From: Mesorhizobium sp. ZC-5
GTDB lineage: Bacteria; Pseudomonadota; Alphaproteobacteria; Rhizobiales; Rhizobiaceae
NCBI RefSeq assembly: GCF_025753855.1
Contig: NZ_JAOWPT010000002.1
Location: 186,001 to 250,000 of the forward strand
Direction: 5' to 3'
Length of the DNA stretch: 64,000 nucleotides
Shown here piece after piece: positions 1-64,000 of the stretch. The translations under genes and the position numbers were made by a program. How positions within the stretch are numbered: position 1 is the first letter of the stretch; every line of letters starts with the position of its first letter. The notes under the pieces were generated by a model that saw only the letters and a list, made by a program, of their open reading frames with translations, had not been told where the DNA came from and did not search any database.

Positions 1-1
1 C

Positions 2-931
<930 letters not shown>

Positions 932-935
932 GCGA

Positions 936-1307
936 GTGCCTCCGCGCAAGATAAACCTCGTCGAAGCGGCGGACCGGACGATCGGGAAGGTCTTCGATCC
1001 TCATGTTGCCGGCGACGTCAACGACAGCCAGGCGAAGGTCGCCAAGTTCGGCGAAGTGTTCGACTGGCATGCGCATGAAAACGAGGACGAGGCATTCCTC
1101 GTCCTGCGCGGAAAAATCGCCATCGATTTTCGCGACGGGCCGGTCGAGCTCGGTGAAGGCGACTTCATCGTGGTGCCGCGCGGCGTAGAGCACCGGCCGC
1201 GTTCGTTGACGCTCGAACCGGTTGTGCTGATGTTCGAGCCGGCGACGACACTCAATACCGGCAACGCCGAAAGCAATCTCACCGTCACAGATTTGAAGCG
1301 GCTTTAG
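936..1307 (+). CDS. small single-domain cupin protein inside the suc operon
   Basis: The 123-residue protein has a cupin beta-barrel pattern: an [13 protein letters not shown] segment (metal-binding His-x-His and Glu) at about residues 45-57, then a second half with [15 protein letters not shown] supplying the last His. The start is GTG, four bases after the sucC stop. The gene ends nine bases before sucD, so it is almost certainly co-transcribed with both. Cupins of this size can be metal-dependent enzymes or small-molecule sensors; nothing here identifies the substrate. Its location between the two subunits of one enzyme is the odd point. Confidence 0.9.
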
Positions 1308-1315
1308 GAGCCTCC

Positions 1316-2212
1316 ATGTCCATTCTCGTAGATAAGAACACCAAGGTTCTCGTGCAGGGCCTGACTGGCAAGACCGGCTCTTTCCACACGGAACAGGCCC
1401 TGGCCTATCACGGCACCCAGATGGTTGGCGGCATCCACCCCAAGAAGGGTGGCGAGAAGTGGGACGGCAGCCACCCGCTGCCGATCTTTGCGACCGTCGC
1501 CGAGGGCAAGGCTGCGACAGGGGCGAACGCGTCTGTCGTCTATGTGCCGCCGGCAGGCGCCGCGGCGGCGATCATCGAGGCCATCGAGGCCGAAATCCCG
1601 CTGATCGTCTGCATCACCGAGGGCATCCCGGTGCTCGACATGGTCAAGGTCAAGGCAAAGCTCGACAAGTCTAAGTCGCGGCTGATCGGCCCCAACTGCC
1701 CCGGCGTCGTGACGCCCGACCAGTGCAAGATAGGCATCATGCCCGGCAACATCTTCCGCAAGGGTTCGGTGGGCGTTGTTTCGCGCTCGGGAACGCTTAC
1801 CTATGAGGCAGTGTTGCAGACGACGAACGAAGGCCTCGGCCAGTCGACCGCGGTCGGCATTGGCGGCGACCCGGTCAAGGGCACCGAATTCATCGACATG
1901 CTCGAGATGTTCCTTGCCGACGACGAGACCAAGTCGATCATCATGATCGGCGAGATCGGCGGTTCGGCCGAGGAGGACGCGGCGCAGTTCATCCGCGACG
2001 AGGCCAAGCGCGGCCGCAAGAAGCCGATGGCCGGCTTCATTGCCGGGCGCACGGCTCCGGCCGGCCGCACGATGGGCCACGCGGGCGCGGTGATCTCGGG
2101 CGGCAAGGGCGGCGCGGAAGACAAGATCGCAGCAATGGAAGCGGCCGGCATCCGCGTCTCGCCATCGCCGGCGCGGCTGGGAACCACCCTGGTCGAGGCG
2201 ATCAAAGGTTAG
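1316..2212 (+). CDS. sucD: succinate--CoA ligase alpha subunit
   Basis: The 298-residue alpha subunit of succinyl-CoA synthetase carries the CoA-binding Rossmann domain ([13 protein letters not shown] near residue 15) and the active-site histidine that is phosphorylated, H255 in the motif [13 protein letters not shown]. Length is normal for the family. The ATG follows a GGAGCC ribosome-binding stretch, only eight bases after the cupin stop. It completes the enzyme begun by sucC upstream and precedes sucA after a 136-bp gap holding an inverted repeat. Confidence 0.98.
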
Positions 2213-2214
2213 GC

Positions 2215-2313
2215 GAATAGGGAATGGTGAGTAGCGAATAGTGAATGGAAGAAGGCAGGGCGGAGCATAAAGGCGACGCAATCCCTACTCACTACTCCCT
2301 ATTCGCTACTCAC
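2215..2313. repeat. inverted repeat built of GAATAG/GAGTAG units between sucD and sucA
   Basis: The 15-mer GTGAGTAGCGAATAG at 2227-2241 recurs as its perfect reverse complement at 2299-2313. Each arm also contains further degenerate copies of the same hexamer-like unit (GAATAGGGAATGG, GAATAGTGAATGG on the left; CTACTCACTACTCCCTATTC on the right). The loop is 57 bases. The composition differs from neighbouring coding DNA. It may be an intergenic repeat element or an mRNA processing structure within the suc operon. No T-tract follows, so it is not a simple terminator. Confidence 0.8.
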
Positions 2314-2348
2314 TTTCTGATAAAGGAGACGGAGCCCAAAACTCCGAC

Positions 2349-5342
2349 ATGAGAATGGCACGACAAGATCAGGCCAACGACCAGTTTTCCCTCACCTCTT
2401 TCCTCTACGGCGGCAATGCCGACTACATCGAGGATCTCTACGCCCGCTACAAGGAGGACGCGTCCTCGGTCGGCATGGAGTGGCAGGATTTCTTCGGCGC
2501 GTTGCAGGACGATGCCGCCGATGTGAAGAAGAATGCCGAAGGCGCGTCCTGGACGCAGCCCAACTGGCCGGTGGTCGCCAATGGCGAACTGGTTTCGGCG
2601 CTGGATGGCGACTGGGGCGGCGTCGAGAAGCATTTCGAGAAGAAGCTCAAGGAAAAGGCGACCAACGGCGTAGCCGTCATTTCGGATGCCGATGTGCTTC
2701 GGGCAACGCGCGATTCGGTACGCGCCATCATGATGATCCGCGCCTACCGCATGCGCGGCCACCTGCACGCCGCGCTCGATCCGCTCGGTCTTGCCAAGCC
2801 GCTCGAGGACTACAACGAACTGTCGCCGGAGGCCTATGGCTTCACGGCGGAGGATTACGACCGCCGCATCTTCATCGACAAGGTGCTCGGGCTCGAATAC
2901 GCCACCATCCGCGAGATGCTGGATATCCTGAAGCGAACCTATTGTTCGACGCTTGGCGTCGAATTCATGCACATCTCCGATCCGAAGGAGAAGGCCTGGA
3001 TCCAGGAACGCATCGAAGGGCAGGACAAGGGCGTCGCCTTCACCGCGCCCGGCAAGAAGGCGATCCTGCAGAAGCTGGTCGAGGCCGAAGGCTTCGAGCA
3101 GTTCATCGACGTGAAGTACAAGGGTACCAAGCGTTTCGGCCTCGACGGCGGTGAATCGCTGATCCCCGCGCTCGAGCAGATCATCAAGCGCGGCGGCGCC
3201 ATGGGCATGAAGGAGATCGTGCTCGGCATGGCGCATCGCGGCCGGCTGAACGTGCTTTCCCAGGTGATGGCCAAGCCGCATCGCGCCATCTTCCACGAGT
3301 TCAAGGGCGGCTCCTACGCACCCGACGACGTCGAAGGCTCGGGCGACGTGAAGTACCATCTGGGTGCTTCCTCGGACCGCGAGTTCGACGGCAACAAGGT
3401 GCACCTGTCGCTGACCGCCAACCCCTCGCACCTCGAGATTGTCGATCCCGTGGTGATGGGCAAGGCGCGCGCCAAGCAGGACCAGCTTTTCGGCCGCAAG
3501 CGCGAGGAACAGGTGCCGCTCGAGGAGCGTGCAAAAGTGCTGCCGCTCCTGCTGCACGGTGATGCCGCCTTCGCCGGCCAGGGCGTCATCTCCGAGATTC
3601 TGGGCCTGTCGGGCCTACGCGGCCACCGCGTCGCGGGCACGCTGCACTTTATCATCAACAACCAGATCGGCTTCACCACCAACCCGCGTTTCTCGCGCTC
3701 GTCGCCCTATCCGTCGGATGTCGCCAAGATGATCGAGGCGCCGATCTTCCACGTCAACGGCGACGATCCGGAAGCCGTGGTCTACGCTGCCAAGGTGGCG
3801 ACGGAATTCCGCATGACGTTCCACAAGCCGGTGGTCGTCGACATGTTCTGCTACCGCCGCTTCGGCCACAACGAAGGCGACGAACCGGCATTCACCCAAC
3901 CGATCATGTACCGCAAGATCCGCACCCAGCGGTCGACGGGACAGATCTATGCCGACAAGCTGATCGCCGAAGGTCTGCTGTCGGAAAGCGAATACGAAAA
4001 GATGAAGGCCGACTGGCGCGCTCATCTCGAATCGGAATGGGAAGTCGGCCAGCAGTACAAGCCCAACAAGGCCGACTGGCTGGACGGCGCCTGGTCGGGT
4101 CTCAGGACCGCCGATAATCAGGACGAACAGCGCCGCGGCAAAACCGCGGTGCCGGTGAAGATCCTCAAGGAACTCGGCAAGAAGCTGACCGAGGTGCCTG
4201 GCGATTTCGAGGCCCACAAGACGATCGGCCGCTTCCTCGAAACACGCCGCAAGATGATCGAGTCCGGCGAAGGCATCGACTGGTCGACCGGCGAAGCGCT
4301 GGCCTTCGGCTCGATCCTGCTCGACGGCAATCCGATCCGGCTTTCGGGACAGGATTCCGAGCGCGGCACGTTCTCGCAGCGCCATTCGGTGCTCTACGAT
4401 CAGCGCGACGAACGACGCTACATCCCGCTCAACAATCTTTCGGCGGCGCAGGCCAATTTCGAAGTCATCAACTCGATGCTTTCGGAAGAGGCGGTGCTCG
4501 GCTTCGAATACGGCTATTCGCTGGCCGAGCCCAACGCGCTGACCTTGTGGGAGGCGCAGTTCGGCGACTTCGCGAACGGCGCGCAGGTGGTGTTCGACCA
4601 GTTCATCTCGTCGGGAGAACGCAAGTGGCTGCGCATGTCGGGGCTCGTCTGCCTGTTGCCGCATGGCTATGAAGGACAGGGACCGGAGCACTCCTCGGCC
4701 CGCCTCGAGCGGTTCCTGCAGCTCTGCGCCGAAGACAACATGCAGGTCGTCTATCCGACCACGCCGGCGAACTACTTCCACAGCCTGCGCCGGCAGTTGA
4801 AGCGCGATTTCCGCAAGCCGCTGATCGTCATGACGCCGAAGTCGCTGCTGCGCCACAAGCGGGCGGTGTCGACGATCGCCGACATTTCGGGCGAAAGTTC
4901 ATTCCACCGGCTGTTGTGGGACGACGCGCAACTGCTCAAGGACCAGCCCATCAAGCTGGTGAAGGATTCGAAGATCCGTCGCGTCGTGCTCTGCTCGGGC
5001 AAGGTCTATTATGACCTCTACGAGGAGCGCGAGAAGCGCGGCATCAACGACATCTACCTGCTGCGTGTCGAACAGCTCTACCCGTTCCCTGCCAAGGCGC
5101 TGATCACCGAACTGTCGCGCTTCCGTGGCGCGGAGATGGTTTGGTGCCAGGAGGAGCCCAAGAACATGGGCGCCTGGTCGTTCATCGATCCGTATCTGGA
5201 GTGGGTGCTCGCCCATATCGATGCCAAGCACCAGCGTGTCCGCTACACCGGCCGGCCGGCGGCGGCTTCACCGGCGACGGGCCTGATGTCGAAGCATCTT
5301 GCCCAGTTGCAGGCTTTCCTCGACGACGCGCTCGGCGAATGA
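2349..5342 (+). CDS. sucA: 2-oxoglutarate dehydrogenase E1 component
   Basis: This 997-residue thiamine-diphosphate enzyme decarboxylates 2-oxoglutarate and passes the succinyl group to SucB. The N-terminal SFLYGGNADYIEDLYARYKED segment is the E2-interaction peptide typical of E1o. The MAHRGRLNVL and YRRFGHNEGDEPAFTQP motifs of the ThDP domain and the QFGDFANGAQVVFDQF motif of the pyrimidine-binding domain are all present. AAAGGAG lies 20 bases before the chosen ATG; a second in-frame ATG two codons later is an equally possible start. It is followed by sucB after 35 bases. Confidence 0.98.
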   Translation: MRMARQDQANDQFSLTSFLYGGNADYIEDLYARYKEDASSVGMEWQDFFGALQDDAADVKKNAEGASWTQPNWPVVANGELVSALDGDWGGVEKHFEKKLKEKATNGVAVISDADVLRATRDSVRAIMMIRAYRMRGHLHAALDPLGLAKPLEDYNELSPEAYGFTAEDYDRRIFIDKVLGLEYATIREMLDILKRTYCSTLGVEFMHISDPKEKAWIQERIEGQDKGVAFTAPGKKAILQKLVEAEGFEQFIDVKYKGTKRFGLDGGESLIPALEQIIKRGGAMGMKEIVLGMAHRGRLNVLSQVMAKPHRAIFHEFKGGSYAPDDVEGSGDVKYHLGASSDREFDGNKVHLSLTANPSHLEIVDPVVMGKARAKQDQLFGRKREEQVPLEERAKVLPLLLHGDAAFAGQGVISEILGLSGLRGHRVAGTLHFIINNQIGFTTNPRFSRSSPYPSDVAKMIEAPIFHVNGDDPEAVVYAAKVATEFRMTFHKPVVVDMFCYRRFGHNEGDEPAFTQPIMYRKIRTQRSTGQIYADKLIAEGLLSESEYEKMKADWRAHLESEWEVGQQYKPNKADWLDGAWSGLRTADNQDEQRRGKTAVPVKILKELGKKLTEVPGDFEAHKTIGRFLETRRKMIESGEGIDWSTGEALAFGSILLDGNPIRLSGQDSERGTFSQRHSVLYDQRDERRYIPLNNLSAAQANFEVINSMLSEEAVLGFEYGYSLAEPNALTLWEAQFGDFANGAQVVFDQFISSGERKWLRMSGLVCLLPHGYEGQGPEHSSARLERFLQLCAEDNMQVVYPTTPANYFHSLRRQLKRDFRKPLIVMTPKSLLRHKRAVSTIADISGESSFHRLLWDDAQLLKDQPIKLVKDSKIRRVVLCSGKVYYDLYEEREKRGINDIYLLRVEQLYPFPAKALITELSRFRGAEMVWCQEEPKNMGAWSFIDPYLEWVLAHIDAKHQRVRYTGRPAAASPATGLMSKHLAQLQAFLDDALGE

Positions 5343-5377
5343 TCTAACCGTAGACAAACAACGGACAGAGAGAACCC

Positions 5378-6688
5378 ATGGCTACCGAAATCCGCGTTCC
5401 CACCCTTGGCGAATCGGTCTCCGAGGCAACCATCGGAAAGTGGTTCAAGAAGGTGGGCGATGCCATCGCCGCCGACGAGCCGCTGGTGGAACTCGAGACC
5501 GACAAGGTGACGGTGGAAGTGCCTGCACCCGCGGCCGGAACGCTGTCCGAAATTTCGGCCAAGGAAGGCGAGACCGTCGGCCTCGGCGCACTGCTCGGCA
5601 CCATCGGCGAGGGTGGCGGTGCGGCCGCCAAGCCGGCGGCCAAGGAAGCCAAGCCGGACGCCGTGGCACAGGCGGCAGGCAGCGCCGGTGCGGAGACGGT
5701 GAAGGAGGCCGTCGAGAAGACCGGCGAGATCGCAGGTGATACGCCGATCGAGGAGAAGAAGCCGGCCGGCAAGACGGAGATGCCGCCGGCGCCGGCCGCT
5801 GCGAAGCTTCTGGAAGAGAGCAATGTTTCCGCCGATCAGGTCGCCGGCGCCGGCAAGCGCGGCCAGGTGCTGAAGGGCGACGTGCTGCAGGCGATCGCGC
5901 AGGGCGCGCCCTCGCAGCCGGCGGAGACGCCGAAAGCAGTAGCGTCTGCGCCTGTCGCGGCGCGCGCGCCGTCATCGGCCGACGATGCGTCACGCGAGGA
6001 ACGCGTTCGCATGACCAAGTTGCGCCAGACCATCGCGCGCCGGCTGAAGGAGGCACAGTCGACCGCCGCCATGCTGACCACCTTCAACGAGGTGGACATG
6101 AAGGCGGTGATGGACCTGCGCACCAAATACAAGGATGTGTTCGAGAAGAAGCACGGCGTGAAGCTCGGCTTCATGGGCTTCTTCACCAAGGCGGTGACGC
6201 ACGCGCTGAAGGAAGTGCCGGCGGTGAATGCCGAGATCGACGGCACCGACATCATCTACAAGAACTACGCCCATATCGGCGTCGCCGTCGGTACCGACAA
6301 GGGTCTTGTCGTGCCGGTGGTGCGCAATGCCGACCAGATGTCGATCGCCGAGATCGAGAAGGAGATCGGCCGGCTGGGTCTTGCCGCGCGCGACGGCAAG
6401 CTCACCGTCGCCGACATGCAGGGCGGCACCTTCACCATCTCGAACGGCGGCGTCTACGGCTCGCTGATGTCGACGCCGATCCTCAACGCGCCGCAGTCCG
6501 GCATTCTCGGCATGCACAAGATCCAGGAGCGCCCGGTCGTGGTCGGCGGCCAGATCGTCATCAGGCCGATGATGTACCTTGCAGTGAGCTACGATCACCG
6601 CATCGTTGACGGCAAGGAAGCGGTGACCTTCCTTGTCCGGGTCAAGGAGAGCCTTGAGGATCCGGAGCGTTTGGTGCTTGATCTCTGA
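5378..6688 (+). CDS. sucB: dihydrolipoyl succinyltransferase, E2 component of 2-oxoglutarate dehydrogenase
   Basis: The 436-residue E2 protein starts with a single lipoyl domain whose modified lysine is K43 in [11 protein letters not shown]. An Ala/Pro/Glu-rich linker follows, then a peripheral-subunit-binding domain (around residues 130-170, [15 protein letters not shown]) and the catalytic acyltransferase domain, ending with the active-site motif [12 protein letters not shown]. The gene has a GAGAGA ribosome-binding site and directly follows sucA. The partner E3 gene (lpdA) is separated from it by three unrelated genes, a common rhizobial variation. Confidence 0.98.
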
Positions 6689-6724
6689 GTCGCGGCCCGC
6701 TTGGGGCCGCCGAGGGAGGCTCAT

Positions 6725-7129
6725 ATGGAAGCAGCAGCCGCATCGACGGAAATCTGGGTTCTGGGCTGGAGTGTTGCACTCCTGATCGTGCAGGTGATCG
6801 TTCAGGCGTGCGCCACGTACGATCTGGGACCAAAATATCTTTTCAGCCCGCGCGACGAAGGTCGCGTTTCGCGCAGCATCGTCGCCGGACGGCTGTCGCG
6901 TGCGTTGCGCAATCTTCTTGAAACCTATCCGGCCTTCATCGCCCTGGTGCTGGCGCTGGCGGTCACGGGAAAGACCGGCGGCATCGCTGCAACCGGTGCC
7001 GTGCTGTGGCTTGTCGCACGTGTCCTTTATGTCGTCGTCTACGCTACCGGAACGCCGGTGGTACGGACTTTGATCTGGTTTGCATCGATCATCGGGCTAT
7101 TGCTGATGCTCGTGCGATTGATGTCCTGA
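6725..7129 (+). CDS. MAPEG-family integral membrane protein
   Basis: The 134-residue protein has four predicted membrane helices (about residues 11-30, 61-78, 84-103 and 110-130) and the pattern of the MAPEG family, whose members include glutathione-dependent membrane enzymes: the NLLETYPAFIALVLAL segment after helix 1 corresponds to the conserved E-x-x-P region. The ATG at 6725 follows GAGGGAGG; an upstream in-frame start at 6701 is less likely. Substrate unknown. It lies 36 bases after sucB and is probably read through from the suc promoter. Confidence 0.85.
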   Translation: MEAAAASTEIWVLGWSVALLIVQVIVQACATYDLGPKYLFSPRDEGRVSRSIVAGRLSRALRNLLETYPAFIALVLALAVTGKTGGIAATGAVLWLVARVLYVVVYATGTPVVRTLIWFASIIGLLLMLVRLMS

Positions 7130-7231
7130 GCGCGATCCAGAACCATGCCAGATGGACGGCCCGGCGATCAGTGTCTGACGGATGTTCCGATCCACGGTGA
7201 GCGACCCGAAAGAAAGGGCGCTTCCCGTGGG

Positions 7232-7726
7232 GTGACGTCGGTTGCCGGGTGCATGGCGCTGGCCATTGGGCTTGCCGCCGCCTTTCCCGCACAGGCTGCC
7301 TGCCCGATGGCGCTTGCTGTTTACGGCGAGCGCGCCGAACTTGCGGGCATCGACTTCCGGCCGAACGGCGACGCAGCCACTGTCACCAACACATTCAAGA
7401 TGTGGGTTGGCAGCGGAGTCCTGCTCGACGGAATCGTGATGTGGACGGACGAGCCGGCGCGGTCGCTCGGCATGCTGATGCACAAATGCCCGGAGGGCGA
7501 CGTCACCGGCGAAGAACTCGCCGCCTGCACGCTCTGGCAGGGCGTGGTTTACACCGCCGACGGCCAGGGCAATATCGGCCTCGTCCCGAAGCATGATGAG
7601 GCAGCGCCCGAAAGGCTGATCTTCCCGGATCTCGGCCCGGCGCTCAGGCAGTCGGCGATCTTCGGCGCGAACGGCTTCACCAAGGAGCCGTGGGATGTCT
7701 TCCAGTTGAAAGGCTGCCAGGAATGA
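7232..7726 (+). CDS. conserved secreted protein of unknown function
   Basis: I do not recognise the family with certainty. A GTG at 7232 gives a protein of about 164 residues beginning with a typical signal peptide (GCMALAIGLAAAFPAQA, then cleavage before ACPM). An in-frame ATG at 7145 would add 29 residues that look non-coding, so the shorter form is preferred. The mature part has four or so cysteines (ACPM, HKCPEG, AACTLW, KGCQE), which suggests disulfides in the periplasm. Its stop overlaps the start of the following SDR gene (ATGA), indicating translational coupling. Confidence 0.7.
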   Translation: MTSVAGCMALAIGLAAAFPAQAACPMALAVYGERAELAGIDFRPNGDAATVTNTFKMWVGSGVLLDGIVMWTDEPARSLGMLMHKCPEGDVTGEELAACTLWQGVVYTADGQGNIGLVPKHDEAAPERLIFPDLGPALRQSAIFGANGFTKEPWDVFQLKGCQE

Positions 7727-8478
7727 GCGATGGCGGAAAGACAATTCTGGTGACCGGCGGCGGGCGCGGCATCGGCGCGGCTGTTTGCAGGTTTGCCGCC
7801 GAGGCGGGTTATCGTGTCGCGGTCAACTACGCCTCCAATGAAACGGCTGCCGCCACGCTTGTGCAGGCAATCGAGGCCAAGGGCGGCGAGGCCTTTGCCA
7901 TCAAGGGCGATGTCGGCAGCGAAGCCGACGTGCTGGCGATGTTCGCGGCGGTCGACAGCCGGTTCGGCGGGCTTGATGCACTGGTCAACAATGCCGGCGT
8001 CGTCGACCGCAAGGCGCGCATCGACGAGATGAGCCTCGCCAGGCTTGAGCGCATGATGCGCATCAACGTCATCGGCTCGCTGCTGTGCGCCCGCGAGGCG
8101 GTCAAGCGCATGTCGACGAAGCACGGCGGCAAAGGCGGCGCCATCGTCAACGTCTCCTCCGTCGCGGCCGTGCTCGGAGGCCCTGGCGAATATGTCGACT
8201 ACGCCGCCTCGAAAGGTGCGATCGATACATTCACCATAGGCCTTGCCAAGGAGGTCGCCACCGAAGGAATCCGCGTCAATGCCGTCCGGCCGGGCATTAT
8301 CGACACCGAGATCCACGCTTCCGGCGGCCAGCCGGACCGCATCGCCGCGATGCGCGATTTCGTGCCCATGAAGCGCGAAGGAACCGCCGACGAGATCGCA
8401 AGAACGATCCTTTGGCTTTTGTCGAATGAGGCATCCTATATAACGGGTGCCCTGCTGAATGCGAGCGGCGGCCGCTGA
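7723..8478 (+). CDS. short-chain dehydrogenase/reductase family oxidoreductase
   Basis: The 251-residue protein is a classical SDR. It has the NAD(P)-binding TGGGRGIG motif near residue 12, the NNAG motif, the catalytic Ser in NVSSVAA and the Y-x-x-x-K motif (YAASK) near residue 163. It resembles glucose-1-dehydrogenase or FabG-like enzymes, but the substrate cannot be assigned. The ATG at 7723 overlaps the previous stop; the longer frame starting at 7690 would overlap the upstream gene by 37 bases and is rejected. It ends 25 bases before lpdA. Confidence 0.93.
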
Positions 8479-8503
8479 CCGCCAGGCAAGAAGGATTTTA
8501 CTC

Positions 8504-9910
8504 ATGGCTTACGACGTCGTTGTCATCGGAACCGGCCCTGGCGGCTATGTGTGCGCCATCAAGGCGGCACAGCTCGGCCTGAAGACGGCCGTGGTCGAGA
8601 AGCGCCCGACCCACGGCGGCACCTGCGTCAACGTCGGCTGCATCCCGTCCAAGGCCTTGCTGCATGCCTCCGAGATATTTGCCGAGGCCGGCCATTCCTT
8701 CGAGGCGCTGGGTGTCGAGGTCGGCAAGCCGAAACTCAACCTGAAGCAGATGTTGGCGCACAAGACCCAGACGGTCGATCAGAACACCAAGGGTCTCGAT
8801 TTCCTGATGAAGAAGAACAAGATCGACGTGCTGCGCGGTATCGGCAAGATCGTTGCCGCCGGCAAGGTTTCGGTCACCGGCGAGGACGGCAAGAGCCAGG
8901 AGGTCGAGACCAGGAACATCGTCATCGCCACCGGCTCCGATGTCGCCGGCATTCCGGGCGTCGAGGTCGCCTTCGACGAGAAGGTGATCGTCTCATCGAC
9001 CGGCGCGCTCGACTTCGCGAAAGTGCCGGCCACGATGATGGTGGTCGGCGGCGGCGTCATCGGGCTGGAACTCGGGTCGGTCTGGGCGCGCCTCGGCGCC
9101 AAGGTGACCGTGGTTGAATACCTCGACACCATCCTCGGCGGCATGGATGGCGAGGTGGCCAAGCAGTTCCAGCGCATGCTTGCCAAGCAGAACATCGAAT
9201 TCAAGCTCGGCGCCAAGGTGACCGGCGTCGAGAAATCGAAGAAGGGTGCGACGGTGACGTTCGAGCCGGTCGCCGGCGGCGGCGCCGAGAAGGTCGAGGC
9301 CGATGTGGTTCTGGTCGCGACCGGCCGCAAGCCTTACACGGAAGGGCTGGGTCTCACCGAGGCCGGCGTCGAGCTCGACGAGCGCGGCCGGGTGAAGACC
9401 GACGCGCACCTCAAGACCAACGTCGCCGGCATCTACGCGATCGGCGACGTGATCGCCGGGCCGATGCTCGCCCACAAGGCCGAGGACGAAGGCGTCGCAG
9501 TGGCGGAGATCATCGCCGGACAGGCCGGCCATGTGAACTACGATGTCATTCCGAGCGTCGTCTACACCAGCCCTGAAGTCGCTTCGGTCGGCAAGACCGA
9601 AGAGGAGCTGAAAAAGGCGGGCGTCGAATACAAGGCCGGCAAGTTCCCGTTCAGCGCCAACGGGCGCGCGCGCGCCATGCTGCATACGGATGGTTTCGTG
9701 AAGATCCTTGCCGACAAGGCGACCGACCGGGTGCTGGGCGGGCATATTGTCGGCTTCGGCGCCGGCGAGATGATCCACGAAATTGCGGTGCTGATGGAGT
9801 TCGGCGGCTCGTCGGAAGACCTGGCACGGACTTGTCACGCACACCCGACCATGTCGGAAGCGGTCAAGGAAGCCGCTTTGGCGACGTTCGCAAAGCCGAT
9901 CCACATCTAG
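8504..9910 (+). CDS. lpdA: dihydrolipoyl dehydrogenase (E3)
   Basis: The 468-residue flavoprotein reoxidises the dihydrolipoyl group of SucB, completing the 2-oxoglutarate dehydrogenase complex. Visible features are the FAD-binding GTGPGGYV motif, the redox disulfide C41/C46 in [13 protein letters not shown], the NAD-binding [13 protein letters not shown] motif, the second FAD motif [20 protein letters not shown] and the C-terminal His-Glu pair in [10 protein letters not shown]. The start with AAGGA upstream is clear. A rho-independent terminator follows 20 bases after the stop and closes the suc/lpd block. Confidence 0.98.
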
Positions 9911-9930
9911 ACACCCATTCAGACAAGGCA

Positions 9931-9960
9931 AAACGGCCCGCATATGCGGGCCGTTTGTTT
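9931..9960 (+). terminator. rho-independent terminator after lpdA
   Basis: A perfect 26-base palindrome (arms AAACGGCCCGCAT and ATGCGGGCCGTTT, 9931-9956) is followed by a T-rich run, GTTTTA. It lies between the lpdA stop and the convergent small gene, so it can terminate both directions. Confidence 0.9.
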
Positions 9961-9988
9961 TACGCAAACTCAGATACGCGTACTCGAC

Positions 9989-10501
9989 TTACTGAGCCGG
10001 TGCCGGTGCCGGTTCCGTAGGAGCGGGTGCCGGGGCCGGCTCGGCAGGAGCTGTCGCATCCGGTGCCGGGGCAGGCGCATCGGCAGGAGGCGTTGCGGGC
10101 TCCGTAGCTGCAGGAGGCGTCGCAGGCTCGGTGGCCGGCGGCGTTGCAGGCTCCGTCGCTGCCGGCGGAGTCGCGGGTTCAGTCGCCGCGGGAGGCGTCG
10201 CAGGTTCAGTCGTTGCGGGCGGCGTTGCCGGTTCCGTGGTCGTTGCGGGCGGCGTCGCTTCGTCTGTTGTCGTGGTGGTACCGCCGGCGAACATGAAATA
10301 GGCCACGACGGCAAGCACCGCGATGACGGCGGCGATCAGGACACCGGTGCTGCCGCCAGACGATGTCTGGACGACGGTCCGGTTGTCGCTGCGTGGATCG
10401 GCTGCTGACGGATACGGATTTGGGTTCAACGGATCGGCATCCGCTGGAGGAATAGGATTGAGCGGATCACGGGGATCCGTGTTGCGGGCAGGGCTGGCCA
10501 T
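9989..10501 (-). CDS. single-pass membrane protein with Pro/Ala/Thr/Glu repeat tail
   Basis: A GGAGAAACC site precedes the ATG at 10501, giving 170 residues. Residues 1-50 are polar and Pro/Asn-rich. A hydrophobic segment (VLIAAVIAVLAVVAYFMF) at about 53-70 is a membrane anchor. The rest is a low-complexity tail of repeated EPATPPA-type units, about eight copies, ending in Pro/Ala/Glu. The tail is likely extended and periplasmic. Function unknown; proteins of this shape occur as variable-length envelope proteins in rhizobia. The repeats should make length vary between strains. Confidence 0.75.
   Translation of the reverse strand: MASPARNTDPRDPLNPIPPADADPLNPNPYPSAADPRSDNRTVVQTSSGGSTGVLIAAVIAVLAVVAYFMFAGGTTTTTDEATPPATTTEPATPPATTEPATPPAATEPATPPAATEPATPPATEPATPPAATEPATPPADAPAPAPDATAPAEPAPAPAPTEPAPAPAQ
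10076..10262. repeat. coding tandem repeat, GC-rich 21-24 bp units
   Basis: Degenerate in-frame repeats of a unit reading roughly GGCGTCGCAGGCTCCGT(G/C)GC on the plus strand encode the EPATPPA(A/T)T units of the reverse-strand membrane protein. Units are separated by multiples of three, so the frame is kept. Confidence 0.75.
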
Positions 10502-10591
10502 TGCGGTTTCTCCGTTGTTACGCTGCCACCACAACGCGCGAAACGGAAAACGGTTTCATTTCGGCCCGAAACAGATAACGGACCAAACCAA

Positions 10592-10619
10592 ATGCCTGCG
10601 TGCGTCAGCACACAGGCAT
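10592..10619 (-). terminator. hairpin, probable terminator of the small secreted-protein gene
   Basis: The arms ATGCCTGCGTGC and GCACACAGGCAT pair with one mismatch around a four-base loop. Read on the minus strand, the hairpin lies just past the stop of the 65-residue gene and is followed by TTTGGTTTGG, a weak T-tract. Confidence 0.55.
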
Positions 10620-10639
10620 CGCCAAAAACGCGATGGTAT

Positions 10640-10837
10640 CTATTCGGCCAGATCGGCCGGAGCGGTTGCCGGTTGCTCGACCGGTACTGGTACGGTGACC
10701 GGCGTGGATTGCATTTCGCTGGTGGTGATGCTCGCCACGACCGTCTGGTCGACCTTGGCGGAACGCTGGAACTCGCATGCCGATGCGCTCGAAAGGCCAA
10801 GGCCAAGAGCGGCGGCAAGAACAAGAATTCTGGTCAT
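10640..10837 (-). CDS. small secreted protein, unknown function
   Basis: The 65-residue product has a clear signal peptide (TRILVLAAALGLGLSSASA, then cleavage before CEFQ), leaving a mature peptide of about 45 residues with one Cys near its N-terminus and a Pro/Val-rich, acidic tail. The ATG at 10837 is chosen because GAGGAG lies seven bases upstream; the ATG two codons earlier sits directly on that site. A lipoprotein reading (ASAC) is possible. Homologues with this pattern are small hypothetical proteins; no function can be given. Confidence 0.65.
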   Translation of the reverse strand: MTRILVLAAALGLGLSSASACEFQRSAKVDQTVVASITTSEMQSTPVTVPVPVEQPATAPADLAE

Positions 10838-11005
10838 GCTCATCTCCTCGCTGTTGCTGCAACATTGGAATGCTAACAGAAGGGGAGAGGTCACGCCAAA
10901 TCACGCTTTGCGTGAACAAAGCCCCGCGCTCACGGCGACGTTTGGCCACGTTGTACGTCTTCCATGCCAGATGGAAGATACGGTAATCCGAGGAAAGATG
11001 TCCGC

Positions 11006-11509
11006 ATGAGGCCGATCTCCATACCCTTTCCAAACCCTGATCGGATACTTGCCGGCGCACAATTTGCCGACAGCTACTGGCTGATCGCCGACGGCCTCCA
11101 CCTCGATGCCGTCAGCGCCACCCGACGGGTAATGGGCCGGACACCCGGCTGGATCACTGTCCTGATGGCGATACGCAACGTCATCGTGCGGCCATTCGGG
11201 CTGAAAACCGAACTCGGCAGCACCGCATTCCGCGACGCCATCGGCCTGTTTCCCGTCGTCGGCAAATCGGCAAGCCGCGTCGTCCTCGGTTTCGATGACA
11301 GGCATCTCGATTTCCGCGTCGTGGTCGACGTGAACGAGCTTGGTGCGGGCCGGCAGGAAGTGGCCGTTTCGACGGCGGTCAAGACCCACAACCTGCTCGG
11401 CAGAGCCTACCTGGCGGTGGTGAAGCCGTTTCACCGGCTCATCGTGCCGGCGATGCTGGCGCAGGTTCTGACCGGCGACGATAGTCAGCCGGCCGGCGTC
11501 ACCGTGTAG
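11006..11509 (+). CDS. DUF2867-type protein
   Basis: The 167-residue protein matches my recollection of the DUF2867 family (START-like fold): ADSYWLIADG near residue 22, the RVMGRTPGWI segment, the FPVVGKS motif and the DDRHLDFRVVVDV strand. The ATG follows GAGGAAAG. Function in this family is not established. The 3' end overlaps the convergent TraB/GumN gene by 25 bases. Confidence 0.8.
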   Translation: MRPISIPFPNPDRILAGAQFADSYWLIADGLHLDAVSATRRVMGRTPGWITVLMAIRNVIVRPFGLKTELGSTAFRDAIGLFPVVGKSASRVVLGFDDRHLDFRVVVDVNELGAGRQEVAVSTAVKTHNLLGRAYLAVVKPFHRLIVPAMLAQVLTGDDSQPAGVTV

Positions 11510-12549
11510 CCGTCCTTGCGGAACAGCTCGATCAGCCCTTCCGGCCCCGGCAGATGCAAGGCGCCGACCGCCATGAAGGCGTTGCCCCTGGCAAGGATTG
11601 GTTCGGCCCGCTCGACCATCGTCTTGTTGCGCGCCTTGATCATGGTTTCTTCGAACGCGGCATAACCGGCCTCGTCCTGGTTTTCGCTCGGCAGAGCCGC
11701 CTTGAACAGCGGCCAGAAGGTGCCGGTATCGCCATTGACGTAAAGCACGATCATCGTCTCGATAACGTCGTCGATACGGTCGCCGAGTTTCAGCGTATCG
11801 ACCAGGCCCTGCACATGGAAATCCATCGGCAGCGAAGCCATCGCCTCGAGCTGGCTGATCGCGGTTTCCAGCCCCTCGATCGATTTCCCGGCGGCCTTCG
11901 CGTCGTCGGCGATCTTGACGTCCAGCACCGGCGCGCCGCCGGCCTGGCGGGCCAGTTCGCAGGCCGGAAGCGCCAGCATCGCCGACAGCATCCACGGCTT
12001 CATCTTGGCGACGCTTGCCGGTGGAATGCCGCGCGCGTCGAGCGCCTTGTTGACGCCGTCGACCTCCTGCGGCGGCAGCAGCGACGTCAGCGTGGTACCG
12101 TCCGTGAACATGGTCAGTTCCGGCTTCGTCATCAGCGCCGCCATCATCTTGGTCTTGTCGAGGACGTCCGTCGTCTCGATTACCACGGTGGCCGAGGCGT
12201 CGAAGGCCTCGCGTGCCGCCGGCGTCAGGCTGGTCACGCGCGGATCTGTCATGTGCATGGTGCCGAACAGGTAGGATGTCTGCCCATCCTTCTCGATCTT
12301 CCAGAGCAGGCCCTTGCCGTTCAGCGTCTTTTCGGCGTCCGCGCGGATCGCGGCAAGCGCGGCAGGATCGGATTTCGCCATTTCCGCCATCATGTCGCTG
12401 CCGGTGCAGGTCGGCAGTTCGGCGCGTGCCTTGCCGGTGGCCAGCGCCATCATGGCGAGGAAGGAGATCAGGAACAGGACATTGACCGCCGCGAGCAGCT
12501 TCAGCGACAGGGTGGCCGCACGGTCGGCGATGGTCATGGCGCGCTTCAT
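11485..12549 (-). CDS. TraB/GumN family protein (predicted envelope metalloprotease-like)
   Basis: The 354-residue protein begins with basic residues and a hydrophobic segment (LAAVNVLFLISFLAMMALA) that anchors or exports it. It then carries the TraB/GumN signature: GLLWKIEKDGQTSYLFGTMHMTD with the G-T-x-H motif near residue 95, and the C-terminal AFMAVGALHLPGPEGLIELFRKDGY motif with the second conserved His. The family (Tiki-like fold) contains predicted metal-dependent proteases, though activity in bacteria is poorly proven. The ATG at 12549 has AGGA eight bases upstream. Confidence 0.9.
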   Translation of the reverse strand: MKRAMTIADRAATLSLKLLAAVNVLFLISFLAMMALATGKARAELPTCTGSDMMAEMAKSDPAALAAIRADAEKTLNGKGLLWKIEKDGQTSYLFGTMHMTDPRVTSLTPAAREAFDASATVVIETTDVLDKTKMMAALMTKPELTMFTDGTTLTSLLPPQEVDGVNKALDARGIPPASVAKMKPWMLSAMLALPACELARQAGGAPVLDVKIADDAKAAGKSIEGLETAISQLEAMASLPMDFHVQGLVDTLKLGDRIDDVIETMIVLYVNGDTGTFWPLFKAALPSENQDEAGYAAFEETMIKARNKTMVERAEPILARGNAFMAVGALHLPGPEGLIELFRKDGYTVTPAG

Positions 12550-12621
12550 GGCGCGATTCCTAGGCGCAAAAAGCGGCAAAACCGTTAACCTCCGGCCGAG
12601 AATTGTCTCGGCTGGCAGAAA

Positions 12622-13560
12622 TCAGGCCCTGGGATGCGCGGCTTCGTAGATTTCGAGCAGGCGGGCCGTGTCGACGCCGGTGTAGATCTGCGTCGTTGAC
12701 AGGCTGGCGTGCCCGAGCAGTTCCTGGATGGTGCGCAGGTCGCCGCCGCGGCCGAGCAGGTGCGTGGCGAAGGAATGGCGCAAGGCATGCGGCGTCGCCG
12801 TCGCCGGCAGGTTGAGGGCGGAGCGCATTTTCTGCATTTCGCGCTGGATGATCGCAGCCTGCAGCGCGCCGCCTCGGGCGCCGCGGAACAGCACGCCTTT
12901 CGGATCGAGGTGATAGGGGCACAGGCGGCGATACTCCGCCACGGCCTGCAAGGCGACCGGCAGCACCGGCACCAGCCGTGTCTTGCCACCCTTGCCGGTG
13001 ACCCGCAGCACGGTGTCGCGCGGGCTGGCAAGTTCGCCGCCCGGAAGGCCGAGCGCCTCTGAAATACGCAGTCCGGAACCGTAAAGCAGTGTCAGCACGG
13101 CGGCGTTGCGCGCCGCGATCCATGGTTCTTCGGCGAGCTGCTCGCCGGTCGAGACGACGCGTCTGGCATCGCCAGCGGTCAGCGGCTTCGGCAGCGATTT
13201 CGGTTGCTTGGGCGCGCGCAGTGCCGCCGCCCCCGCCGCATTGGCAAGCCCGCGCCTTTCGAGAAACCGCAGGAAGGAACGGATACCCGCCAGCCCGCGC
13301 CCCAGTGTCCGGGCACCGGCGCCCCCCGAACGCCGGAAGGCCAGATAGGCGCGCAGGTCGGTGGTGCGCAGATCCTTGATATCAGCGATGCCAGGCGCAC
13401 CACCGCAATGGCCGGTCAGGAACTGGAAGAACTGCCGGGTATCTCGCTCGTAGGCTTCGAGCGTCAGCGCCGCCAGCCGCCGCTCGCGGCCGAGCATCTT
13501 CAGCCACTCGGCACGGGCGTCGAGAAGATCCTGTCTGGCGGAGATGAGGAATTCCTGCAT
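12622..13560 (-). CDS. xerC: tyrosine recombinase XerC-type
   Basis: The 312-residue site-specific recombinase resolves chromosome dimers at dif with its partner XerD. It has the N-terminal SAM-like core-binding domain and the full catalytic set: R165 in GSGLRISEAL, K190, H258 and R261 in PHALRHSFATH, H284 in LLGHASLSTTQ and the nucleophile Y293 in QIYT. The assignment as XerC over XerD rests on general resemblance and is not certain. The start at 13560 excludes an implausible 51-residue extension. It is divergent from rimM with a 67-bp gap and not linked to any mobile element. Confidence 0.9.
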   Translation of the reverse strand: MQEFLISARQDLLDARAEWLKMLGRERRLAALTLEAYERDTRQFFQFLTGHCGGAPGIADIKDLRTTDLRAYLAFRRSGGAGARTLGRGLAGIRSFLRFLERRGLANAAGAAALRAPKQPKSLPKPLTAGDARRVVSTGEQLAEEPWIAARNAAVLTLLYGSGLRISEALGLPGGELASPRDTVLRVTGKGGKTRLVPVLPVALQAVAEYRRLCPYHLDPKGVLFRGARGGALQAAIIQREMQKMRSALNLPATATPHALRHSFATHLLGRGGDLRTIQELLGHASLSTTQIYTGVDTARLLEIYEAAHPRA

Positions 13561-13627
13561 TGGCAGCGACCGTCCGATTGAATAAGTCACTATGGACCGA
13601 TCGATCTTAGCAACCAGTGAAATTGCA

Positions 13628-14239
13628 ATGACCAAGCCCAAAAATCCTGTCCAGATGGCCGTGATCGGCGCCGCCCACGGCATCAAGGGCGAGCTGCGCG
13701 TGAAAACCTTCACCGCCGACCCGCTAGCCCTGGCGGACTACGGACCGCTTCACACCAAAGACGGGCGTGTCTTCGAGATCGCCAATATCAGGCCGCAAGG
13801 AACGGTCGTCGTGGTCCGGCTCAAGGGCGTCACCGACCGCAACGCGGCGGAAGCGCTGACCGGCACGGAACTGTTCGTCGACCGCTCGGCGCTGCCCGAA
13901 GCGCTCGATGACGATGAATTCTACCATGCCGACCTCGTCGGCCTTGCGGTGAAGGACGACGCCGGCGAGACGCTCGGCAAGGTGACCGCCGTGCAGAATT
14001 TCGGCGGCGGCGACATTCTCGAAGTCACGCTCGGTACTCGCCGGGGCGTGCTGATCCCCTTCACCGCGGCGGCGGTGCCGCAGATTGCTGTCAGCGCCGG
14101 TTTCATCCGCATCGATCCCGTTGCCGCCGGGTTGGTCGATGATGATGAGGACGACGGTTTTGACGGCTCGCAGGACGAACAAGGCTTCAATTCGAAACGG
14201 CGGCCGCGTGGTCCCGCCGACGCCGGAGGCAACCGGTGA
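13628..14239 (+). CDS. rimM: ribosome maturation factor RimM
   Basis: The 203-residue protein helps assemble the head of the 30S subunit by binding S19. It has the N-terminal beta-barrel ([22 protein letters not shown]) and the C-terminal PRC-barrel ([17 protein letters not shown]). An acidic tail of about 35 residues, ending in Arg/Pro, is longer than in the E. coli protein. Its stop overlaps the GTG of trmD, so the two are translationally coupled. The usual upstream partner rpsP is not adjacent here; xerC lies upstream on the other strand. Confidence 0.96.
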
Positions 14240-14940
14240 GTTTCCGCGCAACGGTACTGACGCTCTACCCCGAAATGTTTCCGGGCGCACTCGGCCTGTC
14301 GCTTGCCGGCCGCGCGCTCGAGGCCGGGACATGGTCGCTGGAAACGTTGCAGATACGCGACTTCGCCACGGATCGGCACCGCACGGTGGACGATACGCCG
14401 GCTGGCGGCGGGGCCGGCATGGTGATGCGCGCAGATATTCTGGCCAGGGCGATCGATGCAGCTTCGCCCGCCGGGGATTTGCGTCCGCGGCTGCTGATGA
14501 GCCCGCGTGGGAAACCGCTGACGCAGGCACGCGTGCGCGAACTCGCCGCAGGACCGGGCGCGGTGATCCTGTGCGGACGCTTCGAGGGCGTCGACCAGCG
14601 GGTGATCGAGGCGCGCGCCCTGGAAGAGGTTTCGGTCGGCGACTACATTCTTTCCGGCGGCGAGGTTGCAGCGCATGTGCTGCTCGACGCGGTGGTGCGG
14701 CTCTTGCCGGGCGTCATGGGCAACGAGGCGTCGGGCGAGGAGGAGAGTTTCGAGAACGGCCTGCTTGAACACCCGCATTATACCCGCCCGCAGGATTTCG
14801 AGGGGCGACCGATCCCCGATGTGCTGATTTCCGGCAACCACGCAAAAATCGCCAGATGGCGGCATGCCGAGGCCGAGAAACTGACCGCCGAGCGGCGACC
14901 GGACCTTTTGGCGAAACCTGCTCAGCCCGTCGCGAAATAA
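14236..14940 (+). CDS. trmD: tRNA (guanine-37-N1)-methyltransferase
   Basis: TrmD methylates G37 next to the anticodon and prevents frameshifting. The 234-residue protein shows the trefoil-knot SAM-binding motifs [14 protein letters not shown] and [10 protein letters not shown] and the C-terminal [12 protein letters not shown] segment. The GTG start overlaps the rimM stop (GTGA). The 3' end overlaps the convergent TauE/SafE permease gene by 19 bases. Confidence 0.97.
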
Positions 14941-15674
14941 TAGATCGCCAGAAACACGCCGGTGGCGACGACGAAAGCGCGCACGGCACTCTGCGGCACG
15001 CGCTTGGCAATCCAAACACCAGCATAACCGCCGAGCGCGCCGCTAGGCACCATCACCAGGGCTGGTCCCCAGGCGATCACCCCGCCGGAAGCGAAAACCG
15101 TGATGGCGATGGTGGCGATGACCACGGCGAGCATATTTTTCAAGGCATTGAGGCGGTGGTAGTCGCCGGCCTGGGTAAGGCCCAGGCTGGCCAGCATCAT
15201 GACGCCCATGCCTGCCCCGAAGAAGCCCCCATAGATGGCGGTGATGAACTGCACCAGCGACCCGGTAAATGAGCCGACGGATTCCTCGCTGCCCGATTTG
15301 GGTTTCGGCTTCAGCCACGGGCCGGCGGCAAACAGTGCGGTAGCCGCGATCAGCAGCCATGGCACCATGACGCGGAACGACGGGTTGTCCAGCGCCAGCA
15401 GGATCATGGAGCCGGCAAGCGCGCCGACCGCCGAAATGGCGCAAAGCAGCAGCGCACCGCGCCAGAAGGTCTTGATGTCGCTCCAGTAGGCAAGTGTCGA
15501 GGTGATATAGCCGGGAAGTTGCGTAACCGCCGAAGTCGCGCTGGCGGCGATCGGCGGGATGCCGGCCAGCGACATGGCGCCGAAGGTGATGAAGGTGCCG
15601 CCGCCGGCGACGGCGTTGACGGCTCCGGACACGAAGCCGGCGAGGAAAAGAAGTATTGTGTCCAGAAAGGGCAT
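14922..15674 (-). CDS. TauE/SafE (TSUP) family membrane permease
   Basis: The 250-residue protein has about seven or eight hydrophobic helices and the family pattern, beginning with [26 protein letters not shown] and a repeat half [22 protein letters not shown] proteins export sulfite, sulfoacetate or related organosulfur anions, but the substrate here is unknown. The ATG at 15674 is the last one before the hydrophobic start; the longer open frame upstream is not membrane-like and is rejected. It is convergent with trmD. Confidence 0.9.
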
Positions 15675-16009
15675 TAGGCTGAAGTCCGTGGGAGATGCAC
15701 AGGCCTTTAGAAAGAGGCTGGCGTCGATGCAAGCCGCGATGGCTGGGCCAGTCGCACGCTCGGCGTTATTCGAGGGTTGCCGGCCGGCTCGATGAAAAAA
15801 GCGCCAACCGCGCGTGACAATCGGTGGGGAAACGTGTATGTGCCCGCCCGAACCGGAAGAAAAATCGACCGGACCCGTCAATAAGAACGGTGAATTCGCC
15901 CCTGCCTCTTCCGACCGCTCCGGAAAGAAAAGGCATAGCCGCGCGGTCTTTGAACTGCAAGGCAAGCGCGGGCGCTCTGGCTGTCGAGAAGCAAGAAGAG
16001 GTATTTGTG
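15675..16009 (+). other. intergenic region upstream of rplS, no gene seen
   Basis: This 335-bp divergent gap separates the TauE/SafE gene from rplS. Open frames across it are only upstream extensions of rplS or antisense shadows. It must hold both promoters. AAGAGG at 15995-16001 is the rplS ribosome-binding site. I could not fix a convincing -35/-10 pair. Confidence 0.5.
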
Positions 16010-16558
16010 ATGGACATCATCCGTCAGATCGAGGCCGAGCAGGCCGCCAAGATCGAAGCCAAGCGCAAGCTCCCCGAATTCCAGCCAGGCGACACCGTGC
16101 GCGTCAACGTGCGCGTGACCGAAGGCAGCCGCACCCGCGTGCAGGCCTATGAGGGCGTGGTCATTGCCCGCTCCGGCGCCGGCTTCCAGGAAAACTTCAC
16201 CGTCCGCAAGATTTCCTACGGCGAAGGCGTCGAGCGCGTTTTCCCGGTGTTCTCACCGATGGTCGAGGGCGTCGAGATCGTGCGCCGCGGCAAGGTGCGC
16301 CGCGCCAAGCTGTACTACCTGCGCGACCGCCGCGGCAAATCGGCCCGCATCACTGAAAATACCGGCGTGCGCGCCCGCAAGCTCAACGATGCCGAGCGCG
16401 ATGCGCTGAATGCCGAGAAGGCCCGCATCGAGGCTGAGAAGATCGCCGCGGCCGAAGCCCTGGCCGCCGAGAAGGCAGCGCAGGATGCCGCCGAAGCCAA
16501 GGCTGCTGCTGCCGCCGAAGCCGAAAAGGCTGCGGCCGAGGCTGAAAAGTCCGAATAA
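16010..16558 (+). CDS. rplS: 50S ribosomal protein L19 with long Ala/Glu-rich tail
   Basis: L19 sits at the 30S-50S interface. Residues 1-120 are a standard L19 ([57 protein letters not shown]). Residues 121-182 form an extension made of Ala, Glu and Lys in heptad-like order, predicted to be a long helix or coiled coil. Bacterial L19 is usually about 115 residues. Such tails are known in rhizobial L19. The ATG follows AAGAGG. A strong terminator follows 22 bases after the stop. Confidence 0.97.
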
Positions 16559-16580
16559 GATTTCGCTGTCAGGCGAATGG

Positions 16581-16609
16581 AAAGGCGGCTTTCGAGCCGC
16601 CTTTTTTGT
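16581..16609 (+). terminator. rho-independent terminator of rplS
   Basis: AAAGGCGGCT and AGCCGCCTTT pair around a TTCG tetraloop, followed by TTTTT. The stable tetraloop and T-run make this a textbook terminator. Confidence 0.93.
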
Positions 16610-16800
16610 TGCGCGGCCGAGGCCCCAGAAGCCGAGCTTTGCCCGAGGCGTCGCGGTGAGGTCTTCAGGTTTCGAAAGTAGCAATTTTAGAAAAACCTTA
16701 AGGATTGCAGTGGAAACCGAGCGGGCGGCGAAATAAACTTCACTCCTAAAGTGCGGCTTCATCTTCTGGGGCAGGTTTCGGGGGACTCGGGGAGAGTGAA

Positions 16801-17616
16801 GTGGAAGAATTTTCAGCGGCAAACCGCTTGAATTGGGACGATCGGGCTCAACTGCATGCGACCGATCCGACCGGCAGCTACCGCATCGCAAAAGTGCTCG
16901 CCGGCGGCTCCAGCCTCTATCTGCTTGAGGCTGGCGAGATCGGCGACATCTCCGGCAAGGACATCGTCCATCTCCAGTGCCATATCGGGCTGGACACGAT
17001 CAGCCTGAAACATCTTGGCGCGGGAAGCGCCACCGGGCTCGACTTTTCGCCCGCGGCGATCGCGGCGGCGCGTGGTTTCGCCGCCAGTGCGGGCGCCGAC
17101 GTGCGGTTCGTGGAGGCTTCCGTCTACGATGCCGTGGAGGCGCTCGGCCAAGTCTACGACATGGTTTTCGTCAGCTGGGGTGCGGTGAACTGGCTGGACG
17201 ACATTTTCCGCTGGGGCCGTGTGGTAGCCAGCCTGCTGCGGCCGGGTGGCCGGCTCTATCTCGCCGACGGCCATCCGATGATGTTCCAGTGCGACCGCAA
17301 GGGCGCGCGGCTGGAATTACAGCTCGGTTGGCGAACGCCGCCAAGACGACCGCTCGTCTGGGACGAACCGCGCACCTACACCGGCGACGACCGCACCTTG
17401 AAGCATGTCCGCTACTACGAATGGATCCATCCGCTCTCCGATGTCGTCAACGCGCTGATCCAGGCCGGTCTCGCGATCGATTTCCTCAACGAGCACGATG
17501 TGGTTTCCTGGCAGCATTTCCCGTTTGCCGTGGAAAGCGGCGACATGTTCGGCCTGCCCGACCATTGCCCGAAGATCCCGATGGCTTATTCGATCGGTGC
17601 GACGAAGCGGAAATGA
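16801..17616 (+). CDS. class I SAM-dependent methyltransferase
   Basis: The 271-residue protein has SAM-fold motif I as KDIVHLQCHIGLDTISLKHLG near residue 52, the acidic end of strand 2 (TGLDFSPAAI), and the motif near VFVSWGAVNWL. The LQCHIG form of motif I is typical of a small family often annotated simply as class I methyltransferases. Substrate unknown. The GTG start follows GGGGAGAG. The stop overlaps the ATG of the next gene, an acetyltransferase, so they form an operon. Confidence 0.9.
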   Translation: MEEFSAANRLNWDDRAQLHATDPTGSYRIAKVLAGGSSLYLLEAGEIGDISGKDIVHLQCHIGLDTISLKHLGAGSATGLDFSPAAIAAARGFAASAGADVRFVEASVYDAVEALGQVYDMVFVSWGAVNWLDDIFRWGRVVASLLRPGGRLYLADGHPMMFQCDRKGARLELQLGWRTPPRRPLVWDEPRTYTGDDRTLKHVRYYEWIHPLSDVVNALIQAGLAIDFLNEHDVVSWQHFPFAVESGDMFGLPDHCPKIPMAYSIGATKRK

Positions 17617-18155
17617 CGGAGGCTGTCGTGAAAGATGCCAAGGCCGCGATGGAAATCAGGCCGCTGACTGAAGTGGATGCCGACGCTTTTCGCGCTTTGC
17701 GGCTGACAGCCCTTCAGGACACACCGGAAGCCTTCGGCTCCAGCTACCAGGAAGAAGTCGACCAGCCACGGGAATTTTTCGTTGCGCGTGCCGCACCGCA
17801 GGACCCGAGCGTAACGTTCGGGGCGTTCGCAGGCACCCGGCTGGTCGGGACGGCGGGGCTGTCGGTCAGCAATCGCCTGAAGGAGAAGCACAAGGCATAT
17901 ATGTGGGGCGTCTTCGTGCTTGCGGATTTTCGTGGCCGGGGCGTCGGTCGCGAGCTCGTGCAGCAGATCATCGACAAGGCTGCCGGCAATGTTCGTGTCC
18001 TGCAGTGCAGCGTCGTCACCGCCCAGGAAGCAACGCGGCGCATGTACCATAAGATGGGCTTCGTGCCCTACGGCGTGGAACGCAGCGCGCTCTGCATCGA
18101 TGGCGTGTTCTACGACGAAGAGCTGCTGGCGATCGACCTCCGACCCGTTTCCTGA
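17613..18155 (+). CDS. GNAT family N-acetyltransferase
   Basis: The 180-residue protein has the GNAT fold: an N-terminal strand EIRPLTEVDADAFRALR, the central VFVLADFRGRGVGREL acetyl-CoA-binding loop (R-G-x-G-V-G) near residue 105, and a C-terminal RMYHKMGFVPYG motif. It starts with ATG overlapping the methyltransferase stop. The acceptor substrate cannot be told. Confidence 0.9.
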   Translation: MTEAVVKDAKAAMEIRPLTEVDADAFRALRLTALQDTPEAFGSSYQEEVDQPREFFVARAAPQDPSVTFGAFAGTRLVGTAGLSVSNRLKEKHKAYMWGVFVLADFRGRGVGRELVQQIIDKAAGNVRVLQCSVVTAQEATRRMYHKMGFVPYGVERSALCIDGVFYDEELLAIDLRPVS

Positions 18156-18192
18156 CACTACCCCGTCAACTTTCCTCCCGCATAAATCTGGC

Positions 18193-18223
18193 TTGACTTA
18201 AATAAGATCGTATGCGATTTAAT
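18193..18223 (+). promoter_or_regulatory. probable ohr promoter with OhrR-type operator
   Basis: TTGACT at 18193-18198 is a good -35 element. It is followed by a partly palindromic AT-rich stretch centred on ATCGTATGCGAT (18207-18218), overlapping where a -10 (TTTAAT, 18218-18223) would fall. MarR/OhrR repressors bind such sites over ohr promoters. That this is the OhrR operator is inference from position and symmetry. Confidence 0.5.
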
Positions 18224-18251
18224 CGTCAACAATCAATATTGGAGAACACCG

Positions 18252-18671
18252 ATGCCCGCACTCTATTCCACTCAAGCCCGCGCCACCGGCGGCCGTCTCG
18301 GCCATGCCGAATCCAACGACGGTCTGTTGAGCGTCGATCTGGCCATGCCGAAGGAACTCGGCGGCCAGGGCGGCGCAACCAATCCGGAGCAGCTTTTTGC
18401 CGCGGGTTACGCCGCCTGCTTCGGCAGCGCTCTGGCGCTGGTGGCCCGCAAGCAAAAGGCTCCGCTGTCGGATTCGGCGATCAACGCAACCGTGGAACTT
18501 CACCCCGACGGCCAGGGCGGCTTCAGGCTGGGCGTTGCGCTCGCTGTCGAAACCAAAGGCATCGACCAGGCAACCGCGGATGCGCTGGTGGCAACGGCGC
18601 ACAAAGTATGTCCCTATTCGAATGCCATCAAAGGCAATATCGATGTGGCGCTGACGGCAAAGGCTCTATGA
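18252..18671 (+). CDS. ohr: organic hydroperoxide resistance protein
   Basis: The 139-residue Ohr is a thiol peroxidase that reduces organic hydroperoxides using lipoylated electron donors. Both catalytic cysteines are present: one in YAACFGSAL (about residue 57) and one in AHKVCPYSNA (about residue 120). The N-terminus, ALYSTQARATGGRLG, is typical. GGAGAACACC precedes the ATG. It overlaps ohrR by four bases, so sensor and enzyme are co-expressed. Confidence 0.96.
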   Translation: MPALYSTQARATGGRLGHAESNDGLLSVDLAMPKELGGQGGATNPEQLFAAGYAACFGSALALVARKQKAPLSDSAINATVELHPDGQGGFRLGVALAVETKGIDQATADALVATAHKVCPYSNAIKGNIDVALTAKAL

Positions 18672-19159
18672 CCGCAACGATCGACAAGGAAGCAAGACAG
18701 GATGGCGGCGAGCTGTTGCGGCTCGACCGCCAGCTCTGCTTCGCGCTCTATTCGGCAAGCAGCCTGGTGACGCGGCTCTACCGGCCTTTGCTAGAACCGC
18801 TTGGCCTGACTTACCCGCAATACCTGGTCATGCTGGTCCTGTGGGAAAAGGCGCCGCGAACAGTCGGTGCGCTCGGTGAGGCACTGGGCCTCGACTCGGC
18901 CACGCTGACGCCGCTCCTGAAGCGGCTGGAAGCCGGCGGCCTGGTCAACCGCAAGCGCGATCCGGCCGACGAGCGGCGGGTGCTGATCGAGCCCACAGCG
19001 GCGGGGGCGGCACTTCGCGAACGCGCCAAGGAAATCCCCAAGGCGCTGTCTTGCCAGTTGCCACTGTCGCAGGACGAAATCGTGGACCTGCACGGCACGC
19101 TCACCAGACTCACACGCGCGTTGCGCGAGCCTGAAGATCAGTCCGCGCAGGCCGGCTGA
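18668..19159 (+). CDS. ohrR: MarR-family peroxide-sensing repressor OhrR
   Basis: The 163-residue regulator has the winged-helix of MarR proteins (TVGALGEALGLDSATLTPLLKRLEAGGLVNRKRDPADERRV region) and the reactive cysteine of OhrR near residue 24, in LDRQLCFALYSAS. Oxidation of that cysteine by organic peroxide releases DNA and induces ohr. The ATG overlaps the ohr stop (ATGA). A second Cys in LSCQLPLS (about residue 129) could act as the resolving cysteine. Confidence 0.93.
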   Translation: MTATIDKEARQDGGELLRLDRQLCFALYSASSLVTRLYRPLLEPLGLTYPQYLVMLVLWEKAPRTVGALGEALGLDSATLTPLLKRLEAGGLVNRKRDPADERRVLIEPTAAGAALRERAKEIPKALSCQLPLSQDEIVDLHGTLTRLTRALREPEDQSAQAG

Positions 19160-19286
19160 TCCCACCGGCGAAACGGATTTCCGCTCTCCCGCCATTTCGG
19201 ACATTCCTCCGGCTTGCAAGCGTGTTCGGGACCGTTACAGTCGACGGCAAATCCCGGCGTCCGGGAGATCGTTTCAGGAGCGCGCC

Positions 19287-20084
19287 ATGAACAGATTGAA
19301 GCTTTCGCTCGCCGCCATGCTGGCCCTCGTCCTCTTGCCGGTCGCCGCCTTCGCCCAGGCGCTGCCGGATCTCGGCGGCAAGTCGGTCGTCGTGGTGACG
19401 GAAAACGCCTATTTCCCGCTGCAATTCGTTGACCCGGCAAGCGGCAAGCCTGTCGGCTGGGAATATGACGCCATGGCGGAGCTTTCCAAGCGGCTCAATT
19501 TCAAGATCGAGTACCAGAACACATCCTGGGACGCGATGATCCAGGCCGTTTCGGACAAGCAGTACGACATGGGCATGACCGGCATCACTATAAAGGACGA
19601 CCGCAAGGAGAAGGTCGATTTCTCCGATCCGTACATGCGTTCGGAAATCTTCATGCTGGTGCGCGCCGACGAGAGCCGCTTCGCCGAACCCAAGGCTTTC
19701 GCCGCCGACGAAAAGCTGCTGGTTGGCGCCCAGGCCGGCACCTCGCCTTTCTACGTTGCCGTCTACAACGTGCTCGACGGCAATGAACAGAACCCGCGCG
19801 TCAAGCTGTTCGAGACCTTCGCGGCCTCCGTCGCGGCACTACAAGCCGGCGACGTCGACCTCGTGCTCACCGACAGCGCCGGCGGCAAGGCGCTTGTCGC
19901 GACCTCAGGCGGCAAGCTGAAACTGATCGGCGACCCGCTGCAGGCCGAGGATTTCGGTTTCATCTTCCCCAAGGGTTCCGACCTCACAGCGCCGATCAAC
20001 GCCGGCATCGCCGCGCTGAAGGCCGACGGCACCTTGGATAAGATCACCCAGAAGTGGTTCGTCGATTACAAGCCGGCGCAGTGA
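19287..20084 (+). CDS. amino-acid ABC transporter substrate-binding protein
   Basis: The 265-residue periplasmic protein of the polar amino-acid (HisJ/GlnH, SBP family 3) type starts with the signal peptide LKLSLAAMLALVLLPVAAFA. The mature part shows GWEYDAMAELSKRLNFKIEY and GMTGITIKDDRKEKVDFSDPY, the signature segment of the family. The GGAGCGCGCC box precedes the ATG. It is followed by a matching permease gene after 68 bases. Confidence 0.94.
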   Translation: MNRLKLSLAAMLALVLLPVAAFAQALPDLGGKSVVVVTENAYFPLQFVDPASGKPVGWEYDAMAELSKRLNFKIEYQNTSWDAMIQAVSDKQYDMGMTGITIKDDRKEKVDFSDPYMRSEIFMLVRADESRFAEPKAFAADEKLLVGAQAGTSPFYVAVYNVLDGNEQNPRVKLFETFAASVAALQAGDVDLVLTDSAGGKALVATSGGKLKLIGDPLQAEDFGFIFPKGSDLTAPINAGIAALKADGTLDKITQKWFVDYKPAQ

Positions 20085-20152
20085 GACCGCCGGCTTTCGC
20101 TGCTCAAATGACCATGCGGGGCGGCGGGCACTTCCGCCCCGTCGTCTGAGCC

Positions 20153-20971
20153 ATGTCAGCACCCCCGTCGGCGACGGCCGTCAAGCCCGACTTCCCCTAC
20201 TGGCTGGTTGCAGGCATCGCCTTCGCGCTGGCGGTCGCCATCGCCATCGCGTCGAGTACGATTTACGCGCAGGTTTTCACCATCGTTGCGCAAGGCATCG
20301 GCATGACGGTCTTCGTTGCCGTCGTCGCCTTCGCGCTCGCTGCCGCAATCGGCCTCGGCATCGCGCTCGCCGGTCTCTCCGGCTCGATCTGGCTGCGCCA
20401 GGGCGCGCGGTTCTACACCGAGCTGATCCGCGGCATTCCGGTACTGGTGCTTCTTTTCTGGATCGCCTTCGCTGGCGTCCCGGCCTTCGTTGCTGGCTGG
20501 AATTTCATCACCGCGCCGCTGCGCGATGCCGGCTACCTGACTGAACTGCTCGTTCGCGACGTGTCGTTGCTGTGGCGCGCCGTCGTGGCGCTGGCAATCG
20601 GCTACTCGCCGTTCATCGGCGAGATATTCCGCGCCGGCATCCTGGCCGTCGATCCAGGCGTGATCGAGGCGGCGAAGGCGCTTGGCCTAACCCGCGCCCA
20701 GCGCTTCCGCCTCATCGTCCTGCCGCAGGCGATCCGCATCATCCTGCCGCCGCTCGGCAACGACTTCATCGCCATCACCAAGGACTCTTCGCTTGTCTCG
20801 GTGCTGGGCGTCGCCGACATCACCCAGATGGGCAAGATCTATGCCGCCGGCTCCTTTCGTTTCTTCGAGACCTATTCGATAGTCGCCTACGTCTACCTTC
20901 TGCTCACCGCCAGCCTGTCGCTGGCGCTGAGGGCGCTGGAACGCCGCATGCGGCGTCACCAGAAAGGCTGA
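20153..20971 (+). CDS. amino-acid ABC transporter permease (HisM family)
   Basis: The 272-residue inner-membrane permease has about five helices and the conserved EAA loop (IEAAKALGLTRAQRFRLIVLPQAIRI) that contacts the ATPase. TELIRGIPVLVLLFW is the family's early signature. It pairs with the upstream binding protein. No ATP-binding subunit and no second permease are present nearby, so the ATPase must be encoded elsewhere or shared. Confidence 0.94.
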   Translation: MSAPPSATAVKPDFPYWLVAGIAFALAVAIAIASSTIYAQVFTIVAQGIGMTVFVAVVAFALAAAIGLGIALAGLSGSIWLRQGARFYTELIRGIPVLVLLFWIAFAGVPAFVAGWNFITAPLRDAGYLTELLVRDVSLLWRAVVALAIGYSPFIGEIFRAGILAVDPGVIEAAKALGLTRAQRFRLIVLPQAIRIILPPLGNDFIAITKDSSLVSVLGVADITQMGKIYAAGSFRFFETYSIVAYVYLLLTASLSLALRALERRMRRHQKG

Positions 20972-20991
20972 GGCCAGAAACCGGAGGGAAG

Positions 20992-21627
20992 ATGAGCCAG
21001 GAAGATGCGAATGCAGCGCTGGAATCGGTCTACACGGCCAGAGACCCGAAAGAGCTGGCGGACGCCTACGCGGCGTGGGCCGCCACCTATGACGCCGAAA
21101 CCGCGTCGCTCGGCTACCTGCTGCCGTTCCTGATCGTCGCCTGGATCGCCCGCTACGTACCGTCCGGAGAAGGTCCGCTGCTCGACGCCGGTTGCGGCAC
21201 CGGCCTTTCGGGACCGTCGCTCAGGACGCTCGGCTACGACGATATCGCCGGCCTCGACCTCTCGTCCGATATGCTGCGGATTGCCGGCAGCCGCGGCGCC
21301 TATGGCGAGTTGAAGGAGGCAGCACTCGGCGGGCCGCTGCCGTGGCCGGATGGCCATTTCCGCGCCTTCTTCTCCACCGGCGTCTTCACCATCGGCCACG
21401 CGCCCGCCTCCGGGCTGCACGAGTTAACGCGCATCACCAGGAAGGGCGGCCATGCGATCTTCACCGTCCGCGACCAGGTGTTCGAAAGCGCCGGCTTCCA
21501 GACAGTGTTCGACGAACTGGAGCGGACGAAGAAATGGCGCCCGGTCGAAGAAAGCCCTTGGTTCAGGTGTTATGCGATTGCCGAACCCGACGCTCTCGTA
21601 AAGGCGTTCGTGTTCGAGATTCTTTGA
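20992..21627 (+). CDS. class I SAM-dependent methyltransferase
   Basis: The 211-residue protein has SAM motif I as LLDAGCGTGLSG (near residue 65), motif II as IAGLDLSSDML, and FRAFFSTGVFTIGH in the motif IV position. It resembles small Williams-Beuren-type methyltransferases. GGAGGGAAG precedes the ATG, 20 bases after the permease stop. The acceptor is unknown. Confidence 0.9.
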   Translation: MSQEDANAALESVYTARDPKELADAYAAWAATYDAETASLGYLLPFLIVAWIARYVPSGEGPLLDAGCGTGLSGPSLRTLGYDDIAGLDLSSDMLRIAGSRGAYGELKEAALGGPLPWPDGHFRAFFSTGVFTIGHAPASGLHELTRITRKGGHAIFTVRDQVFESAGFQTVFDELERTKKWRPVEESPWFRCYAIAEPDALVKAFVFEIL

Positions 21628-21696
21628 GCCGGCAACGGATTTGCGGGAACCCGCACCGCTCGACAACGTTTGTGCCCGAACCAGCTTGGGGACCTC

Positions 21697-22293
21697 ATGG
21701 AACAACTCGTCGAAGAATTCGGCCATTCCACCCACACATCGTTTCCCGTGATTGTCGCGCGCCTGCTGCTGGCGACGATCTTCGGCGCCGTCATCGGCTT
21801 CGAACGCGAGTGGCGCAACCGGCCCGCCGGGCTGCGCACCCACATCCTGATCTGCGTCGCGTCGGCGATGTTTGCGCTGCTCACGATCGAGATCGTGCAT
21901 GCCCCGATGTTTACCACCGAAGTGATGAAGGAGGCCGTCAAGGTCGACCCGATCCGCGTCGTCGAGGCGGTGACGGCAGGCATCGCCTTCCTTGCCGCCG
22001 GCACCATCCTTTTCTCGCGCGGCGAGGTCCAGGGCCTGACGACCGGAGCCGGCATGTGGCTCGCCGGCGCGATCGGGCTCGCCGCCGGCCTGGGCTTCTG
22101 GCAGATCGCCGGCTTCGGCACCTTGCTGGTGCTGATCGTGCTTGGGCTGCTGCATGCCGTCGAAGTGAAATTCGACATCAGCGAGGACAAGCGGGACGAA
22201 AAGCCCGGCGGAAAGCAAGGCGGATCGGCCGGACGAATGACCAAGCCGAAGCCGGATGATCCGGAAAAGGCCGAACCCGCGAAGAAGGGTTAG
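21697..22293 (+). CDS. MgtC/SapB family membrane protein
   Basis: The 198-residue protein has the MgtC hallmark GAVIGFEREWRNRPAGLRTHILICVASAMF and about five helices, then a hydrophilic Lys/Asp/Pro-rich tail of 40 residues. MgtC proteins act in magnesium limitation and modulate the F-ATPase; the role here is inferred only from family. The start at 21697 lies just after GGGGACCTC. Its last four bases overlap the end of the convergent cyclase gene. Confidence 0.9.
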   Translation: MEQLVEEFGHSTHTSFPVIVARLLLATIFGAVIGFEREWRNRPAGLRTHILICVASAMFALLTIEIVHAPMFTTEVMKEAVKVDPIRVVEAVTAGIAFLAAGTILFSRGEVQGLTTGAGMWLAGAIGLAAGLGFWQIAGFGTLLVLIVLGLLHAVEVKFDISEDKRDEKPGGKQGGSAGRMTKPKPDDPEKAEPAKKG

Positions 22294-23144
22294 GAGGTGG
22301 GTACTTCACTCCCGGTCTGAATGCCTTTCGAGCGGTCCCAGATGCACTCAAACATCCGGATTTGCTGCGAAAATCCTTTCAGCTTCCGCCGTTTCGCGGG
22401 CACGAAGGCCTCGCGATTGCCATGCGTCTGATGGATATTTTCAGACACGAGAATCTGGTCACTCGCAGCAGCCGAGCATAAGCGGGCTGCGAGCTGGACG
22501 GTTGAACCGAAGAGGTCGTTGCTGTCTTCGACGGGTTCTCCGCAATCCAGACCAATCCGGATATGGATCGGCTCCGGATTTCCTTGGTTATACCGCTGGA
22601 ATTCCTGCTGAATGGTGGCAGCGCAATCGATGGCGTCCGTGGTGGAGGCAAAGGCCGCCATGATGCCGTCGCCGGTGTGTTTCACCTCACGCCCGCCTGA
22701 TTTGTTCAGGCACCTGCGTACGATGGAATCGTGCGCCCTGACCAATTCCGTGGCCATGCGATCGCCGAGCCGTTCCGTCATCCTGGTCGAGCCGACGATA
22801 TCGGTGAACATGATCGCTCGATGTCCGGAATCGATATCTGCGCTTGAGTGGCCCGAGGGCGGTTCGGGGTCGTGGATCCGGCCGAGAAATGCTTCCACCG
22901 CGGAAAGCGCGACCTCGACGATGTCATCCGCAACGAGACCATGCGCGTCACGATGCACGCAATGGGCTGTGTGCTTGTCGGGCGCATCGATGAGGCAGAA
23001 AGCGGTGCCCCGCTGTTCATCGAACCAATATGTCAGGAATTTCACCCCATACTGGTCCTGGATTTCGAGGTCCTTGCGGTGTGCTTCGCCAACATCCGAA
23101 GCAGTCGCTCCTGCAAGGTCATGCCGGTCCATGAAGATGGGCAT
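22290..23144 (-). CDS. DUF4242 (Ni-binding-like) domain fused to class III adenylate cyclase
   Basis: The 284-residue protein has an N-terminal DUF4242 domain (residues 1-90, MPIFMDRHDLAGATASDV, with a His-rich HCVHRDAHGL strip) and a C-terminal class III cyclase domain (about 105-275). The metal-binding aspartates are in MFTDIVGST and HTGDGIMAAF, and the base-selecting Lys in REVKHTGDG. The usual catalytic Asn of the G-x-x-VN-AAR motif is Gln here (STVQLAARL). DUF4242 homologues bind nickel in Streptomyces, so the protein may couple a metal or small ligand to cAMP production. This is inference. Confidence 0.88.
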   Translation of the reverse strand: MPIFMDRHDLAGATASDVGEAHRKDLEIQDQYGVKFLTYWFDEQRGTAFCLIDAPDKHTAHCVHRDAHGLVADDIVEVALSAVEAFLGRIHDPEPPSGHSSADIDSGHRAIMFTDIVGSTRMTERLGDRMATELVRAHDSIVRRCLNKSGGREVKHTGDGIMAAFASTTDAIDCAATIQQEFQRYNQGNPEPIHIRIGLDCGEPVEDSNDLFGSTVQLAARLCSAAASDQILVSENIHQTHGNREAFVPAKRRKLKGFSQQIRMFECIWDRSKGIQTGSEVPTS

Positions 23145-23220
23145 TGCGGCGCTCCCCGGCCGTTCCCTTGATCTGCAGCTAGATTATGCTCTGTCGTGCC
23201 ATTGGGCAATTGTGCAAGGA
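23145..23220. other. short intergenic region between cyclase gene and small ORF
   Basis: This region carries the promoter side of the reverse-strand cyclase gene. I see no recognisable gene or repeat in it. Confidence 0.4.
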
Positions 23221-23415
23221 ATGCGAGCGGAAACGGTGAAACACCACCACCAAGCGTCCCGATTGCCGGAATGCCAAAAGATTGATATTGACCCGCTTAT
23301 GGAAGAGCTTTTCGGAAATCCGGCCTACAAGGGTTTCGTGCTGCAGGATCACAAGCGCCTGCCGTCGCGGTTCTTCGCCCGGATTTCAGGCGCGCTGACC
23401 AGCCGACTTATCTAG
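23221..23415 (+). CDS. possible 64-residue hypothetical protein
   Basis: An ATG at 23221, preceded directly by CAAGGA, opens a 64-codon frame ending TAG. The product is basic (HHHQAS, KRLPSRFFARISG) with a short acidic segment IDIDPLMEELFG. No family recognised. It lies in a 345-bp gap between the cyclase gene and leuC that would otherwise be empty. The ribosome-binding spacing is poor, so this could be non-coding. Confidence 0.35.
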   Translation: MRAETVKHHHQASRLPECQKIDIDPLMEELFGNPAYKGFVLQDHKRLPSRFFARISGALTSRLI

Positions 23416-23490
23416 GTCGTTTCGCCGAGCCGACGGGCTTCCGGCGCCCCTGCCTGTTCTTCCCATGTTCATATCGACGGATTTACGCAC

Positions 23491-24903
23491 ATGAGCGCAC
23501 CGCGCACCCTCTACGACAAGATATTCGACGACCATCTGGTCGACCGCCAGGACGACGGCACCTGCCTTTTGTGGATCGACCGCCACCTCGTCCACGAAGT
23601 CACCAGCCCGCAGGCTTTCGAAGGCCTGCGCATGGCCGGCCGCAAGGTCCGGCACCCCGAAAAAACGCTCGCCGTGGTCGACCACAACGTGCCGACCTCG
23701 GCCGACCGCAAGCTCGGCATCAACAAGAACGAGGAAAGCCGCATCCAGATCGCGGCGCTGGCAAAGAACGCGGCCGATTTCGGCGTCGAATACTATTCCG
23801 AGAACGATATCCGCCAGGGCATCGTTCACATCATCGGTCCGGAGCAGGGCTTCACGCTTCCGGGAATGACCATCGTCTGCGGCGACAGCCACACCTCGAC
23901 GCATGGCGCCTTCGGCGCACTGGCGCACGGCATCGGCACCTCCGAGGTCGAGCATGTGCTCGCCACCCAGACGCTGATCCAGCGCAAGGCCAAGAACATG
24001 CTGGTGCGTGTCGACGGCAAGCTGCCGGAAGGCGTCACCGCCAAGGATATCATCCTCGCCATCATCGGCGAGATCGGCACCGCGGGCGGCACCGGCTACG
24101 TCATCGAATATGCCGGCGAGGCGATCCGCGCTTTGTCGATGGAAGGCCGCATGACGATCTGCAACATGTCGATCGAAGGCGGCGCCCGCGCCGGCCTGAT
24201 CGCGCCCGACGAGACGACGTTCGCCTACGTCAAGGACAAGCCCCGCGCGCCGCAAGGTAAGGCCTGGGACATGGCGCTTGAATACTGGAAGACGCTGCAG
24301 ACCGACGAAGGCGCGCATTTCGACAAGGTCGTCGTGCTCGACGCCGCCAATCTGCCGCCCATCGTGTCCTGGGGTTCGTCCCCGGAAGACGTCGTGTCCG
24401 TGCTCGGCATCGTTCCTGACCCGGCAGCAATTGCCGACGAGACCAAGCGAACCTCGAAGCAGCGCGCGCTCGACTACATGGGGCTCACGGCCGGTACGAA
24501 GATTGTCGATATCGAACTCGACCGCGTCTTCATCGGTTCCTGCACCAACGGCCGCATCGAGGATTTGCGCGAGGCCGCCAAGGTGGTCGAGGGCAAGTCG
24601 GTCAATCCGCGCGTCAATGCGATGATCGTGCCGGGCTCCGGCCTCGTCAAGGAACAGGCGGAAGCCGAAGGCCTCGACAAGATCTTCATCGCCGCCGGTT
24701 TCGACTGGCGCGAGCCCGGCTGCTCGATGTGCCTTGCCATGAATGACGATCGGCTGAAGCCGCACGAGCGCTGCGCATCGACCTCGAACCGCAATTTCGA
24801 GGGCCGACAGGGCTATAAGGGCCGCACCCATTTGGTGTCGCCGGCGATGGCGGCAGCGGCGGCGATCGCCGGCCACTTCGTCGACATTCGCGAGTGGCAC
24901 TGA
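23491..24903 (+). CDS. leuC: 3-isopropylmalate dehydratase large subunit
   Basis: The 470-residue aconitase-family enzyme isomerises 2- to 3-isopropylmalate in leucine synthesis, with LeuD as partner. The 4Fe-4S ligand cysteines are in GSCTNGRI and [25 protein letters not shown] is the signature. leuD is not in the window directly downstream, so the dimer partner is encoded elsewhere. A stem-loop follows the stop. Confidence 0.98.
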
Positions 24904-24915
24904 CCGCAATCTGAA

Positions 24916-24938
24916 CCCGGCTGGGAGCTCCAGCCGGG
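24916..24938 (+). terminator. stem-loop after leuC, possible terminator
   Basis: CCCGGCTGG and CCAGCCGGG form a perfect nine-pair stem around a five-base loop, 12 bases past the leuC stop. There is no T-run, so intrinsic termination is uncertain. Confidence 0.45.
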
Positions 24939-25032
24939 CATCCAGGCTGGTCGGGCAGAATCCGCGCCGGGCTTAACGCGTTGTTTGGGCTTGCAGTCTA
25001 CCTTCTTCCCTGACGGAGGGGGTGAGAGCAGT

Positions 25033-26229
25033 TTGGACACGGGCCTATTCATAGCGCTGCTCAATCCGGCGATCGCGTTGGCTTTGAGCTCCGCGTTCCT
25101 GACGCTTTGGCTCTACCAGCGGCATCGGTCCTATCTGGTCGCTCTGGCCCTTGCCTATACCTGCTCGGCAGTGGGTTTTCTGCTTCAGTATTTCACACTG
25201 CCGATCGGTTTTGCCCCGACGAAATTGCTCTCCAGTGCAGCGTTCACGGTTGCCGCCTGCCTGCTTGCGGCCGCTGTGGTGACCCGCTACGGCCGGCAGG
25301 CGACGATCGTCGTGATCTGTGCGCTCGGGCTGGCCGGCTTCGCGGCGTTCAGCTGGTTTCTCTTCGTTCAGCCAGACCTGACGTGGCGCATCTACGTCAT
25401 CAACTTCGCCTTCGGAACCATCAGTCTTGTCGTGGCGGCGGAATTGCGGGAGGTCCGCCGCAACGGTCCTACGGAGGCGATCCTGTTCGTCTTGTCCGTG
25501 CTGGCCGGACTGAATTTCATCGTCCGCACGCTTGTCGCGGTCAAGCTGCACGGGCCGTTCACGTCGTATGACGGCTTCTACCAGTCCGTCTATTGGACCA
25601 CGGCGCTTTTGTCGCACGCGCTGCTGGCGCTGCTCATCGCGCTTTGCCTGTTCACGGCGGCGGCGCTCGACGTGGTCAAGGCGCTCAGGGCGGAATCGCG
25701 AACCGACCCGTTGTCGAAACTCCTCAACCGCCGCGGTTTCGAGGAACAGGTCGAACACCTGCTTGCCACCAAAACCGGCAAATCCTTGCCGCTTGCCCTG
25801 GTGCTCGCCGATCTCGACCACTTCAAAACAGTCAACGACCGTTACGGGCACGAGGGTGGTGACTTGGTTATCGCCCATTTTGCCGCCACGCTGCGCGCAG
25901 CATCGGGCGGGCGTGCCATTGCCGGCCGGCTTGGCGGCGAGGAATTCGCGGTGTTGCTGCCCGCAGCCGATCTCGCAGTCGCGCAGCTCTTCGCCGAAGG
26001 CGTCCGCACCTCCTTCGCCGCCAGCCGCATGCCGGGCCTGCCTCGAGACGCCGTCGTAACGGCGAGCTTCGGCATTGCCGTGCGAACGGGTGGCGAGGGA
26101 ATAGCGCCCCTGATGCGCCGCGCCGACGACGCGCTTTACAAAGCCAAGCGGAGTGGGCGCGACAGCGTGCGCCTTTCCTACCAGCGTCCGGAGCCGGCCA
26201 CTTTGGCTGATATGTTCAACGCCGCTTGA
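25033..26229 (+). CDS. membrane diguanylate cyclase (GGDEF), first of tandem pair
   Basis: The 398-residue protein has about seven predicted membrane helices (residues 5-215) followed by a GGDEF domain: DPLSKLLNRRGFEE, LADLDHFKTVNDRYGHEGGD and the active motif GRLGGEEF. It should make cyclic di-GMP. The Arg-x-x-Asp inhibitory site five residues before GGEEF is absent. I choose a TTG start at 25033, since GGAGGGGGTGAGAG lies upstream; an alternative TTG at 24985 would add 16 residues. Confidence 0.88.
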   Translation: MDTGLFIALLNPAIALALSSAFLTLWLYQRHRSYLVALALAYTCSAVGFLLQYFTLPIGFAPTKLLSSAAFTVAACLLAAAVVTRYGRQATIVVICALGLAGFAAFSWFLFVQPDLTWRIYVINFAFGTISLVVAAELREVRRNGPTEAILFVLSVLAGLNFIVRTLVAVKLHGPFTSYDGFYQSVYWTTALLSHALLALLIALCLFTAAALDVVKALRAESRTDPLSKLLNRRGFEEQVEHLLATKTGKSLPLALVLADLDHFKTVNDRYGHEGGDLVIAHFAATLRAASGGRAIAGRLGGEEFAVLLPAADLAVAQLFAEGVRTSFAASRMPGLPRDAVVTASFGIAVRTGGEGIAPLMRRADDALYKAKRSGRDSVRLSYQRPEPATLADMFNAA

Positions 26230-26320
26230 CCTCAGATTTTTCGGGGATATCAGAGGCAGTTGTTAACGCCTTTTTTGGCCACCTGTGGTTCTGTGAATAA
26301 CAGTTGGATGTCGAGCCGAA

Positions 26321-27514
26321 ATGAGCGGAGCCGGATTTATCCTTGCAATCAACCTCTTTGTAGCGGGGTTGCTTTCGGCGGCATTCATGATGATCGCCGT
26401 CTACGACCGCAGCCGCGTCGCGGCGCGCTGGCTGGCGCTCGGCTATGCGGTCGGCATGGGCTTTTTCGCCATTGAGGCAGTGATTCCTGCGCTCGGCAAT
26501 GCGCGGCTGGCCGTTGTCGCCGCTGTCGCCTGCCTGTTGGCCGGGATGGTCGCTCTCAATGTCGGTGTTGCCCGCAAGTATCATGTAGCGGTGCCCTGGC
26601 GATTGATGGGCGCCGTTTTCGTGGCGTCGCTGGTGGTGAACTACGCGATCCAGGACCTGCCGCGTTATTCCTTTACCCGCATGACGCTCTACCAGGCGCC
26701 GTTCTTCCTCATGATGGTGATCAGCGTCGGGCTGGTCTGGAATGCAGCGGCGCGAGACCGGCTCGATCGTGCGTTGATGATCCTTTTCAGCCTCAGCGCC
26801 CTGCAGTTCCTCAGCAAGCCATTTCTCGCCTATGCCTTTGGCGGCTGGGGCGCCAGACCGCAGGATTACATAAGCAGCAACTACGCACTGTTCTCGCAAT
26901 CGATGGCGACGGTGTTCGCAATGGCGACCGCTTTGCTCCTGATGGTGATCCTGGTGCGCGACGTGCTGACGGACGCGACGCAGAAATCGGAAACCGACAC
27001 GCTGTCCGGCCTGCTGAACCGCCGCGGCTTCGAGGAGCGCGCCGACCGCGCCGTGCGTGATGCCGAACGGCAGGGCGTGCCGCTGTCGCTGGTGATCTGC
27101 GATCTCGACCAGTTCAAATCCATCAACGACGATTTCGGCCATGCGTCCGGCGACGCGGTGATCGTCACCTTCGCGCAGTTCCTGCGCTCTGCCGTGACCT
27201 CGCACCATGTGGCCGGGCGCATCGGCGGCGAGGAATTCGCCATCATTCTGCCGGGGACCAACATCGTCGCCGCGCGCCTGTTTGCCGAGGGAGCGCGCAG
27301 CGCTTTCGGAGGATTGCCGGTGGTGGGCTTGCCGCAGGACAAACGTTTCACCGCAAGTTTCGGCGTTGCCGAGCTTGCACCCGGCGAACGCCTTACCGAC
27401 CTGATGCGCCGCGCCGACACCGCACTTTACGACGCCAAGAAGAGCGGCCGCGACCGCGTGCGTGTGTCACTGAGGAATGGCCAATCCTGGCTGTCCATCA
27501 CCACCATTCGCTGA
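26321..27514 (+). CDS. membrane diguanylate cyclase (GGDEF), second of tandem pair
   Basis: The 397-residue protein has the same layout as its upstream neighbour: six to eight helices (residues 7-215) and then a GGDEF domain (SGLLNRRGFEERADR, ICDLDQFKSINDDFGHASGD, GRIGGEEF). The linker and the C-terminal RRADTALYDAKKSGRDRV segment are closely similar between the two, pointing to an old tandem duplication. It also lacks the RxxD inhibitory site. The 91-bp gap suggests a separate or weakly shared transcript. Confidence 0.92.
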   Translation: MSGAGFILAINLFVAGLLSAAFMMIAVYDRSRVAARWLALGYAVGMGFFAIEAVIPALGNARLAVVAAVACLLAGMVALNVGVARKYHVAVPWRLMGAVFVASLVVNYAIQDLPRYSFTRMTLYQAPFFLMMVISVGLVWNAAARDRLDRALMILFSLSALQFLSKPFLAYAFGGWGARPQDYISSNYALFSQSMATVFAMATALLLMVILVRDVLTDATQKSETDTLSGLLNRRGFEERADRAVRDAERQGVPLSLVICDLDQFKSINDDFGHASGDAVIVTFAQFLRSAVTSHHVAGRIGGEEFAIILPGTNIVAARLFAEGARSAFGGLPVVGLPQDKRFTASFGVAELAPGERLTDLMRRADTALYDAKKSGRDRVRVSLRNGQSWLSITTIR

Positions 27515-27521
27515 CTCAGCG

Positions 27522-28022
27522 CTACTGGCAACGTCCCGGCGACACCGGAATGACGCCGTCCGGCAGTCCGTACATGTAGCTGCGGCCTTTCCACAGGACC
27601 GGCGGGCGATAGCAATTGTCGACATAGTCGCGTTGCCGCTCGTACCGTGTTGCGGCATAGGCCCGCCCCGGTTCGCCGCCATAATAATAGCTGCGCCGTT
27701 GATATCGCGGCTCGACATAAGGCTCGTCCGATTCGCTGCCGTCGTAGCCTTGCTGTTCGTACAGGGGCTCCTCATACGAACCCTCCTGTCCGCCGCCGCT
27801 CGTATAGTTCTGCAGCTCTCTTGCAAGGTTCCCTTCGCCGACGATGATGCGCTTGTAGCCATACGGGCTCTGGACGATCAGGTTGCCGAAGGAATCGGCG
27901 TAGACGTGGTCATGCAGGCGATTGCCGGCGAAAGCCCCGTCCGGAAGGCTTACGACGGAAGCCCCCGCTATGAGGGCGGCAGCAAAGACGACCGGCAGCC
28001 GGCCACTGGTATGGAAACGCAT
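27522..28022 (-). CDS. secreted Tyr/Arg-rich protein of unknown function
   Basis: The 166-residue product has a signal peptide (LPVVFAAALIAGASVVSLPDGAFA) and a mature chain rich in Tyr, Gly, Arg and Glu (YEEPLYEQQGYDGSES, YQRRSYYYGG), with a more ordered N-terminal part (FGNLIVQSPYGYKRIIVGEG) and two Cys near the C-terminus (NCYRPP, GRC). AAAGGAGG six bases before the ATG is a near-perfect ribosome-binding site. A CtrA-type box lies 46 bases upstream. It is convergent with the second cyclase, eight bases apart. Confidence 0.8.
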   Translation of the reverse strand: MRFHTSGRLPVVFAAALIAGASVVSLPDGAFAGNRLHDHVYADSFGNLIVQSPYGYKRIIVGEGNLARELQNYTSGGGQEGSYEEPLYEQQGYDGSESDEPYVEPRYQRRSYYYGGEPGRAYAATRYERQRDYVDNCYRPPVLWKGRSYMYGLPDGVIPVSPGRCQ

Positions 28023-28067
28023 CTGCGTCCTCCTTTGAAGCGAAACATCGCCTCCTCGAACGCTAAA

Positions 28068-28082
28068 TTAACCTTTTCTTAA
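28068..28082. promoter_or_regulatory. CtrA-type box (TTAA-N7-TTAA) in divergent promoter
   Basis: TTAACCTTTTCTTAA matches the full CtrA consensus spacing exactly. A partial third TTAA follows with N6 spacing at 28089-28092. It sits between the secreted Tyr-rich protein gene (reverse) and a GNAT gene (forward). CtrA is the cell-cycle master regulator of alphaproteobacteria; actual binding is inferred. Confidence 0.6.
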
Positions 28083-28156
28083 CCTTTGTTAAGAGCTTGG
28101 CGCCTGTCCGGCCGGTCCAATTGACAGAGATGGTTAATGCCCACATGGATAAGGGG

Positions 28157-28618
28157 ATGACCAGCACCGACAATCACACGATCGACATAAGCCAGCTCCG
28201 GCTGAAGGACGCTCTGGAATTCGCGCCCTTGCTGGCTGCCTACGCGCAGGCGCTGAAGCGCGGCGCGCCGCGGCGTCCGGACAAGTTCTACGCCGAGACG
28301 CTTCTGCAGGACCGCACCGCCGAAATCCTCGGCGCTCGGGTGGACGGCAGGCTTGTCGGCTTCGTCATCTTCACCGATATGCCGGAGCCGGTATCGGGCA
28401 TGCGCTGCGGCGCCTGCGACCACATCTACGTGCATCACGATTTCCGTGCCCAGGGCATCGCCAAGGCGCTTGTCGACGTATTGGCAGACCAGGCCGAGGA
28501 ACGCGGCTGGTCCAAACTGATGCTCAATGCGCCACGCCAGCCGGAAGATGGCCGCAAGCTCTATGAACAAATCGCGGCACCCGCCGACTGGACGAGCTTC
28601 GTCATCCGCTTCGACTGA
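28157..28618 (+). CDS. GNAT family N-acetyltransferase
   Basis: The 153-residue protein shows the acetyl-CoA-binding segment IYVHHDFRAQGIAKALVDVL (R-A-Q-G-I-A loop) and the GFVIFTDMPEP strand of the fold. In-frame ATGs at 28130 and 28145 are alternatives; 28157 is chosen because AAGGGG immediately precedes it. Substrate unknown. Just after the stop a palindromic repeat element begins. Confidence 0.85.
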   Translation: MTSTDNHTIDISQLRLKDALEFAPLLAAYAQALKRGAPRRPDKFYAETLLQDRTAEILGARVDGRLVGFVIFTDMPEPVSGMRCGACDHIYVHHDFRAQGIAKALVDVLADQAEERGWSKLMLNAPRQPEDGRKLYEQIAAPADWTSFVIRFD

Positions 28619-28664
28619 TGCATGTCGCCCGAAAGTGTTCTCGGTTTCGGAATGAAGACATGCT
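28618..28664. repeat. intergenic palindromic repeat, copy 1
   Basis: ATGCATGTCGCCCGAAAG opens the element. GCATGTC (28620-28626) pairs with GACATGC (28657-28663), and CCGAAA with TTTCGG inside it, so the whole 47 bases fold as a long imperfect hairpin. A related copy lies at 62195. From memory, similar elements are abundant between genes in mesorhizobia. Confidence 0.75.
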
Positions 28665-28723
28665 TCAGGTCGCCGACGATCGGCCATTGATCTCTCCGCA
28701 GGGTTGCGGCTAGGTTGCGCGCC

Positions 28724-29086
28724 ATGGTCAGTAAGCCGAAGAAAACGAATCGGCTGTTGCGTACATTGCTTCTTTGCGCTCCAGCATTCCTCGCGGCATC
28801 GTGCGTCCCAGCCGACAAGGCGACGTCTGCGAACGTCACCGCCGGCTCCAGCACCGCCCAGCCGCGCCTTGCCACCTACAATTGCGGCGAGGGTGGCTCG
28901 CTGACGGTGGAGAATTTCCGCAGCTCGGTCCACCTGACCGAACCGGACGGCACCAGCGTCGATCTTCCCGCCGCGCCGCCGACGCAGCAGTCCCGCTTCG
29001 GCGAAGCGCCCTACGCGCTGGTACTGGAGGGCAACGAGGCGCTGTTGATGAAAAGCGGCAACGAGCCTCTCACCTGCCGGCGCTGA
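28724..29086 (+). CDS. MliC-like lipoprotein (putative lysozyme inhibitor)
   Basis: The 120-residue product has a lipoprotein signal (LLLCAPAFLAASC, lipobox LAAS-C near residue 27). A small C-terminal domain begins ATYNCGEGGSLTVENF, carries two Cys (YNCGEG and LTCRR) and resembles the membrane-bound lysozyme inhibitor of C-type lysozyme family. In that family a disulfide joins the two cysteines. It would protect peptidoglycan from host lysozyme. Family assignment is from pattern only. A short open start region upstream contains no other gene. Confidence 0.7.
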   Translation: MVSKPKKTNRLLRTLLLCAPAFLAASCVPADKATSANVTAGSSTAQPRLATYNCGEGGSLTVENFRSSVHLTEPDGTSVDLPAAPPTQQSRFGEAPYALVLEGNEALLMKSGNEPLTCRR

Positions 29087-29236
29087 AAGCGCTGATTCCC
29101 TGTTTCGAACGGTACAGCACGCTGGTCGCGCCTGAGCCAACCGCTTGATTCTGCGCTTGATCCAGGCGGTGCGGACTAAAATCGATTGAAGCCTCCAGCC
29201 AACACTAAATAGGTTCCCGGAAACGGTTTTCCGGCT

Positions 29237-29265
29237 TTGACGCAGTGCAAAAAGAGCATTAGAAC
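29237..29265 (+). promoter_or_regulatory. probable housekeeping promoter of sdhCDAB
   Basis: TTGACG (29237-29242) and TAGAAC (29260-29265) are spaced by 17 bases, matching a sigma-70-type promoter, 75 bases before the sdhC start. An imperfect inverted repeat CCGGAAAC/GTTTTCCGG lies just upstream and could be a regulator site. Confidence 0.55.
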
Positions 29266-29340
29266 CCGGTCTGTCCGAGGTCGCAATTCGAGCCGGCGAT
29301 GCCGCGTTCGGATGATCCAGGACATCGAACTGGGGGAGCC

Positions 29341-29745
29341 ATGAGCAAAACCACAGCCACCCGAGCAAGACCGCTTTCGCCACATCTGACGGCCTACAAA
29401 TGGCCGGTCACCATGACCATGTCGATCCTGCATCGGATCACCGGCGGCGCGCTCTATTTCGGCACCCTGCTGGTCGCCTGGTGGCTGATCGCGGCGGCGA
29501 TCTCCCAGGAATATTTCGACTTCGTCAACTGGATTTACGGCTCCTGGTTCGGCCGGCTTGTGCTGTTCGGCTACACATGGGCGCTGATGCACCACATGCT
29601 GGGCGGCATCCGCCACTTCGTCTGGGACACCGGCTCCGGACTGGAAAAGCACACGGCTTCGAGGATTGCCTGGGCCACGCTCGCCGGCTCGGTCGTGCTG
29701 ACCGTTTTGATCTGGGTCGCCGGCTACATGGCGCGGGGGGCATGA
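29341..29745 (+). CDS. sdhC: succinate dehydrogenase cytochrome b556 subunit
   Basis: The 134-residue membrane anchor has three helices. [26 protein letters not shown] is the SdhC signature containing the quinone-site Ser/Arg, and the heme-ligand His lies in [24 protein letters not shown] precedes the ATG. The stop overlaps sdhD (ATGA). Confidence 0.97.
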
Positions 29746-30143
29746 CGATGAGCGGTGGCAAGAACGACATGCGCACCCCGCTTAACAGGGTGCGCGGCCT
29801 CGGCTCCGCCCGCGAAGGCACCCAGCACTTTTGGCGCCAGCGGCTGACGGCCGTCGCCAACGTCCCGCTGATGCTGTTCTTCGTCGGCCTGCTCATCTCG
29901 CTGAACGGGGCCGGCTATGCGGAGGTGCGGGCCGTGCTTTCCAACCCGCTCGTCGCCCTGGTGATGATCCTTGTACTGCTTTCGGGGCTCTACCACATGC
30001 GGCTCGGCATGCAGGTCATCATCGAGGACTATATCCATGGCGAAGGCATGAAACTCGCGCTCATCATGCTGAACACGTTCTTCCCCGTCGCGGTGGGCGT
30101 GGCGGCTGTCTTTGCACTTCTCAAACTGGCATTCGGGAGCTGA
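29742..30143 (+). CDS. sdhD: succinate dehydrogenase membrane anchor subunit
   Basis: The 133-residue SdhD pairs with SdhC to anchor the enzyme and bind heme and ubiquinone. [24 protein letters not shown] is the rhizobial SdhD signature, and [18 protein letters not shown] contains the heme-ligand His and the quinone-site Tyr region. The ATG overlaps the sdhC stop. Confidence 0.96.
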
Positions 30144-30145
30144 GC

Positions 30146-31975
30146 GTGGCTGACGCAAAGCAGAAGGACGGCAAGGCCTATACCTATGTCGATCACAAAT
30201 TCGACGTGGTGGTGGTGGGCGCCGGCGGCGCCGGCCTGCGCGCGACGCTCGGCATGGCCGAACAGGGCCTCAGGACCGCCTGCATCACCAAGGTTTTCCC
30301 GACCCGCTCGCATACCGTCGCCGCCCAGGGCGGCATCGCGGCCTCGTTGCAGAACATGGGGCCGGACAGTTGGCAATGGCACATGTACGACACCGTCAAG
30401 GGGTCGGACTGGCTCGGCGACGTCGACGCCATGGAATACATGGTGCGCGAGGCGCCGGCCGCCGTCTACGAACTGGAGCACTACGGCGTGCCCTTCTCGC
30501 GCACGGAAGAGGGCAAGATCTACCAGCGGCCGTTCGGCGGCCACATGATGAACTACGGCGACGGTCCGCCGGTGCAGCGTACCTGTGCTGCCGCCGACCG
30601 CACCGGCCACGCCATCCTGCACACGCTTTACGGCCAGTCACTGAAGCACAACGCGCAGTTCTTCGTCGAATATTTCGCGCTCGACCTGATCATGACCGAC
30701 GGCGTCTGCACCGGTGTCGTCGCCTGGAATCTCGACGACGGCACCATCCATCGCTTCGCCGCCAAGATGGTGGTGCTGGCGACCGGCGGTTATGGCCGCG
30801 CCTATTTCTCCGCCACCTCGGCGCACACCTGCACCGGCGATGGCGGCGGCATGGCCGCGCGGGCGGGTCTACCGCTTCAGGACATGGAATTCGTGCAGTT
30901 CCATCCCACCGGCATCTATGGCGCAGGCTGCCTGATTACCGAGGGCGCGCGTGGCGAAGGCGGCTATCTCGTCAATTCCGAAGGTGAGCGCTTCATGGAG
31001 CGCTACGCGCCGTCGGCCAAGGATCTGGCCTCGCGCGACGTCGTCTCGCGCTGCATGACGATGGAGATCCGCGAGGGCCGCGGCGTCGGCAAGAACAAGG
31101 ACCACATCTTCCTGCACCTCGACCACCTCGATCCGGCGGTGCTGCACGAACGGCTGCCCGGCATCTCGGAATCGGCGAAAATCTTCGCCGGCGTCGACGT
31201 CACCAAGGAGCCGATCCCGGTGCTGCCGACGGTGCATTACAACATGGGCGGCATCCCGACCAATTATTGGGGCGAGGTGCTCAACCCGACGAAGAAAAAC
31301 CCCGACGCGGTGCAGCCCGGCCTGATGGCTGTCGGCGAAGCCGGCTGCGCCTCGGTGCACGGCGCCAACCGGCTCGGCTCCAACTCACTGATCGATCTTG
31401 TCGTGTTCGGCCGTGCTGCCGCGATCCGCGCCGGCGAGGTGATCGACCGCGAAGCGCCGATCCCGGCAGTCAACGAACAGGCGGTCGACAAGATCATGGA
31501 CCGCTTCGACCGGCTTCGCTTCGCCGACGGCGGCACGCCGACCGCTGTTCTGCGCGAAAAGATGCAACGGGCGATGCAGGAAGACGCCGCCGTGTTCCGC
31601 ACCCATGAATCGCTGGAAAACGGCTGCAAGCGCATTTCCGAAATCTGGGGCGAGCTGAAGGACATCAAGGTTTACGACCGTTCGATGATCTGGAATTCCG
31701 ATCTGGTCGAAACGCTGGAACTGGAAAACCTGATGGCCAACGCCATCACCACGGTCTACGGCGCGGTGGCGCGACAGGAGAGCCGCGGCGCGCACGCCCG
31801 CGAAGACTTCTCCTCCCGCGACGACGTCAACTGGCGGGTTCATACGCTCTCGCATTTGTCGCCCGACGGCAAGGTGAAGCTCTCCTACCGTCCGGTGCAC
31901 ACCGATCCGCTGGTCAAGGAAGCGGACGGCGGCATCAGCCTGGCAAAGATCGCGCCCAAGGCGCGGGTGTATTGA
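30146..31975 (+). CDS. sdhA: succinate dehydrogenase flavoprotein subunit
   Basis: The 609-residue catalytic subunit oxidises succinate to fumarate with covalent FAD. The FAD site [12 protein letters not shown], the flavin-linking H56 in [11 protein letters not shown], and the active-site [21 protein letters not shown] are present. It starts at a GTG three bases after the sdhD stop. The longer frame upstream overlaps sdhD and is rejected. Confidence 0.98.
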
Positions 31976-31990
31976 GCAGAGGCAGGTTAG

Positions 31991-32770
31991 ATGGTCGAAC
32001 TCACCCTTCCCAAGAACTCGAAAGTCCAGCAGGGCAAGACCTGGCCGAAGCCGGAAGGCGCCACCAATCTGCGCGAGTACAGGATCTACCGCTGGTCGCC
32101 AGACGACGACGAGAATCCACGCGTCGACACCTATTTCGTCGACATGGACGATTGCGGGCCGATGGTGCTCGACGCGCTGTTGTGGATCAAGAACAAGGTC
32201 GACCCGACGCTGACCTTGCGCCGCTCCTGCCGCGAGGGTATCTGCGGCTCCTGCGCCATGAACATCGACGGCGCCAACACGCTCGCCTGCACCAAGGGCA
32301 TGGACGACATTTCCGGCGCGGTGAAGGTCTACCCGCTGCCGCACATGCCGGTGGTCAAGGACCTGGTGCCCGATCTCACCGTGCCCTATGCGCAGCTCAC
32401 CTCGATCGACCCCTACCTGAAGACGGTGTCGCCGGAACCGGCCAAGGAGTGGCTGCAGAGCCACGAGGATCGCCAGAAGCTCGACGGGCTTTACGAATGC
32501 ATCCTGTGCTTCTGCTGCCAGACCTCGTGCCCGAGCTACTGGTGGAATGGCGAGAAATATCTCGGCCCGGCCGTGCTTTTGCAGGCCTATCGCTGGCTGA
32601 TCGATTCCCGCGACGAGGCGACCGGCGATCGTCTCGACAATCTGGAAGACCCGTTCCGGCTCTACCGCTGCCACACCATCATGAACTGCACGCAGACCTG
32701 CCCCAAAGGCCTCAACCCCGCCAAGGCGATCGCCGAGATCAAGAAGATGATGGTGGAGAGGCGGGTTTGA
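31991..32770 (+). CDS. sdhB: succinate dehydrogenase iron-sulfur subunit
   Basis: The 259-residue protein carries three iron-sulfur clusters. The 2Fe-2S ligands are in [17 protein letters not shown], the 4Fe-4S in [16 protein letters not shown], and the last ligands in [18 protein letters not shown]. The protein is intact and in normal length. Its last 187 bp (32584-32770) recur at 33842-34028, beyond an inserted FRG gene. The two copies differ at seven positions, all synonymous. The 3' end here may therefore be a replacement allele that arrived with the insert. Confidence 0.98.
32584..32770. repeat. direct repeat, left copy (3' end of functional sdhB)
   Basis: These 187 bp are 180/187 identical to 33842-34028, in the same orientation and offset by 1258 bases. 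The repeat ends at the sdhB stop codon. The seven differences are GAT/GAC, CGT/CGG, AAA/AAG, GGC/GGT, AGG/CGG, GTT/GTC and TGA/TAA, so the encoded protein is identical. Confidence 0.97.
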
Positions 32771-32801
32771 CGTATAGGTCAACTGATATTTTGCTTAGGT
32801 C

Positions 32802-33665
32802 TTAGCTGGGGCTATAATGCCGCTTAAGCCACAGTGCCAGTCCACCGAGTCCGGGGTATATTATACGTTCAGTTATGTTGGCTTGGTCGAGTTTATCTCT
32901 TATCTCCCACTTAATCTTTGCAGGTATAACGGTCTTCTTACTTTTGCTAGAGTTCTCATTTAACCATTTATTCATGGGCATGTCGGCATCAGAGATGACC
33001 GAGAACAATGCGAACTGATTGACGATCCGATCATCTATCGATGGTGGCTCAAAGAATAATGCAAACGGCGATTTTTTCATCCTGTCAAAATCATCCAACG
33101 TAGTGATCCTGCTTGGCGGCAATGGGCCAGCTCTCCTTAGGTCTTTGGTGGAAACTCCAAATACATCGAAATCTGTAGAACCAAGACGCGCTAACATGTC
33201 CACCGTAAAAACGTAGGAGCCCTCCTTTCTCAGTTCTGCACCCAGATTTCTTGGCAACTTTGAGTGAACTTCCGGAATTTTCGCAGACCAAACGACGCCA
33301 TCGTCGGTCATCCTTTCAAGGTCATCGGTCGCAAAATGTAACGCAACGAGCGGCGAATACGTCCAGTCTAATAGGCGCGTCGGCAAACCGTGGTGTTGGG
33401 CGACCGTAAGCCAGTGCCAAAACGACTCTCGTTCCACCACATCGCGATGTGCGTACTTCTTAAAGTTGCGAAGCAGGTGCTTCTCTATCGTCTTGTAAGC
33501 CCCGCCTAGCCGTACAAGCGATGTTCGCATATCCCAGTTCGCATCTACCATTCCGCGGAATGCGTAGGGCGAGCGATACCGCGATAGCTCGGGGTCCCAG
33601 TCGTCAACGTATAGTTCGCGAATAGCGTCCTCGAAACTGGTTGCGGTGTATTCTGTAACACTCAA
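32802..33665 (-). CDS. FRG domain-containing protein, putative defence gene
   Basis: The 287-residue protein has the FRG domain. The name-giving motif is at residues 34-38 (YAFRG, followed by the TSLVRL segment), and the second hallmark, QHHGLPTRLLDWTYSPLVALHFA, spans residues 90-111. The C-terminal half (FFEPPSIDDRIVNQFALFS) is typical too. I prefer a TTG start at 33665 because AGGGAG lies seven bases upstream; the frame opens at 33812 but the extra residues look unlike coding sequence. FRG proteins are of unknown biochemistry and often ride on mobile DNA, so a phage-defence or toxin role is inference. Confidence 0.88.
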   Translation of the reverse strand: MSVTEYTATSFEDAIRELYVDDWDPELSRYRSPYAFRGMVDANWDMRTSLVRLGGAYKTIEKHLLRNFKKYAHRDVVERESFWHWLTVAQHHGLPTRLLDWTYSPLVALHFATDDLERMTDDGVVWSAKIPEVHSKLPRNLGAELRKEGSYVFTVDMLARLGSTDFDVFGVSTKDLRRAGPLPPSRITTLDDFDRMKKSPFALFFEPPSIDDRIVNQFALFSVISDADMPMNKWLNENSSKSKKTVIPAKIKWEIRDKLDQANITERIIYPGLGGLALWLKRHYSPS

Positions 33666-33841
33666 GAAGAGGCTCCCTCGATAACTTGTTTCTGTTTCAA
33701 GAGCGGGTGAGGCGGAGACTATCGAACAAAATGGCGTTAGCAACTGGCTAGGTAAAGTCCGGGCCCGCCAAACCGACGTCAGGCAGTGAGCTCTGTTGAG
33801 CAAAATTTGCAATTCAGATAAAAGCTAGCATCGTGCCTGAC
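33666..33841. other. upstream region of the FRG gene, to cassette edge
   Basis: This AT-rich 176-bp stretch should contain the FRG promoter on the minus strand. The AGGGAG ribosome-binding site lies at 33673-33678. No second gene fits. The last bases before 33842 show no similarity to the sdhB sequence that precedes the left repeat, which fixes the right junction. Confidence 0.5.
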
Positions 33842-34028
33842 GGCCTATCGCTGGCTGATCGATTCCCGCGACGAGGCGACCGGCGACCGGCTCGACAATC
33901 TGGAAGACCCGTTCCGGCTCTACCGCTGCCACACCATCATGAACTGCACGCAGACCTGCCCCAAGGGTCTCAACCCCGCCAAGGCGATCGCCGAGATCAA
34001 GAAGATGATGGTGGAGCGGCGGGTCTAA
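33842..34028 (+). pseudogene. sdhB 3'-end fragment (displaced original terminus)
   Basis: This fragment corresponds to the last 62 codons of sdhB, including the final cysteine-rich cluster motif and a TAA stop, with no start codon of its own. It is 96% identical to the end of the intact gene and all differences are silent. It continues into sequence that looks like normal intergenic DNA before the next gene. It is therefore probably the ancestral sdhB end, pushed downstream when the cassette arrived. It is not expected to be translated. Confidence 0.93.
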
Positions 34029-34102
34029 AACTCCGCAAAAAAATTTATCCACCTCCCGGCCGGCCGCCGCATAATACCTCCAGACGTTGATCGGAGGGTG
34101 CG

Positions 34103-34561
34103 ATGGATTGGTCAGTAGAGATGGAGGCGAAGGAGGCGATGCTGAGGCGCATCGTGGCGATGCTTTATTCTCTTGCCAATCTGGCCGAGCAGGCTGCCGG
34201 TCGTTCTCCGGCCATTCGCCACCTCGTGCTTCTATTTCTGCGACCCGCCGAATCCTTGGCGCGAGAAATGGTGATCCGTAACGCGCAGCACGTTGCCGCA
34301 CCTGTGCCTGAGTTGCTTGTCGCGGACTGGACTGACGGCAGCGCCGACGATGCAATGCGCCTTGCCCGGCGCTTTCGCGCACTCGCGCTGACGCTGGAAA
34401 GCCTTGTCGCTCTGATGCTTGCCGCGGATGCCCTGATTACCGGGCATCGAGCGGGAGCGAACCCGCTGCGGGCTCTCCGGCAAACGATGAGCACCTTGCG
34501 GTCGCTGCTCGATTGTATTCCGGGACGTCTCGAACCGGTCATGCAGCCCGACACGTCCTGA
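34103..34561 (+). CDS. conserved hypothetical, helix-rich protein
   Basis: The 152-residue protein has no recognised family. It is mostly helical, with hydrophobic stretches (LRRIVAMLYSLANLAEQAAG and LARRFRALALTLESLVALMLAADALI) separated by charged residues; the second might dip into a membrane. TCGGAGGG lies ahead of the ATG at the right spacing. It is the first gene past the sdhB fragment and appears to belong to the host backbone by its base composition. Confidence 0.7.
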   Translation: MDWSVEMEAKEAMLRRIVAMLYSLANLAEQAAGRSPAIRHLVLLFLRPAESLAREMVIRNAQHVAAPVPELLVADWTDGSADDAMRLARRFRALALTLESLVALMLAADALITGHRAGANPLRALRQTMSTLRSLLDCIPGRLEPVMQPDTS

Positions 34562-34670
34562 TGCCGCTCCCGCATCCGGATACCCAATTCTGGGGAGGTT
34601 TGAAGCATTCGCCCGGCGCACTAGCGCGCGGACGGTTGCCTGCGTATCTATGGGCAAAAGGAGCATGGCA

Positions 34671-35300
34671 ATGTCCGAGAATCTGGTTCACCTCAATGCC
34701 ATCGAAATCCGCGTGCTTGGTTGCCTCATGGAAAAGCAGCTTTTGACGCCGGATGTGTATCCGCTGACGCTCAATGCGCTGCAGTCGGCTGCCAATCAGA
34801 AAACCTCGCGTGAGCCGGTGATGTCGCTGGAGCCGGTCGACATCAACCGCACGCTGAAGTCACTGGAGGAAAAGGGACTGGCGCGGCGGATGATGGCATC
34901 GCGCGTCGATCGTTACGAGCAGATGGCGTCACGCAAATTCAGCCTGACCACGCCACAGAGCGCGCTGCTCGCCATGCTGCTGTTGCGCGGGCCGCAGACG
35001 CTCAACGAACTGCAGACCCGCACCGACCGCATGGCCAATTTCGGTTCGGCCGACGCGGTGCGCACCGAACTCGACATGCTGGTCGGCCGGCGTCCGCCGC
35101 TGGTCAAGGAGATCGGCCGTGCGCCTGGCCAGCGCGAAGACCGTTTCGCGCATTTGTTGAGCGGCGAGGTTCAGGCTACGCCGGTCGCCGCCGCGCCGGC
35201 CAGGCCCCCAAACCTTCTGTCCGAACTCGAAGCGCGCGTGAAGGTCCTGGAAGAGCAGATGGCGCGGCTGCGGGCGCAACTCGGCGACCAGGAAGCATGA
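34671..35300 (+). CDS. yceH: YceH (UPF0502/DUF480) family protein
   Basis: The 209-residue protein has the DUF480 pattern: LNAIEIRVLGCLMEKQLLTPDVYPLTLNAL, then NQKTSREPVMSL, and two winged-helix-like modules ending in RPPLVKEIGRAPGQREDRFAHLL. The C-terminal segment LLSELEARVKVLEEQMARLRAQL is a predicted coiled coil. Function is not established. The ATG at 34671 has AAAGGAG at seven bases; the ATG six bases earlier sits too close to the site. Confidence 0.92.
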   Translation: MSENLVHLNAIEIRVLGCLMEKQLLTPDVYPLTLNALQSAANQKTSREPVMSLEPVDINRTLKSLEEKGLARRMMASRVDRYEQMASRKFSLTTPQSALLAMLLLRGPQTLNELQTRTDRMANFGSADAVRTELDMLVGRRPPLVKEIGRAPGQREDRFAHLLSGEVQATPVAAAPARPPNLLSELEARVKVLEEQMARLRAQLGDQEA

Positions 35301-35388
35301 ACGCACCCGTAAATCACGCACCCGTGTAACAGCTTGATTTGAAACCTTCCGCATCTTCTGTACGTCTAACGAACGGGAGGACACGCCG

Positions 35389-36003
35389 ATGTCGCGCAAA
35401 GCTTTCTCTATCCTGCTTCTTGCCTTCGCCGCTGGTCTGCCGTTGCAGGCCGGACATGCGCTCGCCGAGACAAAGACGGCGATCTTTGCCGGTGGCTGCT
35501 TCTGGTGTGTCGAATCCGATTTCGACGGCGTTGCCGGCGTCACCTCGACCACGTCCGGCTATATCGGCGGCACCACGGAAAACCCGACCTACTATAATCA
35601 CACCGCGGCCAATCACCGCGAGGCGGTGCGGATCGAGTATGATTCGACCAAAGTGAATTACGCCACCCTGCTCGATGTGTTCTGGCATTCGGTCGATCCG
35701 ACAGACGGCGACGGCCAGTTCTGCGACCGCGGCCACAGCTACACCACGGCGATCTACGCGGTCGGCGCCGAAGACCTTGCAGCGGCGGAAAAGTCGAAGA
35801 AGCAGGCCGAAGCCGAGCTCGGCAAGCCGATCATCACGGAAATCGCAGCCGCGCCGGCATTCTGGCCGGCCGAGGACTACCACCAGGATTATTACCGGAA
35901 AAATCCGCTACGCTATAAATACTACCGCTCCGGCTGCGGCCGCGATGCGCGCATCGATGAAGTGTGGGGTGCCGCTGCCCACAAGGGCATCGCCAGCCAT
36001 TGA
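35389..36003 (+). CDS. msrA: exported peptide-methionine (S)-S-oxide reductase
   Basis: The 204-residue MsrA repairs oxidised methionine. Its catalytic Cys is C37 in FAGGCFWCVES, and the GYIGGTTENPTY and HREAVRIEYD motifs follow. An N-terminal signal peptide (ILLLAFAAGLPLQAGHALA) indicates a periplasmic form. A resolving Cys is present near the C-terminus (SGCGRDARI). A GGAGGACACGCC box precedes the ATG. Confidence 0.96.
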   Translation: MSRKAFSILLLAFAAGLPLQAGHALAETKTAIFAGGCFWCVESDFDGVAGVTSTTSGYIGGTTENPTYYNHTAANHREAVRIEYDSTKVNYATLLDVFWHSVDPTDGDGQFCDRGHSYTTAIYAVGAEDLAAAEKSKKQAEAELGKPIITEIAAAPAFWPAEDYHQDYYRKNPLRYKYYRSGCGRDARIDEVWGAAAHKGIASH

Positions 36004-36040
36004 ACCCCGAGCAGGCCGCTTGATGCGGCCCAATTCGCGT

Positions 36041-37162
<1,122 letters not shown>

Positions 37163-37336
37163 GGCTTCCTCCCGCTAGGCTGGTTGGCGGCAGGGTAACG
37201 AAGAACGGGGTTTTTTGGTTGCGAAGAGAGCCGGTATTGGCGTGCTCTATTGCGCTAAAATCGATTCAGGCTTTCGGAAAGATGCGAGGCGACCTGCGGA
37301 CTGACGATCACCGCCAGCCCGCAGTGCGCGGTCCGC

Positions 37337-37762
37337 CTAGGCAAGCTTTGCGTCGAGTGTCACGTTGATGGCGCCGAGCGCCTTCGAAACCGGGCATTCC
37401 GCCTTGGCTTTCTCGGCCAGTTCCTTGAATTTCGCCGCGTCGATGCCGGGAACCGTGCCGGCCAGCGTCAGCGCGCTGCCGGTAATCCCGGTGCCGGGCA
37501 CAAGCGTGACGACAGCCTTGGCATCGAGTTTTTCGGCCGGTGTGCCGTTTTCGGCGAGGAAATGCGAAAGCTGCATCGCGTAGCATCCGGCATGCGCGGC
37601 CGCGATCAGTTCCTCCGGGTTGGTACCCGACTTGCCGCTCTCGTCCTCGAACCGCGCCTTGAACGAATAGGGCAGCGCTTTCAGCGCGCCGCTCTGGCTG
37701 TCGAGCGTGCCGGCGCCCTCCTTCAAGTTGCCTTTCCAGACGGCAGTTGCGTGACGGTCCAT
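37337..37762 (-). CDS. OsmC family peroxiredoxin-like protein
   Basis: The 141-residue protein is of the OsmC/Ohr fold and probably reduces organic peroxides. The catalytic cysteines are in AAHAGCYAMQLSHFL and KAKAECPVSKALG. RHATAVWKGNLKEGAGTL is the OsmC-type start. The ATG has AAGGAGAACG upstream. It belongs to the OsmC branch and is distinct from the Ohr gene at 18.3 kb. Confidence 0.94.
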   Translation of the reverse strand: MDRHATAVWKGNLKEGAGTLDSQSGALKALPYSFKARFEDESGKSGTNPEELIAAAHAGCYAMQLSHFLAENGTPAEKLDAKAVVTLVPGTGITGSALTLAGTVPGIDAAKFKELAEKAKAECPVSKALGAINVTLDAKLA

Positions 37763-37952
37763 GATCGTTCTCCTTGGTTGGCGATGTCGAGCGCCTTGCG
37801 GCCACCCATGACTATAGCGCCCGCCGGCCGCCAAGCCATGACAGTTTCGGAAAAGACGCTCCGCCCGTAAATATTGCGGCACACGCCCGATCCCCAACTT
37901 TGCGCGTTGATGGCGGCCTGAACTTCCCGTATTTTCTGCCCCTGTTGCAGGG

Positions 37953-38489
37953 ATGTCCGACATGCATATTGTTCTTGCCGCGCTCGCCATTCTTGGGGGC
38001 GTCGGAATCTGGTGGTATCGCATGAAGATGATGAACGAAGCCGCCAACGACGCGGCCGACGTCATCGGCCGCGTGCGAGGCAATATCCGGCGTAAGAGGA
38101 TACGTCGCCAGAACGAGATGTCGCCACTCACCGCGGTCGACGATCCCGTCGTCGCGGCGGCAACGCTGATTTCCGCAATGCTGTCGGACGACGTGCCGCT
38201 GACGCCGGAACGCGAAGCCGCGCTCCGCAAGGAAATCGAACCGATCGTTCAGGACGGCAAACTGGACGAGGCGATTACCTACGCCAAATGGGCGAGTGGC
38301 CAGATCGACGATGCCGCCGTCGTCATCGATAAGCTCGGGCCGTTCCTGCGCGACAGGCTGAACGAGGAGGAGCGGCACGACCTCTTGGCGATGATCCGCC
38401 GTTCGTCCGCGGCCGCCGGACCCGGACTTCCGACGCTGGAGCCGCGTATGCGCAGGTTGCGCCAGAAGCTCGGGCTGGAAACGAACTGA
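37953..38489 (+). CDS. TerB-like protein with N-terminal membrane helix
   Basis: The 178-residue protein starts with one helix (HIVLAALAILGGVGIWWY), then a basic stretch and a helical domain from residue 58 (AVDDPVVAAATLISAMLSDD) similar to the TerB-like protein at 60976. TerB-like domains bind metal in tellurite resistance proteins, but isolated copies have unknown roles. The start at 37953 follows GTTGCAGGG; the next ATG at 37962 is an alternative. Confidence 0.7.
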   Translation: MSDMHIVLAALAILGGVGIWWYRMKMMNEAANDAADVIGRVRGNIRRKRIRRQNEMSPLTAVDDPVVAAATLISAMLSDDVPLTPEREAALRKEIEPIVQDGKLDEAITYAKWASGQIDDAAVVIDKLGPFLRDRLNEEERHDLLAMIRRSSAAAGPGLPTLEPRMRRLRQKLGLETN

Positions 38490-38545
38490 CAGGAAACATC
38501 TCCGCCAGATCGCCGCGCCGCACGTTCAGCCGCCGTCGCTTGAAA

Positions 38546-39475
38546 TCAAGTGCTCTTGATCGCTTCCCAATTGCTCAGCCGATCCGCGATCAACTTCGCG
38601 CGTTGCGCATTGTCGAGGCCGTCGAGAGTGGTGAGGTCACCCGGCTCGGCGCGTACGTAGATGCCGGCCGTCCGCTCCTTCACCTTGGGCTGGTTGTCGG
38701 CACGAGTCGTGAAGTACCCGGTCGCGCGGTCGGCGGACTCGAGCCTGATCTCTCCCGTCCCGAACAGTTGCGGCGCCTTCGGATCCAGGGGCCGCTCTCC
38801 GTTCCAATAGTAGAACAAGCCCGACGGGTCCTTCTTTTCCTTTACCGCTTCGCTCCAGTACCGCGCCGACAGTCGGCCGTCCGATTGCCATGAGCGTCCA
38901 CTCAGTTCGAGAGCGCCATCACGGTTCCGCGCGATCCGAAGAAGGCTGACGGCGGAAGGCTCCTTCTCGCTACGTTCCGTCAGGGAGAACTGCCACCACG
39001 ATCCGATGATGTGAGCTTTGCGCCCCGCATTCTCCATCGCCTTGCGGAGCTTCTGGTTGACGGCTTCGATCTCTTCCTGGGTCGTCGCTTCGCCGTAACG
39101 TATGGAGGTGAGCCCAAGGAGATCGGTCGGAAGTTTTGAACCGCTCGCGTGAAGAATAAAGGTGCGGCGCATGCCGAGAACTCCGCCGAAAAGACCCGCT
39201 TCGAAAACGACATTGTCTCGCGGCGACGCCTGGCCAGCGTCGGGGGAAGGCGATGCGGCCACGTTCACGGCCGTCCAGTCGTCCCTGGCGAATACGAATG
39301 CCGCGAAGTCCACCTCATGCGCGAGTTCGACGAGTCGCTCCAGCGTGGTGGTTCCGGGATTGAAGGACGTTGTCCAGGGATCGACGTGCGCGATGTCTTC
39401 AAGACCATCCGTCAGCGCCTGCAGCAGTTTCTCCTGCTTTCCCGACGAGCCGAGAAATATGCGAGGTTTGTACAT
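38546..39475 (-). CDS. TIR-like predicted nucleotide-binding protein with beta-rich C-terminal domain
   Basis: The 309-residue protein starts with a TIR-like domain (about 1-130): PRIFLGSSGKQEKLLQAL, a WTTSFNPGTTTLERL segment, VDFAAFVFARDDW and PRDNVVFEAGLFGG. E92 in the last motif is the likely catalytic glutamate. In related TIR-like effectors of CBASS and Pycsar systems the domain degrades NAD. Residues 157-295 form a separate domain rich in aromatic and Gly residues, predicted beta, of no family I can name; it could sense a ligand. No cyclase gene lies beside it. A stand-alone abortive-infection effector is my inference. Confidence 0.85.
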   Translation of the reverse strand: MYKPRIFLGSSGKQEKLLQALTDGLEDIAHVDPWTTSFNPGTTTLERLVELAHEVDFAAFVFARDDWTAVNVAASPSPDAGQASPRDNVVFEAGLFGGVLGMRRTFILHASGSKLPTDLLGLTSIRYGEATTQEEIEAVNQKLRKAMENAGRKAHIIGSWWQFSLTERSEKEPSAVSLLRIARNRDGALELSGRSWQSDGRLSARYWSEAVKEKKDPSGLFYYWNGERPLDPKAPQLFGTGEIRLESADRATGYFTTRADNQPKVKERTAGIYVRAEPGDLTTLDGLDNAQRAKLIADRLSNWEAIKST

Positions 39476-39636
39476 GTGTCCCCTCCTGCAGGGTCCGGAA
39501 GCGCCAGCCGCGGTCTTCGCGCAAAGGGCGCGATTCTGAAAGCGGATAAGTTCACCAGATCCGGACTCCGGTCAACTCCAGCCGGCACCTGCGTCCGTCA
39601 CGGACCAGTCCGATCACCGTTGCACGGTTCAAACCC

Positions 39637-40899
39637 CTAGATCGGCTCGCCCTTCAGCAGGCGCGGCGTTTCGCCCGACAGCCCGGAGGCCTGGCGGATA
39701 AAGAACTCCTTCATCCTCGGCATGCGGTCGACGAGCCCGAGCCCGATGTCACGGATCGCCCTCAGTGGACCGAAATCATTTGAGAACATGCGGTTCAGGA
39801 TATCGGTGGTGACGCCCATCTGCACCGTATCGAAACGCCGCCAGCGCTCGTAGCGCTGCAGCACGTCGAGCGCACCGATATCCTGGCCGAGTCGGTCCGC
39901 CTCGACGACGGTTTCGGCCAGTGCGGCGACATCCTTGAAGCCGAGGTTCAGCCCCTGGCCAGCGATCGGGTGGATGCCGTGCGCGGCATCGCCCGCCAGC
40001 GCAAGGCGTGGCGCCACGAAAGCACGCGCCAGCTTCAGGCCGAGCGGCCAGGCCCGCGGCTTGCCTTCGACCCTGAGTTCGCCGAGCTTCAGGCCGAAAC
40101 GCTGCTCCAGCTCCATCTCGAACACCAGGTCGTCGGAGGCGACGAGGCGATTGGCGTCGTCGGTGCGCTCGGTCCACACGATCGACGAGCGGTCGCCGGT
40201 CAGCGGCAATATGGCGAACGGCCCGGCCGGCAGAAAATGCTCCTCCGCGCGGCCGTTGTGCGGCCGCTCATGCAGGATCGTACAGACGATGCCGGACTGG
40301 CCATAGTCGACGTCGACAGTCTTGATGCCGGCCATGGCACGCAGTTTCGAGTTGACGCCGTCCGCCGCCACCAGGAGTCGCGCATTGACGACGATGCCGT
40401 CAGCGAGGTGGACCGAGACATTCGCCGGGCCGGTTTCAAAACCCTGCACCGCGACGCCTTCGATGATGTCGATGCCGAGATCGGCGGCGCGGCGGCGCAA
40501 GGCGCCGTTCAGCACCTTGTTGGCGACCATGTGGGCGAAGGGCTCGCCGGGCGCGACCTCGCCGTCGAAGGTCAGGAAGACCGGGCGCACCGGGTCGGTG
40601 GTGCGCGAATCGGTGACGATCATCTCGGTGATCGCCTGGGCGTGCGGCGCGATCTCGTCCCAGCAGCCGAGCCTGGCCAGCATCCGGCATGCGGCGGCGG
40701 CGATCGCCGAAGCGCGTGTGTCCTTTTCCCAGACACCCTCCGGCGCGGCATCGACGACAGCGACCTTGAGATTCGGCCGCGCTTCACGGATGGAAACGGC
40801 GGCGGCAAGCCCGACATAACCGGCGCCCGCCACCAGCACGTCGAGGCGCGGGCCCTCGTTGTCGGCGCTTTTTTTACGTGCTGTCTTTGCTTCCGCCAT
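39637..40899 (-). CDS. FAD-dependent ubiquinone biosynthesis hydroxylase (UbiH/UbiF family)
   Basis: The 420-residue flavoprotein has the FAD-binding GAGYVGLAAAVSIRE, the DGVNSKLR signature (LLVAADGVNSKLR) and LALAGDAAHGIHPIAGQGLNLGFKD. These mark the UbiH/VisC family, which hydroxylates the ring of ubiquinone precursors in alphaproteobacteria. Which ring position is unclear. I place the start at 40899, since the upstream extension has a different character. It is divergent from tesB by 90 bases. Confidence 0.93.
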   Translation of the reverse strand: MAEAKTARKKSADNEGPRLDVLVAGAGYVGLAAAVSIREARPNLKVAVVDAAPEGVWEKDTRASAIAAAACRMLARLGCWDEIAPHAQAITEMIVTDSRTTDPVRPVFLTFDGEVAPGEPFAHMVANKVLNGALRRRAADLGIDIIEGVAVQGFETGPANVSVHLADGIVVNARLLVAADGVNSKLRAMAGIKTVDVDYGQSGIVCTILHERPHNGRAEEHFLPAGPFAILPLTGDRSSIVWTERTDDANRLVASDDLVFEMELEQRFGLKLGELRVEGKPRAWPLGLKLARAFVAPRLALAGDAAHGIHPIAGQGLNLGFKDVAALAETVVEADRLGQDIGALDVLQRYERWRRFDTVQMGVTTDILNRMFSNDFGPLRAIRDIGLGLVDRMPRMKEFFIRQASGLSGETPRLLKGEPI

Positions 40900-40989
40900 C
40901 GATCCTGTCCTTACGCTGCGGCCCTGCTTGACTTCGCCCGGCCTTCCTGTTGGAACCCGGCTTCCGTACCTTTGGAAAGGCGCGAAAGA

Positions 40990-41865
40990 ATGTCCTCGGC
41001 CATGCAAGAGCTTCTCGACATACTCGACCTCGAGAAGCTGGAACACAATCTGTATCGTGGTCGCAGCCCAAAGGTCGACTGGCAGCGCGTTTTTGGCGGG
41101 CAGACCATCGCCCAGGCGCTAGTCGCCGCGCAGCGCACCGTCGAACCGGATCGCCACGTCCATTCGCTGCATGGCTATTTCATGCGGCCCGGCGATACGA
41201 AAGTGCCTATCATCTACGAGGTCGACCGCATTCGCGACGGCGGTTCCTTCACCACGCGGCGTGTCGTGGCGATCCAGCACGGGCAGGCGATCTTTTCACT
41301 CGAGGCGTCGTTCCAGACGGACGAGATCGGGCTCGAGCATCAGGTGCCGATGCCGCGCGACGTGGCGGCGCCCGACACATTGCTGTCGCAGCGCGAGCTG
41401 CTCGGCAAGTTCGGCGAAACGGTACCCGACGGCATCAAGCGCTACTGGGAGCGCGATCGGCCGATCGAGATGAAACCGGTCATGCTGGAGCACTACACCA
41501 GCCGTGAAAAGCTTGAGCCGAAGCAGAACATCTGGATCAGGACCACCGGCCCGGTTCCGGCTGACAGGGCGACCCAGGCCGCCGTACTCGCCTACCTGTC
41601 GGACATGACCCTGCTCGATACCACCACCTTCGCCCATGGCCGTGCCATCTTCGACCGCGACATCCAGGCGGTGAGCCTCGACCACGCGATGTGGTTCCAT
41701 CGCTGGCATCCGCTCGACGACTGGATTCTCTACACGCAGGACAGCCCTTCGACGCAAGGCTCGCGTGGCTTTACGCGCGGCACGTTGTTTGCCCGTGACG
41801 GAACCCTGATCGCATCCGTAGCCCAAGAGGGTCTCATTCGCCTGCGCGGGAAGCCTGCCGATTAG
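40990..41865 (+). CDS. tesB: acyl-CoA thioesterase II
   Basis: The 291-residue double-hotdog thioesterase hydrolyses medium and long acyl-CoA. The motifs RGRSPKVDWQRVFGGQTIAQAL and SLHGYFMRPGDTKVPIIYEVDRIRDG in the first hotdog, and DHAMWFHRWHPLDDW with QDSPSTQGSRGFTRG in the second, are those of TesB. The ATG at 40990 is chosen because conserved sequence starts there; the frame upstream is open for 1 kb as an antisense shadow of the monooxygenase gene. Confidence 0.95.
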   Translation: MSSAMQELLDILDLEKLEHNLYRGRSPKVDWQRVFGGQTIAQALVAAQRTVEPDRHVHSLHGYFMRPGDTKVPIIYEVDRIRDGGSFTTRRVVAIQHGQAIFSLEASFQTDEIGLEHQVPMPRDVAAPDTLLSQRELLGKFGETVPDGIKRYWERDRPIEMKPVMLEHYTSREKLEPKQNIWIRTTGPVPADRATQAAVLAYLSDMTLLDTTTFAHGRAIFDRDIQAVSLDHAMWFHRWHPLDDWILYTQDSPSTQGSRGFTRGTLFARDGTLIASVAQEGLIRLRGKPAD

Positions 41866-41983
41866 GCATTTCTCTATTTTTGCCTAGTTTTTGAGCAACC
41901 TGATTGCTGCACGTGCGAAGAAACCCGCGCGGCCAACCCCTGTTTCCGTTTGTTTCCAAAGCGTTAAGACCCTGCCGTTCGAA

Positions 41984-42000
41984 CTGGCACGGAGCTTGAA
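41984..42000 (+). promoter_or_regulatory. sigma-54 (RpoN) promoter of glnK-amtB
   Basis: CTGGCACGGAGCTTGAA matches the -24/-12 consensus (TGGCAC-N5-TTGC) with one mismatch in the -12 box. It lies 84 bases before glnK, as expected for a nitrogen-controlled NtrC-dependent unit. Confidence 0.75.
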
Positions 42001-42077
42001 TAACCCTTTGCACTCTCCGGCTGCGTATCCGCCGGCGATGCCATGTAACGCGGGGGATCCGCAAAAGCAGAGGGTGA

Positions 42078-42422
<345 letters not shown>

Positions 42423-42510
42423 GCATGACCCCGAAGGTTGCGAACCTGTTCGGACAAGCATCATGCGGAACCCGTGTGAGCCGCCATCAGATTTTTGTGG
42501 AGAGATTTCA

Positions 42511-43893
42511 ATGAAAATTCCTAGCAGTCTGGCGCCGTTGGCGCGCAAGGCCCTCTTGGGCACACTCGTTCTGGGGGCGCTGGGCACCGTTGCCGCCTTC
42601 GCCCAGGAAGCCGCCCCTGCAGCGGCCGACGCCGCTGCCACCCCGGCAGCCGCGCCGGTCCCCGACAAGGGCGACACCGCCTGGATGCTGGTCTCGACCA
42701 TCCTGGTCCTGTTCATGATCCTGCCCGGCCTCGCCCTGTTTTATGGCGGCCTGGTGCGTGCCAAGAACGTCCTTTCCGTGCTGATGCAGTGCACGGCCAT
42801 CACCGCTGTCGTCATCGTCATCTGGACGCTCTGGGGCTATTCCTTCGCTTTCGGCGGCGGCACCAGCCCGTACTGGGGCGGCCTCGGCAAGTTGTTCCTT
42901 GCCGGCGTAACGCCCGACAGCACGGCGGCGACCTTCTCCGACGGCGTCGTCATCCCGGAATTCGTGTTCATCTGCTTCCAGATGACCTTCGCCTGCATCA
43001 CGCCGGCGCTGATCGTCGGCGCATTCGCTGAGCGGGTGAAATTTTCGGCGGTCGTGATCTTCGTGGCGCTCTGGGTCACGTTCGTCTACTTCCCGATCGC
43101 CCACATGGTCTGGGATGCCAACGGCCTGCTGTTCGGCTGGGGCGCGCTTGACTTCGCTGGCGGCACGGTCGTCCACATCAACGCCGGCATTGCCGGCCTC
43201 GTCGGCTGCATCATGATCGGCAAGCGCGCCGGTCTCGGCCGCGACAACATGGCCCCGCACTCGCTGCCGCTGACATTGACTGGCGCCGGCATCCTGTGGG
43301 TCGGCTGGTTCGGCTTCAACGCCGGCTCCAACCTCGAAGCAACCGGCGGCGCCGCGCTGGCGATGATCAACACCTTCACCGCAACCGCCGGCGCGATCAT
43401 CGCCTGGGTTGCGATCGAAGCAGTCGCACGCAAGACCGCCTCGCTTCTCGGCGCGGCGTCGGGTGTTGTCGCCGGCCTGGTCGCGGTTACTCCGGCTGCC
43501 GGCATTGTCGGCCCGATCGGCGCCATCGTGCTCGGCGTGATCGCCAGCTCGGTCTGCTACTACTTCGTGGCGGTGGTGAAGCCGAAGCTCGGCTATGACG
43601 ACAGCCTCGACGTGTTCGGCATCCATGGCGTCGGCGGCATCGTCGGTGCAATCGGCACCGGTATCTTCGCCAGCGCCTCGCTGGGCGGCATCGGCTATGC
43701 CGAGGGCGTGAGCATGGGCGGCCAGGTGTGGACCCAGATCCTGGCGGTGCTCGTCACCATCGCCTGGTGCGGCATCGGTTCCGTCATCCTCTACAAGATC
43801 GTCGACATGCTGGTGGGCCTGCGCCCGACACCCGAAGCCGAAAACCAGGGCCTCGATGTCACCTCGCACGGCGAAGTGGCCTACCACAGCTAA
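42511..43893 (+). CDS. amtB: ammonium transporter
   Basis: The 460-residue channel has an N-terminal signal-like helix ending AAFAQEAA, then about eleven helices. Signature segments are DTAWMLVSTILVLFMILPGLALFYGG, the conserved pore His in DFAGGTVVHINAGIAGLVG, and the second pore His in DVFGIHGVGGIVGAIGTG. GGAGAG precedes the ATG. It is co-transcribed with glnK after an 88-bp gap. A strong terminator follows 73 bases on. Confidence 0.97.
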   Translation: MKIPSSLAPLARKALLGTLVLGALGTVAAFAQEAAPAAADAAATPAAAPVPDKGDTAWMLVSTILVLFMILPGLALFYGGLVRAKNVLSVLMQCTAITAVVIVIWTLWGYSFAFGGGTSPYWGGLGKLFLAGVTPDSTAATFSDGVVIPEFVFICFQMTFACITPALIVGAFAERVKFSAVVIFVALWVTFVYFPIAHMVWDANGLLFGWGALDFAGGTVVHINAGIAGLVGCIMIGKRAGLGRDNMAPHSLPLTLTGAGILWVGWFGFNAGSNLEATGGAALAMINTFTATAGAIIAWVAIEAVARKTASLLGAASGVVAGLVAVTPAAGIVGPIGAIVLGVIASSVCYYFVAVVKPKLGYDDSLDVFGIHGVGGIVGAIGTGIFASASLGGIGYAEGVSMGGQVWTQILAVLVTIAWCGIGSVILYKIVDMLVGLRPTPEAENQGLDVTSHGEVAYHS

Positions 43894-43966
43894 CCCGATC
43901 GGCGGGGTGCGCGAACCGCACCCCGCAATTTCATCCCGTCCGAGCAGCTTCGGCCGCTCGAACCTG

Positions 43967-43995
43967 AGCCCGGCCCTCGGCCGGGCTCTTTTTTA
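43967..43995 (+). terminator. rho-independent terminator of glnK-amtB
   Basis: GAGCCCGGCC and GGCCGGGCTC pair over ten bases with a three-base loop, followed by TTTTTT. Confidence 0.93.
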
Positions 43996-44189
43996 TCGGA
44001 TCGGGCGCTTCGCGATGTGTGCTGTTCGGCGACAACCCCGCACTTCCGGTTGCCGCGATTTTCGATGAAACATCGCCGCGCCGGCGGCCATGGTTAATGC
44101 CGCCTTAACCTTCCCCCCGATAGTCTGGCCGTCGAATCTGCCGAACTGCGCTCAGGCATCAGGCAGGCAAAAGACTGACGGGGTTACGC
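43996..44189 (+). other. ftsK upstream region
   Basis: No gene is present. The region holds a CtrA-type box at 44094-44108 and the GACGGGG start context of ftsK. Confidence 0.5.
44094..44108 (+). promoter_or_regulatory. CtrA-type box upstream of ftsK
   Basis: TTAATGCCGCCTTAA is a perfect TTAA-N7-TTAA, 82 bases before the ftsK ATG. It fits control of a division gene by the cell-cycle regulator CtrA. Binding is inferred. Confidence 0.65.
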
Positions 44190-46781
44190 ATGCGTTCTGC
44201 ACAGTTCGCGCTCGATGAATCGGATCACGGCCTGCAGGCCTTCGCGCGGCGCCAGATCTGGCGTGCCGTCGGCGCGGGCCTGTTCCTGACGGTCGCGTTC
44301 TGTCTCGCCAGCCTCGGCACCTGGAACGTCGCCGATCCGAGCTTCAGCCACGCCACTGCCAATCCCGTCACCAATGCGATGGGCTACTCCGGCGCGGTTT
44401 TTTCCGACCTCGCCATGCAGTTTTTCGGCCTTTCCTCCGTGGCTGCCCTGGTACCGGCGGTCATCTGGGCTGTTCTCCTGTTTAGCGCACGCAACATCGA
44501 CAAGCTGCCCCGGCGTGCCGCTGCATGGATTGGCGGCGCCCTTCTCGGAGCGGCGATCGCCGGCTGCATCGCACCGCCCGAGACCTGGCCGCTGCCGACC
44601 GGCCTCGGCGGCGTATTCGGCGATATGGTTCTGAATATCCCGGCCGCCGTGACGGGTCAGTATCCGGCCGGCATGCTCGCCACCATTCTGGCGACGTTGC
44701 TCGCCGCGCCAGCGCTCTGGCTTTACGCCTATGGCGCCGGTCTGCTGTCGCGAGAGAACGGCTTTGCCCCAATGGCGTCGCCGCGCCGCAAACCGGAGCC
44801 GGAAGCCGGCCTTGCCGAGGAGGATGACGACGAGGACAGCGAAGGCATCCTGGCGCTGGGCGCCATCACCCACTGGTGGCTCTCCGCCCGCGGCTTCGTA
44901 CGCCGTAGGATGGCGGCCCGCCGCCGTGCGGTCGAGCATGACGTCGACGACGACATCGAGTTCCCGGTCGGGGAGCGTCGCATAGGATCCTCGGACCGTT
45001 CGAGCGATGCGCGCATCGAGCCGGAATTTGGCATGCGCCCCGCTGTGCGCGAACCGGTGCTGCAGATCGACGACGACGAATTCGACGAGGATCTCGACGA
45101 CGACATCATGCCGGTGAGCGAAATGGCTCGCCGTCTCGCCGCCTCCAGCCAGAATGGTTCCGCAGGCCCGGCGCGTGTCGCGGCCCCTGCGCCACGACCG
45201 GTTCCCGGTGCACGCGTCCAGCGCGAAGCCCAGACGTCGCTGATCGGCAGCGGCGAATTCGAGATGCCGTCTCTGCATTTCCTCGCCGAGCCGAAGAACG
45301 TCGTGCGCGACGCCAGCCTGTCGAAGGACGCGCTGGAGCAGAACGCCCGGCTGCTCGAAGGCGTACTGGAAGATTTCGGCGTCAAGGGCGAGATCATCCA
45401 TGTCCGCCCGGGTCCGGTGGTCACTCTTTACGAGCTCGAGCCGGCACCCGGCATCAAATCGTCCCGCGTCATCGGCCTTGCCGACGACATCGCCCGCTCG
45501 ATGAGCGCGATCGCCTGCCGCGTCGCCGTCGTTCCCGGCCGCAACGCCATCGGCATCGAACTGCCCAACGCCAAGCGCGAAACCGTCTATCTGCGCGAAA
45601 TCCTTGCCAGCCGCGACTTCGAGACGACCAAGGCCAAGCTGGCGCTGGCGCTCGGCAAGACGATCAACGGCGAGGCGGTCATCGCCGACATCGCCAAGAT
45701 GCCGCACGTCCTGGTCGCCGGCACCACCGGCTCCGGCAAGTCGGTCGCCATCAACACGATGATCCTGTCGCTGCTCTACCGGATGACGCCAGAACAGTGC
45801 CGGCTCATCATGATCGACCCCAAGATGCTCGAACTCTCCGTCTATGACGGCATCCCGCATCTGCTCACTCCGGTCGTCACCGACCCGAAGAAGGCCGTGG
45901 TGGCATTGAAGTGGACGGTCCGCGAGATGGAAGACCGCTACCGCAAGATGTCGAAGGTCGGCGTCCGCAACATCGAAGGCTTCAACCAGCGCGTAGCGCA
46001 GGCCGAGGCCAAGGGCGAGCAGATCTCGCGCACCGTGCAGACCGGCTTCGACCGCCAGACCGGCGAAGCGATCTACGAGACAGAAAACCTTGATCTCGAG
46101 CCGATGCCGTTCATCGTCGTCATCATCGACGAGATGGCCGACCTGATGATGGTCGCCGGCAAGGATATCGAAGGCGCGGTGCAGCGGCTGGCGCAGATGG
46201 CGCGTGCCGCCGGCATCCATGTCATCATGGCGACGCAGCGTCCGTCGGTCGACGTCATCACCGGCACCATCAAGGCCAACTTCCCCACCCGCATCTCGTT
46301 CCAGGTGACCTCGAAGATCGATAGCCGCACCATCCTTGGCGAGCAGGGTGCCGAACAGCTGCTCGGCATGGGCGACATGCTCTACATGGCCGGCGGCGGC
46401 CGTATCCAGCGTGTCCACGGCCCCTTCGTCTCCGACGACGAGGTCGAAAAGATCGTCGCCCACCTGAAGCTGCAGGGCGTGCCCGAATATCTCGACGCCA
46501 TCACCGAGGATGACGGCGACGACGATGGCGAGGGTGATGCCGGGCGCGGCTCCGGCGGCGGCGGCAATTTCGAGGACAGCGACGATCCCTACGACCAGGC
46601 GGTTGCCGTGGTGCTGCGCGACGGCAAGGCCTCGACCAGCTACATCCAGCGCCGGCTCGGCATCGGCTACAACAAGGCCGCCTCGATCATCGAGCGGATG
46701 GAGCAGGAAGGCGTCGTCGGCCCCGCCAACCATGCCGGGAAGCGCGAGATCCTGGTGCCGACGGAGGACGACAAGTTTTGA
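44190..46781 (+). CDS. ftsK: DNA translocase FtsK
   Basis: The 863-residue protein pumps DNA at the septum and activates XerCD at dif. It has four or so N-terminal helices (residues 25-190), an acidic linker of about 180 residues, and the motor with Walker A at about residue 511 ([15 protein letters not shown]), Walker B ([14 protein letters not shown]) and the [13 protein letters not shown] segment. The C-terminal gamma winged helix ([15 protein letters not shown]) recognises KOPS sites. xerC lies in the same window at 12.6 kb. Confidence 0.97.
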
Positions 46782-46874
46782 GCCGCGCCACAGGAACCCC
46801 TTGCCGGCGCCAAACTTAAGCCCAACTAGATAGACATATCGACTACCCAACGAGACTGAACCGGAGTGACCGGA

Positions 46875-47567
46875 ATGAACGACCACACCTCAGGCACAAA
46901 CGCAGGCTCGGGCATGACGCGCCGCAAGGTGCTGGGCCTCGGCCTTGCCGCATTCGGCGCCCTGACGATCGGCCAGACGCTTCCCGCTTTCCTGTCCACC
47001 GCGGAAGCGCAGGCATCGTCCGGGGCGGCCCAGAAGATCGCCGACCATTTTTCCTCGATCCGCACGATGTCCGGCGATTTCATCCAGTTCGGCCCGCGCG
47101 GCGAGCAGACCGGCGGCAAGTTTTTCATCGCCCGCCCCGGCAAGATCCGTTTCAACTATGAAGCGCCATCGGCCTACCGGGTGATTTCGGACGGCGAATC
47201 GGTCGTCATCGACAACCGCAAGCTCAACACCATGGACCTCTATCCGCTGTCGAAGACGCCGCTGAAGCTGCTGCTTGACGAGCGTATCGACCTCTCCGGC
47301 AGCAGGGTGAAGAGCGTCAAGGAAGAAGCCGACCTCATCACCATCCAGCTCGCCGACAAATCGGTGTTCGGCAATTCGCGCATCACCATGATGTTCGACA
47401 CTAAGAGCTATGAACTGCGCCAGTGGACGATTACCGACGCGCAGGGCAAGGACACCACGGTGCTGATCGACAACGTGAAGCAGGGCGTCCAGCTCGACGC
47501 CAGCCTGTTCAAGATCGACTACAAGCGCAATTTCGAGGTCAACCAGAAGAACAACAAGAACCGCTGA
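46875..47567 (+). CDS. LolA-type outer-membrane lipoprotein carrier
   Basis: The 230-residue protein has a twin-arginine-like leader (MTRRKVLGLGLAAFGAL ending before AQASSGAA). Its mature domain shows the LolA-type pattern IRTMSGDFIQFGPRGEQTGGKFFIARPGKIRF. LolA ferries lipoproteins across the periplasm. The RR-containing leader is unusual for LolA and suggests Tat export. The ATG at 46875 has GGAG at eight bases. A hairpin terminator follows the stop. Confidence 0.85.
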   Translation: MNDHTSGTNAGSGMTRRKVLGLGLAAFGALTIGQTLPAFLSTAEAQASSGAAQKIADHFSSIRTMSGDFIQFGPRGEQTGGKFFIARPGKIRFNYEAPSAYRVISDGESVVIDNRKLNTMDLYPLSKTPLKLLLDERIDLSGSRVKSVKEEADLITIQLADKSVFGNSRITMMFDTKSYELRQWTITDAQGKDTTVLIDNVKQGVQLDASLFKIDYKRNFEVNQKNNKNR

Positions 47568-47594
47568 TCCGTCGATCGCGAGACACAGCATGAC

Positions 47595-47628
47595 AAGGCG
47601 CCGAGCCATTGCCCGGCGTCTTGTTTTT
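47595..47628 (+). terminator. terminator after the LolA-type gene
   Basis: AAGGCGCCG and CGGCGTCTT pair over nine bases with one G-T wobble, followed by GTTTTT. Confidence 0.75.
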
Positions 47629-47681
47629 CGGAGCGGCGGCTGTCAGGTTCCCGGCGCGATTCTCCGCTTCCGGACTGCTTC

Positions 47682-48488
47682 ATGCCTTTTTCCATCGCCA
47701 CCTGGAACATCAACTCCGTACGCCTCCGGCTGCCGATCGTCGAGCGGCTGCTGAACGAATATGCGCCCGACGTGCTCTGCCTTCAGGAAACCAAATGCCC
47801 GGACGAACTGTTTCCGGCGGAGGCCTTCCACAGGCTGGGTTATGAACACGTCGCGTTCAGCGGCCAGAAGGGCTATCACGGCGTCGCCACTATTTCGCGG
47901 CGGCCGCTGGAGATCGTCGAACGGCGGCGTTTCTGCAAGATGGAAGACTGCCGGCACATTTCGACCAGGGTGCGGGCCGGTGGCAAATCGCTGCTGCTCC
48001 ACAATTTCTATGTGCCGGCCGGCGGTGACGAGCCCAACCCCGACGTCAACTGGAAATTCCGCCACAAGTTGGATTTCGTCCAGGAGATGAACGAAGTCCG
48101 CGCCGAGTCGAGCGACGCCTCTGCCTCGGTGCTGGTCGGAGACCTCAACATCGCGCCGCTCGAAAACGATGTCTGGTCGCACAAGCAGCTGCTGAAGGTG
48201 GTCAGCCACACACCGGTCGAGACGGAAAGCTTCGAAGCAATGCGCAAGGCCGGCAACTGGGTCGACCTGATGCGGCATGTCGTGCCGGCCGACCAGAAAC
48301 TTTACACCTGGTGGAGCTACCGCGCCGCCGACTGGGAACTGTCGGATCGCGGCCGCCGGCTCGACCATGTCTGGTCGTCGCAAAACATCGTCGACGACCT
48401 TCTCGGCATCGAGGTTCTGCGCAGCGCCCGCGGCTGGGACCGCCCGTCGGACCATGTGCCGGTGATAGCGCGGTTTGGGTGGGAATAG
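47682..48488 (+). CDS. xth: exodeoxyribonuclease III
   Basis: The 268-residue AP endonuclease of the EEP fold starts FSIATWNINSVRLRLP, has the catalytic Glu in VLCLQETKCPDELFP, the VLVGDLNIAP motif and the C-terminal WDRPSDHVPVIARF with the active-site His. It repairs abasic sites. A short GGACTGCTTC precedes the ATG. No partner gene. Confidence 0.96.
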   Translation: MPFSIATWNINSVRLRLPIVERLLNEYAPDVLCLQETKCPDELFPAEAFHRLGYEHVAFSGQKGYHGVATISRRPLEIVERRRFCKMEDCRHISTRVRAGGKSLLLHNFYVPAGGDEPNPDVNWKFRHKLDFVQEMNEVRAESSDASASVLVGDLNIAPLENDVWSHKQLLKVVSHTPVETESFEAMRKAGNWVDLMRHVVPADQKLYTWWSYRAADWELSDRGRRLDHVWSSQNIVDDLLGIEVLRSARGWDRPSDHVPVIARFGWE

Positions 48489-48512
48489 TGAGGCAGTGGC
48501 CTACTGACTCCG

Positions 48513-48965
48513 CTACGAAAACTTCGGCGCCAGCTTTTCGATGCTTTTGACCAATTGGTGCAGGTCATTCGACACACGGCGGTGCAACGCGATCGCCACG
48601 TCGGGATATTCCTCGAGGATGCGGCGGAAGAGCTTGCGGTTAAGCCGCATGACCTCGGCCTCCGTCGCGGCGAAGGCACCAGTCAGGCGGTCGGTATCGG
48701 AAATCAGCGCCATTTCGCCGAGCAGCGCACCCGGGCCAACCGTGGTGATCACCACGCGCTCACCGTCACGGTCGCGGTAGAGGCTGATACGGCCCCGCGC
48801 CACGACATAGGCGCCGTCCGCCGGCACGCCCTCAAGGTAGAGTTCCCGGCCGGCGGCAAGCCGCATGTTCTCGGCGCCGAAGGCAAGCAGGCGCAGCTGC
48901 TCCTGCGTGAATCCCTCGAACAGATCCACGCCGGTCAGCACGCGGATGTCGTCATCCAGCGACAT
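48513..48965 (-). CDS. cyclic nucleotide-binding domain protein
   Basis: The 150-residue protein is a lone CNB domain (LTGVDLFEGFTQEQLRLLAFGAE, the LGEMALISDTDR phosphate-binding cassette) with a short C-terminal helix. The helix-turn-helix of Crp/Fnr proteins is missing, so it cannot bind DNA by that means. Similar single-domain CNB proteins act as allosteric partners. It reads toward the xth gene and lies about 200 bp beyond the end of the CenR-like regulator on the same strand. Confidence 0.9.
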   Translation of the reverse strand: MSLDDDIRVLTGVDLFEGFTQEQLRLLAFGAENMRLAAGRELYLEGVPADGAYVVARGRISLYRDRDGERVVITTVGPGALLGEMALISDTDRLTGAFAATEAEVMRLNRKLFRRILEEYPDVAIALHRRVSNDLHQLVKSIEKLAPKFS

Positions 48966-49167
48966 GGACCTCGGCTTTCACGCATTCCGCCAGGCGAAAA
49001 TGCGCACTCTTCGAGGGGCGATGTGCGTCCCTGGCGGACCAATGGGCGCACGGCGCATGGTCGCCATCGGTTGGAACGGCGCGCAGGATTGCGCGGATCA
49101 TGGCAGGCGTCCCCGGTTTACGATGCTGGTCCTCCCCTCGGAATGCGGCCCACCCTCCGCAAATCAG

Positions 49168-49851
49168 TTATGGAACCAGTTTGTATCCGCCGCTTTCTGT
49201 CACAAGAATTTCCGCATTGGAAGGATCGCGTTCGATCTTCTGTCGCAAGCGGTAAACGTGGGTTTCCAGCGTGTGCGTGGTAACGCCGGAGTTGTAACCC
49301 CATACTTCTTCCAGAAGCACGTCTCTGGTGATCACCTTCTGGTCGGCCCGATACAGGTATTTGATGATCGATGCTTCCTTTTCGGTCAGCCGCACCTTGC
49401 CGCCGCGCTGATCGAGCAGGAGCTTCTGGCTCGGCTTGAACGTATAGGGTCCGACCGAGAACGTGGCGTCCTCGCTCTGCTCGTGCTGTCGCAACTGGGC
49501 GCGGATGCGGGCGAGCAGCACGGCAAAGCGAAACGGCTTCGTCACGTAGTCGTTGGCACCGGCTTCCAGGCCGAGGATCGTATCGGAATCCGTGTCGTGG
49601 CCGGTCAGCATGATGATCGGCGCCTTGTAGCCGCCCTTGCGCAGGATCTTCACGGCCTCGCGGCCGTCCATGTCCGGCAGGCCGACGTCCATGATCAGGA
49701 GATCGATAAGGCCGCCACGCGCCGTGGCCACGCCTTTCGCCGCGGTTGCCTCCTGCAGGACATCGAACTCCTCATAGAGCGACAATTGCTCGACAAGGGT
49801 GTTGCGCAGGTCGTCGTCGTCGTCGACAAGCAGGATGGTCCGTGATGTCAT
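49168..49851 (-). CDS. OmpR-family response regulator, CenR-like
   Basis: The 227-residue regulator has a receiver domain (ILLVDDDDDLRNTLVEQL, phosphoacceptor Asp in LLIMDVGLPDMDG, Lys in YVTKPF) and a winged-helix output domain (KVRLTEKEASIIKYLYRADQKVITRDVLLEEVWGY). The combination and the sequence pattern resemble CenR, the essential envelope regulator of alphaproteobacteria. No histidine kinase gene is adjacent, which also fits CenR, whose kinase CenK is often elsewhere. Confidence 0.88.
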   Translation of the reverse strand: MTSRTILLVDDDDDLRNTLVEQLSLYEEFDVLQEATAAKGVATARGGLIDLLIMDVGLPDMDGREAVKILRKGGYKAPIIMLTGHDTDSDTILGLEAGANDYVTKPFRFAVLLARIRAQLRQHEQSEDATFSVGPYTFKPSQKLLLDQRGGKVRLTEKEASIIKYLYRADQKVITRDVLLEEVWGYNSGVTTHTLETHVYRLRQKIERDPSNAEILVTESGGYKLVP

Positions 49852-49945
49852 GTCTCAATCCATTGTTTCAAAACAAAAATACGGTTGACCGCCCCCCGTT
49901 TATGCGGAACGTGACCAGCGGTACAGCCAATCACGGTGATTTGCT

Positions 49946-50533
49946 TTGGTAACCCGATCATACTCCAAAAAACGTGAGCGCAATGGGGCGCCGGCAAAAA
50001 ACCGGAACGGGCATGCGTTGCTCGCGGTGCGGGCACGTCCGGGACATCGCTCGCAAGGGCTGATGAATGTTTCAGGGGTGGTGTTTCCTTGCGCCCTGGG
50101 ACGCGGCGGCATCACCGCCAACAAGCGCGAAGGCGACGGCGGCACGCCGCTCGGCGCGATGCGCATCCTGTCCGGATATTTCCGCGCCGACCAGTTCGCC
50201 GCGGCGCGGCGGACACGTCTCGGGATGTCGCCGATTTCACCGGCCCTCGGCTGGTGCGAAGTCCCGGACGACCGCAACTACAACCGTCCGGTCGCGATAC
50301 CCTATGGGGCCAGCCACGAACGCATGCTGCGCGAGGACCGGCTCTACGATGCCTGTATCGTGCTCGACTGGAACATCAGGCCGAGGCGGCGCGGACGCGG
50401 CAGCGCCATCTTCTTCCATCTGGCGCGGGAAGGCTTCACGCCGACCGACGGCTGCGTGGCGATCACCGACGCGGTGATGCGCCGGCTGCTCCCGAGACTT
50501 TCCCGAAAGAGCATCCTGCGCGTCATGCGGTGA
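49946..50533 (+). CDS. L,D-transpeptidase (YkuD) family protein
   Basis: The 195-residue or shorter protein has the YkuD catalytic stretch: the His in AIFFHLAREGFTPTDGCVAI and the nucleophile Cys in TDGCVAI. These enzymes make 3-3 cross-links in peptidoglycan or anchor proteins. The family usually starts near LLAVRARPGHRSQGL. The start is uncertain: TTG at 49946 is the most upstream, and a GTG or TTG near 50020 would give a minimal domain. No signal peptide is seen. It is divergent from the CenR-like gene. Confidence 0.85.
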   Translation: MVTRSYSKKRERNGAPAKNRNGHALLAVRARPGHRSQGLMNVSGVVFPCALGRGGITANKREGDGGTPLGAMRILSGYFRADQFAAARRTRLGMSPISPALGWCEVPDDRNYNRPVAIPYGASHERMLREDRLYDACIVLDWNIRPRRRGRGSAIFFHLAREGFTPTDGCVAITDAVMRRLLPRLSRKSILRVMR

Positions 50534-50585
50534 TTTTGAGTTCAGGCCCGCCCTTCATGGGCGAGCCCGATCGACGCATGTCAGT

Positions 50586-50822
50586 CTATCTCGAGCGGAA
50601 CTCGTCCAGTCGCAATTTGCCGATTTCACGGTCGACGATCGCCGCGATATCGCGCCGGTTGACGCCGATGTCGTGCAATTCGCGATCGGAGAGGCGATGC
50701 ATGTCTTCCAGGGCGATGCGCCGCCGCTCGCGGATATGGAAGAAATCGAGAATCCAGCTGAAAAGCGAGGTTGCCGGCCTACGGGAGACGGGAACTTCGT
50801 TGATATCTGTGCAGTAGGTCAT
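50586..50822 (-). CDS. DUF1127 family small protein
   Basis: The 78-residue protein carries the DUF1127 motif at its C-terminal half: IRERRRIALEDMHRLSDRELHDIGVNRRDI. Such proteins in rhizobia and Agrobacterium are small RNA-binding-type or phosphate-related regulators. The ATG at 50822 has GAAAGG eight bases upstream; a GTG nine bases earlier is an alternative. It is transcribed away from the LysR gene, from a 120-bp shared promoter region. Confidence 0.9.
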   Translation of the reverse strand: MTYCTDINEVPVSRRPATSLFSWILDFFHIRERRRIALEDMHRLSDRELHDIGVNRRDIAAIVDREIGKLRLDEFRSR

Positions 50823-50942
50823 GGTCTTCACCTTTCAAGGAAACTTTGAAGTTTCCGACATGGGATGACTCTACGCCGTTGAACAAACCGGGAGAAACGA
50901 GTAGTTTTTATGGCATCCGATATTTTTATTTGAAGATGAGCC

Positions 50943-51860
50943 ATGCCCCATATTCCCGGCACACGCGCCCTCCACGCATTCGAAGCGGCGGGCCGTCATT
51001 TGAACTTCACCCGCGCTGCGAACGAACTGCATGTGACGCCGGCGGCCATCAGCCATCAGATCAAGGAATTTGAAGACCAGCTGGGCATCGAGCTATTCCA
51101 CCGCACCAGCCGGACGATGCGGCTGACGGAGGCCGGCGAGATCATGCATATCGCCGCGATCGAAGCGCTCTCCGGCCTGACGCGGGCGGTATCGCGTGCC
51201 AAAAAGATGGCGCGCGGTTCTTCGCTGTTGAAAGTCACCGCCGATGCGCAATTCGCATCCAAATGGCTGATGCGTCGTGTCGAGGTTTTCAAGAAGGCGC
51301 ACCCCGACATCGAGTTGCGGTTCGACATCTCCTACGAGGTGCGGGATCTGGAACTCGAAGACGTCGATATCGCGATCCGTTTCGGTACCGGAAAATATCC
51401 GAGACTTTGCGCCGACCGGCTGTTCGACAACGTCATCATCCCCGTGTGCAGCCCGCGCCTGCTGGAATCCGGTCCGCCGCTCAAGGAGCCGCGCGACCTG
51501 TTCCGGCATACGCTTGCCCATATCGAGTGGTCCCGCCGCGGCGTCACCTGGCCGAACTGGCGCATGTGGATGGCCGCGGCCGGCATCGACGATTTCGACG
51601 ACAGCCGCACCATCGTCTTCGGCACGTCCACCGATGCCCTGCAGGCCGCTATCGATGGCCACGCCGTAGCGCTCGCCGATTTCACGATCGTCGCCAACGA
51701 TCTCTCTGAGGGCAGGCTGGTGCGGCCCTTCCAGCTGGGCATCAAGATGGCGCGGGAGTTCGCCTACTTCCTTGTCTACCCCGAAAGCATTGCCGACGAC
51801 CCACGCATCGTTGCCTTCCGGGCCTGGATCATCGAAGAGGCTGCGAAAACCCAGATATGA
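50943..51860 (+). CDS. LysR family transcriptional regulator (GcvA-like)
   Basis: The 305-residue protein has the N-terminal winged helix (ALHAFEAAGRHLNFTRAANELHVTPAAISHQIKEFEDQLGIELF) with typical LysR positions, and a substrate-binding domain whose DVDIAIRFGTGKYPRL region matches GcvA/AmpR-type regulators. Ligand unknown. Divergent orientation with the DUF1127 gene suggests it controls that gene. Confidence 0.94.
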   Translation: MPHIPGTRALHAFEAAGRHLNFTRAANELHVTPAAISHQIKEFEDQLGIELFHRTSRTMRLTEAGEIMHIAAIEALSGLTRAVSRAKKMARGSSLLKVTADAQFASKWLMRRVEVFKKAHPDIELRFDISYEVRDLELEDVDIAIRFGTGKYPRLCADRLFDNVIIPVCSPRLLESGPPLKEPRDLFRHTLAHIEWSRRGVTWPNWRMWMAAAGIDDFDDSRTIVFGTSTDALQAAIDGHAVALADFTIVANDLSEGRLVRPFQLGIKMAREFAYFLVYPESIADDPRIVAFRAWIIEEAAKTQI

Positions 51861-51890
51861 TCATCCCGCGGGAACGCCTCCGGCTGAAGC

Positions 51891-52316
51891 TCAGACGGGT
51901 GCCGCTGGTCCGCCGAACCAGCCGAGCACCGCACCGATGATGAGCAGCACGCCGAGCCAGTGGCCGCCGTCGATCAGGGTCAGGTCCCAGCCGAAGCCTT
52001 CGTAACGGTGGTTGGTGGCCATGGTGGTAAAGACGAACCCCAGCCAGAACACGAAGCCGAACACAAGGCCCGCCACGAGACTGGGCTCGCCGCCGGTGAG
52101 CGCGCCGAGCAGCAGCGATGCAACAAGCGCCATGATGAACTCACAGACGAAGCTGACGACATAGGGACCCATCGACGGGGCCATCTTGGCGGGATCGAGC
52201 TTTGTCGCCTTGATCCATGGCTTGCTCATGAGCGCACCGTACCAAACCGCGCCGAACAGCCATGCCGCCACGGCCGCGACGACAACCGCCAGCCAGTTTA
52301 TCGTTGAAAAATCCAT
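51891..52316 (-). CDS. DUF1761 family membrane protein
   Basis: The 141-residue protein has four hydrophobic helices (INWLAVVVAAVAAWLFGAVWYGAL, VVSFVCEFIMALVASLLLGAL, LVAGLVFGFVFWLGFVFTT, LGVLLIIGAVLGWF), the DUF1761 pattern. Function unknown. GGGGGAAATC lies before the ATG. It is convergent with the LysR gene. Confidence 0.88.
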   Translation of the reverse strand: MDFSTINWLAVVVAAVAAWLFGAVWYGALMSKPWIKATKLDPAKMAPSMGPYVVSFVCEFIMALVASLLLGALTGGEPSLVAGLVFGFVFWLGFVFTTMATNHRYEGFGWDLTLIDGGHWLGVLLIIGAVLGWFGGPAAPV

Positions 52317-52366
52317 GATTTCCCCCTCTTGCAATACGGCGACTGAACGCCTGTTCGAGGGCAGCG

Positions 52367-53020
52367 TCAAGCGAAGCGCCAAACCGTCGTGCGCTTCACC
52401 TCGGCATCTTCCAGGGCGCGGGTGACCGGCACCGCATAGACCGCCAACGCGGCCAGCCGCTCCTTAGGCAGGTAGGATCGTCCGGGGTCGCCGATCAGGA
52501 CTTCGGCGCCGCGCGCGGCCAGCCGCTCGAACCAGGGAATCAGTCGGTCGGAGAAAGGTTTTTCGTAGAAGACGTCGCCGGCAACCACGGCATCCCAGCC
52601 GCCGTCAGTGTCGACGCAATCCACCGCCGTGAAGTCGACGGCAACGCCGTTGGCCTGCGCATTGAGACGGATCGCGGCGGCGCAGAACGGATCGATGTCG
52701 GCGGCCAGCACCGATGCCGCTCCGATTTTCGCCGCAGCGATGCCGACCAGGCCGGAGCCCGAGGCAAAGTCGAGAACGCGCCTGCCCGCCACCAGTTCTG
52801 GATTATCGAGGATATGCCGCGCCAAGCCTTGCCCACCGGCCCAGGCGAAGGCCCAGAAGGGAGGCGGCAAGCCGATTTCCTCGAGCTCTTCCTCGGTCCT
52901 GCGCCAGAGATCGTGCGCCTCGTCGGCAAGGTGGAGGCGGATTTCCGGCACATGCGGCGGCGACATCAGCGCCGTGTTGTCGAGAATGAATTTCTCCGCG
53001 CCTTCCGGCGAAATCCGCAT
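52367..53020 (-). CDS. SAM-dependent protein-lysine methyltransferase-like protein
   Basis: The 217-residue protein has motif I as VLDFASGSGLVGIAAAKIGA, a catalytic-loop region DAVVAGDVFYEKPFSDR, and an N-terminal FILDNTALMSPPHVPEIRLHLADEAHDLW. This pattern matches the ETF-beta lysine methyltransferase/Nnt1 type. Substrate is inferred only. Its start at 53020 lies just before the stop of the EVE gene, so both may share a transcript. Confidence 0.88.
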   Translation of the reverse strand: MRISPEGAEKFILDNTALMSPPHVPEIRLHLADEAHDLWRRTEEELEEIGLPPPFWAFAWAGGQGLARHILDNPELVAGRRVLDFASGSGLVGIAAAKIGAASVLAADIDPFCAAAIRLNAQANGVAVDFTAVDCVDTDGGWDAVVAGDVFYEKPFSDRLIPWFERLAARGAEVLIGDPGRSYLPKERLAALAVYAVPVTRALEDAEVKRTTVWRFA

Positions 53021-53025
53021 GCGCC

Positions 53026-53451
53026 TCAGGTTGCCGGATCGACGCCGCCCATACGGCAGACCTCTTTCCATTCCGCCGGGGTCACCGGCTGCACCGAAAG
53101 CCGCCCAAGCCGCACCAGCGCCATTTCGGAGAGCTTCGGGTTGGCCTTGACCTGTCCCAGCGTCGGCGGGTTCGGCACTTCGCGCACGGCGCGGATATCG
53201 ACGCATTCCCAGCGCGGGTCGTCGGTGGTGGAATCGGGATGCGCAAGGCCGCAAACCTCGGCGATGCCGACGATGTTGAGCCCCTCATTGGAGTGATAGA
53301 AGAAACCGAGGTCACCGATCTGCATGGCGCGCATGTTGTTGCGCGCCGCATAGTTCCGCACCCCGTCCCATTCCTGTCCGGCCTTGCCGGCGGCTTTCAG
53401 CTTGTCGAAGGAGAAGCTCGACGGTTCGGACTTGAACAGCCAGTAATTCAT
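53026..53451 (-). CDS. EVE domain protein
   Basis: The 141-residue EVE-domain protein (PUA-like fold) has the signature MNYWLFKSEPSSFSFDKL and WDGVRNYAARNNMRAMQIGDLGFFYHSNE. EVE proteins bind modified bases in DNA or RNA; in bacteria they are sometimes beside restriction genes, but here the neighbours are core genes. Confidence 0.95.
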   Translation of the reverse strand: MNYWLFKSEPSSFSFDKLKAAGKAGQEWDGVRNYAARNNMRAMQIGDLGFFYHSNEGLNIVGIAEVCGLAHPDSTTDDPRWECVDIRAVREVPNPPTLGQVKANPKLSEMALVRLGRLSVQPVTPAEWKEVCRMGGVDPAT

Positions 53452-53482
53452 ACGAAATTCCTCCAGAGGCGGTACCGCAGGT

Positions 53483-53779
53483 TTAGCCGTTCGCCGGATT
53501 GTTGAAAACCCAGTTCCACGGGCGGACGTCCACCGACGCGAACAGTCCCGCCCTGGCATAGGGATCGGCATCGCCGATCGCTTTGGCGGTGCCCGCGTCC
53601 GCCGCTTCGATGACCACTAGGCTGCCGTTCGGCTTGCCGTCCGCATCAAGGAACGGGCCGGCAAACTTCAGCGTGCCCTTGGCGTTGAGGTCGTTCAGGA
53701 ACGCGACATGATCGGGCCGCGTGTCGAGCCGCACCTGCAGCTGGCCGGGCTTGTCGTTGCAGATCAGGGCAAACAGCAT
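53483..53779 (-). CDS. YciI family protein
   Basis: The 98-residue protein has the YciI fold pattern: MLFALICNDKPGQLQVRLDTRPDHVAFLNDL, then FAGPFLDADGKPNGSLVVIEA with the conserved Asp/His face, and the typical DPYARAGLFASVDVRPW. Catalytic role unknown. It lies between gpsA and the EVE gene, same strand, a common rhizobial order. Confidence 0.94.
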   Translation of the reverse strand: MLFALICNDKPGQLQVRLDTRPDHVAFLNDLNAKGTLKFAGPFLDADGKPNGSLVVIEAADAGTAKAIGDADPYARAGLFASVDVRPWNWVFNNPANG

Positions 53780-53877
53780 TTTTCGAATCCTTTTCTCGAT
53801 ATCGTCGTATATTCCGCCAGGTTTTCGCAAAACCGGCGCCTGTTTCGTGAAAACAGCGCTGATCCTGCGGATTTTTG

Positions 53878-54867
53878 TTAATCGGTCTCGCTTTTCAAAG
53901 GTCGCGACATCAATTCCGCCACCGCATCCCGAATGGCGATCTCGCCGGCCAGGATGCGGTCGACTGCGTCGACGATCGGCGCCTCAACGCCCCGCTCGCG
54001 GGCGATCTTGGCGGCGACCCCTGCCGTTGCGACACCCTCGGCCAGCGGCCGTCCGGCCAGGTCTTCGCCCTTTCCGAGCGCCAGCCCGTAGGCAAAATTG
54101 CGCGACTGTCCGGAGCCGCAGGTCAGCACCAGGTCGCCCAGCCCGGACAGACCCATCAGCGTTTCCGGCTGCGCGCCGAAGGCCGCACCGAGCCTGCGCA
54201 GTTCGACGAACCCGCGGGTCACCATGGCTGCCTGGGCGCTGGCGCCGAAGCCTGAGCCGATGACCGCGCCTGCGGCGATGGCCAATACGTTCTTCAGCGC
54301 GCCGCCGATCTCGACGCCGACGAGATCGTCGGAGGAGTAGCAGCGGAACTGCGGCGCCGAGAGGTTCGCGGCAAGCCGGGCCGCCAGGTCGCCATGGCGG
54401 GCGGCCACCACGACCGCCGTCGGCAGCCCACGGGCCACGTCGGTGGCGAAACTCGGCCCCGACAATGCAGCGATCGGGTTATCCGGCAGGATTTCCACGA
54501 CCACTTCGGATAGAAGCCGGCCGGTTTTCTGTTCGATGCCCTTGGCGCACAGCATCACGGGTATGTCGTGCGGCACCGCGTCGGCCGCCTCCAGCAGCAT
54601 GTCCCGCAACGCCTGGGCGGGGGCTGCGGCAAGCACCAGGCCCACGCCCCGCAGCGCCTCCACCAAATCGACCGTCGCCTTTATTCCTTCGGCAAGCTTC
54701 AACCCCGGCAGGTAGCGCGGATTCTCACCGCGTTCGTTGATTGCCTCGACTGTCGCGCCATCGCGTGCCCACAGCCGCACGTCATGCCCGCCATGGCGGG
54801 CGGTGGAGGCAAGTGCGCTGCCCCAGGCGCCGCCCCCGAGAACGGCAATGGAAATCGTCCCGCTCAT
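53878..54867 (-). CDS. gpsA: glycerol-3-phosphate dehydrogenase [NAD(P)+]
   Basis: The 329-residue enzyme reduces dihydroxyacetone phosphate to sn-glycerol-3-phosphate for lipids. It has the N-terminal [14 protein letters not shown] nucleotide motif and the catalytic segment [15 protein letters not shown] with its Lys. The start overlaps the end of tsaD by four bases, so the two are coupled in one operon. Confidence 0.97.
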
Positions 54868-55967
54868 GCTTTCGGCCCCCGGCGCCCGGCACCGATCAGC
54901 GGATCGGAAACGCTGTCGAGCGGCCAGCGGGAGCGGGGCGCCAGTTGCATGGCGCCGTCATCCACCAGGCCGGCGCGCAGGCGTTCGATGCCGGCCCAGG
55001 CGATCATTGCCGCGTTGTCGGTGCACAGTTCGAGCGGCGGCGCGATGAAGGCGAAGCCGCGTGCCCGGCAGAGATTTTCGAGCGTTGTCCGGACCTCTTT
55101 GTTGGCAGCGACGCCACCGGCAACCACCAGGGCAGGGTCGCGAGCAGCGGGAAATTCGTTTCGGAAGCGGTCCAGACTGCGCGAAACCCTGTCGTCCAGC
55201 GTATCGGCGATAGCTGTCTGGAATGAAGCGCAGATGTCGGCAACATCAGCTTCGCTGAGCGGCGCGATGGCCGTGGCTGCCTGCCGGACGGCCGTCTTCA
55301 GGCCGGAAAAGGAAAAATCCGGTCGTGCTTCACCCTTCAGCGGGCGCGGGAATGCAAAGCGCTTCGGGTTACCGTGCTGCGCCACTTTCTCGACATTCGG
55401 CCCGCCGGGAAACGGCAGGCCGATCAGCTTGGCCGTCTTGTCGAAGGCTTCGCCGAGCGCGTCGTCGATGGTGGTCGCCCAGCGCTCATAGCTGCCGACG
55501 CCGCGCACCAGGACGATCTGCGTATGCCCGCCCGATACCAGCAGCAGCAGATAGGGGAATTCGAGCCCGTCGGTCAGCCGCGCCGTCAGCGCGTGACCTT
55601 CGAGGTGGTTTACGGCGATCAGCGGCTTGCCGGCGGCGGATGCCAGCGCCTTGGCCGTCATCAGCCCGACGATGAGGCCGCCGATCAGTCCCGGCCCCGC
55701 CGTCGCGGCGACGGCATCGATGTTGGCAAGACCGATATCCGCCTCCGACAGCGCCGTCTCGACGATGCTGTCCAGCGCCTCGACATGGGCGCGTGCCGCG
55801 ATCTCCGGCACCACGCCGCCAAACGCGGCATGTTCGTCGATCTGGCTGAACACGATGCTGGAGAGGATTTCTGGGCAGCCGTCGACGCCGAGCGCGACCA
55901 CCGAGGCCGCCGTCTCGTCGCAGCTCGTCTCGATCCCGAGCACCTTGACCGCGTCCTGTTGCATCAT
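54864..55967 (-). CDS. tsaD: tRNA threonylcarbamoyladenosine biosynthesis protein TsaD
   Basis: The 367-residue ASKHA-fold enzyme puts threonylcarbamoyl on A37 of ANN-decoding tRNA. The metal ligands are in [16 protein letters not shown], and [13 protein letters not shown] is the N-terminal nucleotide motif. A second ATG is directly downstream of the first (start 55967 or 55964). It is divergent from hemC with a 73-bp gap that includes a GCGGGA/TCCCGC palindrome. Confidence 0.97.
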
Positions 55968-56040
55968 TGCCCGTCTACCAATTCCCCGTTAGGAGGGGCG
56001 GGAAAATCCCGCGCGGCGGGGTTATCACGGACCGCTCGCC

Positions 56041-56964
56041 ATGGAAACAACCAGAATCGGCACGAGAGGCAGCGCGCTCGCCCTGGCGCAGGCGACGGAG
56101 ACACGCGACCGCCTGATGGCCGCGCACGGTTTGCCCGAATCGGCATTCGAGATTGTGCCGATGTCGACCAGCGGCGACCGCATCCAGGACCGGCCGCTTT
56201 CGGAAGCCGGCGGCAAGGGCCTGTTCACCAGGGAGATCGAGGAAGCGCTGCTCGACGGCCGCATCGACATCGCCGTGCATTCGTCGAAGGACATGCCGAC
56301 AGCGCTGCCGAAGGGGCTGGATCTGCTCGCCTTCCTGCCGCGCGAGGATCCGCGCGACGCCTTTATCGGGCGTTCGGCGCGCACCATCATGGAGCTGCCG
56401 GATGGCGCCACCGTCGGCTCGTCATCTCTGCGCCGCCAGGCGCTGATCCGCCGCCAGCGTCCGGACCTTCAGGTGATCACCTTCCGCGGCAACGTGCAGA
56501 CGCGGTTGCGCAAGCTGGAGGAGGGCCAGGTCGAAGGCACGCTGCTAGCCAATGCCGGACTGAAGCGGCTTGGGCTGGCGCATGTTGTCACCGACCTGAT
56601 GCCGCTGGAAATATTTCCGCCCGCACCCGGCCAAGGCGCCATCTGCATCGAGGCCCGCGTCGACAACCCGCGCGTCGCCGAACTGCTGGCCCCGATCAAC
56701 GACGCTCCGACCGCGACCGCCCTGGCCTGCGAACGCGCCTTTCTTGCCGCACTCGACGGTTCCTGCCGCACACCGATCGCCGGCTATGCCTCCACCGAGG
56801 GGGAAACACTGAAATTCTCGGGCCTCATCATCACGCCGGACGGGAGCCAGGCGCACGACATCGCCGCCGAAGGCCCGGTTTCGGACGCAGCCCGAATCGG
56901 CCGCGACGCCGGTGCGGCGATCCGCGCCAAGGCCGGTGCTGCCTTCTTCGACGGCTGGTTCTGA
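56041..56964 (+). CDS. hemC: hydroxymethylbilane synthase (porphobilinogen deaminase)
   Basis: The 307-residue enzyme makes the linear tetrapyrrole from four porphobilinogens. The dipyrromethane cofactor is attached to C242 in [28 protein letters not shown] and [11 protein letters not shown] are the family motifs. The stop overlaps hemD (TGATG). Confidence 0.97.
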
Positions 56965-57680
56965 TGCAGCGCCGGGTGCTGGTCACGCGGCCGGAACCCG
57001 GCGCGTCACGCACGGCTACCCGTCTTGCCGAGGCCGGTTTCGCGCCGGTGGTGCTGCCGCTCACCGAAATCCGCCCGCTCGCCGCCAGGCCGATACCCGC
57101 TGATTTCGCCGCCGTTGCCGTCACTAGCACCAACGCGCTCCGCCACGCTCCATCGGCACTGATCGAATCGCTCAGGGGCAAGCCGCTGTTCGCTGTCGGC
57201 AGCCGCACGGCGCGTCTGGCTCGCGAAGCCGGCATTGTCACTGTTTTTGAAGGAAACGGCGATGCCGCCAGTCTCGCGAGCCATATGGCTACGCAACTGA
57301 CGCCCTCTTCGCGGGTGCTTTACCTCTGCGGCAAGGTGCGGCGTCCGGACTTCGAGGCAGTCCTTGCCGAGGCCGGATCGGTGGTGGATGCGCTGGAAAC
57401 CTACGACACGATCGCCATCAACCATCCTGCCGAGCTTGCCGCCTCCGCGCTGGGCAACAAACCGGTCGAAGCGGCTTTTGTCCTGTCGTCAAAGACCGCG
57501 GAGGCGCTTTCTTCGCTCGTCCGGACGACGGCGCTGGCGCATCTTTTTGCCGATACCCGCTATTTCTGCATTTCCGGCCGTGTGGCGGCTGCCCTTACCG
57601 GGATCGACCCCGGCCATATATCGATATCCGAGACGCCAGACGAAGACGCGCTCGTCGCGCTTCTCGAACGTGAAAGCTGA
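56964..57680 (+). CDS. hemD: uroporphyrinogen-III synthase
   Basis: The 238-residue enzyme closes and inverts the last ring of hydroxymethylbilane. Sequence is weakly conserved in the family, but RRVLVTRPEPGASRTATRLAEAGF, the FAAVAVTSTNALRH segment and the RYFCISGRVAAAL segment fit HemD, and the position right after hemC is decisive. The start overlaps the hemC stop. Confidence 0.92.
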   Translation: MQRRVLVTRPEPGASRTATRLAEAGFAPVVLPLTEIRPLAARPIPADFAAVAVTSTNALRHAPSALIESLRGKPLFAVGSRTARLAREAGIVTVFEGNGDAASLASHMATQLTPSSRVLYLCGKVRRPDFEAVLAEAGSVVDALETYDTIAINHPAELAASALGNKPVEAAFVLSSKTAEALSSLVRTTALAHLFADTRYFCISGRVAAALTGIDPGHISISETPDEDALVALLERES

Positions 57681-57790
57681 TCCGCCATCAACCGGCCTTT
57701 TTTCAGATGGAGCAGGTATGATAGTGATCGGGGTGGCAGTCCGCCGAGCCCGTATCGCGGTTCCGAAGCAGGTTTTCCGGGAGTGACAGA

Positions 57791-59281
57791 ATGGTCAAAC
57801 CGCCCAAGATACGGCATTCGAAGACAACCCGCGATCCGGTGACCATCGAACTCGAACCGGGCGCGGTTTCGCGCGTCGAGGAAACGGCGAAGCCCGGCGA
57901 CAGCACACCCGACGCAACAGATGCCGATGCCGGGCCGGAGGCGGTGGAAAACGCTGAACAGGCCACAACGGCCGAATCGCCGCAGGCGGAGAACCGCCCC
58001 GCCGCTACCGAGCAGGACTGGGTACCGTTCGATCAACCAGAAGCCGACAGCCGCGCGGAAACATCCTCCGGCGTGAAAGAGCCATCCGAAGAAGGCGCCA
58101 CCGAATTCGGCCGCTCCGGAACGCAGGAAAGGACCGCCGCGATGTCGTCCAGCGTTCCACCGGTCGAGCCGCGCCGGCCAAACAGGAGCGGCTTTTCGGG
58201 GCTCGCAGCCGGGCTGGTCGGCGGCATCATCGCGCTTCTCGGCGCGAGCGGCCTGCAATTTGCCGGCTTGCTTCCCTCTCCGGGCGCCGGAAGCGGCGAT
58301 GCAGCGGCGGTTTCCAGCCTCCAGGCCGAGGTCGCCGCGCTCAGGCAACAGGTTGAGGGACTTCCGGCAGCAGGAGACGGCGCCGATGTCCAAGGTCTTC
58401 GCCAGACTGTCGACGAATCGACGAGCCGCATCGATGGACTCAACATGGCGCTCGACCAGGTCAAGTCGGATGTCGCCGCGCTGAAATCGGCGGTCGAAGC
58501 CGGCGGCGCGGGCGAAAACGCCGGACTGCAGGCGTTGCAGGACAAGATCGCCGAAATCGAGAAATCGGTCGCCGCCGCCGCCCAGCCCGGCGCAAATGCA
58601 ACGCCCGCCGAAATCACCGCGCTCGGTGAAAAGCTCGCCGCGGTCGAAACCGCGGTGAATGCCGCCACCAGCGCGCAGTCGGCCAATGACAGCCGCATCG
58701 GCACGGTCGAACAGGGATTGGCCGCGCTCGAACAGAGCGTCGCGTCGCTGACCGGCAAAGTCGATGCACAGGCCTCGCAGCCCAGGGTCGCGCTGGCAAT
58801 CGCGGTATCGGCCCTGAAAGCCGCGATCGACGCCGGCGGCTCGTTCACCTCCCAGGTCGAGACCTTCGCCGCCGTGGCGCCGAATGCGCCGGAACTGGCG
58901 GCACTGCGCTCGCTTGCCGAAAAGGGCATACCCAGCCGCGACCAGATCGCCGCCGAGGCGCCCGCCGCCGCCACGGCGATGATCGACGCCGGCCGCACCG
59001 TCGACGACAACGCTGGTTACTTCGAGCGGCTGCTGGCAAGCGCCGAATCGCTGGTCAAGGTCCGCCCGGTCGGCCCTGTCGAGGGCGCCGGCGTGCCGGA
59101 GACGGTTGCCAGGCTGGAAGCCGCATTGGGCAGCGGCGATTTCGCCAGGGCGATCGCCGAATACGATACGTTGCCCGAGGCGCCGAAAGCGGCGGGTCAT
59201 GCGTTCATGGAAAAGGTTCGTGCCCGGCTGGCCGCCGAGCAATTGGTCGAAAAGGCAACCGCCGGCGCGCTCAAGGCGTGA
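57791..59281 (+). CDS. mitofilin/Mic60 family protein
   Basis: The 496-residue protein has an acidic disordered N-terminus (1-130), one transmembrane helix (about 137-162, FSGLAAGLVGGIIALLGASG), a long Ala/Glu-rich coiled coil (about 170-320), and a C-terminal helical domain whose SGDFARAIAEYDTLPE and AGHAFMEKVRARLAAE segments are typical of the mitofilin domain. In alphaproteobacteria Mic60 homologues shape intracytoplasmic membranes, as mitochondrial Mic60 shapes cristae. It sits between hemD and a HemY-like gene, a conserved order. Confidence 0.88.
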   Translation: MVKPPKIRHSKTTRDPVTIELEPGAVSRVEETAKPGDSTPDATDADAGPEAVENAEQATTAESPQAENRPAATEQDWVPFDQPEADSRAETSSGVKEPSEEGATEFGRSGTQERTAAMSSSVPPVEPRRPNRSGFSGLAAGLVGGIIALLGASGLQFAGLLPSPGAGSGDAAAVSSLQAEVAALRQQVEGLPAAGDGADVQGLRQTVDESTSRIDGLNMALDQVKSDVAALKSAVEAGGAGENAGLQALQDKIAEIEKSVAAAAQPGANATPAEITALGEKLAAVETAVNAATSAQSANDSRIGTVEQGLAALEQSVASLTGKVDAQASQPRVALAIAVSALKAAIDAGGSFTSQVETFAAVAPNAPELAALRSLAEKGIPSRDQIAAEAPAAATAMIDAGRTVDDNAGYFERLLASAESLVKVRPVGPVEGAGVPETVARLEAALGSGDFARAIAEYDTLPEAPKAAGHAFMEKVRARLAAEQLVEKATAGALKA

Positions 59282-59298
59282 CCCGCGAGGATTGAGCG

Positions 59299-60948
59299 AT
59301 GATTCGTATCCTGTTCTTCCTCATCGTCGTATTCGCGCTCGGCCTTGGCTTTGCCTGGCTGGCCGACAGGCCCGGCGACCTTGAGCTGACTTTCAACGGC
59401 TACCGCTACGAGATCACGCTGATGGTCGCGGCGGTCGCGGTGACCGCCGTAGTCGCTGCGGTGATGATCGTCTGGTGGCTGACCAAGGCGATCTGGAACA
59501 GCCCCTATACGATCGCACGCTATTTCAGGGTCAGGCGGCGCGACCGCGGCTACCAGGCGCTGTCGACCGGCATGATCGCGGCCGGCGCCGGCGACGCGGC
59601 CAAGGCGAGGCTCCTCAACAAGCAGGCGGCGAAGCTGATCCGCTCCGACCAGGAGCCGCTGATCAACCTGCTCGACGCGCAGACCTCGCTGCTCGAAGGC
59701 GACCACGACGCGGCGCGGCAGAAATTCGAGGCGATGCTCGACGATCCCGAAATGCGGCTGCTCGGCCTGCGCGGGCTCTATCTCGAGGCGGAGCGGCTGG
59801 GCGATCGCGCGGCGGCGCGCCACTATGCCGGCCGTGCCGCCGAGGTCGCGCCGCAGCTCGTCTGGGCCAGCACCGCGACGCTGGAGGAAAAGACCGAACG
59901 AGGCGATTGGGATGGTGCGCTGAAGCTTCTCGACGGCCAGAAATCATCGCGGCAGATCGAACGCGACGTCGCCAACCGCCGCCGCGCAGTGCTGCTGACC
60001 GCCAAGGCGATCTCGCTGATGGACACGGATCCGGTAACCGCCAGGAATGCAGCGCTCGAGGCCAACCGGCTGCAGCCAGACCTGGTGCCGGCGGCGGTCA
60101 TCGCGGCCAAGTCCCTGTTCCGCCAGAACGATGTGCGCAAGGGCGCCAAAATCCTAGAGGCCATATGGAAGATCGAGCCGCATCCGGAAATCGCCGACCT
60201 CTACGTGCATGCACGGCCGGGCGACGCGACCCACGACCGGCTGGCGCGGGCGAAGAAGCTGCAGTCGCTCAAGCAGAACAATCCGGAATCGTCGATGATC
60301 GTGGCGCGCGCCGCGCTTGATGCCGGCGAATACAAGGAAGCGCGCGCCGCGGCCGAGTCGGCGGCCCGGATGCAGCCGCGCGAGGGCGCCTACCTGCTGC
60401 TCGCCGATATCGAGGAGGCTGAAACCGGCGACCAGGGCCGGGTGCGGCAGTTCCTGTCGAAGGCGGTGCGGGCGCCGCGCGATCCGGCCTGGGTGGCCGA
60501 TGGCTACGTTTCCGATCGCTGGGCGCCGATATCACCGATCACCGGCAAGCTCGACGCCTTCGAGTGGCGGGCGCCGGCGGAACGCCTGGCGCCGCTGATC
60601 GAGGATGTCGACCTCGAAGAAGACCGCTCGCCCGTGCTGATTTCGGCCATGGCGGCACATGAGGAAGCAGAAGTGATCGAGGAAGAGGCCGAACCGGCGG
60701 AAACTCCGGCTGAGAACCAGGTTGCGCCGCCGCAACCCATCGCAAGCGAGGCCCCGCCGGTCAAAACCGAACCGGCGAAGGCCGAGCCCTCGCCGCCACC
60801 GCCGCCGCGCGAACCCCGCCAACGCGCCTCCACCGTGACCTCGGAAGCGGAAGCCAGCACCTTCTTGCCGACCAGTCCGCCCGACGATCCGGGTGTCGCT
60901 CCCGAAGACGAAACGGAAGAACAGCCCCGCCGTTTCCGTTTGTTCTGA
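59299..60948 (+). CDS. HemY-like membrane protein with TPR repeats
   Basis: The 549-residue protein has two N-terminal membrane helices (residues 1-20 and 42-64), the HemY N-terminal domain (LADRPGDLELTFNGYRYEITL), TPR-like helical pairs to about residue 420, and an acidic Pro-rich tail. HemY has an unresolved role beside late heme genes. It follows the mitofilin gene by 17 bases. The tail (residues 440-549) is low-complexity and probably disordered. Confidence 0.9.
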   Translation: MIRILFFLIVVFALGLGFAWLADRPGDLELTFNGYRYEITLMVAAVAVTAVVAAVMIVWWLTKAIWNSPYTIARYFRVRRRDRGYQALSTGMIAAGAGDAAKARLLNKQAAKLIRSDQEPLINLLDAQTSLLEGDHDAARQKFEAMLDDPEMRLLGLRGLYLEAERLGDRAAARHYAGRAAEVAPQLVWASTATLEEKTERGDWDGALKLLDGQKSSRQIERDVANRRRAVLLTAKAISLMDTDPVTARNAALEANRLQPDLVPAAVIAAKSLFRQNDVRKGAKILEAIWKIEPHPEIADLYVHARPGDATHDRLARAKKLQSLKQNNPESSMIVARAALDAGEYKEARAAAESAARMQPREGAYLLLADIEEAETGDQGRVRQFLSKAVRAPRDPAWVADGYVSDRWAPISPITGKLDAFEWRAPAERLAPLIEDVDLEEDRSPVLISAMAAHEEAEVIEEEAEPAETPAENQVAPPQPIASEAPPVKTEPAKAEPSPPPPPREPRQRASTVTSEAEASTFLPTSPPDDPGVAPEDETEEQPRRFRLF

Positions 60949-60975
60949 GCGGTGATCCTGCGCTAAGGATTACCG

Positions 60976-61476
60976 ATGCCACCACCTGGAACCCCCATGC
61001 TCGACCGCATTCTCTCCTTTTTGAAAGACATTCCCGGCGCCCAGGCCGCGTCGGACCCGTCCGACGATCCGCGCGTCGCGGCAGCGGCGCTGATGATCCA
61101 TGTGATGGACGCGGACGGGGTTCGCCGCAGCGCCGAGAGCACCGCCTTGCGCCATGCATTGGGCGAAAGCTACGGCGTCACCGGCGACGCACTCGATGCG
61201 CTGCTGGCTGCCGGGGAAAGGGCCGACCAGGAAGCGATCGATCTTTATGCCTTCACCAGCGTGCTGCGTCGCCATCTCGACGCGACGGCGCGGGTCGAAT
61301 TCATCGGTCTCATGTGGGACGTGGTTTATTCCGACGGCGAATTGCACGAGTTGGAAGACAATACGGTGTGGCGGGTTGCCGAACTGATCGGTGTCGAGCG
61401 GCAGGACAGGATCGCGGCGCGGCAGCACGCCCGGCGCAACATGCCCGGCGCATATGGCGACGCGAACGACGAATAG
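60976..61476 (+). CDS. TerB family protein
   Basis: The 166-residue TerB-like protein has the DDPRVAAAALMIHVMDADGVRRSAES core with its acidic metal-binding face, and a second half FIGLMWDVVYSDGELHELEDNTVWRVAELIGV that repeats it. TerB binds Ca in tellurite resistance, but the role of isolated copies is unknown. The ATG at 60976 has AAGGA upstream. It follows HemY by 27 bases and may belong to the same operon. Confidence 0.88.
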   Translation: MPPPGTPMLDRILSFLKDIPGAQAASDPSDDPRVAAAALMIHVMDADGVRRSAESTALRHALGESYGVTGDALDALLAAGERADQEAIDLYAFTSVLRRHLDATARVEFIGLMWDVVYSDGELHELEDNTVWRVAELIGVERQDRIAARQHARRNMPGAYGDANDE

Positions 61477-61492
61477 GTTTCCGAAACCAGTT

Positions 61493-62194
61493 ATGCCTGC
61501 CGCGCGCCCACGGATACTGATCGTCCTGCATCAGGAAGCCTCGAGCCCGGGGCGCGTCGGCCAACTCCTCCATGCCGACGGTTTCGATCTCGATATCAGG
61601 CGGCCACCGCTTGGCGACGCGCTGCCGGAAACGCTCGCCGGTCACGCCGGTGCGGTGGTGTTCGGTGGACCGATGAGCGCCAATGACGAAGACGAGTTCG
61701 TTCGCCGCGAAACGGACTGGCTGGCGGTGCCGCTCTCGGAAGACAAACCGTTGCTGGGCATCTGCCTCGGCGCCCAGATGCTGGTCAACCATCTCGGCGG
61801 CAAAGTCGACGGCCATCGCGAAGGCGCCGTCGAGATCGGCTGGTATCCGCTGCAGGCAACGGAAGAAGGCAGGCGGCTGCTGCACTGGCCCGAGATGGTC
61901 TATCAGTTCCACCGCGAGGGCTTTTCGCTGCCGGCCGGCGCCACTCTTCTCGCCACCTCCGAAACCTACCCCAACCAGGCCTTCCGCTATGGCAAGAACG
62001 CCTGGGGCATCCAGTTCCACGCCGAACTCACCCGCATGATGATGCAGCGCTGGGTGGTACGCGGCGCGCATCGCTTCGTGCTGCCTAATGCCCAGCCGGG
62101 CCGCGATCATCTCGGCGGCCGGATGATCTGGGACATGCACCTGAAACGCTGGCTGACCGAATTCCTCGAACTGATCTTCGCCAGGCCGCGCTAA
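61493..62194 (+). CDS. class I glutamine amidotransferase domain protein
   Basis: The 233-residue protein has the nucleophile C91 in LLGICLGAQMLVNHLGG and the His-Glu of the triad in WGIQFHAELTRMM. It resembles GuaA-type amidotransferases without the synthase part; such proteins hydrolyse gamma-glutamyl compounds. The ATG at 61493 is 16 bases after the TerB stop. A palindromic repeat follows the stop directly. Confidence 0.92.
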   Translation: MPAARPRILIVLHQEASSPGRVGQLLHADGFDLDIRRPPLGDALPETLAGHAGAVVFGGPMSANDEDEFVRRETDWLAVPLSEDKPLLGICLGAQMLVNHLGGKVDGHREGAVEIGWYPLQATEEGRRLLHWPEMVYQFHREGFSLPAGATLLATSETYPNQAFRYGKNAWGIQFHAELTRMMMQRWVVRGAHRFVLPNAQPGRDHLGGRMIWDMHLKRWLTEFLELIFARPR

Positions 62195-62255
62195 ATGCAT
62201 GTCGCCCGAACGTGTCCTCGGTTTCGGGATAACGAGATACATCAAATCAAAGAAT
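62195..62255. repeat. intergenic palindromic repeat, copy 2
   Basis: ATGCATGTCGCCCGAACGTG and the CTCGGTTTCGGGAT core match the copy at 28618-28664 with few changes. The right arm is decayed (GAGATAC for GACATGC), and the copy continues with an AT-rich tail, ATCAAATCAAAGAAT. It begins at the stop of the amidotransferase gene. Confidence 0.7.
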
Positions 62256-62295
62256 ATGAAGCGCGGCCGCCAAATCCTATTCGGCGCGATGCGCT

Positions 62296-63534
62296 CTAAA
62301 CACGGCCGTTGAGGTGGCGGATCCTGCGCAGTTGCGGAAACGCGATTGCCCAGATGCCTGCCACGGCAACAGCGCCGACACCGCCGAACACCACTGCTGG
62401 AACCGTGCCGATCAACGCGGCCATCGTGCCCGCACGGAATTCGCCCAGCTCGTTGGACGCACCGACGAACACCATGTTCACCGCATTGACGCGGCCGCGC
62501 ACGCGATCCGGCGTCCACAGCTGGATGAGCGTCTCGCGCACATAGACGCTGATCATGTCGGTGGCACCCAGCATGGCGAGTGCGAAGATCGACAGCCACG
62601 GCACCGTCGAGACACCGAACACGACGGTGAAGACGCCGAACAGCGCGACGAAAGAGAACATGACGAGGCCCGCGTGATCCCGAATCGGATGTCCCGCCAG
62701 CCATACGGCAACGGCGAGCGCACCGATCCCCGGTGCCGAGCGCAGCAGGCCGAGCCCCCACGGCCCGAGTTCCAGGATGTCGCGCGCATAGACCGGCAGC
62801 AACGCCACAGCGCCGCTGAGCAGCACCGCGAACAGGTCGAGCGAGATCGCGCCGAGCACCACCTTCTCGCCCCAGATATAGCGGAAGCCGGCAAATAGCG
62901 TGTCAAGTGACGGCTTTTCGGTCTCGGTGCGCTGCTTGGGTTTCGGAATCGAGAAGACCAACATCCCCGCGCAGAACATCAGCAGCGTGGCGACGGCATA
63001 GGCGGCTTCCGGCGAAAGCCCATATAGCAATCCGCCGGCGACCGGTCCGATGATGGTCGCCATCTGCCAGGCCGAAGAATTCCAGGCGACAGCGTTGGCG
63101 AAGTCCTCTGCCGGGACCAGATTGGCAACCAGCGACGCGGAAGCCGGCGCGAAGAATGCCCGCGCGACGCCGAAAACGCCAAGCACGGCGAAGATGCCGA
63201 ACGGATCGGCGAGCCCGCGCAAGGTCAATGCAAGCAGCGCAAGAGCGCACAGCGCTTCGAGCAGCGTGGCGATGCCCATGATGAGCCGCCGGCCGAAGCG
63301 GTCGGCGGCCGCGCCGGTAACCAGCACCAGGATGAGCGAGGGCGCGAACTGGATGATGCCGACCAGCCCGAGATCGAAGGGATTGCGGGTCAGATCATAG
63401 ATCTGCCAGCCGACGGCGACCGAGACGATCTGGGTCGAAAAGTTCGCCAGGAAGCGCGCACCCCAGTAAAGCAGAAAGGCACGGTGGCGGAAGGCTGCAT
63501 AACGCTGGTCGGCGGACGGATTTTCGGCTGTCAT
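62296..63534 (-). CDS. MFS transporter
   Basis: The 412-residue transporter has twelve predicted helices and the MFS loop motif between helices 2 and 3 (GAAADRFGRRLIMG). The start YAAFRHRAFLLYWGARFLANF and the VGWQIYDLTRNPFDLG segment are typical of the EntS/DHA3-type exporters of small molecules or siderophores. Substrate unknown. It is convergent with the amidotransferase gene. Confidence 0.93.
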   Translation of the reverse strand: MTAENPSADQRYAAFRHRAFLLYWGARFLANFSTQIVSVAVGWQIYDLTRNPFDLGLVGIIQFAPSLILVLVTGAAADRFGRRLIMGIATLLEALCALALLALTLRGLADPFGIFAVLGVFGVARAFFAPASASLVANLVPAEDFANAVAWNSSAWQMATIIGPVAGGLLYGLSPEAAYAVATLLMFCAGMLVFSIPKPKQRTETEKPSLDTLFAGFRYIWGEKVVLGAISLDLFAVLLSGAVALLPVYARDILELGPWGLGLLRSAPGIGALAVAVWLAGHPIRDHAGLVMFSFVALFGVFTVVFGVSTVPWLSIFALAMLGATDMISVYVRETLIQLWTPDRVRGRVNAVNMVFVGASNELGEFRAGTMAALIGTVPAVVFGGVGAVAVAGIWAIAFPQLRRIRHLNGRV

Positions 63535-63686
63535 GCAGGAATTCTGTTTCGGTTATGCAACGGGATGGCGAGCGCCACCGCAGGATTAGCGCAGATATTG
63601 CGTGCGGGCGCGCCTTTTTTGCCTCACCCGGCGTTTCGCGAATATGAGTGCGTCTGGATGCCGGCGCGGAATTGCCTGCGCCGAAC

Positions 63687-63717
63687 AAAAAAGACCCGGC
63701 AGATGGAGCCGGGTCTT
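63687..63717 (-). terminator. terminator of the porin gene (minus strand)
   Basis: AAGACCCGGC (63691-63700) and GCCGGGTCTT (63708-63717) pair perfectly with a seven-base loop. Read on the minus strand, the stem is followed by a T-run (AAAAAA at 63687-63692 on the plus strand). Confidence 0.9.
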
Positions 63718-63739
63718 TCAAGCGAGTGAGGAAAAAACC

Positions 63740-64000
63740 TCAGAAGTTGCGCTGTACGCGCAGGAAGCCGCCGAATTCGGCGTCGTCGTACTGGGTAACG
63801 ACATCGTCGTCGAAATTGTCCGCGTAGACGATTTCGGGCGTGAGCGTGAGCCCTGGAACCAGCTCGTACTGGACGTTGGCGACGGCAACGAAGTCCTGGG
63901 CGTCGGTGTAGGTCACCTGGGTGTTGATCGACGCCTTTTCCGACATCTTCGCCGTGAACCCGGTCCAGACGGCCCAATCGCCGTTCCACGGCGCATAGAA
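63740..64000 (-). CDS. porin, C-terminal part (Omp2b-type family), truncated by window edge
   Basis: The last 86 codons of an outer-membrane beta-barrel protein read without a stop to the window edge. The pattern of alternating strands (INTQVTYTDAQDFVAVANVQYEL, LTLTPEIVYADNF) and the terminal FGGFLRVQRNF, ending in Phe, is that of rhizobial Omp2-like porins. Its start is beyond the window. Confidence 0.93.
   Translation of the reverse strand, partial: FYAPWNGDWAVWTGFTAKMSEKASINTQVTYTDAQDFVAVANVQYELVPGLTLTPEIVYADNFDDDVVTQYDDAEFGGFLRVQRNF

Follow-up and report, generated by a model that had tools for sequence, protein, structure and literature searches.

Gene Content of the sdhB Locus

The window analysed in this study is a 64,000-nucleotide stretch of the genome of Mesorhizobium sp. 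ZC-5, in which a low-GC gene lies between an intact sdhB and a second, truncated copy of the end of that gene. The features of the locus, in window positions, are as follows.

31991..32770, plus strand: sdhB, intact, 259 aa (open reading frame and Pfam Fer2_3/Fer4); left flank of the insertion
32584..32770, plus strand: copy 1, the 3' end of the working sdhB itself; 180 of 187 bases shared with copy 2
32771..33841, no strand: insert, 1071 bp, 49.1% GC; no DNA match in the same-genus loci compared
32802..33665, minus strand: FRG-domain gene, 287 aa from a likely TTG, antisense to sdhB (Pfam, PADLOC; alignment with five relatives)
33666..33841, no strand: DNA upstream of the FRG gene together with the junction, with a non-homologous join at about 33833-33841 (flank comparison)
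33842..34028, plus strand: copy 2, the sdhB 3' end, 5'-truncated, with its own stop (repeat search, sequence comparison)
34103..34561, plus strand: ORF of no recognised kind, 152 aa, between copy 2 and yceH
34650..35300, plus strand: yceH (DUF480; Pfam PF04337), right flank

The sdhB gene ends in a TGA stop at 32770 and encodes a protein 97% identical to that of G001, a genome of the same genus; copy 2 closes with a TAA stop of its own. Over 187 bp the two copies share 180 bases (96%), and the repeat search of the window returned them as a direct repeat of 97% identity (32584-32766 and 33842-34024), the longest found in the 64 kb. Mismatches fall at repeat positions 46, 49, 124, 127, 176, 184 and 186, and the first 45 bp are identical. 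A first-pass annotation of the sequence had described this structure, an FRG gene between the intact sdhB and a second copy of its last 187 bp, and our comparison confirmed it. Only two other repeat families of at least 60 nt were found in the window, namely a pair of 63 nt with 84% identity and an array of low complexity. The array, which is GC-rich, occupies 9996-10275, with nine overlapping register copies in steps of 21-39 nt.

The assembly is a draft of 68 contigs, and together with a 187-bp repeat this could suggest an assembly error. We find such an error scarcely credible, since the copies differ at seven sites, the locus lies 218 kb into a 1.06 Mb contig, with the whole stretch mapping to that single place in the assembly, and another genome, G144, carries an FRG relic at the same place.

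The Insert and Its FRG-Domain Gene

The composition of the insert is foreign to its surroundings: its GC content is 49.1%, while sdhB has 62.2% and the window as a whole 63.6%. The FRG gene is its only sizeable gene, in agreement with the earlier remark that no integrase is present. To the left of copy 2, the DNA is unrelated to sdhB save for a few common bases at 33833-33841.

Counted from the first TTG, the FRG reading frame covers 32802-33812 on the minus strand. The likely start is the TTG at 33665, which would give 287 aa and is preceded by a GGGAG-like site, and the scored matches in eight other genomes of the family begin at residues 50-60 of the long ORF. This start is likely rather than firm, because in a looser comparison the match begins at residue 31-32 in two of those eight relatives and the relic in G144 matches from residue 20.

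Pfam identified the FRG domain (PF08867, E = 1.4e-28), and its motifs were invariant across the six sequences when the protein was aligned with five relatives. PADLOC assigned the protein to PDC-S15 (best E = 1.3e-47), and we take the PDC label to denote a defence candidate. Judging from the domain and PADLOC matches, the protein probably acts in anti-phage defence. One source assigns the FRG domain to the ADP-ribosyltransferase (ART) superfamily and suggests that it may serve as an NADase effector in immunity (PMC9503650). Set beside FRG-domain proteins as that source describes them (PF08867; PDC-S15), the window protein is a clear domain match with conserved motifs; known here from its sequence, it shows nothing unusual.

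Divergence between the Two sdhB Tails

The six coding mismatches between the copies are all synonymous, and the seventh is the swap of the stop codon. Under a simple model in which a random change is synonymous in about 25% of cases, six of six has a p value of about 2.5e-4. These all-silent differences indicate that the copies grew apart while each belonged to a functional sdhB in a lineage of its own, so that one copy is foreign, and that copy 2, which is now non-coding, has hardly drifted since the event. By this measure, the insertion is recent.

Among 120 loci of relatives, copy 2 carries the commonest state at five of the seven sites; 102 loci are nearer to copy 2, 5 are nearer to copy 1 and 13 are equally near to both. 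Identities over the 187 bp to copies 1 and 2, respectively, are 172 and 174 for G001, 172 and 174 for G078, and 171 and 175 for G144. We do not assign the donor's copy, because the nearest relatives (G001 and G078) do not discriminate between the two.

The FRG Gene and the Right Flank among Relatives

The genus of the window (g1) is represented in the set by three genomes, namely the window genome, G001 and G002. In G001, yceH follows about 10 bp behind sdhB, and in G002 msrA comes next after sdhB; both are empty sites without the FRG gene, of the kind that the first-pass annotation had proposed to look for. That annotation had also named, as the case against its reading, the same FRG gene and repeat in all relatives, which did not occur. 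The FRG protein has matches at E ≤ 1e-20 in 10 of 395 genomes of the family, the window's own included, and sdhB lies near the match only in the window genome and G144 (within the DNA fetched, at least 1.2 kb to about 10 kb per side).

The G144 gene is a decayed relic between sdhB and yceH, so that the adjacency of sdhB and FRG exists in a second genus. The C-terminal part begins no more than about 5 bp from the sdhB stop and the N-terminal half extends as far as yceH, with an unrecognisable middle; a second sdhB tail was not detectable in G144 (alignment score 22; shuffles with a mean of 22.7 and a maximum of 33). In G201, which belongs to the same genus as G144, sdhB and yceH abut. FRG relatives in genome contigs amounted to three loci at 45-62%, and the donor was not found among them. 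No direct repeats of at least 40 nt were found at the two FRG loci scanned (L031 and L057).

On the right flank, the ORF at 34103-34561 had no match in Pfam, PADLOC or NCBIfam, and none outside its own genome among the matches listed (E ≤ 1e-60, two candidates per genome). G198 has a weak relative of it (43% identity across 60 aa) some 3.3 kb past its sdhB. The DNA of the window's yceH is 72% identical to that of the sister genome G001 (sdhB, 92%) and 87% identical to that of G078 (sdhB, 90%), and in the yceH tree the window groups with G078 and G032 (support 100/97), not with G001. On the strength of the identities and the tree, we regard yceH as xenologous in the window genome, with a history that differs from that of sdhB. 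Across the bacterial family, yceH looks mosaic. Further to the right, msrA and the following genes (window 35300-44068) match contig C10 of G001 (L007) and not the DNA behind its sdhB, and much of this gene order is kept in G002.

These data bear on the possibility that the FRG gene already stood behind sdhB and that the second tail came later, in a piece consisting of an sdhB end, the ORF at 34103 and yceH, which would have joined illegitimately beside the FRG gene and by homology further to the right. The xenologous yceH agrees with this order of events, as do the arrangement sdhB-FRG-yceH without a second tail in G144 and the about equal distance of the two copies from their nearest relatives. 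However, two genomes of the same genus lack the FRG gene and the ORF at 34103 was not seen in the gap elsewhere, among the matches listed at the strict threshold, and we consider a later arrival of the tail rather improbable.

Second sdhB Tails in Other Genomes

The 187 bp of copy 2 were searched in 395 genomes of the family, 383 of which matched; two candidates were scored per genome, which makes the counts lower bounds. Two or more tail matches were present in 66 of the 395 genomes, and the 65 other than the window's were followed up. The second copy lies on the same contig, close behind sdhB, in 16 of these 65. Seven other strong second matches (G002, G144, G228, G125, G041, G344 and G032) are whole or nearly whole further sdhB genes, and the further-sdhB loci L009, L026 and L028 were excluded from the tail-copy, inverted-repeat and allele comparisons. 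The remaining second matches are short, with E of about 1e-19 or weaker, and were taken for chance.

Only one of the 16, G198 from another genus, resembles the window in having a single low-GC antisense gene and then a second sdhB tail, which is 331 bp long and 93% identical. The GC content of this cargo is 48.6% against 62.1% for its sdhB. The cargo gene had no match in Pfam, PADLOC or NCBIfam; its protein is present in 3 of 390 genomes, G198 included, and sdhB was absent from the 3.3-3.6 kb fetched around its relatives in the other two. The second tail of G198 contains nonsynonymous changes and a stop codon, which are what a decaying copy would be expected to show.

Fainter traces were seen in three further genomes. 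In G392 a decayed tail, beginning between 202 and 190 nt before the stop (stop-202 to stop-190), follows yceH and two more ORFs. G372 retains a relic of about 49 nt of the tail ahead of yceH, and in G287 a weak tail relic stands behind yceH. Among the 395 genomes, well-preserved long tail copies were found in the window and G198 only, with the decayed copy of G392 in addition, as a lower bound. Rfam gave no match in the five loci searched.

A phage or plasmid as carrier of the tail was considered and rejected. No match to the 187 bp was found in 50,697 phage records at E ≤ 1e-5, and the 11 matches in viral contigs were all nearly whole, distant sdhB genes (58-62%). Plasmid records with a match numbered 56, of which the 30 listed were annotated sdhB genes or places whose gene is unlisted.

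The first-pass annotation had read the structure as an att-type integration with a repeat far longer than att sites. The length is not exceptional, as prophage e14 in the icd gene of E. coli duplicates 165 bp, with 12 exchanges (PMC11148124). Site-specific integration of a small element in the manner of e14 would keep the target gene intact, as the element would bring an sdhB 3' end with it, cross over where the repeat begins on its 5' side and depend on a recombinase that acted in trans or was lost; the identical first 45 bp of the repeat are consistent with this, and the decayed tail of G392 starts near the same point as the window's. However, the insert holds the FRG gene as its only sizeable gene and no integrase, the repeat begins at stop-187 in the window and at stop-331 in G198, 144 bp further upstream, the FRG gene of G144 occupies the same place without a detectable second tail, and the phage records lack an sdhB tail. 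The first three of these points lowered an att-type element from first choice; the start of the G392 tail opposes that verdict, and we regard integration of this type as unlikely.

The window does resemble e14 in E. coli K-12, as described in that source, in its long duplicated 3' end of a TCA-cycle gene (165 bp in e14), in the whole host gene and in exchanges that are mostly silent. It differs in that e14 is a prophage with an integrase gene (PMC11148124), whereas the window has one gene, no integrase and a repeat start that is not shared with G198.

The Gap between sdhB and yceH

The gap was surveyed in the genus holding Mesorhizobium sp. 131-2-1 (g70), from which 60 of 146 genomes were taken as a hand-picked, non-random sample that includes nine of the eleven g70 genomes with two or more tail matches. 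yceH is kept behind sdhB in 60 of the 60 loci fetched. The estimated gap between the two genes ranges from -4 to 4434 bp and is at least 450 bp in 29 of the 60, and a long second sdhB tail was found in none of them. The cargo in g70 includes an RlaP-type nucleotidyltransferase, a sulfatase-domain membrane protein, DUF983 and an aminotransferase, as well as a ParD-like antitoxin (G405) and a DDE transposase (G521). Outside g70, the cargo comprised a glycosyltransferase (G032) and a protein whose PD-(D/E)XK match fell below the cutoff (G066). A Pfam scan covering ten cargo proteins of the gaps returned the one DDE transposase (G521) and no integrase.

In 7 of the 12 sulfatase-class loci, the interval from sdhB to the sulfatase gene contains broken pieces of yceH, and an intact yceH follows further along. 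They stand directly behind sdhB in L017, L067, L083 and L097 and behind another gene in L061, L070 and L081, and L017 also holds an sdhB-tail relic of about 49 nt. The loci with broken yceH probably share ancestry. Their presence indicates that partial copies of the flanking genes recur in the gap.

From its gene content, the gap behind sdhB looks like an integrase-free insertion hotspot. The idea that sdhB is a docking site for small defence cargo, with other cargo to be expected in other genomes, stands in part. Variable cargo, empty sites and, in G198 alone, other cargo between two sdhB ends agree with a docking site. A role specific to defence does not stand, as most of the cargo families that can be named (RlaP nucleotidyltransferase, sulfatase, DUF983, aminotransferase and glycosyltransferase) are not defence-like. 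A literature search covering few subscription journals found no report of sdhB as the integration site of a genomic island or of an insertion hotspot at Mesorhizobium sdhB.

Many hotspots are without integrases, and their flanking core genes recombine (Oliveira et al. 2017, PMC5635113). Like the hotspots of that paper, the gap carries varied accessory genes inside a conserved gene pair, showed no integrase among the cargo proteins scanned and is flanked by a gene of incongruent history, yceH. It is unlike them in that the partial duplication of a flank gene in the window records a one-sided event, whereas the paper proposes double crossovers.

Origin of the Insertion

The explanation that we prefer, with a probability of roughly 60%, is that DNA consisting of an sdhB end and its cargo entered an integrase-free hotspot between sdhB and the next conserved gene, often yceH, through one homologous side and one illegitimate join. 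A donor with the FRG gene directly behind its sdhB would have supplied a piece made of the sdhB 3' end and the FRG gene. One side of this piece would have entered by homologous recombination within sdhB, the other by an illegitimate join. The route may have been homology-facilitated illegitimate recombination; alternatively, a circularised fragment may have entered by a single crossover, which would give the same product. The recipient sdhB would have been left whole, and a second sdhB tail would remain on the far side. Directly observed are the duplication, the inter-lineage type of divergence between its copies, the foreign composition of the cargo, the varied cargo and the empty sites among relatives, and the sdhB-FRG adjacency in a second genus; within this explanation we infer both the strand events and which of the copies is the donor's. 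The explanation is also favoured by the second case in G198 with its different repeat start, the FRG relic of G144 that has no detectable second tail, the broken yceH pieces, the xenologous yceH of the window and the lack of a match in the phage records.

Entry by one anchor and one illegitimate join accounts for the intact gene, the foreign gene, the truncated tail and the unrelated DNA at the truncation, because such a pair of events yields this arrangement. The homologous anchor is present as 187 bp of sdhB at 96% identity, the non-homologous join is present to the left of copy 2, and an adjacency of sdhB and FRG like that of the presumed donor is seen, as a relic, in G144.

Homology-facilitated illegitimate recombination has been described for three naturally competent species and for conjugation in E. 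coli (PMC3240628), and it has been proposed for displaced effector/immunity modules in the T6SS clusters of Vibrio cholerae (PMC5361080). The window shares with those modules one homologous anchor, one illegitimate join and old sequence displaced downstream, and differs from them in that its anchor is a housekeeping gene, its scar is the duplicated end of that gene, and effector/immunity genes are absent.

Several observations weigh against the preferred explanation. This kind of recombination is described as rarer than the homologous kind by several orders of magnitude (PMC5361080). The search did not find the donor, and no close relative is clearly more similar to one copy than to the other. 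The start of the decayed G392 tail lies near the stop-187 of the window, as a fixed crossover site would give, and well-preserved long tails are rare; the 60 g70 loci have no long tail copy.

Entry was most likely by ordinary recombination and not by a new mobile element, which the finding does not need. The window would represent an unusually fresh and legible scar of the entry of a foreign gene into a chromosome without an integrase, in which the two tails would record the homologous side, the join would record the illegitimate side, and the silent differences point to an origin of one tail in another lineage. The finding also singles out the gap between sdhB and yceH for searches for accessory genes in Mesorhizobium and its kin. 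Swapping of cargo by recombination between the copies, which the first-pass annotation had suggested, is possible.

A wider reading would make the sdhB 3' end a standing anchor for an integrase-less cassette pool in the family, in which single low-GC antisense genes move together with an sdhB tail, recombination between tails bringing about their gain, exchange or loss, and in which the same end is also prone to short duplications with fixed boundaries (about stop-39 and stop-90). We put this reading forward as a speculation whose truth we doubt.

Short Tandem Copies of the sdhB 3' End

Just behind sdhB, some loci repeat a short stretch of its 3' end in tandem, beginning at stop-90 in L011-L015 and at stop-39 in L018-L024, L060, L061 and L110. 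Across ten genera, the starts of these copies fall at two almost constant positions, some 90 or 39 nt ahead of the stop, and the copies are accompanied by a spacer of 40-170 nt that holds a GC-rich palindrome. Short copies were present in 15 of 121 loci, a figure that is no rate, since 12 of the 15 were fetched for a second copy already seen and L060 and L061 for having at least two matches.

A further possibility is that the sdhB tail was duplicated in tandem inside a single genome before the FRG gene inserted between the two tails, and it would draw on the recurrence of such short copies in the family. However, the starts of the short copies and their palindromic spacer are unlike the window, for which reason we judged them to be a different event, and the all-synonymous divergence misfits a copy that would have been non-coding from birth. 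We hold this origin of the window's repeat to be very improbable.

Of the 17 loci with copies, 14 have an exact inverted repeat of at least 8 nt between the sequence following the stop and the end of sdhB, in 12 cases near the start of the copy; of the 104 loci without copies, 12 have one. The short copies look like duplications templated by the inverted repeat. Two such copies stand in a row in G138 and in G411.
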